Assembly (NCBI GenBank): GCA_017548505.1
Contig: JAFYZX010000110.1
Coordinates: 1 to 42,054, forward strand
Origin: Bacteroidales bacterium
GTDB lineage: Bacteria > Bacteroidota > Bacteroidia > Bacteroidales > UBA932
DNA length: 42,054 nucleotides
Reading direction: 5' to 3'
The translations under genes were made by a program, and so were the position numbers. The notes below the pieces were generated by a model that saw only the letters and a program-made list of their open reading frames with translations, did not search any database and was not told where the DNA came from. Positions within the stretch are counted from its first letter, which is position 1. Each line of letters starts with the position of its first letter. Shown one piece after another: positions 1 to 42,054 of this stretch.

Positions 1-728
1 GTTATGGTTGAATCTTTTGTTGATGTGGAGTCTGTGGGATATTCAAGGGTATCGGGGTCTTTTTGGCCGGTCTCTATGTCATAGATTTCATCGTTGTGGG
101 AATCAATGTAGAGGAGATATACCTGGGCGGTGTTGTCTTCGTCTCCAGGGTCGATGCTCAGGATAATGCAGCCAAGAGGGGCGGCGCCATAATAGATGAA
201 ATAGTCTGACTGGTACTTGCACATTTCTTTCTCTATGGCTTTCATTTCATAACCGTCGCCCTTTCTGAAAGGAGGCTCAAAGAGTTCCACGGTATCAGGA
301 GGGCCGTAGAGGGTGGTGAGGCTGTCTTTGACGCGGAAGTATTCAGATTCCACTTCTGCCCAGGAAGTGCGGTCCGGGAAGGAGAGTGATACTCGGCGAA
401 CAAGCCTGCTCCGTGGGGTGCCGCCAACAGTAATCTTAACCGGTTTATCCTGGTAAGTGCCGCTCAAAAAGATATAGTTCCCGTCTCTTTGGGTCTCTTC
501 AAATCCCAGAGTCTTGAGGGTGTCTGCATAAGAAATGTAGTTGCCGGCTATGGGGATGCTCAGAAAGGGCAAGTGCATAAGCTGCTTGTTCTTTTCAGCT
601 ATATTTTTGATGTCTTGGGAGTAAGTAAGAAGCTTCTTTACGGAACGGCAGGACTGGCAAGACTGGAGGGCAGAGCACAGGAGAAGTGCGGACAATAATA
701 CTGCAGTTATGCAAGCGAGCCGTTTCAT
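1..728 (-). CDS. Putative lipoprotein, C-terminus cut by window edge
   Basis: The gene starts at an ATG at 728 and stays open to base 1, so the C-terminus is missing (242 codons visible). The N-terminus is a lipoprotein signal: a basic start, a hydrophobic stretch and a lipobox ending LQSC at Cys24. The mature part begins with a short charged helix, then HLPFLSIPIAGN at about residue 46. Later come alternating strands and a YGPPD turn. This layout (short signal, a 'xIPI.G' strand, then a 'Y.G.P' segment) resembles a family of small secreted Bacteroidota lipoproteins of unknown role that I know only from memory, so no function is assigned. The visible end is rich in Asp, Ser and Thr. A good promoter lies at 791-822, facing away from the next gene. 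Confidence is high that this is a real gene, low on identity. Confidence 0.75.
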   Translation of the reverse strand, partial: MKRLACITAVLLSALLLCSALQSCQSCRSVKKLLTYSQDIKNIAEKNKQLMHLPFLSIPIAGNYISYADTLKTLGFEETQRDGNYIFLSGTYQDKPVKITVGGTPRSRLVRRVSLSFPDRTSWAEVESEYFRVKDSLTTLYGPPDTVELFEPPFRKGDGYEMKAIEKEMCKYQSDYFIYYGAAPLGCIILSIDPGDEDNTAQVYLLYIDSHNDEIYDIETGQKDPDTLEYPTDSTSTKDSTI

Positions 729-790
729 ATTTGGGCGGATCTTGAGATTGTGTGTGCGTTTTCTGGAATTGTTCCTTGCTGGAGAACACT

Positions 791-822
791 CAAATTTACG
801 AAATTTTACAATCGGGGGCAAA
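791..822 (-). promoter_or_regulatory. Bacteroidota-type promoter for the leftward lipoprotein gene
   Basis: On the minus strand there is TTTG (819-822), a 20-base spacer, then TAAATTTG (791-798). This matches the TTTG/N19-21/TAnnTTTG consensus of the Bacteroidota primary sigma factor exactly. The start site would fall near 785, giving a leader of about 57 bases before the ATG at 728. Confidence 0.7.
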
Positions 823-869
823 TACGATTACAGGATTGACAAGAAGTGAAGGTTTTTTTGAGGTGATGG

Positions 870-902
870 GTTGACTTTTGGGTTGGGCGAGGGTTATATT
901 TG
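870..902 (+). promoter_or_regulatory. Bacteroidota-type promoter for the Schlafen-type ATPase gene
   Basis: TATATTTG at 895-902 is a perfect -7 box. GTTG at 870-873 sits 21 bases upstream as a -33 element. Transcription would start near 908. This rules out the in-frame TTG at 878 as start and supports the ATG at 923. The box is back to back with the leftward promoter at 791-822. Confidence 0.65.
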
Positions 903-922
903 CAGAGGCTTATTGTTTGAAT

Positions 923-2866
923 ATGAAAGGGTTTGAAAAGTACATTTTGGGGCTATGCCATAAGAAGGAGGGTATTTCCATTGAGTTCAAATCTGCCAAG
1001 GGAGGATTTCCAAGGAGTTTCTGGGAGACTTATTCAGCTTTTGGAAATACATACGGCGGTATTATTGTCTTGGGCATACGCCAGAAGAACGGAGAATTTA
1101 TTCCGGACGGGATGAGTGAGGACGAAATAGCCAAATACAAGAAAGAATTTTGGGATCTGGCGCATAACAGGAACAAGGTTAGCGTTTGTTTGCTGAAGGA
1201 AGATGATGTTTATGACGGGGAGTTTAATGGCTGCCATTTTTTGGTTTTCTGCATTCCCCGGGCCTATTACACCTATCGCCCGGTTTATCTTACCCTGAAT
1301 CCTTTTGGACACACATACAAGAGGAACCACGAGGGAGACTATCTCTGTTCGGAGGACGAGGTTAGGCATATGTTCACGGATGCGGAGAGCGCAAAGAATC
1401 CTTATGACGGCCGCCTGTTAAGGAATTACACTCGCGAGAATGATCTGGATTCAAATACGATCCTGCGTTACAGGTCCCAATTTAGCTCTCTACATAGCAG
1501 CCATCCGTGGAATAATCTTACTGAAGATGAGTTTCTGAGGAAAATCGGAGCAATAAAGACAGACAGAGAAACCGGAGAGGAGTGGGTTACGTTTGCCGGG
1601 ATTGTTATGTTTGGGACGGAACTGGCCATAAGGGAGGCTGCTCCCAATTATTATGTGGACTACAAGGAGAAGTTGAATTCTAAGATCAGATGGACAGACA
1701 GAATCTATCCAGATGGTAAGTGGGAACCTAATCTGTACTCTTTCTATTCGAGGGTGTTCCCTAAGATTACTCAGGTGCTTCCCGTTCCGTTCAGACTGGA
1801 CAAGAAGATGAACCGTATCGACGAGACTTCTGCTCACGAGGCTATTAGAGAGGCCATCTCAAATTGTTTGATTCACTGTGCATATAACCAACAGGGAAGT
1901 ATTCTCATTGAGAAAAGAAAGGACTGTCTTATGTTTTCCAATCCTGGTTCCATGCTGGTTTCCGTGGAAAGATTCCTTGAAGGGGGGCTTAGCGAGTGCA
2001 GAAATCCAAATCTTCAAAGAATGTTCTCATTGATTGGTATTGGAGAAAGGGCTGGGAGCGGTGCTGACACCATTTCCAAGGGGTGGAAGGAGAACAGGTG
2101 GCCTAAGCCGGAAATCAAAGAAGAAGTGCTCCCGGATCGTGTCATTTTAACGCTTCCGTTCCCGATAGGCACTTCACCTTCTGGTTCACCTTCAAGTTCA
2201 CCTTCAAGTTCACCTTCTTCGACCACTGGAACGACCACTGAAACGACCACTGGAACGACCACTGAAACGACCACTGAAACTTCAAAATCAACAACAGAAC
2301 TCCCAAAATCAGCAATAGAAACTTCTGAAACTGGACTGAAAATCATTTCTATAATAAAAAACAACCCCCGATCCACATTACTGGAAATCGCACAAAAAAT
2401 GCAAATTTCCAAGTATGCGGTTAAGGGGTATATTGCTTATTTAAAGACAGTTGGAAAGATTTATAGATTAGGGAATGGAAAGTCCAAAAGATGGATTGTA
2501 AACGATAATCTCGCGAGTGGTGTCGATGGCACAATAAAACCGGATGATGTCATATTAAAATCCGATGATGTCATATTAAATGGCACAATAAAACCAGACG
2601 ATGTCATATTAAAATCCGGTGATGTCATATTAAATGGCACAATAAAACCAGACGATGAGAGTGAAGATTTTACCTCGGTAATCGTTGATTATTTAAAGAA
2701 GAACCCTAATGCAAGTGCAAGTGAAATAGCAAAATCAATTGGCTTGTCTCAAAGAACCATCTATAGGTATCTCACAATGCTAAAAGAAAAAGGCACTATT
2801 AGCCGAACAGGTTCCAAAAAGGACGGACAGTGGGTGGTAAACGACGGCAGCCTGTCGGATGGATAA
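923..2866 (+). CDS. Schlafen/AlbA_2-type ATP-binding protein with two winged-helix segments
   Basis: 647 residues from the ATG at 923; an in-frame TTG at 878 lies inside the promoter. Residues about 15-150 look like the AlbA_2 (Schlafen-type) nucleic-acid-binding domain: E21-F-K23, then SAFGNTYGGIIVLGI at 38-52. Residues about 300-415 resemble the GHKL-like ATPase region of the 'RecG-like' AlbA_2 family: HEAIREAISNCLIH at 305-318 and GERAGSGADTI at 374-384. A low-complexity Ser/Thr/Pro linker (417-470) leads to a winged-helix segment (471-527). An 18-residue repeat region (536-578) follows, then a second winged helix (583-639, ending QWVVND; the first ends RWIVND). The family is seen as transcription regulators and in defence or mobile settings; which applies here is unknown. 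It stands alone between a promoter and a terminator. Confidence 0.8.
   Translation: MKGFEKYILGLCHKKEGISIEFKSAKGGFPRSFWETYSAFGNTYGGIIVLGIRQKNGEFIPDGMSEDEIAKYKKEFWDLAHNRNKVSVCLLKEDDVYDGEFNGCHFLVFCIPRAYYTYRPVYLTLNPFGHTYKRNHEGDYLCSEDEVRHMFTDAESAKNPYDGRLLRNYTRENDLDSNTILRYRSQFSSLHSSHPWNNLTEDEFLRKIGAIKTDRETGEEWVTFAGIVMFGTELAIREAAPNYYVDYKEKLNSKIRWTDRIYPDGKWEPNLYSFYSRVFPKITQVLPVPFRLDKKMNRIDETSAHEAIREAISNCLIHCAYNQQGSILIEKRKDCLMFSNPGSMLVSVERFLEGGLSECRNPNLQRMFSLIGIGERAGSGADTISKGWKENRWPKPEIKEEVLPDRVILTLPFPIGTSPSGSPSSSPSSSPSSTTGTTTETTTGTTTETTTETSKSTTELPKSAIETSETGLKIISIIKNNPRSTLLEIAQKMQISKYAVKGYIAYLKTVGKIYRLGNGKSKRWIVNDNLASGVDGTIKPDDVILKSDDVILNGTIKPDDVILKSGDVILNGTIKPDDESEDFTSVIVDYLKKNPNASASEIAKSIGLSQRTIYRYLTMLKEKGTISRTGSKKDGQWVVNDGSLSDG
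2174..2281 (+). repeat. In-frame 12-bp tandem repeats in the Ser/Thr linker
   Basis: Four 12-base units encode SPSG/SPSS quartets (2174-2221). Five 12-base units encode TTGT/TTET quartets (2222-2281), nearly identical at DNA level. All units are multiples of three, so copy-number change would lengthen or shorten the linker without breaking the frame. Confidence 0.85.
2528..2656 (+). repeat. 54-bp in-frame tandem repeat between the two winged helices
   Basis: Two full 54-base units (2528-2581 and 2582-2635) and a 21-base partial unit (2636-2656) are almost identical. Each encodes the 18-residue unit GTIKPDDVILKS(D/G)DVILN. Each unit also contains an internal shorter repeat, GATGTCATATTAAA, occurring twice. 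Confidence 0.85.
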
Positions 2867-2874
2867 ATTCAAGA

Positions 2875-2905
2875 AAACCACCTGGGTGGGATGCCCGGGT
2901 GGTTT
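2875..2905. terminator. Intrinsic terminator-like hairpin after the Schlafen-type gene
   Basis: A 12-bp stem (2875-2886 with 2894-2905) has one G-T pair and a 7-base loop. It begins 8 bases after the TAA at 2866. The arm ends in TTT but there is no long T run. The A/T-flanked stem could stop transcription from either side. Confidence 0.6.
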
Positions 2906-2955
2906 CAAGAATGGGAGAGGATGAATAACGCGGATGCTTTTTTTGCTTGGATTAT

Positions 2956-3030
2956 TTACCTGTAATTCTCCACGTAATCAATCAGGCCGATTCCAAAGAA
3001 GGCCAGAATCATTCTAAATGTGCGTTTCAT
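2956..3030 (-). CDS. Possible 24-residue membrane micro-protein
   Basis: An ATG at 3030 opens 24 codons ending in TAA (2956-2958). The peptide starts MKRTFRMILAFFGIGLIDY and ends with a polar VENYR: a basic start, one hydrophobic segment of about 14 residues and a charged end, like a single-pass membrane micro-protein. A -7 box (TACTTTTG, 3074-3081) lies upstream with room for a leader of about 38 bases. AAAGAG precedes the start at a plausible ribosome-binding distance. It is too short for composition to prove coding. It could instead be the remnant of a longer gene or a leader peptide. I recognise no family. Confidence 0.4.
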   Translation of the reverse strand: MKRTFRMILAFFGIGLIDYVENYR

Positions 3031-3073
3031 AACCACTAACTCTTTAATACAATGTGTAACACTTAATACACTG

Positions 3074-3108
3074 CAAAAGTATAGTGGCGGTTTGACAGGT
3101 TTTGTCAA
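3074..3108 (-). promoter_or_regulatory. Promoter with an overlapping TTGACA/TGTCAA palindrome
   Basis: On the minus strand TACTTTTG (3074-3081) fits TAnnTTTG. Upstream lies a perfect 6-bp inverted repeat, TTGACA (3092-3097) and TGTCAA (3103-3108), separated by 5 bases. It sits where a -33 element and an operator would lie, though the spacing to the -7 box (24 bases) is longer than usual. The only gene downstream is the 24-codon micro-ORF. Confidence 0.4.
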
Positions 3109-3117
3109 GAATAAAAA

Positions 3118-3945
3118 TTACCTGATTACCTGGGTGAATTCAGGTTGCTGGCCGTCAAGGACGGTTACGTAAACCTTTACAGGGCCCATTGGCGGGAGCT
3201 TGGCGTCAGGGTTGTCTTCACGTGGAAGCGGAACGGCGGTGAAGAGGTACTCGGTTCCGCCAGGGATGGTGCGCTGAGAGACGGATTCTGCCTTGGCGTT
3301 GAGCATCGGGTAGCCGTTGACAGCGGCATCGAAGATAGCGGCCTCTTCTTCGGTTGCAGGATGCTGCTGTGGGAAGTCTTCCAGCTTGGTGAATTCTCCT
3401 TCAATGAAGCCGTTTTCCTTGAGGAAGCGGTCTATTTCATCCTTGATCCTGGATAGTCTTGCGGCACGAACACCGTAGCCGTTTTGGATGTCTGCGGTTG
3501 GCTGCTTGGCCTTGAGGTCCTTTACGCTGGAATCAAGACCGCCGCTGCCAAAGGTGCAGAAAGGCACAACCTTTTTGCCGGAAAGGTCGGTCTGGTTAAG
3601 GAAGGTGGCAACAGGAGGAGCGTAGGTGCCGAACCAGATCGGGTAGCCCAGGAAGATAACGTCGTAATCTGCGATGTTGCGGGTTATCGGTTTGATTTCC
3701 GGGAGGATACCCTCTTCCCTCTCCTTGCCGCTGCGCTCGATGGTGGCCTGGAAGTCTCCATCGTAAGGGACGGTTGCCTCGATGGCATCAATGTCTGCGT
3801 TGAGGCGGGCCTGGAACTCCTCGGCCACGGCCTTGGTGTTGCCCGTCTGGGTATAATACAGAACCAGGTATTTTGGTTCCGGTTTCTTTTCTGTGCAGGA
3901 TGCCGCGAAAATCATTGCTGCAAGGATTATTAAAATCTTTTTCAT
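3118..3945 (-). CDS. Exported flavodoxin-fold lipoprotein
   Basis: 275 residues. The N-terminus is a lipoprotein signal with lipobox FAASC (Cys17). A flavodoxin fold follows: YLVLYYTQTGNTKAVAEE, with the TQTGNTK phosphate loop of FMN binding at 32-38. Next come DYDVIFLGYPIWFGTYAPPV and VVPFCTFGSGG, matching the second and third flavin-contact loops of long flavodoxin-like quinone/flavin reductases. After about residue 175 there is an extra domain ending in strands (YLFTAVPLPRED, VKVYVTVLDG) that I do not recognise. Flavodoxins are normally cytoplasmic electron carriers; the signal would place this one on the periplasmic or outer-membrane side, so its electron partner is unclear. It is last in a unit with the lipoprotein 17 bases upstream and the RING/TerD protein. 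Confidence 0.85.
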   Translation of the reverse strand: MKKILIILAAMIFAASCTEKKPEPKYLVLYYTQTGNTKAVAEEFQARLNADIDAIEATVPYDGDFQATIERSGKEREEGILPEIKPITRNIADYDVIFLGYPIWFGTYAPPVATFLNQTDLSGKKVVPFCTFGSGGLDSSVKDLKAKQPTADIQNGYGVRAARLSRIKDEIDRFLKENGFIEGEFTKLEDFPQQHPATEEEAAIFDAAVNGYPMLNAKAESVSQRTIPGGTEYLFTAVPLPREDNPDAKLPPMGPVKVYVTVLDGQQPEFTQVIR

Positions 3946-3962
3946 ATTTATTTCTTTGTGGC

Positions 3963-4511
3963 TTAATACTCACGCATTGACTCAAACGGGGTGGTGGTAT
4001 CTTCTCCGGCTTTCTTGTAGTCTCCATTGAAGCCGTCTCCGCGGCCCTCAACGATGCCGGTGAAGGTGCCAAGAACGTCTCCGTTAGGAGAAAGTTCCTC
4101 AAAGACAACCTTGTTGTAGCCGTTAGGATTAGGCTCGTTCCCCTTGATCAGGAGGCCGGTAACAGGGAAGTCACGCGGATCGGCAGGATCGTATGTTACA
4201 TAGCCGCAGATCTGGCCGTCGCTGACCTTGTCCCATTCAATGGTAAAGTGGAAAGTTGCATCAGTTTCACCAACCTTTCCCTTGTAGATCCAGAGGTCGT
4301 CATCGGTGAGGAGAAGTTCCATATCTCCAAAAGAAGAAGGGATAACTGCCTCCACAGGCTCTTCCATAGGCATGGATTCCAGGCAGAGGGCATCTGTAAC
4401 ATCCTGGGCGTAAAGGGTTCTGTCTGAGTGTGTCATCTTGCTTTTGTCTCTGCAGGAAACAAAGCAAACCGCAATGATCAGTGTGGCGGTAAAGAGTAGG
4501 AGCTTTTTCAT
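3963..4511 (-). CDS. Small lipoprotein of unknown function
   Basis: 182 residues with a clear lipoprotein signal (MKKLLLFTATLIIAVCFVSC, Cys20 as the lipidated residue). The mature part looks mostly beta: a strand-rich stretch with DLWIYKGKVGETDATFHFTIEWD near residue 73, then CGYVTYDPADPRDFPVTG and a closing VLGTFTGIVEGRGDGFNGDY. The 'G.F.G' strand pattern near the end resembles small beta-barrel lipoproteins that describe a property of the protein itself, but I cannot name a family. It lies 38 bases after the RING/TerD gene and 17 bases before the flavodoxin lipoprotein, so the three are probably co-transcribed from the promoter at 6934-6941. Confidence 0.75.
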   Translation of the reverse strand: MKKLLLFTATLIIAVCFVSCRDKSKMTHSDRTLYAQDVTDALCLESMPMEEPVEAVIPSSFGDMELLLTDDDLWIYKGKVGETDATFHFTIEWDKVSDGQICGYVTYDPADPRDFPVTGLLIKGNEPNPNGYNKVVFEELSPNGDVLGTFTGIVEGRGDGFNGDYKKAGEDTTTPFESMREY

Positions 4512-4549
4512 GTGTGTATGTATTTGTGATTTTTTCTTCCCGTTTAAGG

Positions 4550-6847
4550 TTATCCTAATAATTTGCTGACGGCAGCGGCGTCCAGAGCCCAGTTGTAAGT
4601 AAATCTGAGGGCGGGGTCTGCGTCATTTTCTTTGTCTGTAATTGTAAGGTGCTGGGCCTGGGCCTTAAGCTGGAGGAGCTCCCCTACCTTGAGCTTGTTT
4701 TTAAGGCGGCGGAGAAGGGAGTCTAAGGCAGAAGTGTCCAGTTTGCCAACAACCTGGGCGGTGAAAGGCATCTCCAGCCAGGTAATTTCCCGATTGTCAA
4801 TGTCCAGAACGCCGAATACAAGGCCTTTTTCAAGGTTGCCTTCACTGATGCGGACAATGTGCTGAACGGTGGAAGGATCGTAGGCAACACCGGTCTCGTT
4901 GGAGATGGTCATAGGGAAGGCGGAATTCATCCAGCCTACCATCAGGTTCGGGGAAATGGCACCGTGGGAATAGGCGTTGCAGGAAAAGGCAACGAACTTG
5001 GCACCTGTTTCCTGGAGTTCAGGAATGGTGAGCTCGATGTATTCCGCGGTGCCGACCTGGTCCGGGATGTTGCGGATGTCTCCGGAATGCTTTGCACCGG
5101 GAAGGGAGAGGTTGAAATAACCGCAATCCTCCCTGTGACCGTCCTTGTAGCAGATGGCAACGCTAAGGTCCATATCCAGATGCTGGGCCTTGAGGCCGAC
5201 TCCCCACTGCATGAACAGGCGCACGGCATCTCCCTCAACCTGGAAGCGGGTGCCCTGAAGGGCGGCGGAAGCATCCTGAATGGAGGATGACCTGTCGCCG
5301 ACACTAACGGGGATGTCGTAGAGGGCCTTGTCTATGAAGATCTTACCGCTGGTGGAAGAAAGGTCTTCTTTTTGGAAGCGGCTTGTCATGGCATCCTTGT
5401 AGAGGCTCCAGACGGAACGCTTGAGGGATTCTCTCTGCTCAGGGGTGAAATTGTCCAGCTTCTTGTTGTAAGGTATGGACTTGGTGCTTCCCGTAAGCGG
5501 ACGGGCAATCCTTTGGGCATCGGTGTCAAAGTAAAGGTCTGCGGCGTTTGCAAGGGAAAGGACCAGACGAGGCGGAACCTTGTCCAGAATATCCCTGAAA
5601 GCCTGGATTGTTGGATTTGGGCCGAGCCTCAGCATAATGGAGAAGAGGCTACGGGCAAATGTGCCTGGCCGCTGCTTCAGGAGGGCCAGGGCCTTATTGT
5701 AATCCACGCAGCCGCAGTTGATGCCGAGAGCCTTGTCCAACTGGCCTTTCCAGACAGAATAATCGTCCTTGTAGAAAGTGTCCAGAAGACGGTTCAGGCG
5801 CTCGTAGCCGGGTTTACGGGAATATTCGCCGAGGCGGAGTTCACGAATCATCCTTACCCACATTCCCCTCTTTGGATGCATAATCTCGCAAGCCTCGTCC
5901 GCATCCATTTCCAGGGCGTTAAGCCACTGGGCTACAGTGCGGCAGGTTTTGCGGTCGTACTTAAGCTTGAGGTTCTGCTTCATCACCGCCTCAGCCTCCT
6001 TGGTTTTGTCCAGGGATGGCCACATGTGGGAGTTCAGTTTGCCGGCGTGCTTTATCAGGACCTTTGGTTCCAGTATCTGCGTTTTCTTCGTTTTCTTGTA
6101 CCAGAGGTAGCGGAGGATATCTGCAGGGCTTGTAAGGTACGGGATGGCGGCTTCCGCCCTGTCTGCCTGGACAAGGGCGTCTACCACATACATTCTGGTT
6201 TCCTTCATTCCTATCTCCACTCCTTCCGGAAGCCCAAGGGCAACTATCAGAGTCTTGAGGCTCTCCGCCTGGGTGCCGTCCAGGGGAACGGTGGATTCCA
6301 GAAGGGAAAGCTTAAGGTTTTCAAGGTCCTGGAGAGTCATTAGCCTCAGCGATTTCTTCTTTGAGCCCTGGCCCTTGTAGACATAGTTTGAAGTCTTGAA
6401 CGGGGTGCCGCAGAACGGGCAGCCGTTGTACCTTTCGAGAGGGAAGGTTCCGTCCGGGATGAAATGCCCGCAAGGGAGCGTAGTGCCGCTCATGTGGTCC
6501 CTGCCGCCAAGATAGTTTGCATAGAAGGTTATGCAGTGGTCTATGAAGGACTCTCCGGTTGGAGTGTCCCAGCCCTTGACAAGGGGCATCCAGTTGAGGT
6601 TGATGCCCAGGGCGGTGTCTATCGCTGCTGTAATATCGCCGAGATAAGATTCGGGAACTGTCTTGAGGGCTGCCAGAAGGTCTTCCTCCGCGACATAGCC
6701 TTTTTCAGAGAGGCTGAGAAGGAAGGCGGCAAGTTCCCTGGAGATTTCCCGGGTGTGGGAGAGAGCCTTGCGGTCCACGTCTGCAAAGATGGCGTTATAT
6801 CGCAGAGCTACCGCCAGAAGCTTTTTGTTTCTGTCTGTCGTTTCCAT
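4550..6847 (-). CDS. Large protein with RING-like zinc motif and TerD-like domain
   Basis: 765 residues from the ATG at 6847 (METTDRNKK); the open frame reaches 6901 but that extension falls in the structured leader. The N-terminal third is helical. It carries LPCGHFIPDG at 124-133 and NGCPFCGTPF at 141-150: Cys126-x-His128 then Cys143-x2-Cys146, a compact RING or zinc-ribbon pattern. A helical middle (about 165-530) follows. Residues about 535-690 resemble TerD: DMDLSVAICYKDG then GAKHSGDIRN (His587 to Asp590), recalling the H-x-GD-N motif of TerD calcium-binding folds. I recall a RING-containing family named after MXAN_6230/SCO0854 with this layout. The cellular role is not established; TerD relatives act in tellurite, phage or stress responses. 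No signal peptide, so probably cytoplasmic, unlike the two lipoproteins downstream. Confidence 0.8.
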   Translation of the reverse strand: METTDRNKKLLAVALRYNAIFADVDRKALSHTREISRELAAFLLSLSEKGYVAEEDLLAALKTVPESYLGDITAAIDTALGINLNWMPLVKGWDTPTGESFIDHCITFYANYLGGRDHMSGTTLPCGHFIPDGTFPLERYNGCPFCGTPFKTSNYVYKGQGSKKKSLRLMTLQDLENLKLSLLESTVPLDGTQAESLKTLIVALGLPEGVEIGMKETRMYVVDALVQADRAEAAIPYLTSPADILRYLWYKKTKKTQILEPKVLIKHAGKLNSHMWPSLDKTKEAEAVMKQNLKLKYDRKTCRTVAQWLNALEMDADEACEIMHPKRGMWVRMIRELRLGEYSRKPGYERLNRLLDTFYKDDYSVWKGQLDKALGINCGCVDYNKALALLKQRPGTFARSLFSIMLRLGPNPTIQAFRDILDKVPPRLVLSLANAADLYFDTDAQRIARPLTGSTKSIPYNKKLDNFTPEQRESLKRSVWSLYKDAMTSRFQKEDLSSTSGKIFIDKALYDIPVSVGDRSSSIQDASAALQGTRFQVEGDAVRLFMQWGVGLKAQHLDMDLSVAICYKDGHREDCGYFNLSLPGAKHSGDIRNIPDQVGTAEYIELTIPELQETGAKFVAFSCNAYSHGAISPNLMVGWMNSAFPMTISNETGVAYDPSTVQHIVRISEGNLEKGLVFGVLDIDNREITWLEMPFTAQVVGKLDTSALDSLLRRLKNKLKVGELLQLKAQAQHLTITDKENDADPALRFTYNWALDAAAVSKLLG

Positions 6848-6854
6848 ATTTAAA

Positions 6855-6941
6855 ACAACGGAAATTGCCGGTCTGAAAAATGAAACCCGAGGGTCTCGCA
6901 AGTGAAGTAAGACCGGCTTGGTCCGTTGTAACGCAAATATA
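6855..6941 (-). promoter_or_regulatory. Promoter box and nested stem-loop leader of the RING/TerD gene
   Basis: The minus strand has TATATTTG at 6934-6941 (perfect -7 box). The leader from about 6928 to the ATG at 6847 then folds into three nested stems: 8 bp (6855-6862 with 6922-6929), 8 bp (6867-6874 with 6910-6917) and an inner 6-7 bp hairpin (6882-6888 with 6891-6897). The inner stem needs a G-U pair that exists only in the minus-strand RNA. It could be a regulatory leader, or in part a terminator for the permease gene ending at 6954. Confidence 0.55.
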
Positions 6942-6953
6942 ATGAAAAATCGT

Positions 6954-8144
6954 CTAAATGTCTGTAGGAGCGGAGTCGTCCTCAGGCTTGGACGGGTCGT
7001 CTATCGGGAACTCCATATCCTCCGGCGTGAATTCAGGCGGGCCGGAAGAGGTCTTCGGCGTCTGCATCGGCCGCACGATGTACCTCTGGTAGTAGGTCAG
7101 CAGCAGTGTGGTCAGAGGCAGGGCGATGATCATTCCCAGAATGCCCAGGAGGCTTCCCCAGATTGAGAGCGAGAGCAGAATAATCGCCGAGTTGAGTCCT
7201 GTTACCTTGCCCATAATCTTAGGAGTGAGGATGGTGTCCTGGATGGTCTGCACAATGGCAAACACAATCAGAACGGAGAGCATTATCATCCAGAAGCTCT
7301 GCCCGGTGTCCGCGGCCTTGACGGCAGCCAGCATTGTAAGAGGCAGGAAGCTGGCTATCTGGAGGTAAGGCACCATATTCAGGATGCCGATGAAAATACC
7401 CATTGCCACGGCCATCGGGAATCCTATGATGAGGAATCCTATGCAGAACAGGATTCCAACGCAGAGTGCCACGCAGGCCTGGCCGCGGAAATACTTGTTC
7501 ATACCGTCCTCTATATCGGAGACAAGATTGCGGACCGGTTTTCTCCAGCGCTCCGGGAGCAGGTTTTGCCATCCGTCTGCAAGCTTCTCGTAATCAAGCA
7601 GTATGAACAGCAGGTAAAGCAAGCCCATCGTAACGGCGAAGAGTCCGGTGATGGCTCTGAAGGAACCTGTTATCACGCTCCAGATCTTTGGCATGGATTC
7701 CTGGACTACACTCAGGATACCGTCTATGGTGAATGCGCTCTTCAGGTGCTCCACGTCCAGATGGCTTCTCAGAAAATCTTTTATGGTTGCGGAAAAGCCT
7801 CCGGATTCATAATCGCTCTGAAGATAGTTCACAAGCATTCCCTTGACCTTCATAATCTCCTGGATCATAGGCGGGAATATCAGAAGGAACAGGCCGTACA
7901 GCACTCCTCCCACCACAATGAACGCCGCCAGAATTGCCAGGATGCGGTATTTGAACCGGCACTTGTACTGGAAGAAACTTACCAGAGGATACATAAGGTA
8001 AGCAATCAGCCAGGCAATTCCGAACGGCAGCAGCACGCTGCTCAGACGCTTCAAGAGGAAGAATGCGCCTATAACCAGAAGGATTATGACACACCACCGT
8101 ATGAAGCGGTCGAATGTGATTGTCCTTTTCCAGAGATTTTCCAT
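6954..8144 (-). CDS. AI-2E family permease (PerM/YdiK-like)
   Basis: 396 residues from the ATG at 8144; an upstream GTG at 8168 lies inside the promoter box. Eight or so hydrophobic segments are visible, starting with two at about 20-60. A long soluble loop with KVKGMLVNYL and a DFLRSHLDVEHLK segment follows, the usual position of the extracytoplasmic loop in this family. Next is the conserved helix pair around WRKPVRNLVSDIEDGMNKYFRGQA and VCVGILFCIGFLIIGFP. Late in the protein come GILNMVPYLQI and DTILTPKIMGKVTGLNSA, hallmark motifs of AI-2E/PerM transporters. Members export autoinducer, Na+ or H+, and substrate cannot be told here. The last 40 residues are polar and acidic. It is divergent from the rSAM/lipoprotein operon. 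Confidence 0.9.
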   Translation of the reverse strand: MENLWKRTITFDRFIRWCVIILLVIGAFFLLKRLSSVLLPFGIAWLIAYLMYPLVSFFQYKCRFKYRILAILAAFIVVGGVLYGLFLLIFPPMIQEIMKVKGMLVNYLQSDYESGGFSATIKDFLRSHLDVEHLKSAFTIDGILSVVQESMPKIWSVITGSFRAITGLFAVTMGLLYLLFILLDYEKLADGWQNLLPERWRKPVRNLVSDIEDGMNKYFRGQACVALCVGILFCIGFLIIGFPMAVAMGIFIGILNMVPYLQIASFLPLTMLAAVKAADTGQSFWMIMLSVLIVFAIVQTIQDTILTPKIMGKVTGLNSAIILLSLSIWGSLLGILGMIIALPLTTLLLTYYQRYIVRPMQTPKTSSGPPEFTPEDMEFPIDDPSKPEDDSAPTDI

Positions 8145-8167
8145 AAAGAAACCGTTTCTTAGATGCA

Positions 8168-8194
8168 CAAATTTACCAAAAAATGTTATCTTTG
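8168..8194. promoter_or_regulatory. Divergent overlapping promoters of the permease and rSAM/lipoprotein units
   Basis: On the minus strand TAAATTTG (8168-8175) serves the permease gene; TCTG at 8197-8200, 21 bases upstream, is a near -33 match. On the plus strand TATCTTTG (8187-8194) lies 29 bases before the lipoprotein ATG at 8223. The two -7 boxes are 11 bases apart, so the polymerases would compete or be jointly controlled. Confidence 0.6.
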
Positions 8195-8222
8195 GGCAGA
8201 AGAAACACTTAATTGACGAGCT

Positions 8223-8447
8223 ATGAAATTCAGATGGTTCAGAAATTTCCTCAAAGGCTGCTCCCTGACGACTGCCTTGTTTGTGTTTACAGCTTGTTAC
8301 GGAACCCCTCAGGGCTACAAGATGGAGGAGCCTGTAGATGAAGAGGAAATCGTTTCGGAAGTAACGGAACAGGACAGCACCGTCACTGTGGATGATGCTC
8401 AGACCGAGAAAACCGCAAGCGCAGAGCCAGAAGAGGGTAAAGGATAA
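8223..8447 (+). CDS. Short lipoprotein of an rSAM/lipoprotein system
   Basis: 74 residues. A basic, hydrophobic start (KFRWFRNFLKG then SLTTALFVF) ends in TACYGTP, with Cys25 as the likely lipidated residue although -3 is Phe. After the cysteine come Tyr-Gly and then a very acidic tail (EEPVDEEEIVSEVTEQD and so on) ending EEGKG. Its stop codon overlaps the start of the radical SAM gene (TAATG, shared A at 8447). Short length, the CYG motif directly after the lipobox and an adjacent SPASM radical SAM enzyme match what I remember of TIGR04134/TIGR04133, the rSAM/lipoprotein system of Bacteroidota, whose chemistry is undetermined. The lipoprotein may be the enzyme's substrate. The acidic tail could equally serve as a recognition segment. 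Confidence 0.8.
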   Translation: MKFRWFRNFLKGCSLTTALFVFTACYGTPQGYKMEEPVDEEEIVSEVTEQDSTVTVDDAQTEKTASAEPEEGKG

Positions 8448-9538
8448 TGAATCCCCTCCTTTTCCGGCAGTTCCGCAAGCTCGAGACTAATGTTCACGAG
8501 CTTAATTATCTTTTCTGGGAATGTACTCAGCGATGCAATCTCTCCTGCAGGCATTGCGGGAGCGATTGTTTTACATCCGCCAAGGATCAGGACATGCCTC
8601 TGGAAGATTTCCTGAAGGCTCTGGACACAATTCCGAATACGCCCAAGATTAAATCGTCAAAAAAATCCTCCCAAAAGAATAACGTAGACCGCCTCATAGT
8701 TGTACTGACCGGAGGTGAGCCTCTTCTGAGGCCTGACATAGAGCAGGTTGGAAAGGAAATATCCAAAAGAGGATATTATTGGAGCATGGTTTCCAACGGC
8801 TTCTTCTACACGGAAGAAATGCACCGACGCCTGATGGCCGCCGGCCTGAAGGCAATAACTTTCAGCTTGGACGGAATCGGAGACACCCATAACTGGATGA
8901 GAGGCAATTCCAAGAGTTACAGTCACACAATCAAAGCAATAGAAATTGCCTCAAAGGAAAAGTATCTGGATCTTGATGTAGTCAGTTGCATCAACCGCCG
9001 CAGCATTGGCCAACTGGAAGAGATATACCAGACTTTATTATCGTTAGGAGTAAAAAAGTGGAGGCTTTTCACCATTATCCCTATAGGCAGGGCAAAAGAT
9101 GATCCTCAGATGCATCTGACAAACTGTGAAATGGTTCGCCTGATGGATTTTATCGCTGAGAAACGCTCTAAAACCTCTACATTGGATGTAAGCTTCAGCT
9201 GCGAGGGATATCTTGGAAGATATGAGGAAAAAGTGCGTCCTGTGCGCCATTTCTGCCACGCCGGAATCAACATAGCGTCCGTGCTGATAGACGGCCGCAT
9301 CTGCGCCTGCCCGAACATAGACCGCGATGTCTTCTCCCAGGGCAACATCTACAAAGACAACCTCTACGAAGTCTGGGAGAAAAAGTTCCAGGCTTTCCGC
9401 AACCGGGACTGGGCCCGCAAAGGCATCTGTAAAGACTGCCGCCAGTGGCGCAACTGCCTCGGAGGCGGAATGCACAACTGGCACGGGGACTGCTCCCAGG
9501 TTCTCAGCTGCCACTACCGCCGCACCGGAAACCGATAG
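8447..9538 (+). CDS. Radical SAM/SPASM enzyme of the rSAM/lipoprotein system
   Basis: 363 residues. The radical SAM motif C-x3-C-x2-C is CNLSCRHC (Cys30, Cys34, Cys37), with an extra Cys26 just before. VVLTGGEPLLRPD is the SAM-binding GGEP strand. A barrel follows, with FSLDGIGDTHNWMRG. The C-terminal SPASM/twitch region has CHAGINIASVLIDGRICACPN, then Cys328, Cys331, Cys337, Cys349 and Cys355, enough ligands for one or two auxiliary iron-sulfur clusters. Such enzymes modify ribosomally made peptides or partner proteins; no product is known for this subfamily. A Lys/Ser-rich insert at about 67-80 (KIKSSKKSSQKNN) is unusual. The gene starts by TAATG overlap with the lipoprotein gene, implying translational coupling, and is followed by a strong bidirectional terminator. 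Confidence 0.9.
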   Translation: MNPLLFRQFRKLETNVHELNYLFWECTQRCNLSCRHCGSDCFTSAKDQDMPLEDFLKALDTIPNTPKIKSSKKSSQKNNVDRLIVVLTGGEPLLRPDIEQVGKEISKRGYYWSMVSNGFFYTEEMHRRLMAAGLKAITFSLDGIGDTHNWMRGNSKSYSHTIKAIEIASKEKYLDLDVVSCINRRSIGQLEEIYQTLLSLGVKKWRLFTIIPIGRAKDDPQMHLTNCEMVRLMDFIAEKRSKTSTLDVSFSCEGYLGRYEEKVRPVRHFCHAGINIASVLIDGRICACPNIDRDVFSQGNIYKDNLYEVWEKKFQAFRNRDWARKGICKDCRQWRNCLGGGMHNWHGDCSQVLSCHYRRTGNR

Positions 9539-9600
9539 GCCTCCTCAACTCCCCAAACCGCCATACCCAAAGCGAATATCCTCGACACCGAAACAAGCCG

Positions 9601-9718
9601 GGGCGATGGTATCTTGTAAGTAGTTGAGTTCTAAGTATATACAAAATAACCCTTCCTGAAGAAGAAGGGTTATTTTCGTCATCGCTGATTATCAGCGTGT
9701 TACAGAGCACCATCGCCC
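9601..9718. repeat. Nested inverted repeats between convergent genes
   Basis: GGGCGATGGT (9601-9610) and ACCATCGCCC (9709-9718) form a perfect 10-bp inverted repeat enclosing the terminator at 9643-9676. Inside it is also a 15-base palindrome, CGCTGATTATCAGCG (9683-9697). CATCGCTGA occurs at 9680-9688 and again at 9726-9734. Most of the 198-base gap between the convergent genes is thus self-complementary. Confidence 0.6.
9643..9676. terminator. Bidirectional intrinsic terminator
   Basis: A perfect 13-bp stem (9643-9655 with 9664-9676) has an 8-base loop, an A-rich left foot and a TTTT right foot. It can therefore end transcription of both the radical SAM operon (plus) and the cysteine-rich lipoprotein gene (minus). 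Confidence 0.85.
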
Positions 9719-9737
9719 TGCGTCTCATCGCTGAGTC

Positions 9738-10622
9738 TTACTTTGCTTCAGCTTCTTTTGGGCAGTCCTTGTGCTGGCCATCGCACTCTGGCTTTCCTTC
9801 CGGGCAAGCCTCACCGTGATGAGGATGTTTAGGGCCCTTAGGTCCGTGGAAGAAAGGAACGGCCTTGGTTGCAGGGAATGCCTTGCTCCAAGCCTTCAGA
9901 GCCTTGCCGTCTGCAGCCTTGATTTCCTTAACCTGCTTTACGCTGATTTCAGGAACTGCAATCTCAGGGCACTTCTCAGGCTTTCCTTCCTTGCACTCAG
10001 GCTTTCCAGCCTTCTCGCACTCATGCTTGGTGGAATCGCAAGCTGCTTTCTCGCAGTTCTCGTGGTTGCCTTCGCACTCTGGCTTTCCAGCCTTCTCGCA
10101 CTCTGGTTTTGCCTCTGGGCATTCAGCCTTGGTGGAATCGCACTCAACGCCTTCGCAAGCCGGCTTCTCTGGGCAAGCCTTCTTCAGAAGGATAACTACA
10201 AACTGTCCATCAACGCTCTTAGGGCCTTCGCACTCTGGCTTTGCCTCTGGGCAAGCCTTTGTGGAATCACACTCGTGCTTTGGAGCTTTCTCCTCTGGGC
10301 AGCACTCGTGGTTATTAGCCTCGCACTCCTTTGGATCCAGTCCGCAGTCGTGATGCTTTTCAGCCTTGGTGGAATCGCACTCCGGTTTTGGCTCCTTGTC
10401 CGTTACGAACACGTTCTCGATTTCCTGTCCCTCGATCTGGAAAGCGTCTGCTGTAACGCTCTCTGCAGATACTGCCTTTGCATACTTTACTACAACTGCT
10501 GCAGGCTGTCCGTCTGGACCTGCAACAAGGGCGGTTACGCTCTCAGGCTTTGCTGAGCAAGCAGAAAGGAGAAGGCCGGCAGCGGCTACTCCGATCACTG
10601 AAACGATAATGTTCTTTTTCAT
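9738..10622 (-). CDS. Cysteine-rich repeat lipoprotein, possible metal binder
   Basis: 294 residues with a lipoprotein signal (lipobox LSAC, Cys22). Three pieces look like one ordinary secreted domain: residues 29-77 (VTALVAGPDGQPAAVVVKYA, then AFQIEGQEIENVFV), 137-148 (VDGQFVVILLKK) and 222-262 (VPEISVKQVKEIKAADGKAL). These are interrupted by low-complexity inserts at about 78-135 and 150-220, plus a tail from 265, made of Cys, Glu, Lys, Pro and His: PEC(E/D), CDSTK, KACPE, ECEKAGKPEC. In all there are 23 cysteines, nearly all flanked by Glu, Pro, Lys or Asp rather than paired as CxxC. Inserts of this kind suggest metal chelation or a modified, cross-linked surface. No family is recognised with certainty. 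It has its own promoter and is convergent with the radical SAM gene. Confidence 0.8.
   Translation of the reverse strand: MKKNIIVSVIGVAAAGLLLSACSAKPESVTALVAGPDGQPAAVVVKYAKAVSAESVTADAFQIEGQEIENVFVTDKEPKPECDSTKAEKHHDCGLDPKECEANNHECCPEEKAPKHECDSTKACPEAKPECEGPKSVDGQFVVILLKKACPEKPACEGVECDSTKAECPEAKPECEKAGKPECEGNHENCEKAACDSTKHECEKAGKPECKEGKPEKCPEIAVPEISVKQVKEIKAADGKALKAWSKAFPATKAVPFFHGPKGPKHPHHGEACPEGKPECDGQHKDCPKEAEAK
10000..10103 (-). repeat. 23-bp direct repeat inside the cysteine-rich gene
   Basis: The same 23 bases occur at 10000-10022 and 10081-10103, encoding ECEKAGKPE-type peptides. The 81-base offset is a multiple of three, so recombination between copies would remove or add 27 codons in frame. 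Shorter near-copies lie elsewhere in the gene. Confidence 0.8.
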
Positions 10623-10664
10623 AACGCTTATGTTTTATTGTATTAACGATTTCTTTTTCTTCAA

Positions 10665-10672
10665 CAAAGTTA
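10665..10672 (-). promoter_or_regulatory. -7 box of the cysteine-rich lipoprotein gene
   Basis: TAACTTTG on the minus strand fits TAnnTTTG and lies 42 bases before the ATG at 10622. I do not see a convincing -33 element at the usual distance. Confidence 0.5.
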
Positions 10673-10725
10673 TCTTTTTGGAAAAAGAAGTGTCTGCGGC
10701 GGTGGCATATATCAGGTCAAATGGT

Positions 10726-10733
10726 TAAATTTG
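10726..10733 (+). promoter_or_regulatory. -7 box of galE
   Basis: TAAATTTG on the plus strand is a perfect TAnnTTTG box, 33 bases before the ATG at 10767. The -33 position carries no TTTG. It is divergent from the lipoprotein promoter at 10665-10672. Confidence 0.55.
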
Positions 10734-10766
10734 CGTTGAATCTTAACACTTTTGAAACACAGCGAT

Positions 10767-11846
10767 ATGAGCAAGGGCAAAATACTTCTGACCGGAGCCG
10801 CCGGATATATAGGTTCACATACCTGGGTGGAACTCTGCCAGGCAGGATACGAGGTTGTGGGAGTTGACAACTTCTACAATTCTGAAAGGGACGTGGTTGA
10901 ACGCATAGGGAAAATCCTTGGACGGGATGTTCTGTTTGAGGAGGCGGACTGCTCTGACCTGCAGGCGTTTGGAAAAGTGTTCGAGAAGCATCCGGACATT
11001 GTGGGAGCCGTGCATTTTGCAGCATGCAAGGCAGTTGGAGAGAGCATCGACAAGCCACTGATGTATTACCGAAACAACATCGTTTCCCTGCTGAACCTGA
11101 TAACCCTGATGACCGAAAAGGCAAAGGCAGCCAACATAGTTTTCTCATCTTCCTGCACCGTTTACGGGCAGCCGGACGAGGACCATCTTCCTATCGCCGA
11201 GGACGCTCCTCTGAAAAGGAGCCTTTCCCCGTATGGAAAGAGCAAGCAGATGGCGGAGGAGATTCTTTCAGACAGCGTGATTGCGTTTCCTCATCTGAAG
11301 GTTTGCGCTCTGAGGTATTTCAATCCGATTGGAGCCCATCCGTCTGCACTTATTGGAGAACTGCCAAGGGGAGTTCCGCAGAACCTTGTGCCTTTTGTCA
11401 CTCAGACAGCCGCAGGGATAAGAGACCATCTTAACGTCTTCGGAGACGATTACAATACTCCGGACGGCAGCTGCATAAGGGATTACATCTATGTGGTGGA
11501 TCTTGCAAAGGCACACGTAAAGGCTATCGACAAGCTTGTTGGAGAGACTGAGGTCCATCCTGTTGAGGTAACGGACGAGCCAACTTACATTGATGCCGCA
11601 AAGACCGGCAGATGGTATATCTATAACCTGGGAACAGGAAGAGGATTATCCGTGCTGGAACTTGTTCACGGCTTTATGAAGGCCACTGGAGTAAACCTTC
11701 CATACGAGATTGCCCCAAGGCGACACGGAGATATCGAACAGGTATGGGCAGATCCGCACAAGGCGGAAAGGGAACTGGGCTGGAAGGCAGACACCCCTAT
11801 CGAGGATGTACTCCGCTCCGCCTGGAACTGGCAGAAAACATTATAG
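10767..11846 (+). CDS. galE: UDP-glucose 4-epimerase
   Basis: 359 residues from the ATG at 10767; the frame opens at a TTG at 10752 that is too close to the promoter. The enzyme interconverts UDP-glucose and UDP-galactose for cell-surface sugars and galactose use. It is an extended SDR: NAD-binding GAAGYIGS near the start, VDNFYNS, FAACKAVGES, the Ser of FSSSCTVYG, and the catalytic YGKSK (Tyr-x3-Lys). The late part has RYFNPIGAHPSALIGE and the substrate-side IRDYIYVVDLAKAH and YNLGTGRGLSVLE motifs typical of GalE. Length is normal. It is a single-gene unit ending in a strong terminator. Confidence 0.96.
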   Translation: MSKGKILLTGAAGYIGSHTWVELCQAGYEVVGVDNFYNSERDVVERIGKILGRDVLFEEADCSDLQAFGKVFEKHPDIVGAVHFAACKAVGESIDKPLMYYRNNIVSLLNLITLMTEKAKAANIVFSSSCTVYGQPDEDHLPIAEDAPLKRSLSPYGKSKQMAEEILSDSVIAFPHLKVCALRYFNPIGAHPSALIGELPRGVPQNLVPFVTQTAAGIRDHLNVFGDDYNTPDGSCIRDYIYVVDLAKAHVKAIDKLVGETEVHPVEVTDEPTYIDAAKTGRWYIYNLGTGRGLSVLELVHGFMKATGVNLPYEIAPRRHGDIEQVWADPHKAERELGWKADTPIEDVLRSAWNWQKTL

Positions 11847-11854
11847 CAGCACTT

Positions 11855-11888
11855 ACTTACAGGTTTATTGAGAAATAAACCTGTAAGT
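11855..11888. terminator. Bidirectional terminator overlapping the tonB stop codon
   Basis: A perfect 15-bp stem (11855-11869 with 11874-11888) has a GAGA loop. It starts 9 bases after the galE stop. The minus-strand tonB-like gene ends at 11865, so its stop and last codons lie inside the stem. Confidence 0.85.
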
Positions 11889-12635
11889 TATTTGGCCGAG
11901 TTGGGGGTCGGGAGAGGTATCGCTCTTGGAGAATCTTGAACGCCGTGCGGCATCCAGCGCGGCGTTTCTTATGCACTCGTCTGGAACGGAAGCATCGGGC
12001 ACAACAAGGGCCTTCTGGACATAGCCGTTCTGCCCGACATAAATCTGTATTGTTACATCTCCTCCGCCACGGCATTTATAGACAGGAATAGGCAGGGAAA
12101 AGGCCCTGCGGCCTTCCAGTATCCAGTAGAGCACGGAAGGGCCCTTGTATGCGGGCGCTTCCTCCTTTTTCTCCTCGTATTTAGCAGCGGAAGGAACGTC
12201 ATCCACTCCGTCTGTCGGAATCTTGGCGGCATCCTTGATTCTCTGCTGGAGATCCTCTGCGTCTTTGTAGAGCTTATCCGCGTCTGTGTTGCGGTCGTCC
12301 TTGAGCTGGGAAGTGCTGCGGTTTACGGCCACGGCCCTGTAGGTTGTAACGGGACGGCCGGCAATCTGGTCTTCCAGCTGGGCCTTGGCGATGGCTTTGA
12401 TTTCCTCCTGGAGCCTCTCCTGTTCTTCCTGACGGCTTTTGGCAATCTGGCCTTCGGAATCGGTGACAAAAGAGATTTCCCCTTTCCTTACGGTGGAAAT
12501 GGAAATAATCAGAAGTATGATTACAAGAACCAGATGAAAGATGATGGTAAGGTAAAGACCGGCACGGCGGCTCAGTTTGTCTGATCTGGCAAACCGGTCG
12601 ATGTCCTGGTCAGATATCATCTTTTTTTCATCCAT
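11865..12635 (-). CDS. TonB-family energy transducer
   Basis: 256 residues. A short cytoplasmic N-terminus precedes one transmembrane helix (about 28-48, LYLTIIFHLVLVIILLIISI). A long charged periplasmic spacer with coiled-coil character (QEEQERLQEEIKAIAKAQLE) follows. The C-terminal domain (about 180-256) has VTIQIYVGQNGYVQKALVV, CIRNAALDAARRSRF and ITYRFISQ, the TonB C-terminal layout used to engage outer-membrane transporters. The membrane helix couples to ExbB/ExbD; a matching set is encoded at 16686-19009. The spacer is Glu/Lys/Gln rich instead of the classic Pro-rich one. The start overlaps the udk stop by one base (TAATG), so translation is probably coupled. Confidence 0.85.
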   Translation of the reverse strand: MDEKKMISDQDIDRFARSDKLSRRAGLYLTIIFHLVLVIILLIISISTVRKGEISFVTDSEGQIAKSRQEEQERLQEEIKAIAKAQLEDQIAGRPVTTYRAVAVNRSTSQLKDDRNTDADKLYKDAEDLQQRIKDAAKIPTDGVDDVPSAAKYEEKKEEAPAYKGPSVLYWILEGRRAFSLPIPVYKCRGGGDVTIQIYVGQNGYVQKALVVPDASVPDECIRNAALDAARRSRFSKSDTSPDPQLGQITYRFISQ

Positions 12636-13258
12636 TATTCTCCGCGAGTCAGGAGAGCCTTTTCTATTGTCGCGATAATTATGCTGATAGCCACTCTGTT
12701 ATGGCCGCCTTGAGGAACAATGATGTCTGCATAGCGCTTGCTCGGCTCGATGAACTGAAGGTGCATCGGCTTTACGGTTTCCTGGTAGCGCTTGAGAACC
12801 TGCTGGATGGTCTTTCCGCGCTCTTCTATGTCTCTCTGGATAACCCTTCCCAGGCGGTCGTCGGCATCCGCATCGACGAAGATGGAAATGTCGAAGAGTT
12901 TTCTCAGTTCCTCGTTGGTGAAGACAAGGATACCCTCAACGATGATGATGGTGGCAGGCTCCACGTGAACGGTCTCCGTGGTTGAACGGGAGCAGGTTAT
13001 GTAGGAATAAACCGGAGACTCGATTGCCTGTCCGCTGCGGAGTTTCTGAAGGTCCGACACCAAAAGGTCCCAGTCTATGGAGTTTGGATGGTCGAAGTTG
13101 TTGGCCGCCTTCTGCTCCGGGGTCAGATGGCTGCTGTCCTTGTAGTAGGAATCCTGGGAGATTACCGCTACGTCTTCCTCCTTGAGGAGGTTCTTTATCT
13201 TTCTTACGACCGTTGTCTTGCCGGAACCTGTTCCGCCGGCTATTCCTATGATCAGCAT
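12635..13258 (-). CDS. udk: Uridine kinase
   Basis: 207 residues, the normal length. It phosphorylates uridine or cytidine to UMP or CMP with ATP or GTP in pyrimidine salvage. The P-loop is GGTGSGKTT at 8-16. VISQDSYYKD carries the catalytic Asp region. NNFDHPNSIDWDLL and SPVYSYITCSRS are nucleoside-binding segments of the Udk family. VEGILVF and DADDRLGRVIQRDIEERGK give the lid. The gene lies 27 bases after asnS and overlaps tonB by one base in the same transcription unit. Confidence 0.96.
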   Translation of the reverse strand: MLIIGIAGGTGSGKTTVVRKIKNLLKEEDVAVISQDSYYKDSSHLTPEQKAANNFDHPNSIDWDLLVSDLQKLRSGQAIESPVYSYITCSRSTTETVHVEPATIIIVEGILVFTNEELRKLFDISIFVDADADDRLGRVIQRDIEERGKTIQQVLKRYQETVKPMHLQFIEPSKRYADIIVPQGGHNRVAISIIIATIEKALLTRGE

Positions 13259-13285
13259 ACTTATGTTGTTTTTTAGTTTTTCTGT

Positions 13286-14683
13286 TTAGAATTCAGCGTT
13301 TTTCGGAGTTCTAGGGAACGGAATCACGTCGCGGATGTTCTGCATTCCGGTAACGAACAAAAGCAGACGCTCGAATCCCAGGCCGAATCCGGCGTGAGGG
13401 CAGGTTCCCCATCTTCTGGTATCAAGGTACCACCAGAGGTTTTTGGTATCCATCTTTAGTTCGTTGATGCGGTTCATTATCTTCTCGTATGAAGACTCCC
13501 TTTCGCTACCGCCAATGATCTCGCCGATTTTCGGGAAGAGGACGTCCATTCCGCGGACAGTCTTGCCGTCCTCGTTCTGCTTCATGTAGAAAGCCTTGAT
13601 CTCCTTAGGGAAATCGGTGAGGATAACAGGCTTTCCGAAGTGCTTCTCAACCAGGTATCTCTCGTGCTCGCTCTGCAGGTCAGTGCCCCAGTGAACAGGG
13701 AACTCGAACTTCTCTCCGCTCTTTTCCAGAATGTCCACAGCCTCCGTGTAAGTCACTCTCTGGAAGGTGATTCCAACAACGCTCCTTAGTCTCTCTATCA
13801 GGCCCTTGTCAAACATATCGTTGAGGAACTGGAGATCTTCCGCGCAGTTGTCGAGAGCATACTGCACGAGATACTTTATGAAGTCCTCGGCGAGTTCCAT
13901 GTTGTCGAAGTTGTCGTAGAAGGCCATCTCAGGCTCGATCATCCAGAACTCTGCCAAGTGGCGCGGAGTATTGGAGTTTTCTGCCCTGAAAGTAGGACCG
14001 AAAGTATAGATCTTGCCAAGAGCGGTTGCTCCAAGTTCGCCTTCCAGCTGGCCGCTTACGGTAAGGGCCGTCTGCTTGCCGAAGAAGTCCGTGGAGAAGT
14101 CCACCTCTCCCGTCTCCTTGTCCAGAGGAATGTTCTTGAGGTCCATGGTTGTAACCTGGAACATCTCGCCGGCACCCTCGCAGTCGCTCTCGGTAATCAG
14201 CGGGGTATGAAGGTAGAAGAAGCCGTGCTCGTTGAAATATTTGTGGATGGCGAAAGCCATGGCGTTACGGATTCTCATCACGCATCCGAAGGTGTTGGTC
14301 CTCATCCTGATGTGAGCGATTTCGCGGAGGAACTCCATCGAATGGCCCTTCTTCTGGAGAGGATAGTCTGCAGGATCAGCCTTGCCGTAAACCTCAATGC
14401 TGTCTGCCTGAACCTCCACGCTCTGGCCTTTTCCCATACTCTCCACCAGCTGGCCTTTAACGCACAGGCAGGCTCCGGTGGTAACGTCCTTGAGCTGCTC
14501 CTCTGTAAACTTCTCGCCGGAGCAGACAATCTGCATGTTGCGGATGGTGCTGCCGTCGTTAAGTGCAATGAAGCTTACGTTCTTGTTGCCTCTCTTTGTC
14601 CTTACCCAACCTTTTACAGTTACTTCAGAACCAGGCTGCTGGCTGAAAAGTTCCTTTATGCTTTTGCGAGTAAATTCTCCCAT
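13286..14683 (-). CDS. asnS: Asparaginyl-tRNA synthetase
   Basis: 465 residues, the normal length. It charges tRNA(Asn) with asparagine. The N-terminal OB-fold anticodon-binding domain spans about 17-110 ([24 protein letters not shown]). The class II catalytic core follows: [52 protein letters not shown] and the motif 3 region [21 protein letters not shown], ending [11 protein letters not shown] as in many AsnRS. The GDGS/NDGS OB-fold loop and [18 protein letters not shown] favour AsnRS over AspRS. It lies 21 bases after the phosphatase gene. Confidence 0.97.
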
Positions 14684-14704
14684 GGTAATATCTCCTTTTA
14701 TCTT

Positions 14705-16573
14705 TTATTTCAAGTATTTTCTGATTGCGTCCGCCCAGATCTTGTAGCCTTCCTGGGTAATGTGCAGGCCGTCTCTTGTAATCTCAGGACGGAGCACCTG
14801 CTCGGAAGCCGGAAGGGCCAGGTCTGCAGGACCGTTGGTAAGCATCAGAGGATAGAGGTTGATGAAAGTGACCTTTTCCTCCTTTGCCATCTTCTCCAGC
14901 TTGGCGTTTATCTCCGAGAACATAGCGGTCTTGCCGGTCAGCAGGCGATAACGCTTGAAGCTCTCGTTGATTGGCAGAAGGCTCTGCAGATAGATCTTGG
15001 TGTTAGGGCTTTCCTTCTTTATCCTGCGTACGACATTTATGATGCCGTTGGCAATGGAATCGGCTGTGAGGTTGTGGCTTACGTCGTTTGCTCCGGTGAG
15101 GAAGAATATCTTCTTCGGATGGCCCGGAAGTATCTGGTCGAGCCTTGCGTCTATGCCGCCGAAAGTATCTCCCACGATGCCGCGGTTAAGGATGGCTCCG
15201 CCTTTTTTCTGGAGTGCCTTCTGAGTTTCCGGGAAGTAGGTTTCCCACTTTCCGCCCTCGGTCAGGGAGTTGCCCAGGAAAACTATGTCATTTTCATTTA
15301 CAGGCCTTTCCATATCGAAGATTGCCTTCCTCTTGTAGTAATGGTCCGTATAGATTGGAGTGGCGTCCATCGCCTTCATTATGTTCTTAGGGATGTCCGT
15401 ATTGTCTATCCTTCCGGCAAACATCTGGCTACCCGCTCCAACTGCAAATACAGGCACAGGAATTCCGGTGTGGCTCTTTGTGGACCATCCTATCCTGGCA
15501 GCTTTGTTAAGGGAATCTATTGCTTCCTTAGGCACTGGTTTTCCGTTAATTGCATCGTTGAACACCGTAAGGTCAAATGTATATCCCTTCTCCCTTCCGA
15601 GAGCAAGTCCGCCGGTCTCGTGGTCTGCGGTGATAACAATCAAAGTTTCTTCCGGATGCTGCTTGTAAAACTCGTATGCAACGCTTATTGCCTTGTCGAA
15701 ATCTATGGTCTCGGTAATGACTCCGGCAGCCTTGTTGCTGTGGGCTTCCCAGTCTATCTGGCCGCCCTCGCACATGATGAAGAAACCCTTTCCGTCCGGC
15801 TCGTACAGGAAATCGATGGCGCTTTCAAGCACCTGCTTCAGAGTCAGGTCCCCGTCTTTTCTGCCGATAACGGTATGCAGGGCGCTGTCTCTTCTCTTCT
15901 TGCCGTCCTGGAGAAGCAGCATCTTGCTTGCTCCGGCCTTTTTGGCCTTGTATTCGTCCACACCAAGAGCCACTGTGTAGCCATACTCGTTTACCTTGTT
16001 ATATATCTGCTCTGCGGCATCCTTGATTTCCTTGTCCCTGGTTCCCTGGAATCCGCCGCCACCGAAGAAATCGAAGCCGCTTTCAGGAAGCTGCATCGCG
16101 ATCTCGAAGTAGTTGCTTCTCTTCTTGCTGTGGGCGTAGAAACCGGCCGGAGTGGCGTGGTCTATGGTCACCGATGTCATTATGCCTATCTTGTAGCCCA
16201 GCTCCTTGAGCTTGTAGGATATCTGCGTCAGAGGAATGGAATCTGCCGGATAAATGCCAACCGTTGAATTATTGGCCTTGTAACCCGAAGCCAGGGCCGT
16301 TGCAGCCGCACTTGAACAGGTAATGATGTTGGATGCGGAATAAGTGGTGGCGACACCCATTACCGGGAACTGGGTAAAACCAAGTGCCGTATTGGAAATC
16401 TTGCCGTCTTTCTGGGCAAGGTATGCTTCAGTCATGGAAACGTGGGCCAGGCCCATACCATCGCCGATGAAGAGGAATACGTACTTGGCCTTCTGTGCGT
16501 ATGACGCTGAAATTACAAGAATTACGGCCATCATCAAAGCCGTCATTCTCCTGAAAAATCTTCTAGAATCCAT
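14705..16573 (-). CDS. Secreted alkaline phosphatase fused to an SGNH/GDSL hydrolase
   Basis: 622 residues from the ATG at 16573; the frame extends to 16597 but over the leader. An N-terminal signal sequence (TALMMAVILVISASYA, then Gln27) directs export. Residues 28-420 are an alkaline phosphatase: GDGMG at 37-41, TCSSAAATALASG with likely nucleophile Ser87 (the usual Asp before it is Cys86), DHATPAGFYAH, CEGGQIDWEAH (Glu269, Asp274, His278), ADHETGG (Asp316, His317) and HTG at His368. Residues about 428-622 are an SGNH esterase-like domain: FLGNSLTEGG with Ser437, NRGIVGDT, TGANDVS and DGLHITQEGY (Asp601, His604). Both catalytic sets look complete. It probably frees phosphate and deacylates or otherwise hydrolyses a linked substrate in the periplasm. 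It heads the unit with asnS. Confidence 0.93.
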   Translation of the reverse strand: MDSRRFFRRMTALMMAVILVISASYAQKAKYVFLFIGDGMGLAHVSMTEAYLAQKDGKISNTALGFTQFPVMGVATTYSASNIITCSSAAATALASGYKANNSTVGIYPADSIPLTQISYKLKELGYKIGIMTSVTIDHATPAGFYAHSKKRSNYFEIAMQLPESGFDFFGGGGFQGTRDKEIKDAAEQIYNKVNEYGYTVALGVDEYKAKKAGASKMLLLQDGKKRRDSALHTVIGRKDGDLTLKQVLESAIDFLYEPDGKGFFIMCEGGQIDWEAHSNKAAGVITETIDFDKAISVAYEFYKQHPEETLIVITADHETGGLALGREKGYTFDLTVFNDAINGKPVPKEAIDSLNKAARIGWSTKSHTGIPVPVFAVGAGSQMFAGRIDNTDIPKNIMKAMDATPIYTDHYYKRKAIFDMERPVNENDIVFLGNSLTEGGKWETYFPETQKALQKKGGAILNRGIVGDTFGGIDARLDQILPGHPKKIFFLTGANDVSHNLTADSIANGIINVVRRIKKESPNTKIYLQSLLPINESFKRYRLLTGKTAMFSEINAKLEKMAKEEKVTFINLYPLMLTNGPADLALPASEQVLRPEITRDGLHITQEGYKIWADAIRKYLK

Positions 16574-16594
16574 ATTTGTGCAGATATAACCTTC

Positions 16595-16610
16595 CAAAAG
16601 TACAAATTTA
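16595..16610 (-). promoter_or_regulatory. Two tandem -7 boxes ahead of the phosphatase fusion gene
   Basis: On the minus strand TACTTTTG (16595-16602) and TAAATTTG (16603-16610) are adjacent TAnnTTTG boxes. The nearer one would start transcription about 16 bases before the ATG at 16573. Confidence 0.5.
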
Positions 16611-16630
16611 CAAATTTTTGTGCTGATTGG

Positions 16631-16661
16631 AAAAAGAAACGCCGGCGTTTCGGCCGGCGTT
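16631..16661 (-). terminator. Terminator of the exb operon
   Basis: An 8-bp GC-rich stem (16638-16645 with 16654-16661) has an 8-base loop. On the minus strand it is followed by TCTTTTTCC. It lies 25 bases beyond the second exbD stop. Confidence 0.75.
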
Positions 16662-16685
16662 CCAATTCTTACTTCTTCCTTAAGA

Positions 16686-17156
16686 TTAGTTTGCCTCTCT
16701 CTGACGAGCTACATACAGAATCTTGAGGGCGGAACAACGTCTGAGTTCCTGTTTGATATCCGTGATGATACCCATGCGGACGTTCTCATCAGCCTTAAGT
16801 GCAACGGTCATAGCCTCACGCTCGCCCTCGGAGATAGACTCTCTTTCAGCGGCGATGAAGTCGCGGATCTCGTTGACTGTCTTGTAGGAGTCGTTCAGCT
16901 GGATTCGGGAATCAGTTCCGTACTGAGCCTGCTTTGAAGGGATAGGAGCTCCCACATAGATGTAGGAAGTCAGGTCCTTTCTCTCAAGCTTGGTGTTCTC
17001 GGTTGCTGCAGGCAGCTTAACCTGAACGAGCTTGTCGGTCTGGCGGAACGATGTAGATATCATAAAGAAGAACAGGAGCATGAACACGATGTCCGGAAGG
17101 GATGCCGTGCTGATTGCAGGTGCGGATTTCTTACCGCCTTTTCTAAATCTTCCCAT
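16686..17156 (-). CDS. ExbD/TolR-family proton-channel subunit (second copy)
   Basis: 156 residues. A basic N-terminus precedes one transmembrane helix with the essential proton-carrying Asp (Asp22 in TASLPDIVFMLLFFFMISTS). A periplasmic domain with VKLPAATENTKLE and LTSYIYVGAP follows, ending near MGIITDIKQELRRCSALKILYVA, the ExbD/TolR fold that contacts TonB. It is last in the exbB-membrane protein-exbD-exbD unit, 12 bases after the first exbD. Confidence 0.92.
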   Translation of the reverse strand: MGRFRKGGKKSAPAISTASLPDIVFMLLFFFMISTSFRQTDKLVQVKLPAATENTKLERKDLTSYIYVGAPIPSKQAQYGTDSRIQLNDSYKTVNEIRDFIAAERESISEGEREAMTVALKADENVRMGIITDIKQELRRCSALKILYVARQREAN

Positions 17157-17168
17157 TACGATACCTCC

Positions 17169-17750
17169 TTACTTTTTACCTTTTGAAACGTCCTTAGGCT
17201 CTGCCTCGGAAATGTTCTGAGGAATAGCCTCCTTGACAATTTTCTGATGATCTTCATCCAACTGTGCGTATTTCTTGCCGTATTTTGCGGTAGAGAACTG
17301 GTCTCTGAGCTCGTTGATTGCTCTCACGATCTCATTCTGAACCTGGATGTACGTGTTGTACAAAGTTCCCTTATCGTTCTGCAGAGAAACCACACCTTTG
17401 GATACCGGATAATTACCCAGTCCCTTGATAGCCTTAACTTCCTTCTCAGGCATGTTAGGGTTGTCAGTCGGGTTGCTGAGCATCTCAACTATCTTATCCT
17501 TTATCTGGCTAACGTCTGTCGGAGTGGAGCCAACCATTATCTTGTCCTGAGAATTGATCTTCACGACGATGATATTCCTACGGTTGATCTTCACATCTTC
17601 CTGCTGCTGATTCTCTTCCGGCATAGGAGGGAGTTTTCTGGAAATTCCCTTGTCCACATCCATTGTTGTGGTAATGAGGAAGAACACCAAAAGCAAGAAA
17701 GCTATGTCCGCCTGACTGGAAGCGTTGATGTCGGGTGTCTTTCTAGCCAT
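17169..17750 (-). CDS. ExbD/TolR-family proton-channel subunit (first copy)
   Basis: 193 residues. Its membrane helix has the essential Asp15 in SSQADIAFLLLVFFLITTTM, followed by MDVDKGISRKLPPMPEE. The periplasmic part has NIIVVKINSQDKIMVGSTPT and VVSLQNDKGTLYNTYIQVQNE. The C-terminus is longer and more charged than the second copy. Bacteroidota commonly carry two unlike ExbD proteins that form the ExbB5-ExbD2 type motor together. Spacing to neighbours is 12 and 17 bases. Confidence 0.92.
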   Translation of the reverse strand: MARKTPDINASSQADIAFLLLVFFLITTTMDVDKGISRKLPPMPEENQQQEDVKINRRNIIVVKINSQDKIMVGSTPTDVSQIKDKIVEMLSNPTDNPNMPEKEVKAIKGLGNYPVSKGVVSLQNDKGTLYNTYIQVQNEIVRAINELRDQFSTAKYGKKYAQLDEDHQKIVKEAIPQNISEAEPKDVSKGKK

Positions 17751-17767
17751 TTTTTAAATTTTCTGTT

Positions 17768-18184
17768 TTAAGACTTTCTCCTTAACAAGCTGCCGAAGAT
17801 TGTAACAAGGATAGCTACAACCAGCAGGATTATGGACATGATGAGGACAGTGTCCGTCATCTTTAAAGTGCCATGAGTAGGCTCGGCAACGCTTGATGAC
17901 AGGCTTACAGGATTGCCAGAAGCAAGCAAGTAAGAAATCACCAGAGCACCAAGGAAGACACAAATGTTGATAAGCGTCTTCTTGCCGCCTCTTCCGCTAC
18001 GGTATACCATTGGCAGGAATATAGCCAGCAGTATCGCGATAGCAAGAAGGATGTATGCCCAGTTCAATATCGTGGAAACCATTGTGCCGTCACCAGTTCC
18101 CTTGTTCAGGAAAAGGAACGCAACACCGATAACCACTGATATGGCTAACAGTACATACAATATGAGTTTTGATTTGTTCTTCAT
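17768..18184 (-). CDS. Small four-helix membrane protein in the exb operon
   Basis: 138 residues with four likely membrane helices: about 7-26 (LILYVLLAISVVIGVAFLF), 36-59, 70-90 (INICVFLGALVISYLLA) and 108-131. Short polar loops include a basic SGRGGKK. No catalytic motif is seen. It sits between exbB and exbD with 15- and 17-base gaps, a position I associate with a conserved Bacteroidota membrane protein of unknown function. Its placement suggests an accessory of the TonB motor; nothing in the sequence proves this. Confidence 0.75.
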   Translation of the reverse strand: MKNKSKLILYVLLAISVVIGVAFLFLNKGTGDGTMVSTILNWAYILLAIAILLAIFLPMVYRSGRGGKKTLINICVFLGALVISYLLASGNPVSLSSSVAEPTHGTLKMTDTVLIMSIILLVVAILVTIFGSLLRRKS

Positions 18185-18199
18185 TTTGCTCTAATTGAT

Positions 18200-19009
18200 T
18201 TACTTCTTGTTGTATTTGGTGAGAATATCTACAAAGTTGATGGATGCGTCCTCCATTGAGTTAACCAGGGAGTCGATCTTTGCAACGATAATGTTGTAGA
18301 AAATCTGAAGGATAATAGCAACGATCAAACCGGCGATGGTTGTAATCAAAGCCACCTTAATACCACCTGCTACAACGGTTGGAGAAATATCACCAGCAGC
18401 CTCGATAGCGTCGAATGCGCCAACCATACCAACTACTGTTCCCAAGAATCCCAACATAGGAGCAAGGGCGATAAACAGGGCAATCCAGGAAAGGCCGCTC
18501 TCGAGCTGACCCATCTGAACGCCACCGTAAGCGGTGATGTTCTTCTCAACGCTCTCAAGACCCTCGTCATAGTGGAGAAGACCCTGATAGAAAATGGAAG
18601 CAACCGGACCACGGGTATCGCGGCAAAGTTCCTTTGCCTTCTCAACACCACCCTCCTTAAGAGCATCCTCGATGCCTTCGAGAAGTTTCTTGTTGTTGGT
18701 AGTAGCTCTTGAGAGATAGATAAGTCTCTCGATGGCGATTGCCAGACCCAGGATGAGACAGAGAACAACCCATACCATGAATGCAGGACCACCCTCGATG
18801 AACTTAGTCTTGATCTGCTGATACAGAGGCTTGTCTGACTTCTGGTTGAAAGGATCGACTTCAGCCGGAGCAGCTACTTCCTCAGCCTGAGGAGCTGGAG
18901 CTACCTGCTCAGTTGCATTCTCGTCAGTCTTCTGATCCTGAGCTGTTGCGTTCTGGGCAGTCAATGCCATTAGGCCTGCAACTGCCAAAAACATGAAAAG
19001 TTTTTTCAT
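18200..19009 (-). CDS. ExbB/TolQ/MotA-family proton-channel protein
   Basis: 269 residues from the ATG at 19009 (MKKLFMFL), not the earlier codon at 19036. The N-terminus is a signal-like helix ending near TAQNATA, then a polar Gln/Glu/Ala stretch to about residue 60. Three membrane helices follow: about 72-92 (MVWVVLCLILGLAIAIERLI), then the pair around GLSWIALFIALAPMLGFLGTVVGMVGAFDAI and VALITTIAGLIVAIILQIF. The GFLGTV-GM motif and the Ala/Gly-rich last helices are diagnostic. It forms the pentameric channel for ExbD and energises TonB. An added N-terminal segment is common in Bacteroidota members. First gene of its operon. Confidence 0.93.
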   Translation of the reverse strand: MKKLFMFLAVAGLMALTAQNATAQDQKTDENATEQVAPAPQAEEVAAPAEVDPFNQKSDKPLYQQIKTKFIEGGPAFMVWVVLCLILGLAIAIERLIYLSRATTNNKKLLEGIEDALKEGGVEKAKELCRDTRGPVASIFYQGLLHYDEGLESVEKNITAYGGVQMGQLESGLSWIALFIALAPMLGFLGTVVGMVGAFDAIEAAGDISPTVVAGGIKVALITTIAGLIVAIILQIFYNIIVAKIDSLVNSMEDASINFVDILTKYNKK

Positions 19010-19120
19010 AAATTTTGTTGTGATTAAATTAAACAATGTTTATCAGTTATTATTTGTTTTATCCTATAATGGTGTCCGTAAAACGAAGTGCAAGATAGCA
19101 ATTTTTTTTCACATTGGGCA

Positions 19121-20155
19121 TCAAACTCCCGAAATTTCCCCCCTCAACGATTTTTGCATTTCCTTTTTCACCTTTTCCGGGGAAGAGTACCTTCCGAGCA
19201 GCATAAACAGCTTGCAGAGGGTTGCCTCGGTCGTGCCGTCGTATCCGCTTATCACACCCGCTCCCTTCAGGCCCATTCCGGTTGCGTAGGCGCACATATC
19301 CACCTTGCCGGCGTGGCACTGGGTTACGTTCACTATCACCAGGCCCTTGTCCACCCATTTTTTCATCGTGGAAAGGAAGGCTTTTCCGGTCGGGGCGTTG
19401 CCGCTGCCGAAGGTTTCCAGCACCACGGCCCTGCAGCCCTTGGTGGAGAGCACGGCGTCTATAGCCTGCGGGGTTATGCCCGGAAAAATCTTCAGGATGG
19501 CAACGTTCGTGTCCATCTTGTCCCTGATTTTCAGCGGGATGTCCCATCTTTCCGGATAATGGATCAGGTGGCGGTTGTACTTTATGTGGATTCCCACGTC
19601 TGCCAGAACCGGATAGTTGGCGGAACGGAAAGCGCGGAAATTCTCCGCGTTGTATTTGGTGGTGCGGTTTCCGCGATAGAGCTGGCTCTCAAAGTAGATG
19701 CAGACTTCAGGAACCATCGGGTGACCCTCAGCGTCCTTGGCGGCGGCAATCTCAATCGAGGATATGATATTTTCCTTGCCGTCCGTGCGGAGCATTCCAA
19801 CAGGGAGCTGGCTTCCGGTCAGTACCACCGGTTTTGCCAGGTCTTCCAGCATAAAGCTCAAGGCGGAAGCGGTGTAGGACATGGTGTCCGTGCCGTGAAG
19901 GATCACAAAGCCATCGTACTTGGCATAGTTCTCCTTTATAATCTTGCAGAGTTTTACCCAGAAATCCGGAGTTATGTCTGAAGAGTCTATGACCGGGTCA
20001 AACGAGCAGGTGTCTATCTTGTAGCCGAACTTCTTGAGTTCCGGGACCTCGGTCTCTATCTGGCTGATATCCACCGGAACGAGAGTCATTGTCCTTTCGT
20101 CCTGCTTCATACCGATCGTTCCGCCGGTATAGATCATCAAAATTGAACTTTTCAT
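19121..20155 (-). CDS. ansA: Type I L-asparaginase
   Basis: 344 residues from the ATG at 20155, two bases after the tatD stop region; the open frame runs further up but through tatD. It hydrolyses asparagine to aspartate and ammonia in the cytoplasm. The first catalytic Thr is Thr13 in YTGGTIG. The second triad is in FVILHGTDTMSYTASALSFML. Also present are VVLTGSQLPVG and ILKIFPGI. No signal peptide and the length fit type I (cytoplasmic) enzymes. It is last in dprA-tatD-ansA. Confidence 0.95.
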   Translation of the reverse strand: MKSSILMIYTGGTIGMKQDERTMTLVPVDISQIETEVPELKKFGYKIDTCSFDPVIDSSDITPDFWVKLCKIIKENYAKYDGFVILHGTDTMSYTASALSFMLEDLAKPVVLTGSQLPVGMLRTDGKENIISSIEIAAAKDAEGHPMVPEVCIYFESQLYRGNRTTKYNAENFRAFRSANYPVLADVGIHIKYNRHLIHYPERWDIPLKIRDKMDTNVAILKIFPGITPQAIDAVLSTKGCRAVVLETFGSGNAPTGKAFLSTMKKWVDKGLVIVNVTQCHAGKVDMCAYATGMGLKGAGVISGYDGTTEATLCKLFMLLGRYSSPEKVKKEMQKSLRGEISGV

Positions 20156-20156
20156 A

Positions 20157-20945
20157 TCAATATGTTTTTTCGGGAAGAGAGAAAAGCTCTTCCGCGTTCT
20201 TTGTTGTCTGTTCTGCAACTTCCTCTATGCCAATGCCTTTTACCTCAGCGATTTTGGCAGCTATAAGAGGAATGTAACTGCTCTCGTTCCTCTGTCCCCG
20301 GTGCGGAGCCGGAGTCAGGTAAGGGGAATCCGTCTCCAGCAGTATGTTTTCCAGGGGAATGTCCGCCACCACCTTTGCTATGCCGGCGTTCTTGAAGGTT
20401 ACAACTCCCCCTATTCCAACCTTGAATCCGCCCAGAGCCTCTATCCTGCGGTAAGTTTCAATACTGCCGGTAAAGGCGTGGAAGACTCCCCGAATCCTAC
20501 CTTTGAATGCGGAAACTATCTCCAGCATATCCTCGGTGGCGCTCCTCTCGTGGATAATTACCGGTAGGTTTTCCTTAGCGGCATATTCCAGCTGGGTTGC
20601 CAGAACCTCCTTCTGCTGGGAGAAGAAGTCACGGCTCCAGTATGCGTCCAAGCCTATTTCCCCTACCGCTATGTATCTGTCTTTGTGTTCTTTAAGTTCG
20701 TTAAGAGCAAATTCCAGCTCTTCTTTCCAGTTCTCTCCCACTGATGTCGGATGCAGGCCCATTCCCATAAAGGTATGCTCCCGGTACTCCTCGTACACCG
20801 CCATCTGGGCCTTGAAACTGGTGGAGTCTATGCCCGGAAAAATCCAGCGGTCCACACCGCTGGCCAGGACACGTTCCATCACCCGGGAACGGTCCCCGTC
20901 AAAAGCCTCGTCGTAAAGATGGGTATGTGTATCTACAAAACGCAT
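20157..20945 (-). CDS. tatD: TatD-family metal-dependent deoxyribonuclease
   Basis: 262 residues. The TIM-barrel hydrolase has DTHTHLYD (His7, His9) at the N-terminus, VGEIGLDAYW with the metal-bridging Glu, PVIIHERSA, GVFHAFTG and the C-terminal LLETDSPYLTPAPHRGQRNESSYI. These are the ligands and loops of TatD/YchF-type DNases. It probably acts in DNA repair or RNA/DNA end processing. The stop (TGA, 20157-20159) is one base from the ansA start, and the gene begins 2 bases after dprA. Confidence 0.95.
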   Translation of the reverse strand: MRFVDTHTHLYDEAFDGDRSRVMERVLASGVDRWIFPGIDSTSFKAQMAVYEEYREHTFMGMGLHPTSVGENWKEELEFALNELKEHKDRYIAVGEIGLDAYWSRDFFSQQKEVLATQLEYAAKENLPVIIHERSATEDMLEIVSAFKGRIRGVFHAFTGSIETYRRIEALGGFKVGIGGVVTFKNAGIAKVVADIPLENILLETDSPYLTPAPHRGQRNESSYIPLIAAKIAEVKGIGIEEVAEQTTKNAEELFSLPEKTY

Positions 20946-20947
20946 TG

Positions 20948-22051
20948 CTATGCCTTGTACCAGAGGCCGGAAGCGTCCTTGCGGATCTGCCCGTCCATCT
21001 CCATCTCCAGCAACACCAGGCTCAATTCCCTGATGTCCATCTTAGCCGTAGCGCAGAGCCAGTCCGCCGTCCGTCCTTTTACAGCTGATAAAGATAGCAA
21101 TAATTTCTGCTTGGTCTCCTCGGATGCGGAAAACAGTGAAGGCTGGCGCTTGATGTCGGAAATGTAGCTATCTGTCCATCCCATGGATTTGATAATGGTG
21201 GAAGAGTTCAGGCATAACTGGGCAATATTCTTGTTTATCAGATAATTGCATCCGTAAGAATTAGCGTCCCACATCCGGCCGGGCACGGCAAAGATGTCTT
21301 TATTATAGGAAGAGGCGTATTCCACAGTGCTCATGCTTCCGCCGCTGATTCGGCTTTCTCCCACCAGCAAGGCGTTGCAGATTCCGGCAATAATCCTGTT
21401 CCTTTGCAGGAAGTTCCGCCTTAGAGGCTTTGTTCCTCTGGGATATTCCGTAATAACACCTCCCTGGCTCAGCATACGGACCGCCATTTCCCTGTGGGCG
21501 GATGGGTAAATCCAGTCTATGCCGCAGGGCAGAACGGCAATGGTTTCCATTCCGGCCTCAAGTGCGGCCTTGTGGGCGCATCCGTCTATGCCCAGGGCCA
21601 GGCCGCTCACAATCTGCACTCCCGAGCAGGACTGGGCAATGTCCGCAACAATCCTTTCCACGCATTCCGCCCCGTAGGGAGAAGCCACTCGTGTTCCCAC
21701 AATGCTCAATATCCTGCTCCCGAAAGAGGCGCTTCCCCTGTAATAAAGAAGGAAAGGCGGGTCAGAGCACTCCTTCAATACCGAAGGATACTCATCGCTG
21801 AGTACAGATATCAGCCTTACTCCCTTGGACCTCATCCAGAGAGCTTCCCCCCGCCCCCATTCCATCATCTCTCGGGAGAAAAGCATCTCCCCCACACCAT
21901 CCACCTTAAGCAATCCATCCACAAAAGAAGAACCCTCCTTCATAAGCCTCTCGAGGCTTCCCGCCTCCTTCAGAACCAGACACCCTTTTGCCGGATGATT
22001 AACCAGCACACGGCTCATCGCACACAGCAGAGCCTCAACCTCAATCTCCAT
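20948..22051 (-). CDS. dprA: DNA processing protein DprA
   Basis: 367 residues from the ATG at 22051 (MEIEVEALL), just past the queA terminator. It loads RecA on incoming single-stranded DNA in natural transformation and protects it. The Rossmann-like core has LSIVGTRVASPYG, VSGLALGIDGCAHKAAL, IAVLPCGIDWIYPSAHREM, ITEYPRGTKPLRRNFLQRNRIIAG and VPGRMWDANSYGCNYLI. The C-terminal winged-helix region (about 300-367) is the DpsA/DML1-like domain. The N-terminal part looks SAM-like. It heads the dprA-tatD-ansA unit. Confidence 0.95.
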   Translation of the reverse strand: MEIEVEALLCAMSRVLVNHPAKGCLVLKEAGSLERLMKEGSSFVDGLLKVDGVGEMLFSREMMEWGRGEALWMRSKGVRLISVLSDEYPSVLKECSDPPFLLYYRGSASFGSRILSIVGTRVASPYGAECVERIVADIAQSCSGVQIVSGLALGIDGCAHKAALEAGMETIAVLPCGIDWIYPSAHREMAVRMLSQGGVITEYPRGTKPLRRNFLQRNRIIAGICNALLVGESRISGGSMSTVEYASSYNKDIFAVPGRMWDANSYGCNYLINKNIAQLCLNSSTIIKSMGWTDSYISDIKRQPSLFSASEETKQKLLLSLSAVKGRTADWLCATAKMDIRELSLVLLEMEMDGQIRKDASGLWYKA

Positions 22052-22073
22052 ACAATGAAATATTTGCAATAAA

Positions 22074-22104
22074 AACGGCGGCAAGATATGAATCTGCCGC
22101 CGTT
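22074..22104 (-). terminator. Terminator of the queA operon
   Basis: A 10-bp GC-rich stem (22074-22083 with 22095-22104) has an 11-base loop. On the minus strand it is followed by a T run (TTTTT to 22071). It separates queA from dprA. Confidence 0.85.
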
Positions 22105-22153
22105 GGAGAATGCCAAACGGTACAATTGACCCGTTTGCTTAAGGTTGGGCGAA

Positions 22154-23218
22154 TTACACGATCAGCATAGCGTCTCCGTATATGCCGAAACGGTACATCG
22201 CCGAGGCGTCCTTTGCGTGCATTGCCTGCTTGTAGGCCGCCATAACCTTCTCGTAGCCGCCGAATGCCGCCTGGCACATAAGCATAGTGCTGAGCGGATA
22301 GTGGAAGTTGGTTACAAGAGCATCCACGATCTTGAAGTCGTAAGGAGGGAAGATGAACTTGTTGGTCCATCCGTCGATTGGCTTTACCCTGTGGGTTGTG
22401 GTGACCGGAGTCTCCAGAGCCCTTGCAACGGTAACTCCAATGGCGAACACCTTGTGCCCGTCTGCCTTTGCCTTGTTGATCTTCTCTGCACTTTCCTCTG
22501 AGATTATGATTCTCTCGCTTCCCATCTTGTGCTTGGAAAGGTCCTCTACATCCACTCCGCCAAAATTGCTCAGGCCAACGTGGGAGGTTATGAATGTGCA
22601 GTCCACTCCCTTGATTTCCATACGGGTGAAAAGTTCTCTAGAGAAATGCAGACCGGCTGCAGGAGTTGCGATGGCACCCTCGTGGCGGGCGAAGATGGTG
22701 TTGAAGTTCACCTGGTCATCCTCGTTCGGATGAGGGCGGATCTCCTTTGGAACAGGAAGCTCCCCGACGCAGAAAAGCGTCTGGCGGAAGTCCTCGTAGC
22801 TGCCGTCGAACAGGAAACGGAGGGTTCTGCCCCTGGAGGTGGTGTTGTCTATAACCTCAGCCACAAGGGAATCGTTCTCTCCGAAATACAGCTTGTTGCC
22901 GATCCTGATCTTGCGCGCCGGATCAACCAGCACGTCCCAGAGCCTCTGCTCGCGGTTAAGCTCCCTGAGCAGGGAAACCTCTATCTCGGCTCCTGTCTTT
23001 TCCTTGTTGCCCTGAAGGCGTGCCGGAAAGACTTTGGTGTCGTTGAGAACGAAAATATCCCCCTCGCGGGCATAATCCAGGATATTCTTGAAGATTTTGT
23101 TTTCTATTTTGCCGCTCTGGCGACGCATCACCATCAGCTTGCAGTCATCCCTGAAACGGGTAGGTTCCTTTGCGATCAAATCTGCGCGGAACGGGAATTT
23201 GAATTGTGATAATTTCAT
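22154..23218 (-). CDS. queA: S-adenosylmethionine:tRNA ribosyltransferase-isomerase
   Basis: 354 residues from the ATG at 23218 (MKLSQFKFP), not the earlier frame start at 23338, which overlaps truB. It transfers the ribosyl of SAM to preQ1 in tRNA, making epoxyqueuosine. Typical motifs include LIAKEPTRFRDDCKLMVM, FVLNDTKVFPARLQG, RIGNKLYF, ATPAAGLHFS, FITSHVGLSNFGGVD and VTNFHYPLSTMLMCQAAFGGYE. Last gene of the long unit, 70 bases after truB, with a terminator behind it. Confidence 0.96.
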   Translation of the reverse strand: MKLSQFKFPFRADLIAKEPTRFRDDCKLMVMRRQSGKIENKIFKNILDYAREGDIFVLNDTKVFPARLQGNKEKTGAEIEVSLLRELNREQRLWDVLVDPARKIRIGNKLYFGENDSLVAEVIDNTTSRGRTLRFLFDGSYEDFRQTLFCVGELPVPKEIRPHPNEDDQVNFNTIFARHEGAIATPAAGLHFSRELFTRMEIKGVDCTFITSHVGLSNFGGVDVEDLSKHKMGSERIIISEESAEKINKAKADGHKVFAIGVTVARALETPVTTTHRVKPIDGWTNKFIFPPYDFKIVDALVTNFHYPLSTMLMCQAAFGGYEKVMAAYKQAMHAKDASAMYRFGIYGDAMLIV

Positions 23219-23288
23219 AAAAAAACTCTGTTTTCGCCCATACACGATAGGCAAAATATTATACGGAGGAAAACGAAAAAGGTTACAA

Positions 23289-24170
23289 TTATCCGAAATA
23301 TTCTTTGATATCGAGGGCGTCTTCCACCCTGAATCCACCTGAGGCTGAGCGCCTAAGGGCAGACATAAAGGCTCCGCTGGAAAGCATTGCCCCGAAATCC
23401 CTGGCCATGGAACGGATGTAAGTTCCCTTGCTGCACTCTATCCTGAGGGTGGCGGCCGGAAGATTTCTTATCTGGTCAGGGGTAAGGAGAGAATTCTCCG
23501 TATAGCGGATAACAGGATTGTTCTCCTCCGAAGCGATCCTTTTCTTTACAACAAAGGTGTTGTGGGCGTCATCCGTGCCATAGGATGGCCTTTCCAGGGT
23601 TTGGACAAGCGGATTGTCCTTTTCCAGAAGCTCACACTCATAGATCTTTACGGCGGCTGGCTTGAGGTCGGATTCCTCACCGTTTCTTGCCAGATAGTAG
23701 CTCCTTGTGCCGTTAACGTATTTTGCGGAATAGGCCGGAGGCATCTGCTCAGTCTGGGAAGTGAAACTCTGGGCGGCACGTCTCATATCTTCCTCAGCGA
23801 TGTGGGAGGTGGGATACAGGGCATCTATCGGATGCTCCCTGTCGAATGAAGGAGTGGTGGCGCCAAGGGTAAACTCCGCGATGTATTCCTTGCGTTCCGC
23901 CTGAAGGGCTTCGCTGAGTTTGCAGGCCTTGCCCACGCAGATTATAAGAAGGCCCGTCGCCAGAGGATCCAGAGTGCCGGCGTGCCCTATCTTTACATTC
24001 TTGGTGTTGAAGCGGTTGCGGAGAACATACTTTATCTTGCGGACAACGTCTGAACTTGTCCACCTGTATGGTTTGTCAACCGGAAAGATTATGCCCTCGG
24101 GATATGCGGACATGTCCTTTTCCAGGCCGGCGGGATTGCGTCTGTCTATGACAAGCGGGTTTAATGGCAT
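23289..24170 (-). CDS. truB: tRNA pseudouridine-55 synthase TruB
   Basis: 293 residues. It converts U55 to pseudouridine in the T loop of tRNA. The catalytic Asp68 is in GHAGTLDPLATGLL. FPVDKPYRWTSSDVV precedes it and QMPPAYSAKYVNGTRSYYLAR follows. RIECSKGTYIRSMARDFG is the SKGTYIR motif. An insert of about 40 residues after KIYECELLEKD is longer than in the E. coli enzyme. The start at 24170 overlaps rpiB by 10 bases; an ATG at 24113 would avoid this and remains possible. Confidence 0.95.
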   Translation of the reverse strand: MPLNPLVIDRRNPAGLEKDMSAYPEGIIFPVDKPYRWTSSDVVRKIKYVLRNRFNTKNVKIGHAGTLDPLATGLLIICVGKACKLSEALQAERKEYIAEFTLGATTPSFDREHPIDALYPTSHIAEEDMRRAAQSFTSQTEQMPPAYSAKYVNGTRSYYLARNGEESDLKPAAVKIYECELLEKDNPLVQTLERPSYGTDDAHNTFVVKKRIASEENNPVIRYTENSLLTPDQIRNLPAATLRIECSKGTYIRSMARDFGAMLSSGAFMSALRRSASGGFRVEDALDIKEYFG

Positions 24171-24601
24171 ACGGGAATCTTCTCAATCCTGCGCTGATGG
24201 CGGCCGCCTTCGAATTCGGCTTCCATATAGGCCTTTACGATATCCCTTGCAAGTTCTTCAGAAATGAATCTTGCCGGAAGGGACAGGATGTTGGCGTTGT
24301 TGTGCTGCTTTGCCAGAGCCCCGAGCTCAGGAGTCCAGCACAGAGCGGCCCTGATTCCCTGGTGCTTGTTTACGGTCATGGATATGCCGTTGCCGCTTCC
24401 GCAGATCGCGATGCCAAACTCCACCTCGCCCTTCTCAACCGCCTCGGCCAGAGGATGGGCGGTATCCGGATAGTCTACGCTATCTGAGGAGTAGGCCCCA
24501 AAGTCCTTGATGGTATGGCCCTTATCGCTGAGGAGACTCTTCAGGTATTCCTTCATCTGGAATCCGGCGTGGTCAGATGCCATTCCTATGATCTTTCCCA
24601 T
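24161..24601 (-). CDS. rpiB: Ribose-5-phosphate isomerase B
   Basis: 146 residues from the ATG at 24601 (MGKIIGMASDHAG), 10 bases after the ctpA-like stop; the open frame begins earlier, inside that gene. It interconverts ribose 5-phosphate and ribulose 5-phosphate. ASDHAGF holds the catalytic Asp10-His11. SVDYPDTAHPLAEAV and IAICGSGNGISM (with the base Cys) follow, then GIRAALCWT and NNANILSLPARFIS, all RpiB/LacAB markers. Confidence 0.96.
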   Translation of the reverse strand: MGKIIGMASDHAGFQMKEYLKSLLSDKGHTIKDFGAYSSDSVDYPDTAHPLAEAVEKGEVEFGIAICGSGNGISMTVNKHQGIRAALCWTPELGALAKQHNNANILSLPARFISEELARDIVKAYMEAEFEGGRHQRRIEKIPVCH

Positions 24602-24611
24602 AATTGTGTTT

Positions 24612-26195
24612 TTATGATGTTTTCTGGTTTCCCGAATCCAGTTCCTTGACTTTTTCAACAAGGTTGTCTATTTTCAAAATGTAGTGGTAGAAGGCCTCTT
24701 CCTTGAGTGCGGAGTAGCGGCCTATCAGTCCCTTGAGCTGCTCCATTATGATGTCTCCGCTCTCTTCCCATTCCCCGGCGTTTGGCCTTACACCCTCGGA
24801 TATCGCATAGAGGCGGAACTGTGAAGCAAGCGCTTCGCTTGTAAACAAAGCTTCAAGATCGGTGTAATTGTCTATTCCGGATAGAGCTGCGCGGTTACGG
24901 TCTGCAAACTGGGAACTGAATTTCATCAGCAGGCTCTTTCTGTTGACCTTGACAAGATAATCCGTAACCCCAACCGTATCCATAGGAACAAAGACATCCG
25001 GAACAATTCCTCCGCCGCCAACCTTTATGCTGTCCGCGTTCTGCATCTCGCCCCTCTGGTAACGCTCGAGTATGTCATAGCGGTAATCCTCTGTATAAGG
25101 CTTCTGTATGCACCTTCCGGAAGGAGTGTAGAAGCGGGCCACGGTCAGGCGGATTCCGCTGCTGTCGGAGAAGTAAACCGGCTCCTGCACAAGCCCCTTG
25201 CCGAAGGAGCGGCGGCCGATTATTGTTCCGCGATGGTTATCCTGGATTGCTCCTGCAACTATCTCGCTGGAAGACGCGCTGTTCTCGTTGATTGCCACAT
25301 AAAGCTTAAGATCCTTGAAATGGCCTGATCCCGTCGCGATGAAATCCTCCCTCTTTCTCATCCTGCCTTCCATATAGACCACCATGTCTCCCTTATTAAG
25401 GAACTCGTTTGCAAGGGCGTAAGCCTGTTCCAGATATCCACCCGGATTGTCCCTGAGGTCCAGTACAAGAGACGTCATTCCCTCGGCGCTTAACTTGGCG
25501 GCTGCAACCAGGAACTCCTTGTATGTTGTGAGGGCAAAGGTGGAGATCTTTATGTATCCAAGGGTTGGAGTGAGCATCACGGCCACATCTATACTGTGAA
25601 CCGGAATTATTCCCCTGGTTATGCTAAAGTCCAGAAGATCCTTCTCCCCGCTTCTCTTGACACCCACGTTAACCTTTGTGTTTATAGGCCCGCGGAGCAT
25701 TTTCATCATCGAGTCCTGAGAGAATTTAACTCCCGCAACGTTCCTTCCGTCTATGGTGACAATGCGGTCTCCGCTCCTGATTCCGATCCTCTCGCTCGGT
25801 CCGTTCGGAACAACGTTTATAACCACGAGGGTATCTTCAGGAACATTGAACTCGATACCCACTCCGCTGAAGTTTCCGGACAGGGACTCGTCCGCCGCCT
25901 GGAGGTCCTTTGGAGGAAGGTAAACGGAATGCGGATCAAGGCTCTCGAGAATATGCGGAAGAGACTTTTCCATTATGTCCCCGTTGCTTACGGTATCCAC
26001 ATAGTTTTTCTCTATCTGGTCCAGAACCAGAAGAAGCTTGGACCATTTGCGGTTTTCCGCCAGTTCGTAATTGATTCTCGGATTCTGGGAATGCCTTAAC
26101 CTCCAGAGCTTTCCCAGATAGAAGGAAAGCCCTATGACCACAATGAAAATCCACAGCCAGGGATTGTCCAGGAATTCTTTAAGTTTCTTCAGCAT
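24612..26195 (-). CDS. S41-family carboxy-terminal processing protease
   Basis: 527 residues. One N-terminal membrane helix (about 12-30, PWLWIFIVVIGLSFYLGKL) anchors it, with the rest periplasmic. It has an N-terminal helical part, a PDZ domain (about 105-185, FSGVGIEFNVPEDTLVVINV and SGDRIVTIDGRNV) and a peptidase S41 core: NENSASSSEI with catalytic Ser308, RRSFGKGLVQ with Lys333. It trims C-termini of periplasmic or envelope proteins. It is 3 bases after the dCMP deaminase gene and 10 bases before rpiB. Confidence 0.94.
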   Translation of the reverse strand: MLKKLKEFLDNPWLWIFIVVIGLSFYLGKLWRLRHSQNPRINYELAENRKWSKLLLVLDQIEKNYVDTVSNGDIMEKSLPHILESLDPHSVYLPPKDLQAADESLSGNFSGVGIEFNVPEDTLVVINVVPNGPSERIGIRSGDRIVTIDGRNVAGVKFSQDSMMKMLRGPINTKVNVGVKRSGEKDLLDFSITRGIIPVHSIDVAVMLTPTLGYIKISTFALTTYKEFLVAAAKLSAEGMTSLVLDLRDNPGGYLEQAYALANEFLNKGDMVVYMEGRMRKREDFIATGSGHFKDLKLYVAINENSASSSEIVAGAIQDNHRGTIIGRRSFGKGLVQEPVYFSDSSGIRLTVARFYTPSGRCIQKPYTEDYRYDILERYQRGEMQNADSIKVGGGGIVPDVFVPMDTVGVTDYLVKVNRKSLLMKFSSQFADRNRAALSGIDNYTDLEALFTSEALASQFRLYAISEGVRPNAGEWEESGDIIMEQLKGLIGRYSALKEEAFYHYILKIDNLVEKVKELDSGNQKTS

Positions 26196-26198
26196 CTT

Positions 26199-26663
26199 CT
26201 ACTTTGATTCGGAAGCCTGTCGTTCGGCTTCAAGTTCCTTAATCTTTTCGGAGTCCAGCTGCTCTACAGTGATACCGGCCCTCTGCAGAAGCTTTATGCC
26301 GTCGTCAAGACGGTAGGCATCGCGATATACCACTCTTCTTATTCCGCTCTGTATTATCAGTTTGGCGCATTCCATGCAAGGAGAGGCCGTGATGTAGAGA
26401 GTGGCTCCCTCGGAGGAGTTGTTGCTCTTTGCCACCTTGGTGATGGCGTTGGCCTCGGCGTGGAGGACGTATGGCTTGGTAACTCCGTTCTCGTCCTCGC
26501 ACACGTTCTCGAATCCCGACGGCGTGCCGTTGTATCCGTCTGAGATTATCATCCTGTCCTTGACCAGCAAAGCCCCTACCTGAAGCCTCTTGCTGTATGA
26601 GTTCTTTGCCCAGATGCCTGCCATCTGCAGGTAGCTGAGGTCGAATTGCAGCTGTTTGTCCAT
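26199..26663 (-). CDS. Deoxycytidylate deaminase family protein
   Basis: 154 residues from the ATG at 26663 (MDKQLQFD); the upstream frame overlaps the acyl-CoA ligase. It deaminates dCMP to dUMP for dTTP supply. The zinc site is HAEANAI (His68, Glu70 as proton shuttle) and PCMECAK (Cys96, Cys99). DGYNGTPSGF and NSYSKRLQVGALLVKD are typical of the dCMP deaminase/ComEB group. The C-terminus is a charged helix. It begins 19 bases after the ligase gene. Confidence 0.93.
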   Translation of the reverse strand: MDKQLQFDLSYLQMAGIWAKNSYSKRLQVGALLVKDRMIISDGYNGTPSGFENVCEDENGVTKPYVLHAEANAITKVAKSNNSSEGATLYITASPCMECAKLIIQSGIRRVVYRDAYRLDDGIKLLQRAGITVEQLDSEKIKELEAERQASESK

Positions 26664-26682
26664 ATAATGCTGTCCCTTTTTT

Positions 26683-28350
26683 CTAGTTCTGGTAAATGTA
26701 ACGCTTGATGCTTCTCTTAGGAGTCTTCTCAAACTCCTCCGGCATAATCTTCACGCCTGAAATCTTGGAGTAGTTAGGCATCTCCTCGTTGACGATGGCA
26801 ATGTTCTCGTTCATCTTGGCCTCAATCTGCGCAGCGGTGGTAAGGCCGTCACGTGACGCTCCTTCGATATCAGGATAGATCAGGGCCACCATCTTTCCTC
26901 CGTCATCAATAACAAGAGACTCAACAACATAAGGCATGTTGTTTATAATACTCTCGATTTCCTCCGGATAAATGTTCTGGCCGCTAGGACCAAGAATCAT
27001 GTTCTTGCTCCTTCCCTTGATGTAGAGGAAGCCGTCCTTGTCCAGTATGCCGAGGTCTCCGGTACGCATCCAGCCGTCTTCCGTAAACGCGTCGCGGGTT
27101 GCTATCTCGTTCTTGTAGTAGCCGAGCATCGTGTTGTCTCCCTTGACCTGGATTTCTCCCGGGATTGTGCGAGGCTTGTCGGAATCGATCCTTATCTCCA
27201 TCCTCGGAGCGGCATAACCGCAGGATCCAACCCTCTTTTCCTTCCAGTCCGCGTATGCGATGATCGGAGCGCACTCTGTCATTCCGTAACCCACCGTGTA
27301 CTTGAATCCTATGGAGTTGAAGAAACTGTCTGCCTCCTTGTTGAATGCGGCGCCTCCGATAATCACTTCCTCGAATTCTCCGCCGAAGGAACTTGTAAGA
27401 GTATCGTTGATCTGTGTCTTGATCCTCTTGTCCGCAATCGGAAGCCTCAGCAGGAACCTGACACCAGGAGTTGAGAGGAACGGCTGCAGACGGTTCTTGT
27501 AAATCTTCTCTATGACAAGCGGAACGGAGATTATGATCTTTGGCTTGATCTCCTCAAACGCCTTGACAATCACGCTAGGAGACGGAACCCTGGTAAGGAA
27601 GTGAACGTGGGCGCCTACTGTCATTTCGTAGAGGAACTCGAACATCATTCCGTACATGTGAGCGGACGGAAGTATGGAAACCACGTTGGATTTCTCGTCC
27701 ACGGAATTCATAACCTTGTAGGCAAAGAGCACGTTAGACCTCATCGCCCTGTAAGGAATCATCACACCCTTGGAGAATCCGCTGGTTCCGCTGGTGTAGT
27801 TGATCATAGCCATCTCGTTCGGATCTGATTCTCTGCGATATGATATGTATTCAGGTCCGAACACCTTGGGATAGGCCTTTCCGAAGAGCTCGTTCAGGTG
27901 CTCCATCGCCAGGTAGGTATCCTTGTTCTTTGTCTGGATAAGCGAGAAATCATCCAGGCAGATAACGGTGTTCAGATTCGGCATGTGAGTCAGTGTCAGG
28001 CCTTCCAGTATGATGCTTCCGGCAAAGAGGATGCAGCTGTCTGAGTGGTTTACAATGTGTTCTATGTTGCTTGGCTTGAACTCGTGGAGAATCGGCACCG
28101 GAACTGCTCCGTATGTAAGGCTGGCGAGAAATATCACGGCCCAGTTTGACTGGTTCTTGGAGCAGATGGCTATCTTGTCTCCCTGCTTTATGCCGCTCTC
28201 CCTGAAAATGATATGGATCTTTGCAATCTTGCGCGCCACGTCCCTGTAGTAAAGGGTGATTCCCTTGTAGTCCGACAGGGCCGGACGGTTCCAGTTGTGC
28301 TTGATACTCTCTTCTATTATCTCTATCAGAGAATCAGAAACATACATCAT
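26683..28350 (-). CDS. AMP-binding long-chain acyl-CoA ligase family enzyme
   Basis: 555 residues with two adjacent ATGs at 28350 and 28347. The adenylate-forming motifs are present: MINYTSGTSGFSKGVMI (P-loop), GYGMTECAPIIAYAD, GWMRTGDLGILDKDGFLYIKGR and the C-terminal Lys in EKTPKRSIKRY. It activates a carboxylic acid, most likely a fatty acid, to acyl-AMP and then acyl-CoA or acyl-carrier protein. The position directly after an MsbA-like exporter suggests a role in envelope lipid or lipid A acyl recycling; this is inference only. Confidence 0.93.
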   Translation of the reverse strand: MMYVSDSLIEIIEESIKHNWNRPALSDYKGITLYYRDVARKIAKIHIIFRESGIKQGDKIAICSKNQSNWAVIFLASLTYGAVPVPILHEFKPSNIEHIVNHSDSCILFAGSIILEGLTLTHMPNLNTVICLDDFSLIQTKNKDTYLAMEHLNELFGKAYPKVFGPEYISYRRESDPNEMAMINYTSGTSGFSKGVMIPYRAMRSNVLFAYKVMNSVDEKSNVVSILPSAHMYGMMFEFLYEMTVGAHVHFLTRVPSPSVIVKAFEEIKPKIIISVPLVIEKIYKNRLQPFLSTPGVRFLLRLPIADKRIKTQINDTLTSSFGGEFEEVIIGGAAFNKEADSFFNSIGFKYTVGYGMTECAPIIAYADWKEKRVGSCGYAAPRMEIRIDSDKPRTIPGEIQVKGDNTMLGYYKNEIATRDAFTEDGWMRTGDLGILDKDGFLYIKGRSKNMILGPSGQNIYPEEIESIINNMPYVVESLVIDDGGKMVALIYPDIEGASRDGLTTAAQIEAKMNENIAIVNEEMPNYSKISGVKIMPEEFEKTPKRSIKRYIYQN

Positions 28351-28377
28351 AATATCGTAGGTTTTTCGGTTTCTTTT

Positions 28378-30231
28378 TTATGAGAATACCTGCATGGCGC
28401 AAAGGCCCGCATATATTCCGTTCTTTTCCATAAGCTGGTCGTGATTGCCCTCTTCCACAATCTTTCCGTCTTTCATCACGATAATGTCGTCCGCATAGCG
28501 GATGGTGGAAAGGCGGTGGGCAATAACAATGCTGGTGCGGTTGGCCATCAGCTTGTAGAGGGCATCCTGAACAAGACGCTCGCTCTCTGTATCCAGGGCA
28601 CTTGTGGCCTCGTCCAGAATCAGTATCGGAGGATTCTTCAGCACGGCCCTGGCAATGGCGATTCTCTGCCTCTGGCCTCCGGAGAGGTTTTCTCCGCGAT
28701 CGCCGATATTGGTCTCGAACTTCTTCGGAAGCTGCTCGATGAATTCCAGGGCGTTGGCGATCCTGGCGGCCTCGATGACCTTCTCCCTGGAAACATTCTC
28801 CATTCCGAAGGTTATGTTGTTGTAGACCGTATCGTTGAACAGAATGGACTCCTGGGTCACGATTCCCATCTGGGAAGTCAGGGAATCCAGGGTGTAGTCA
28901 CGGATATCGTGCCCGTCTATGAAGATGCCGCCGCCGGTAACGTCGTAGAACCTCGGCAGCAGGTCCGCAAACGTGCTCTTTCCCGCACCGCTCGGCCCCA
29001 CCAGAGCCACCATCTTGCCCTTAGGGATGCTGGCGTTGATATCCCTGAGCACAGGAACATCCTCCGTGTAGGAGAAGTTTACTCCGCGATACTCTATTCC
29101 CTGCCTGAATTCCTTGAGAGTGATGGCGTTCTCTTTCTCCTTGATATTGTTCTCGGCATCCAGGATAACAAACAGTCTCTCTCCGCTGACCAGACCTCTC
29201 TGGATGCTGGCGTAAGCCTTGGCGATGTTCTTTGCCGGCTCCAGCACTCTCCAGTAGCACAGGATGTAAACCGTGAAGGTACCTATGCTCAGGCCCAGCT
29301 TTCCGTGAATCTGAAGCCATCCGCCGTACAGAAGCACCGCAGCGGCGATAGTGATTCCCAGGAATTCGCTTGTTGGATGAGCCAGCTGCTGTCGGTAAAG
29401 CATCTTGCGGCTGGAACGCTTGTGGGCGGTATTGGTTTCCTCGAAGTTATCCTGGACATATTTCTGCGCGTTGAAGCCCTTGATTATCCTGATGCCGGAA
29501 ATCGCCTCGTCAAAGTGGCTTACGATCCGTCCCATAAGGCTCTGAGTCTCCACCGCCTTTTTCCTCAGCCTCTTGGAAATGGCACCGATCGCCAGGCCGG
29601 AAAGCGGGATGGTGATCAGGGTAACCAGCGTAAGTTTCGGGGACAGGTAGAAGCAGTATGTGATGAAACCGATTATCAGCAGCGGTTCCCTGAAAATCAT
29701 GTGGAAACTGTCCGCCACTCCGTTCTGGACCTCGGTTACATCATTGGAAATCCTGGATATGATGTCTCCCTTCTGCTGGGTGTGGTAGAAGCCCACGTCC
29801 ATAGTGGAAACCTTGCGGAACAGGTCCGTGCGGAGTTTCTTCATGATGTGGGTTCTCATCCTCACCAGAATGGTCTGGGAAAGGTATCTCGTGATATTGG
29901 AAAGCAGGCTGGCTCCCACCAAGAGGGCGCAGACGAAAAGCAGCGCCTTCAGCGGTCCGGCCGCAAGGAATATCTTGTCCATATAGTACTGGAAGGTGTT
30001 CTCGAACCAGTCCATGGACATCGAGAAATTCTGCGTCTTGTCTGCCAGGGTGGCAATCTCCGCAGATACCTGCTCGTTGCTCGGGCTCTCGAACAGAAGC
30101 TTCAGCACCGGAGATATCAGGGAATAGTTCACGATTCCGAATATCACGGACAATATCGCGAGTATTATGTATCCCGGCCAGAATCTGCGCCACGGCCTGG
30201 CGTAATTGAGCAGTCTGAGAAAATTCTTCAT
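28378..30231 (-). CDS. MsbA-type ABC exporter (fused membrane and ATPase domains)
   Basis: 617 residues. About six membrane helices in the first 330 residues include an unusual long periplasmic loop after the first (SNEQVSAEIATLADKTQNFSMSMDWFENTF). A type I exporter ATPase follows: Walker A GPSGAGKST, Q-loop MGIVTQESILFNDTVYNNI, signature ENLSGGQRQRIAIARA, Walker B PILILDEATSALD and His loop IVIAHRLSTI. MsbA flips lipid A or other lipids, and many relatives export drugs. The gene begins 3 bases after the 763-residue envelope protein, so the two may act together. The name MsbA is by family only. Confidence 0.9.
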   Translation of the reverse strand: MKNFLRLLNYARPWRRFWPGYIILAILSVIFGIVNYSLISPVLKLLFESPSNEQVSAEIATLADKTQNFSMSMDWFENTFQYYMDKIFLAAGPLKALLFVCALLVGASLLSNITRYLSQTILVRMRTHIMKKLRTDLFRKVSTMDVGFYHTQQKGDIISRISNDVTEVQNGVADSFHMIFREPLLIIGFITYCFYLSPKLTLVTLITIPLSGLAIGAISKRLRKKAVETQSLMGRIVSHFDEAISGIRIIKGFNAQKYVQDNFEETNTAHKRSSRKMLYRQQLAHPTSEFLGITIAAAVLLYGGWLQIHGKLGLSIGTFTVYILCYWRVLEPAKNIAKAYASIQRGLVSGERLFVILDAENNIKEKENAITLKEFRQGIEYRGVNFSYTEDVPVLRDINASIPKGKMVALVGPSGAGKSTFADLLPRFYDVTGGGIFIDGHDIRDYTLDSLTSQMGIVTQESILFNDTVYNNITFGMENVSREKVIEAARIANALEFIEQLPKKFETNIGDRGENLSGGQRQRIAIARAVLKNPPILILDEATSALDTESERLVQDALYKLMANRTSIVIAHRLSTIRYADDIIVMKDGKIVEEGNHDQLMEKNGIYAGLCAMQVFS

Positions 30232-30234
30232 CTT

Positions 30235-32526
30235 CTAAAGTTTCTTGATCCTTCCGGTCTTGAGGTTGAACAGGAATTCCTTTCCGTCCATTCCCATAAC
30301 CTTTACAAAACCGTCCTTGTCTTCCGTCACTGTGCTTTCCCTGGATATCGGTCTCTTTATGTTCTTTGCTGTAAGTTCTTCTCCCTCAGGAGTGTAAATC
30401 CTGAGTTTGGATACCGTGCGGAGAATGTAGTAGCGCCTTCCGAACAGGGTGGTCTCCTGCGGCATCTCGCGTGTAAACTCCGGAGCGTGGATGTCTGTCC
30501 ATCCCTCAACCTTGTCTCCGTTTACGTCACGCTTGGTAATTATGTTCTCGCCGGTGATAATAAACATACGGTACCTTCCGTCCTCACGGATTATCTCCGG
30601 TCCAAGGGCTACCTCCACATCCAGCTGCTTAGGATATCCGGTGTAGTGCGCTCCCCTGCGGTTCATGCGGTAAAGCTTGTCGCCGAGTATGAAGGTTATG
30701 TAGCTCTTCCCGTCGTCCAGCTTTACCAGACCGGCGTAATTCTTTATCGTGTCCTTCATAGGGATACCCCAGATACCCTTCTTGTTCTTGTCCATATAGG
30801 AAATGGAAAGGTACTTCTTGCTCTGCTCGAACCAGGTGGTGTCTCCCTTGTCCGGATCCACCAGAGGGAACGGGCCCCAGAAGGTCTTGAAGGTGCTGTC
30901 TATGAATATAACCTCCTCGTCCTCCTCGTCGAACATCTGCGGAGGAACAGACAGCGATGCGGCGTAGAAACTCAAGTTAGCCTTTGTCTTTCCGTCTGAA
31001 GGAAAGATGTTTACAGTGGCATACTCAAAATTCTTCTTCCTCAGCGACGAGGTTATCCTGCCCCTGAAATACTTGTTCAGGACGGTGAGCAGCGTATCGG
31101 CCCCCTCCTTGATATTGACAAAGGCCTTGGCCACGCCTTTTTCCGAGAAGAATGAACTGGCCGGAGTCCGGGACAGGTATTTGTCGAGCTTGACGGCATT
31201 GACTTTTCCCTTGTAAAACTCCCCTACGGCATTGGCGGAGCCGATTATGGTCCAGTCTTCACTCTTGCAGAACTGGTCTTCCGGGTTATGGGAGAAAATC
31301 TCTCCCAGAACTGCCGGGACATACCCCTTGTAAACAAACTCTGATGGCTCCTGGAACTGTCCCTTTCCCTTGATTCCGGTTATCCTTCCAAGAAGGGAAG
31401 TGGAGTTCTTGTAAAGAAGCGTTACCCACTCGAACTTGCCTCCAACAAGGCAGAATGCGCTTACGGCCTCGGTAAAGCCCTCTGAAGCAAGCCACTCCAT
31501 AGGTGAAGGAGAATCAGGAAGGGCTATCCTGTCCTGATTGGAAAGGTATGAAGAGTATTTCTTGTTGGCGTCAAGATATTTCTCGTAGTCCTTTACGTAA
31601 CCCTTGAGAGAATGCAGGTCTATGCAGACGGCAAACATCGTGCTTGCCGGAAGAATATCCTGGGCTTTGGAAACGTATGGCTTCTGGCCTCCCAGAACCG
31701 CCGCAAAGTTTATGAAGTCCCCGTTATCGGTGAGCACTCCCTCAAATGAAATGAAGTTCCTCTGCCTCGGATTGATTTCCAGCGCGCTCCAGGTGGCCAT
31801 CCTCATTATGAAATCCGAGTACTTGAGGAAGGAATAGGACACGCTGCCGGAGAATAGTTTTCCTATCTGCTTGTGGTTGATGTACAGGCACTCCTCTCCA
31901 CCCGTTCCCTTGAGAGTGGAATAGAATTCCTGGTTCTCCAGAATGGAATTGCCCGCATCCAGATGCCTCAGAGAGCTCTCCACGCAGATAGAGGAAGAAC
32001 TGGCTATGACCAGATCCTTTTCAATGGCAACCTTAAGGCCGGACGGCAGGGTGTAAATCTTGTGGGAGTTGTAATTCCTGGAGTTTGAAGCACCTGATTC
32101 CAGATAACGCTGCATATCAGCAACGCTCTCCTGTGCAGGCATATCAGTTATCTGAAGCAGGCTGACTTCGTTGATCGCCGAGTAATGCAGCGAGAAAAGG
32201 CTGTGGCTTTCTCCCGCCCCGCAGAGGAACAGTCTGTCCTGGAAAGCCCCCAGAGAAGAAACTGAATCTATGAGCCCGTAGGCAAAGGAAGAAGTGTCCT
32301 TCAGCATCTGCGAGATATGGTCCAGCTGCTCAAAGTCGAAAATCAGCACCGCGTCAGAAGGAACGGCCCTGTAGGCCTCCTCGGTCTGGGCGGAAAGAAC
32401 TTTCTGCACCTTCTCGTCCGCTTCCTCTGAACCGCGGTCGCCGAGATTCAATGCCAAAAACAGCACAATGCCCAGCAAAACCAGGCCGGCGGCGAACAGA
32501 ACGAATATTTTCTTTCCCTTACTCAT
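30235..32526 (-). CDS. Membrane-anchored protein of unknown function, 763 residues
   Basis: One N-terminal membrane helix (about 7-28, IFVLFAAGLVLLGIVLFLAL) is followed by a large extracytoplasmic part. The first half has an AVPSDAVLIFDF segment like the start of the DUF3352-type periplasmic domain. The last 250 residues contain repeated short strands with turns such as NKKGIWGIPM, KLYRMNRRGAHYTGYPKQL, NIITKRDVNGDK, RIYTPEGEELT and MDGKEFLFNLKTGRIKKL, like a beta-propeller of about 30-residue blades. I do not recognise the family. It begins the long unit and lies 3 bases before the ABC exporter; the terminal PPIase unit is separate. Confidence 0.75.
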   Translation of the reverse strand: MSKGKKIFVLFAAGLVLLGIVLFLALNLGDRGSEEADEKVQKVLSAQTEEAYRAVPSDAVLIFDFEQLDHISQMLKDTSSFAYGLIDSVSSLGAFQDRLFLCGAGESHSLFSLHYSAINEVSLLQITDMPAQESVADMQRYLESGASNSRNYNSHKIYTLPSGLKVAIEKDLVIASSSSICVESSLRHLDAGNSILENQEFYSTLKGTGGEECLYINHKQIGKLFSGSVSYSFLKYSDFIMRMATWSALEINPRQRNFISFEGVLTDNGDFINFAAVLGGQKPYVSKAQDILPASTMFAVCIDLHSLKGYVKDYEKYLDANKKYSSYLSNQDRIALPDSPSPMEWLASEGFTEAVSAFCLVGGKFEWVTLLYKNSTSLLGRITGIKGKGQFQEPSEFVYKGYVPAVLGEIFSHNPEDQFCKSEDWTIIGSANAVGEFYKGKVNAVKLDKYLSRTPASSFFSEKGVAKAFVNIKEGADTLLTVLNKYFRGRITSSLRKKNFEYATVNIFPSDGKTKANLSFYAASLSVPPQMFDEEDEEVIFIDSTFKTFWGPFPLVDPDKGDTTWFEQSKKYLSISYMDKNKKGIWGIPMKDTIKNYAGLVKLDDGKSYITFILGDKLYRMNRRGAHYTGYPKQLDVEVALGPEIIREDGRYRMFIITGENIITKRDVNGDKVEGWTDIHAPEFTREMPQETTLFGRRYYILRTVSKLRIYTPEGEELTAKNIKRPISRESTVTEDKDGFVKVMGMDGKEFLFNLKTGRIKKL

Positions 32527-32533
32527 AGACTTG

Positions 32534-32541
32534 CGAATTTA
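32534..32541 (-). promoter_or_regulatory. Probable -7 box of the 763-residue protein operon
   Basis: TAAATTCG on the minus strand differs from TAnnTTTG by one base and lies 8 bases before the start at 32526. No good -33 element is seen, so the actual promoter could be elsewhere. Confidence 0.3.
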
Positions 32542-32573
32542 CGAAAAAAAATCGAGAGAGAGGGTTACAAGAC

Positions 32574-32600
32574 AAAAAAAGGGGGATGCAAGCATCCCCC
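32574..32600 (-). terminator. Terminator of the kdsD-agmatinase-FKBP unit
   Basis: A perfect 9-bp stem (32581-32589 with 32592-32600) is followed on the minus strand by seven T. It begins 20 bases beyond the FKBP lipoprotein stop. Confidence 0.9.
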
Positions 32601-32620
32601 AATCCTGTCAGTCTGGATTT

Positions 32621-33337
32621 TTACTTCTTGGCTTCTGTCTTCTCAACGTAAGGGAAAACCTTTACGAGCTCTACGTCGAATACGAGAGTTGAGTAAGCAG
32701 GAAGATCCGGACCCATTTCCCTTCCGCCGTAACCGAGGTTGAACGGAATCCAGAGTTTCTCCTTTCCGCCCTCGCCGATGAGCTGGAGGCCTTCGGACCA
32801 TCCAGGAATCACGCCGTTGAGAGGGAACTTGATGGTCTCTCCCCTGTCGTAGGAAGAATCAAACTGCTTGCCGTTGGTAAGGCAGCCCTTGTAGTTAACC
32901 TCAACGGTATCCTGAGGACCCGGCTTAAGCTCGTTGCCAGGAACTTCGATCTTGTACTGAAGGCCGCTCTCGGTCTCCTGTACGCCTTCGTTTTTCTTGT
33001 TCTCCTCAAAGAAAGCCTTCTCCTCTTCAGCCTTTACTACTCCGAGAGCCTCGTTGGCCTTCATCATGTACTGCTGAATGTACATAGGAGCGGTCTGGTC
33101 GTTGAAGATGGTGGTATCACCCTTCAGAACGGTCTTGATGGTGCTCATAACCTTTCCAAGGTTGATGTTGTCCAGCTGGGAACCGCGAAGCATGCCGGCG
33201 AATGCAACGCCAACCGCTACGCTTACGGAGTCAACTTCTCCCTGGGTAATTCCAGGCAGAGGTTTAGGATTGCTCTGGCAAGAAGCCAATATCATTGCGC
33301 TGAGCGCGCAGACTGCAATTGTCTTAAAAAACTTCAT
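32621..33337 (-). CDS. FKBP-type peptidyl-prolyl isomerase lipoprotein
   Basis: 238 residues with a lipoprotein signal (lipobox LASC, Cys20). A dimer-forming helical N-terminal part (about 35-120) precedes an FKBP domain (about 128-230): DTVEVNYKGCLTNGKQFDSSYDRG, VIPGWSEGLQLIGEGGKEKLWIP and LGYGGREMGPDLPAYSTLVFDVEL. The LGYGG and VIPGW motifs are the usual FkpA/Mip-type active-site frame. It assists folding of envelope proteins. Third gene of the unit, 24 bases after the agmatinase-family gene. Confidence 0.94.
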   Translation of the reverse strand: MKFFKTIAVCALSAMILASCQSNPKPLPGITQGEVDSVSVAVGVAFAGMLRGSQLDNINLGKVMSTIKTVLKGDTTIFNDQTAPMYIQQYMMKANEALGVVKAEEEKAFFEENKKNEGVQETESGLQYKIEVPGNELKPGPQDTVEVNYKGCLTNGKQFDSSYDRGETIKFPLNGVIPGWSEGLQLIGEGGKEKLWIPFNLGYGGREMGPDLPAYSTLVFDVELVKVFPYVEKTEAKK

Positions 33338-33361
33338 AATCCGAATATCTAATTGTTTATG

Positions 33362-34456
33362 TTATTTCTTTTCTCGGGCTGCAAATATAGCAAACAACGC
33401 CATCTTATGCAATAATCTTGCCCCGACATTGGCATCCCACTCGTTTTCTCCGGGAGCCACCTCGCAAAGGTCGAACCCGACAATATGTCTGTGCGATGCA
33501 ACTTCTCTCAGAAGATAAACCGCTTTCTGAAAGCTCAATCCTCCCGGAACAGGAGTACCGGTATTCGGGCAAAGTGAAGGGTCCAGGCCGTCTATGTCAA
33601 AACTTATATAGACGTCTTCCGGAAGGGTTTCAACGATTTCCCTGCAGATTTCCTTCCAGGTCTTACCATCTGCAATTGCTTCACCGATGCCGGCATCGGT
33701 GAAGGCCGTAATCCTTCCCTCGCGCTTTATGGAGTCGTGCTCGTCTGCGCAGAAGTCCCTGATACCCACCTGGGTGAGATGGCCGATATTGTCTATCTTG
33801 GAAAGGATGTTGAACATAATGGAAGCGTGGGAATGCTCAAAGCCCTCGTATGCTATCCTGAGGTCCGCGTGGGCGTCAAACTGAAGGACTCCCAGTTTCC
33901 TTCCCTCCGGAAGAGATGCGGCCGCGGCCTTTACGGCTCCGAAGGTTACGCTGTGCTCACCGCCCACAACTCCCGGAATCTTGCCTTGTGAAAGGTATCC
34001 CGCACACACCTGCTCCGTCAGGTAATTAACGGCGGCGGAAGCCTGGTTGACCTCCTCCTGCAAGCCCCTGAGTTCCTTATCCAAATCCCTTCCCTCTGAA
34101 AGACAATCTATTATCTTTTTAGCCTTGGTTCTTGATTCGGTGTTTATCGCCTTTATGTAATCGAAAACCTTGACTCTTCCGCCATCCTCCATATCTATCT
34201 CCGCCTCGTCCGTTCCGATCTTCAGCTCCGGACTGGACGGATAGTGCTCGTCATAAAGGTCCACCTGCACGGAAGCTCCGATTATAGCCTCCGGTCCCTC
34301 AGCGGTTCCTTCTGAATATGAAACCGTTGCATCCCACGGAACGGAAATCAGCACCACAGGACACTCGTCGTTGGAAAACGGCATTCCAAAATACCGGCCG
34401 TTTGCAACCCCCACTCCTGAAGGATCAAACTCCATCTCTTCTTTAATGTTTTCCAT
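33362..34456 (-). CDS. Agmatinase/arginase-family ureohydrolase
   Basis: 364 residues. The binuclear manganese site is complete: GGEHSVTFG, LQFDAHADLRIAYEGFEHSHA and SFDIDGLDPSLCPNTGTPVPGG, with Glu in the C-terminal FDLCEVAPGENE. The pattern fits agmatinase or the wider formimidoylglutamase/proclavaminate group; agmatinase (urea from agmatine in polyamine synthesis) is the likeliest. Compared with E. coli SpeB it has an N-terminal extension and an inserted helical stretch (RTKAKKIIDCLSEGRDLDKEL). 12 bases after kdsD. Confidence 0.9.
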   Translation of the reverse strand: MENIKEEMEFDPSGVGVANGRYFGMPFSNDECPVVLISVPWDATVSYSEGTAEGPEAIIGASVQVDLYDEHYPSSPELKIGTDEAEIDMEDGGRVKVFDYIKAINTESRTKAKKIIDCLSEGRDLDKELRGLQEEVNQASAAVNYLTEQVCAGYLSQGKIPGVVGGEHSVTFGAVKAAAASLPEGRKLGVLQFDAHADLRIAYEGFEHSHASIMFNILSKIDNIGHLTQVGIRDFCADEHDSIKREGRITAFTDAGIGEAIADGKTWKEICREIVETLPEDVYISFDIDGLDPSLCPNTGTPVPGGLSFQKAVYLLREVASHRHIVGFDLCEVAPGENEWDANVGARLLHKMALFAIFAAREKK

Positions 34457-34468
34457 ACTGTGACCTTA

Positions 34469-35443
34469 TTAGACGATGCCCTCGCGCAAGATGTCGTGGA
34501 TATGCACAAGGCCAACATAGCGGCCTTCCTTCATAACCACAACTGAGGTTATCTTGTTCTTCTGCATCATGTTGAAGGCGTTAACCGCCATATCGTTGAT
34601 ATCTATCTGCTTAGGATTGCGGCTCATTATGTCTTTAGCCACTATCTTGTCTCCCACGTGGATGCCTTTTTCCACCATTCGCCTGACGTCTCCATCCGTG
34701 ATAATGCCCTGCAGATCTCCCTTGCCATCCAGCACCACGGTTGCTCCGAGGCGGTTCTGGGAAATGTTGATTATGGTGTTCTGGATACTCTCGTTCATTC
34801 CCACAACCGGCCTTACATTAAGGTCCATAACGTCTGACACCCTGAGATACAGCCTCTTGCCAAGGCTTCCTCCCGGATGGTAAAGGGCAAACTGCTCCTG
34901 GGAAAAGCCCCTCATCTGCAGAAGGCAGACTGCCAGGGCGTCTCCCATAACCAGCTGGGTGGTAGTGGAAGAAGTAGGAGCCAGGTTGTTCGGGTCGCTC
35001 TCCTTGTCTACGGTGGCTCTTACAATGTAATCGGCGTGCTGAGCCAGGAATGAATCCACGGAAGAAACCATCGCGATTATCTTGTTGCCCATCCTTGCGA
35101 TCAGCGGCACCAGCACCTTGATCTCCGGAGTGTTGCCGCTCTTTGAGATGCAGAGCACCACATCGTCCTTCTGGATGATGCCAAGGTCTCCGTGAATGGC
35201 GTCTGCCGCGTGCATGAAAATGGCCGGAGTGCCGGTGGAATTCATGGTTGCCACAATCTTGGTTCCGATTATGGCGCTCTTCCCTATTCCGGTCACTATC
35301 AGCCTTCCCTTGCTGTGGAAAATCAGGTCAACCACCTCCAGAAAGGTCTCGTCTATGTATGAAGTAAGATTTGCCACGCTCTCGGCTTCCTGGGTAATAA
35401 CCTTGCGGGCAAGATCCAGAATTTTTCCGTCAGATTTTTTCAT
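34469..35443 (-). CDS. kdsD: Arabinose-5-phosphate isomerase (KdsD/KpsF family)
   Basis: 324 residues: an SIS sugar-isomerase domain (about 40-175, LIVTGIGKSAIIGTKIVATMNSTGTPAIF and CISKSGNTPEI) and two CBS domains (about 205-320, ending IHDILREGIV). The enzyme makes arabinose 5-phosphate for KDO of LPS. Motif HAADAIHGDLGIIQKDDVVL matches the family. Length and CBS pair are standard. The gene is divergent from recQ and first of its unit, with a -7 box at 35501-35508. Confidence 0.94.
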   Translation of the reverse strand: MKKSDGKILDLARKVITQEAESVANLTSYIDETFLEVVDLIFHSKGRLIVTGIGKSAIIGTKIVATMNSTGTPAIFMHAADAIHGDLGIIQKDDVVLCISKSGNTPEIKVLVPLIARMGNKIIAMVSSVDSFLAQHADYIVRATVDKESDPNNLAPTSSTTTQLVMGDALAVCLLQMRGFSQEQFALYHPGGSLGKRLYLRVSDVMDLNVRPVVGMNESIQNTIINISQNRLGATVVLDGKGDLQGIITDGDVRRMVEKGIHVGDKIVAKDIMSRNPKQIDINDMAVNAFNMMQKNKITSVVVMKEGRYVGLVHIHDILREGIV

Positions 35444-35500
35444 AAAAATTTTGACAACTTGGAATTATTGAGTACATTTATAACACAAATGCGTGCATCG

Positions 35501-35508
35501 CAAATATA
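35501..35508 (-). promoter_or_regulatory. -7 box of kdsD
   Basis: TATATTTG on the minus strand is a perfect box about 58 bases before the kdsD ATG at 35443. The place for a -33 element (about 35528-35532) falls on the recQ start codon. A weaker plus-strand candidate for recQ, TACATTTA at 35473-35480, has one mismatch. Confidence 0.5.
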
Positions 35509-35528
35509 GTGCAAAATAAGACAACTAG

Positions 35529-37748
35529 ATGAACATTACTTCAGAAACCCTTCGCAAACACCTTAAGGAGTTCTTCGGATTCTCCAACTTCAAGGAGCAG
35601 CAGGAAGACATCATAAAGCATCTGATCCGTGGCAACAACGCCTTCGTTCTTATGCCTACAGGCGGAGACAAGAGCCTTTGCTATCAGCTTCCGGCATTGC
35701 TGATGGAAGGTACGGCCGTAGTCGTATCCCCTCTTATCGCCCTTATGAAGAACCAGGTGGATGCCATAAGGGGTTTTGTCGCCGAGAAGGAAGGCATTGC
35801 ACACTTCCTAAATTCATCCCTGAACAAGGCTCAGGTACAGGAAGTTAAGGATGATCTTCTGAAGGGTATTACCAAGCTTCTCTACGTTGCCCCCGAATCG
35901 CTGACAAAAGAAGACAACATACAGCTGCTCAGGCAGTGCAAGATTTCTTTCTACGCAATAGACGAGGCCCACTGTATTTCCGAATGGGGTCACGATTTCC
36001 GTCCGGAGTACAGGAGAATACTCCCTATTGTCCAGGAGATCGGCCAGGCTCCTATCATAGCCCTCACGGCAACGGCCACTCCTAAGGTCCAGAGCGATAT
36101 CCTCAAGAACCTCGGCATGCCTAATGCCAAAGTCTTCAAGTCTTCCTTCAACCGTCCTAACCTCTATTACGAGATTCGCCCTAAGGTCAACACGGAGAAG
36201 GAAATCATAAAGTTCATCCGCCAGAACGAGGGCAAGAGCGGCATCATCTACTGCCTTTCCAGAAAGAAGGTGGAGGATATGGCGGAACTGCTTAACGTAA
36301 ACGGTATCAAGGCCTTGCCGTACCACGCCGGACTGGATGCGGCCACCAGGGCCTCCAACCAGGACAAGTTCCTGATGGAGGAGGTGGATGTGATTGTGGC
36401 CACCATCGCTTTCGGAATGGGAATAGACAAGCCGGACGTAAGGTTCGTCATCCATTACAACATCCCCAAGTCTCTGGAGGGCTACTACCAGGAGACAGGC
36501 CGTGCAGGAAGAGACGGAGGAGAGGGCAAATGCATCGCCTTCTACAGTTTCAACGATATTCTCAAGCTGGAGAAGTTCATGCAGAGCAAGCCTGTCGCCG
36601 AGCAGGAAATAGGAAAGCAGCTCCTGACAGAGACTGTTGCATACGCGGAGAGCAACCAGTGTCGCAGAAAGACTCTCCTTAACTATTTCGGAGAGGTTTA
36701 TCCTGAGGACGATTGCGGAAACTGCGACAACTGCCTGCACCGCCAGCCTCAGTTCGAGGGCAAGGATTACCTTGTCACGCTTTTCCAGCTCATCCGCTCC
36801 ATGAGGGAAAACTTCAAGGCAGACCATCTGGCAAACATCCTGGGAGGCGTCACCAACGCCATGATCACCTCCTACAAGCACAACACCAGCCGCTTCTTCG
36901 GCATAGACAGCGAGAAGGACGAGAAGTTCTGGCTGGCCGTCATCCGCCAGGCCTGCGTAGACCAGTTCCTCAAGAAAGACATTGAGCAATACGGCCTTAT
37001 CTCCCTGACAGACAAGGGCAAGGAGTTCCTTGCAAAACCATACTCCGTGATGCTGACGGAAGACCGCAAGTTTGAAGACACGGGAGAGGGAGACGATGTT
37101 GACGACGACATGCCGGCAGGAGGAAGAAAGGGTGGCGGCGGAGGAGACCAGACCCTCCTTGCAATGCTCAAGGACCTTAGAAAATCCATCGGCAAGAGGC
37201 TCAACCTTCCTCCATACGTAATCTTCACCGATCCGTCCCTTGAAGACATGACCATCTTCTATCCTGTCACCATAAAGGAACTCACCAACTGTTCCGGAGT
37301 GGGTATGGGCAAGGCGGAAAAGTACGGCAAGGAGTTCGTTGAACTCATAGCAAAATACGTTGAGGAAAACGAAATTCTCCGCCCGGACGACTTCGACTTC
37401 AAGATCCGCTCAACCGAAGACAGCTCCAACATCGGAAGGTTCATCATCCACAACACTGATATGCACGTCCCTTTGGATGAGATTGCAAGGATGAAGGATC
37501 TTGACATGGACGAGCTCCTTACCAAGATCGAGGCAATGGTTGCTGCCGGAAACCGCATCAAGATAGACTATTACATCCGCCAGGCAGTGGATGAGGACAA
37601 GATCGAGGATATCTACGACTACTTCAAGGAAGAGGCAGAGTCAGACTCTCTTGTAGATGCCATGAAAGCCCTCGGCCCGGATTACGAAGAAGAGGAAATC
37701 CGCCTCATCCGCATCAAATTCCTCACGGAAGTTGCCAACGGCTACTAG
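35529..37748 (+). CDS. recQ: ATP-dependent DNA helicase RecQ, Walker A with Asp before Lys
   Basis: 739 residues. The RecQ layout is complete: motif 0 FSNFKEQQEDIIKHLI, motif Ia VVSPLIALMKNQVDAIR, DEAHCISEWGHDFRPEY, TATATP, IATIAFGMGIDKPDVRFVIHY, QETGRAGRDG, a zinc-binding CRRKTLLNYFGEVYP-x-DDCGNCDNC, then RQC winged helix and an HRDC domain (about 535-615). A last helical part after about 640 (DMHVPLDEIARMKD onward) exceeds E. coli RecQ and is common in Bacteroidota. Odd point: the Walker A reads MPTGGDKSLCYQ with Asp47 (GAC, 35667-35669) where Gly normally stands before Lys48. It unwinds DNA in recombination and fork repair if active. Confidence 0.93.
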   Translation: MNITSETLRKHLKEFFGFSNFKEQQEDIIKHLIRGNNAFVLMPTGGDKSLCYQLPALLMEGTAVVVSPLIALMKNQVDAIRGFVAEKEGIAHFLNSSLNKAQVQEVKDDLLKGITKLLYVAPESLTKEDNIQLLRQCKISFYAIDEAHCISEWGHDFRPEYRRILPIVQEIGQAPIIALTATATPKVQSDILKNLGMPNAKVFKSSFNRPNLYYEIRPKVNTEKEIIKFIRQNEGKSGIIYCLSRKKVEDMAELLNVNGIKALPYHAGLDAATRASNQDKFLMEEVDVIVATIAFGMGIDKPDVRFVIHYNIPKSLEGYYQETGRAGRDGGEGKCIAFYSFNDILKLEKFMQSKPVAEQEIGKQLLTETVAYAESNQCRRKTLLNYFGEVYPEDDCGNCDNCLHRQPQFEGKDYLVTLFQLIRSMRENFKADHLANILGGVTNAMITSYKHNTSRFFGIDSEKDEKFWLAVIRQACVDQFLKKDIEQYGLISLTDKGKEFLAKPYSVMLTEDRKFEDTGEGDDVDDDMPAGGRKGGGGGDQTLLAMLKDLRKSIGKRLNLPPYVIFTDPSLEDMTIFYPVTIKELTNCSGVGMGKAEKYGKEFVELIAKYVEENEILRPDDFDFKIRSTEDSSNIGRFIIHNTDMHVPLDEIARMKDLDMDELLTKIEAMVAAGNRIKIDYYIRQAVDEDKIEDIYDYFKEEAESDSLVDAMKALGPDYEEEEIRLIRIKFLTEVANGY

Positions 37749-37833
37749 CTCGCCCAGCCATATAGAAATCTTTTTGCCAGAAAATGAAATTTTTTCCGGA
37801 CAACGGAGTATATGCTTATGTAAACACTTAAAG

Positions 37834-37840
37834 AAGGAGG
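37834..37840 (+). promoter_or_regulatory. Strong Shine-Dalgarno site deciding the start at 37846
   Basis: AAGGAGG stands 5 bases before the ATG at 37846. Such a complete site is uncommon among the Bacteroidota genes here and picks this ATG over the earlier in-frame one at 37732, which overlaps recQ. Confidence 0.7.
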
Positions 37841-37845
37841 TAAAT

Positions 37846-38568
37846 ATGGACGTAAAAACACTTGAAAACAGGCTTCAGATTCTTATTGATTCAAAACGCA
37901 GCGGTATTTTGTACAAGCACATAGACGGCGAGCAGGCATACGGACTTGTTTATCTGCATCCTTTAAAGACATTATTGGCTCTTGACGGAGATTTAGGTAA
38001 GCAATATGGTACAGTAACCAGCGGTTCGGACGGCCTCTGGCTGATTAAGCATTACGCCGGCTATAGTGACAACTGCTACCCTTCCGGTGCAGATATGGAG
38101 GATTCTGAATACCTAAGCGAGCGTTTCAGTGATTTGCTCTGGATGATGTCTCACGATACAATGGAAATGAACTGCATGGAAGATAAGTACGACACGGATT
38201 CGTTTGACTATGAGCTTGGCCTTATGGGAGATAACCCGGGTTGGGACCGCGTATTCTCCTTTAAACTTATGGGCAAGGATACCTATGAAAACGATTACAA
38301 CGCTTTCTGGGAGAGTTTCAGGGACAACAAGGAATTTTCTGTCACCGATCGTGACGGAAACACTCAAAACTTCATCGCTGACGTGATAAAAACCGATGAC
38401 GGAGATTTTATTTTCAGGTTGTCCGTAATTATCCGCAAACCTTATGTAAACAGGCAAACCGGCAAAACCCGGATAAGGACCAGACGTAAAGCTCTGCTTT
38501 ATACTTTAAGTCTACCAACCCTTTACGCAAAGTCCTGGACCCTTGTTTTCAAAAAATACCTTCTATAG
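37846..38568 (+). CDS. Protein of unknown function in a three-gene unit
   Basis: 240 residues from the ATG at 37846. No signal peptide and no long hydrophobic stretch, so it is probably cytoplasmic. It begins with a helix (MDVKTLENRLQILIDSKRSG). A mixed region with GLVYLHPLKTLLALDGD and WLIKHYAGYSDNCYPSGADMED follows. Then comes an acidic stretch with SERFSDLLWMMSHDTMEMN. The end is basic (YVNRQTGKTRIRTRRKALL). No catalytic motif is recognised. It lies 97 bases after recQ and its stop overlaps the next start (TAGTG), so it is coupled to the repeat protein. It could be a partner of the two secreted proteins downstream or an unrelated gene. Confidence 0.7.
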   Translation: MDVKTLENRLQILIDSKRSGILYKHIDGEQAYGLVYLHPLKTLLALDGDLGKQYGTVTSGSDGLWLIKHYAGYSDNCYPSGADMEDSEYLSERFSDLLWMMSHDTMEMNCMEDKYDTDSFDYELGLMGDNPGWDRVFSFKLMGKDTYENDYNAFWESFRDNKEFSVTDRDGNTQNFIADVIKTDDGDFIFRLSVIIRKPYVNRQTGKTRIRTRRKALLYTLSLPTLYAKSWTLVFKKYLL

Positions 38569-38924
38569 TGAGAAAGCTTTTTATTTTCCTGCTTTTGTCA
38601 ATTGTGGTAATGACCAGCGGATCACTGAGAATTAAATACGTAAGAAGCGGACAGAGCCAATGTGGCACTATCCTGTACAACATAGACGGCAACTGGATTA
38701 GGGAAGGGCAGTCGCCAAGCGGAAAGATTGTTTTCAATCTGGATGGCAAATATGTCCGCCAAGGACAGACTTGCACCGGTACAATTCTCTATAACATAGA
38801 CAGAAACTACATCCGCAAGGGGCAAAGTGTCTGCGGAGAGATTCTCTATAACATAGACGGCAGATACATCCGTAAAGGGATGAGCATAAATGGAACAATT
38901 GTTTTTAACCTAACCGAATATTGA
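38568..38924 (+). CDS. Secreted protein of five 19-residue repeats
   Basis: 118 residues starting with GTG at 38568 inside the stop of the gene before (TAGTG). Residues 1-19 form a signal-like hydrophobic segment (KLFIFLLLSIVVMTS). From Tyr24 to Tyr118 the protein is exactly five 19-residue repeats of the type (Y/W)(V/I)RxGQSxxGxI(L/V)(Y/F)N(I/L)DGx. The units alternate between TILYNID and KIVFNLD. The pattern suggests a small closed beta structure, one strand pair per repeat. I recall Bacteroidota proteins annotated as '5-fold beta-flower', which fits the count, but cannot confirm. Three cysteines (Cys32, Cys69, Cys89) fall in equivalent loop positions of repeats 1, 3 and 4. Confidence 0.75.
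   Translation: MRKLFIFLLLSIVVMTSGSLRIKYVRSGQSQCGTILYNIDGNWIREGQSPSGKIVFNLDGKYVRQGQTCTGTILYNIDRNYIRKGQSVCGEILYNIDGRYIRKGMSINGTIVFNLTEY
38637..38921 (+). repeat. Five 57-bp tandem repeats
   Basis: Units start at 38637, 38694, 38751, 38808 and 38865 and fill the mature coding part of the 118-residue protein. The protein repeats are strongly alike, the DNA less so, suggesting old duplication and selection on the protein. Confidence 0.85.
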
Positions 38925-39607
38925 TGAAACACATTTTTATAATTGCCATTGTTGCGGCTATGGTTGCCGCAAGCTGCACAAACAGAAACACAGAGAAGGA
39001 AATTGACTACGAATCCCTTACAGCGGAGGAGATGCTGGCTGTGATGCGTGCAGACACAAGCTGGACGCGGGAACTTGATTCCATGGCCCAGGTTGCAATA
39101 GGCCCCGGAGCCAAGTGCATAGACCCTGTCTGGCACCTGTTCTCTTATGACGGACGTTTCTGGCTGTTCAACCAGGACTGGGGCGGGGTTCTGGAAATCC
39201 CGGAAGGCTATATCCCGGAAGACGATTACACCCAGACCCTCCTGTCTTTTCACGGCACCAGTGCAAATTCCCCCGATTCTCTTGTACGCATATCCTTCTA
39301 TGAAGGTTTCCAGGGCCTCACTTATGATGAGTTTATAGAGAACACTTGCAACAATCTTCTGGAGGACAATTTTATCATCGACGATAAGACAATACAGGAC
39401 AGCATCTTGACTATCCGTGCCCATAATGACTTTAGTATTAACTACTACGGCAAATATATGTACAAGGACAGCTGCTTTGTAGAGCATGTAGCCGTAGTCC
39501 AGTACCCTGACAACCGAAAGGAGGAAGGAGAAGCGATAATCCCGATGGTTAACCGCTATCCGGCCGGACCGAACGGCAAAATCTATGTCGGCTGGGCCAA
39601 CCAGTAG
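38924..39607 (+). CDS. Lipoprotein of unknown function
   Basis: 227 residues from the ATG at 38924, overlapping the previous stop (TGATG). The lipoprotein signal has lipobox AASC (Cys18). The mature part begins with an acidic helix (SLTAEEMLAVMRADTSWT). A folded region follows with HLFSYDGRFWLFNQDWGGVLEIPEGY, LVRISFYEGFQGLTYDEFIENTC, and ends KIYVGWANQ. No family recognised. The last 25 bases overlap the convergent miaA gene. Together with the two genes before, each coupled by one-base overlaps, it forms a compact operon. Confidence 0.75.
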   Translation: MKHIFIIAIVAAMVAASCTNRNTEKEIDYESLTAEEMLAVMRADTSWTRELDSMAQVAIGPGAKCIDPVWHLFSYDGRFWLFNQDWGGVLEIPEGYIPEDDYTQTLLSFHGTSANSPDSLVRISFYEGFQGLTYDEFIENTCNNLLEDNFIIDDKTIQDSILTIRAHNDFSINYYGKYMYKDSCFVEHVAVVQYPDNRKEEGEAIIPMVNRYPAGPNGKIYVGWANQ

Positions 39608-40479
39608 ATGCTGTGGTCACGGGCCCAGTAGGACATCTGCCGCTTGGCGTAATGTCGGGTGTTTGTCTTGATTTTTTCTATAGCCTCCGCGATGGAGGTT
39701 TTGCCGTCAAGATAATCGAAGAGTTCCCTGTAGCCCACTGTCCTCAGCGGTGGAATGTGCAATAAATCAGGGCAGAAGACACTGTCTTTGTAACGGAATC
39801 TGTCCAGGGATTTGACCTCTTCCAGAAGCCCTTCCTCCATCATTTTGTCCACCCTTTTGTTTATGCGTTCATAGAGTTTATCGCGGTCCATGGTCAGGCC
39901 AACTTTCTCGATTTTGAACGGACGGAGTTTGGAAGGCTCAGTCTTCCAGTCAGAGAACTTTTTGCCGGTCTGGAGGGTAACTTCCAGGGCTCGGATAATC
40001 CTTTGCGGGTTGGCAATGTCAATTGTGTTGTAGGATTCGGGATCAACTTGCTTAAGCTGATATCGCAGAGACTCTATCCCCTCTTCCTTCATTTTGGCGT
40101 TAAGGGAATCGCGGAGTTCCATATCAGGCTCCGGAAAGGCATCCAGGCCGTTGCAGACGGCATCTATGTAAAGGCCGCTGCCACCGCACATTATCAAGCG
40201 GTCGTGAGTCTTGAAAAGATCCTCGAGAAGATTTAGGGCATCTATCTCGTACTGGCCGGCAGCATAATGCTCCGTGATGGATTTTGTCTGGATGAAGTAA
40301 TGCTTAACCTCTTTGAGCTGCTCCTTGGAGGGAACGGCGGTACCGATGGTCATCTCCCTGAAAATCTGGCGGCTGTCGCAGTTGATGACAGGAGAACCAA
40401 TCTGTTTGGCAAGACTGATTGCGTATGCGGTCTTGCCGACAGCTGTAGGGCCAAGTATTATCGTAAGAACCTTTTCCAC
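39583..40479 (-). CDS. miaA: tRNA dimethylallyltransferase
   Basis: 298 residues starting with GTG at 40479 inside the stop of the permease gene (TAGTG overlap). It adds the isopentenyl group to A37 of tRNAs reading UNN codons. Motifs: P-loop GPTAVGKTAYAIS, INCDSRQIFREMTIGTA, GGSGLYIDAVCNGLD, ANPQRIIRALEV and TNTRHYAKRQMSYW. The length is normal. Coupling to a permease is probably only a matter of shared transcription. Confidence 0.96.
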   Translation of the reverse strand: MEKVLTIILGPTAVGKTAYAISLAKQIGSPVINCDSRQIFREMTIGTAVPSKEQLKEVKHYFIQTKSITEHYAAGQYEIDALNLLEDLFKTHDRLIMCGGSGLYIDAVCNGLDAFPEPDMELRDSLNAKMKEEGIESLRYQLKQVDPESYNTIDIANPQRIIRALEVTLQTGKKFSDWKTEPSKLRPFKIEKVGLTMDRDKLYERINKRVDKMMEEGLLEEVKSLDRFRYKDSVFCPDLLHIPPLRTVGYRELFDYLDGKTSIAEAIEKIKTNTRHYAKRQMSYWARDHSIYWLAQPT

Positions 40480-42054
40480 TACTTAAGCGGGGTAAACGGA
40501 TAAACAACACTCACTATGAATATGTTTGCCGCCAGTATTATGATGTTCATGAAGAATCCGATCTTGAGGAAATCCGAGAACCTGTATCCTCCCGGGCCAT
40601 AGACCAGCATGTGTGTTGGAGAGCCGATAGGAGTTGCAAAGCTGGAGCTAACGCTAATCATCAGGGCAATCAGGAACGGGAAAGGATCATATCCCAGCTT
40701 GACTGCGGCTGAATACATAATCGGGCAGAATATGGCGCCGGCTGCGGTGTTGCTTATGAATTCCGTTATGAATGTAGCAACAAGACATATAGCCGTCATA
40801 ACCAGAAGAGGACTGGTTCCGCAGATATTCAGGATTCCGTAAGCCATCTTCTCCGCGATTCCCGTTTTCTGGAGCGCAAGGCCAAGCACCACAGAACCGG
40901 CAAACACCATCAGGATATCCCAGTTTATGGCCTTCATTGCCTGGTCCACGTTGCAGCAGCGGAGAATAATCATGACAAAGGCCGCAATCACAGCGCAATT
41001 CATAAGGGACATCACATTGGCGGCACTCAACGCCACCATCGCAATCATAATCAGAGAAGAAAGCAACGTCCTTGTTCCTATATTGGCAACCTGCTCGGAA
41101 TCAAAGAAATGAATCTGGCTGAAAATTCTGCTGCCTTCCGTTTTCATCTTAGGAGGGCATTCCAGAAGAAGAGTGTCTCCGGCCTGAAGCACAACTTCCC
41201 TCGGAGACTGGTTAATCCTCTCCCCCTTTCTGGCCACTGCAACAAGAGTCACATTATTCTGCCCTTCAAATCCGCTCTCTGATATTGTCTTGTTTATCAG
41301 GCTGCTGCCAAAAGTGATGTAAGCAGTCTTGAGCTGGCGGTGCTTAACGGATTCTTTTGTGGAAAACACATTATTCTCCGCGATAGCCAGGCCGTGGCTT
41401 GCCTTAAGGTCCAGAAGCTCGTCTATCTGCCCGGAAAACACCAGGCGGTCTCCCGCCATGACGGGATCTTCAGGTGTCACCGGAGAAATGACATCACCGT
41501 CTGAACGTATGATTTCTATAAGGGATCCGCCCTTGACACTGTCCAGTCCAGCCTCGGAAACGCTCTTGCCAACGTATTTGCTGTCTTGGGGCACCTGGAA
41601 CTCCACCGTGTATTCCGATGCATCCTCAAAAGCGGCTTCCGGAGCCTTGCGGTCCGGGAGGAGTTTTCTCAGCGCAAGAACGGAAAGGACACCTACCACC
41701 AGGCAGAAAAGGCCGGGTATCGTGATAGACAATATATTCATCGATATGCCCGTATTGTCTTTATACAGGCCTGATATGATGAGGTTTGGCGGAGTTCCGA
41801 TAAGAGTGCAGACACCTCCCATTCCGGAAGCGTAGCTGAGCGGTATCAGAAGCTTGGAAGGAGATATCCCCAGTTTCTTGCTCCACATTTTCACGATTCC
41901 CACAAACAAAGCCACAACTGCCGTATTGCTCAGGAATGCACTCAATGCGGCAACCGGGAACATAAGCCTGGAAATGGCACCCGAATACTTTTTGGGCTGA
42001 CCCAGAAGATGCTTGGCTATCCAGTTCAGGACTCCCGTATGCATCAGGCCGGCA
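40479..42054 (-). CDS. SLC13-type permease with two RCK_C (TrkA-C) domains, N-terminus beyond the window
   Basis: At least 525 residues; the frame stays open past the ATG at 42044 to the window edge (AGLM precedes), so the start is beyond 42054. Membrane helices flank two soluble domains of the TrkA-C type: EYTVEFQVPQDSKYVGKSV to LVFSGQIDELLDL, and TAYITFGSSLINKTI to VLQAGDTLLLECPP. SLC13/DASS transporter motifs are present: LLIPLSYASGMGGVCTLIGTPPNLII, TEFISNTAAGAIFCPI and SFATPIGSPTHMLVYGPGGY. The family carries sulfate or dicarboxylates with Na+; this RCK-bearing subgroup is often annotated as sulfur or anion uptake. Substrate is unknown. Confidence 0.92.
   Translation of the reverse strand, partial: AGLMHTGVLNWIAKHLLGQPKKYSGAISRLMFPVAALSAFLSNTAVVALFVGIVKMWSKKLGISPSKLLIPLSYASGMGGVCTLIGTPPNLIISGLYKDNTGISMNILSITIPGLFCLVVGVLSVLALRKLLPDRKAPEAAFEDASEYTVEFQVPQDSKYVGKSVSEAGLDSVKGGSLIEIIRSDGDVISPVTPEDPVMAGDRLVFSGQIDELLDLKASHGLAIAENNVFSTKESVKHRQLKTAYITFGSSLINKTISESGFEGQNNVTLVAVARKGERINQSPREVVLQAGDTLLLECPPKMKTEGSRIFSQIHFFDSEQVANIGTRTLLSSLIMIAMVALSAANVMSLMNCAVIAAFVMIILRCCNVDQAMKAINWDILMVFAGSVVLGLALQKTGIAEKMAYGILNICGTSPLLVMTAICLVATFITEFISNTAAGAIFCPIMYSAAVKLGYDPFPFLIALMISVSSSFATPIGSPTHMLVYGPGGYRFSDFLKIGFFMNIIILAANIFIVSVVYPFTPLK

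Follow-up and report, generated by a model that had tools for sequence, protein, structure and literature searches.

Metallothioneins are small, cysteine-rich proteins with metal-cluster motifs of the CxC and CxxC kind, CxC being the typical one. The copper storage protein Csp1, which is exported and carries a Tat signal, is described as a preformed four-helix bundle (PMC7558416). Obligate anaerobes tend toward excluding cysteine from their exported proteins, according to a second published account (PMC12453122). The gene considered here encodes a cysteine-rich lipoprotein and lies in a window of 42,054 nucleotides, the whole stretch of DNA analysed, which is a contig of a 2.0-Mb draft genome (86% complete) of a Bacteroidales bacterium. 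Among the papers that our literature searches listed, judged by titles or the beginnings of abstracts, none describes this cysteine-rich lipoprotein.

The gene occupies exactly 9738-10622 on the minus strand, starts with ATG and encodes 294 residues, an Ig-like core with arms that carry a ladder of cysteines. A first-pass annotation had placed an ORF with 23 cysteines here, and coordinates and translation agree with it: one cysteine belongs to the lipobox (LSAC, followed by S) and 22 lie downstream. The gene has galE as its divergent neighbor and a radical SAM/SPASM gene as its convergent one, and its product has a single match in its own genome at E<=1. In a comparison of 99 core codons from 11 genomes, substitutions are distributed 378/218/1818 among the three codon positions and the sense-frame pN/pS is 0.126, from which it follows that the minus-strand frame is real; the core is under purifying selection. 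The corresponding ratios for the antisense frames are 1.73, 0.27 and 3.46, and a long ORF on the opposite strand (9771-10556, plus) is best read as a by-product. Elsewhere in the window, a 662-residue ORF (878-2866, plus), which resembles an AlbA-type ATP-binding transcriptional regulator, contains stretches rich in Ser and Thr that are encoded by 12-bp repeats and by a 54-bp repeat (GTIKPDDVILKSDDVILN), with repeats at 2173-2280 and 2526-2657.

Residues 1-22 (10557..10622, minus strand) form a signal peptide and lipobox. The lipobox is recognized by pattern and Cys22 is invariant in 12 orthologues, so the N-terminal signal, lipobox and invariant cysteine of a bacterial lipoprotein are all present. 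In the Bacteroidota, acidic residues directly behind the lipid cysteine are a surface-export signal. The window protein, which reads CSAKPES at this point, has no acidic stretch there; a periplasm-facing position is thus at least as likely as the surface location originally suggested, which is left without support. Its cysteine content stands out among lipoproteins. At the loci examined there are 71 lipoprotein-like ORFs, 18 of them cysteine-rich members of the present family; the other 53, which include one truncated family member and maybe insertless homologues too, have a mean of 1.05 cysteines per 100 residues and a median of two cysteines, against 8.1 per 100 in the window protein.

An ordinary domain split into three segments by cysteine-rich inserts had been proposed from the window protein, and most of the columns invariant among 12 orthologues do fall in three stretches, at residues 26-75, 138-150 and 220-263. 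The segments themselves, all on the minus strand, are residues 29-77 (10392..10538), residues 137-148 (10179..10214), a strand reading VDGQFVVILLKK, and residues 222-262 (9837..9959), which begin AVPEISVKQVKEIKAADGKALKAWSKAF. The protein passes the Pfam gathering cut-off for PF18435, EstA_Ig_like (33.3 bits against 26.7), with segment 1 forming the first half of the domain. At E<=1, each of the 12 genus members scanned has a PF18435 match, as do 13 of 13 rows of a wider alignment at E<=0.1; seven of seven further genus members, when rescored, gave 29.0-40.8 bits, all above 26.7, making eight of eight with the window protein. Positions 34-151 of a profile built from the wider alignment (A3) align with PDB entry 3doh at E=0.0009, while a PDB search with profile A1 gave no match at E<=1. 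Together, the PF18435 and 3doh matches indicate that the three ordinary segments are one EstA-type Ig-like domain interrupted at two loops, with arms in both loops and at the C-terminus. Neither Pfam nor NCBIfam yielded any hydrolase family for the 294-residue protein at E<=1, and there is no attached esterase domain of the kind found in EstA. One longer relative (G305) does combine the PF18435 domain with a weak Peptidase_S9 match.

Low-complexity arms fill loop 1, loop 2 and the C-terminal tail of this core. In the window protein, arm 1 (residues 78-136; 10215..10391, minus) has eight cysteines in modules such as CDSTKAE, CPEAKPE and HDCGLDPKECEANNHECC; arm 2 (residues 149-221; 9960..10178, minus) has 11, in CEKAGKPE, CDSTKHE and others; and the histidine- and cysteine-containing tail (residues 263-294; 9741..9836, minus) has three and ends in HPHHGEACPEGKPECDGQHKDCPKEAEAK. 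Among 12 genus members, one of them truncated at a contig end, the gap from one cysteine to the next is exactly seven residues in 127 of 248 cases and five to eight in 187 (75%), against a mean of 23% and a maximum of 35% in 1000 trials of random cysteine placement. The single, regularly placed cysteines described in the first-pass annotation are therefore real, while its spacing of five to nine residues gives way to this sharper one. The repeat approximates C-[DPEK]-x-x-K-x-E, with CDSTKAE, CPEAKPE, CDKAKAE and CDGQHKD as recurrent modules. The 329 cysteines of 14 genus members include a single CxC and five CxxC, a spacing neither disulfide-rigid nor of the CxxC type, and the initial impression that the protein is unlike disulfide-rich or CxxC zinc proteins holds. 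Several members have a local motif, HDCG(M/L)DPKEC, in common, and EANNHECC often comes after it. Scans of members against Pfam and NCBIfam gave no family above cut-off across the arms, whose composition suggests disorder.

Orthologues differ in the order and number of modules and in loop length (36-113 residues in the window's genus), whereas the core is strongly conserved; the few positions invariant among the 12 orthologues outside the core, in the arms and tail, are C82, D83, K86, H269 and C273. Within single genes there are 118 module pairs with an identical six-residue peptide. In this comparison, which is conditional on peptide identity, the DNA differs in 108 of the pairs, with all 256 differences at third positions, so that most module copies are not freshly slipped.

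Carriers are concentrated in the window's genus. A relatives search matched 14 of 61 genomes, namely the window's own, 13 of 36 same-genus relatives and none of the 24 taken from the rest of the order. The galE locus of G152 revealed one more, bringing the known carriers in the genus to 15 of 39 genomes, a set that includes one genome (G153) from outside the 61-genome search; in one carrier (G036) the copy is split over two contigs. Eight relatives, all among the same-genus genomes already counted, are Bacteroidales or Bacteroidia MAGs, four of them from rumen or omasum (water buffalo, yak twice, and goat). Family-wide searches found matches in only two of 25 genera, and an order-wide search with A3 (393 genomes in 207 genera, most from other families) matched the window's own genome only. 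A search of 119 genomes with PF18435 gave one match at E<=1e-5, and was insensitive, missing known members including the one in the window's own genome. Near the cysteine-rich gene in two carriers are long lipoprotein-like ORFs (G152, L088:10346-12826, plus; G019, L084:12569-14473, plus) with periodic cysteines (CY..MF..C..L..AP.LPATTLA), which resemble BspA-like leucine-rich repeats.

The second genus, g46, belongs to the same family. The same core was found in 21 of 220 g46 genomes at E<=1e-4, and four more from the family-wide searches bring the total to 25. As anticipated in the first-pass annotation, the core occurs both with and without inserts: 13 of the 25 homologues are insertless, with 154-164 residues and one to four cysteines in total, and eight are full cysteine-rich members. 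Loops of 12-22 and 20-24 residues were measured in the eight of 13 insertless proteins that could be parsed. The cysteine-rich g46 proteins use other modules, with CGEKHE repeats and CC doublets (43 CC and 11 CxxC among 205 cysteines), and they place them differently: in loop 1 and tail in G782, in loop 2 in G877, and in loop 2 and tail in G855, G801, G851, G313, G817 and G742. When two of them were rescored against PF18435, G782 passed (27.3 bits) and G313 fell below the cut-off (21.8). Two further homologues fill the same places with low-complexity sequence that is not cysteine-rich. G278 (L143:1393-2175, plus), in which we found no lipobox, has Gly/Met/Pro-rich filler in the loops and tail, and G320 (L131:1075-1761, minus) has a Pro/Gln loop and a Met/His/Arg tail; such Met/Gly/Pro-rich or Met/His filler is possibly an alternative set of soft-metal ligands on the same scaffold. 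The remaining two of the 25 matches (G854 and G857) are cut by contig ends and stand outside these classes.

In a core tree, 22 cysteine-rich and 10 non-cysteine members are separated by one split with support of 95.2/97. The tree is unrooted and based on 79 columns; it holds 32 of 37 sequences from a regex-based core alignment, five non-cysteine members that could not be parsed (G253, G370, G337, G278 and G769) being absent, and branching inside the cysteine-rich side is partly weak. The 22 full members have 218-365 residues and 12-37 thiols per chain after the lipid cysteine, or 6.9-11.0 cysteines per 100 residues in the 14 members from the window's genus and 5.9-15.1 in the eight from g46. 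Of 677 cysteine-containing 6-mers in one genus and 533 in the other, 21 are common to both; 200 composition-keeping shuffles yield a mean of 3.5 and a maximum of 11, while two halves of the window's genus have 165 in common. Judged by sequence, the arms of the two genera are thus not wholly unrelated, a few short phrases such as GEKPEC being common to both while most of the arm sequence is not. Given the single cysteine-rich split and the presence of cysteine-rich members in both genera, the alignments indicate that thiol density has been conserved while most of the module sequence, the spacing and the site of insertion have turned over. This combination argues against fixed disulfides, against CxxC or zinc-finger folds, and against drift.

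Tentatively, and at a little less than an even chance, we propose that the protein is an envelope-anchored thiol-array sink, with soft metal ions as its most likely, putative ligand. The compact EstA-type Ig-like domain would serve as a lipid-anchored scaffold in the envelope, bearing flexible, highly charged arms with a ladder of mostly single cysteines. These arms would form an unstructured thiol or thiolate array, a sink of high capacity and low specificity, probably for Cu(I), Zn(II), Cd(II) or similar ions, and the many Glu and Asp residues and the tail histidines may assist in binding. From 12-37 thiols, if these are free, a capacity of perhaps five to 10 ions per chain might be expected. 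Selection would maintain thiol density and solubility, with no fold and no fixed cysteine pairs to preserve, and for this reason modules could be duplicated, lost, reshuffled or moved between loops. Among the neighbors used as baits (asnS and udk, both named by eye, a TonB-like gene, galE, the radical SAM gene and an AI-2E-type transporter), we recognized no metal transporter or regulator, and no regulatory block is conserved in all 12 aligned upstream regions.

We considered whether the arms might instead be structured domains whose fold is set by a particular arrangement of disulfides or zinc sites, for which the recurrence of HDCG(M/L)DPKEC could speak. As a general description this is contradicted by cysteine number, spacing, order and loop position, all of which vary; the rigidly conserved disulfide spacing that the first-pass annotation named as evidence against its own reading was not found among the homologues, and we give a structured arm very little credence. 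Neutral expansion, in which permissive loops gathered slipped repeats without function, is somewhat easier to entertain, since the repeats are partly tandem, the loops vary widely in length, and G278 and G320 have non-cysteine filler in the same loops. It is disfavoured, however, and we regard it as quite improbable: there is one cysteine-rich split, cysteine density is kept in both genera though most modules differ, and many module copies have diverged synonymously with their peptides unchanged, so the inserts do not simply vary at random. A more serious contender, though still an unlikely one, is a redox or crosslinking array, with cysteines that scavenge oxidants or form intermolecular disulfides knitting lipoproteins together when oxygen intrudes, metal being incidental. 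A ladder of thiols on flexible arms suits random crosslinking, and thiol density kept with little sequence conservation fits a redox array equally well. The number of cysteines after the lipid cysteine is even in 14 of 22 members, and in 11 of 14 from the window's genus, which are close kin; it is odd, however, in eight of 22 (three of 14 in the window's genus and five of eight in g46), and strict pairing is accordingly not needed. VKOR, the oxidase searched for, was found in none of the 15 known carriers and in two of the 39 genus genomes, both non-carriers as far as is known, which speaks weakly against such an array since the drafts are incomplete. While the sequences compared contradict any fixed pattern of disulfides or zinc fingers, occasional or intermolecular disulfides are possible.

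A further alternative involves the convergent neighbor, a radical SAM/SPASM protein (8447..9538, plus strand) matching TIGR04133 with 451 bits (cut-off 425), which is preceded by a gene for a small, 74-residue lipoprotein with a CYGTP motif (8223..8447, plus). The arms might be a substrate of this enzyme, receiving thioether or other marks on their repeated CxxxK-type modules before export. In support of this idea, a radical SAM gene of the window's type is present in 15 of 15 known genus carriers (67-100% identity where full length, 75-87% for pieces) and in two of 24 other genomes (G024 at 65% and G013 at 56% identity). It is directly adjacent in nine carriers (by a contig end in G036), one gene off in G021 and G028, and about 3 kb off, beyond galE, in G003. 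On a different contig, however, are the radical SAM genes of G019, G030 and G152, and in G024 the gene stands beside galE without any cysteine-rich lipoprotein. The carriers also have the most similar galE genes (80-100% identity) and look like close kin, so the co-occurrence may reflect descent. In other genera, 14 loci have the radical SAM gene without a nearby cysteine-rich gene (bait cut-off E<=1e-8), 12 of them with the small lipoprotein. None of the eight cysteine-rich g46 loci has the gene in the stretches examined, some of which are short contigs, and three of these eight genomes (G313, 96% complete, and G801 and G742, both 80%) have no TIGR04133 match at E<=1e-60; a TIGR04133 gene is nevertheless found in 21 of the 25 core-bearing g46 genomes, with or without cysteine arms. 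An obligate partnership is ruled out by G024, by the loci in other genera and by the g46 carriers without the enzyme, and the modified tail envisaged in the first-pass annotation is therefore no general requirement. The enzyme may act on the cysteine-rich lipoprotein in some species, though it is dispensable for the family. We consider the substrate reading improbable, and favour the metal sink ahead of the redox or crosslinking array, with the radical SAM substrate behind both.

Several features around TIGR04133 genes deserve mention in their own right. On C101 of the window's own genome, two lipoprotein-like ORFs (L073:4555-5058 and 6287-6730, both minus) flank a higher-scoring TIGR04133 enzyme; each has Y-G-(T/C)-P soon after the lipobox, like the CYGTP of the window's small lipoprotein, which makes YG[TC]P a candidate target of the TIGR04133 enzyme. 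In G024, small ORFs resembling a DUF3990 or toxin-antitoxin-type cassette take the place of the cysteine-rich lipoprotein gene between galE and the radical SAM gene (L090:1873-2829). A graspetide survey describes small proteins whose genes lie immediately upstream of those for SPASM enzymes and regards them as possible auxiliary factors (PMC8939145). The 74-residue lipoprotein occupies that position, which we treat as a lead only.

If the metal-sink reading is correct, the family represents an undescribed envelope thiol sponge, an Ig scaffold with rapidly reshuffled cysteine ladders that would act as an extracytoplasmic metal (or thiol-redox) buffer of anaerobic Bacteroidales with no need of a fixed fold or CxC/CxxC clusters; our confidence in this again stops somewhat short of an even chance. 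Strict anaerobes are reported to avoid exported cysteine (PMC12453122), yet these envelope lipoproteins carry 12-37 thiols per chain, a load that is exceptional in light of that tendency. Since a chemical property is kept while sequence turns over, the family offers a natural experiment on the evolution of disordered metal- or redox-active arms, with the insertless relatives as a ready-made control for the role of the thiols.

The proteins compare with known systems as follows. Their core is the same domain as the Ig-like N-terminal domain of the Thermotoga maritima esterase (PF18435; PDB 3doh), although the window protein differs from EstA in being a stand-alone lipoprotein without the esterase domain and in having cysteine-rich arms in two loops and a tail. 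The window's convergent neighbor is a member of the TIGR04133 radical SAM/SPASM proteins with a lipoprotein partner, but the cysteine-rich lipoprotein is found without the enzyme and the enzyme without the cysteine-rich lipoprotein. Bacterial metallothioneins such as SmtA and MymT, as described in a published account (PMC7558416), are alike in very high cysteine content and in the thiolate metal binding proposed here. They differ in that the present proteins have a lipobox, an Ig scaffold, few CxC or CxxC motifs and 218-365 residues rather than a small size. With one CxC and five CxxC among 329 cysteines in 14 members of 267-365 residues, and with no match to a metallothionein family in the proteins scanned against Pfam and NCBIfam, they do not qualify as metallothioneins. 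With Csp1 they have in common export and many cysteines per chain, but their cysteines lie in the repeat arms of a lipoprotein rather than in a preformed four-helix bundle, the latter as described in PMC7558416, and scans of the window protein against Pfam and NCBIfam gave no Csp family at E<=1. Belonging to neither group, the protein, with its putative metal binding, would nevertheless function in the way that metallothioneins or copper storage proteins do.
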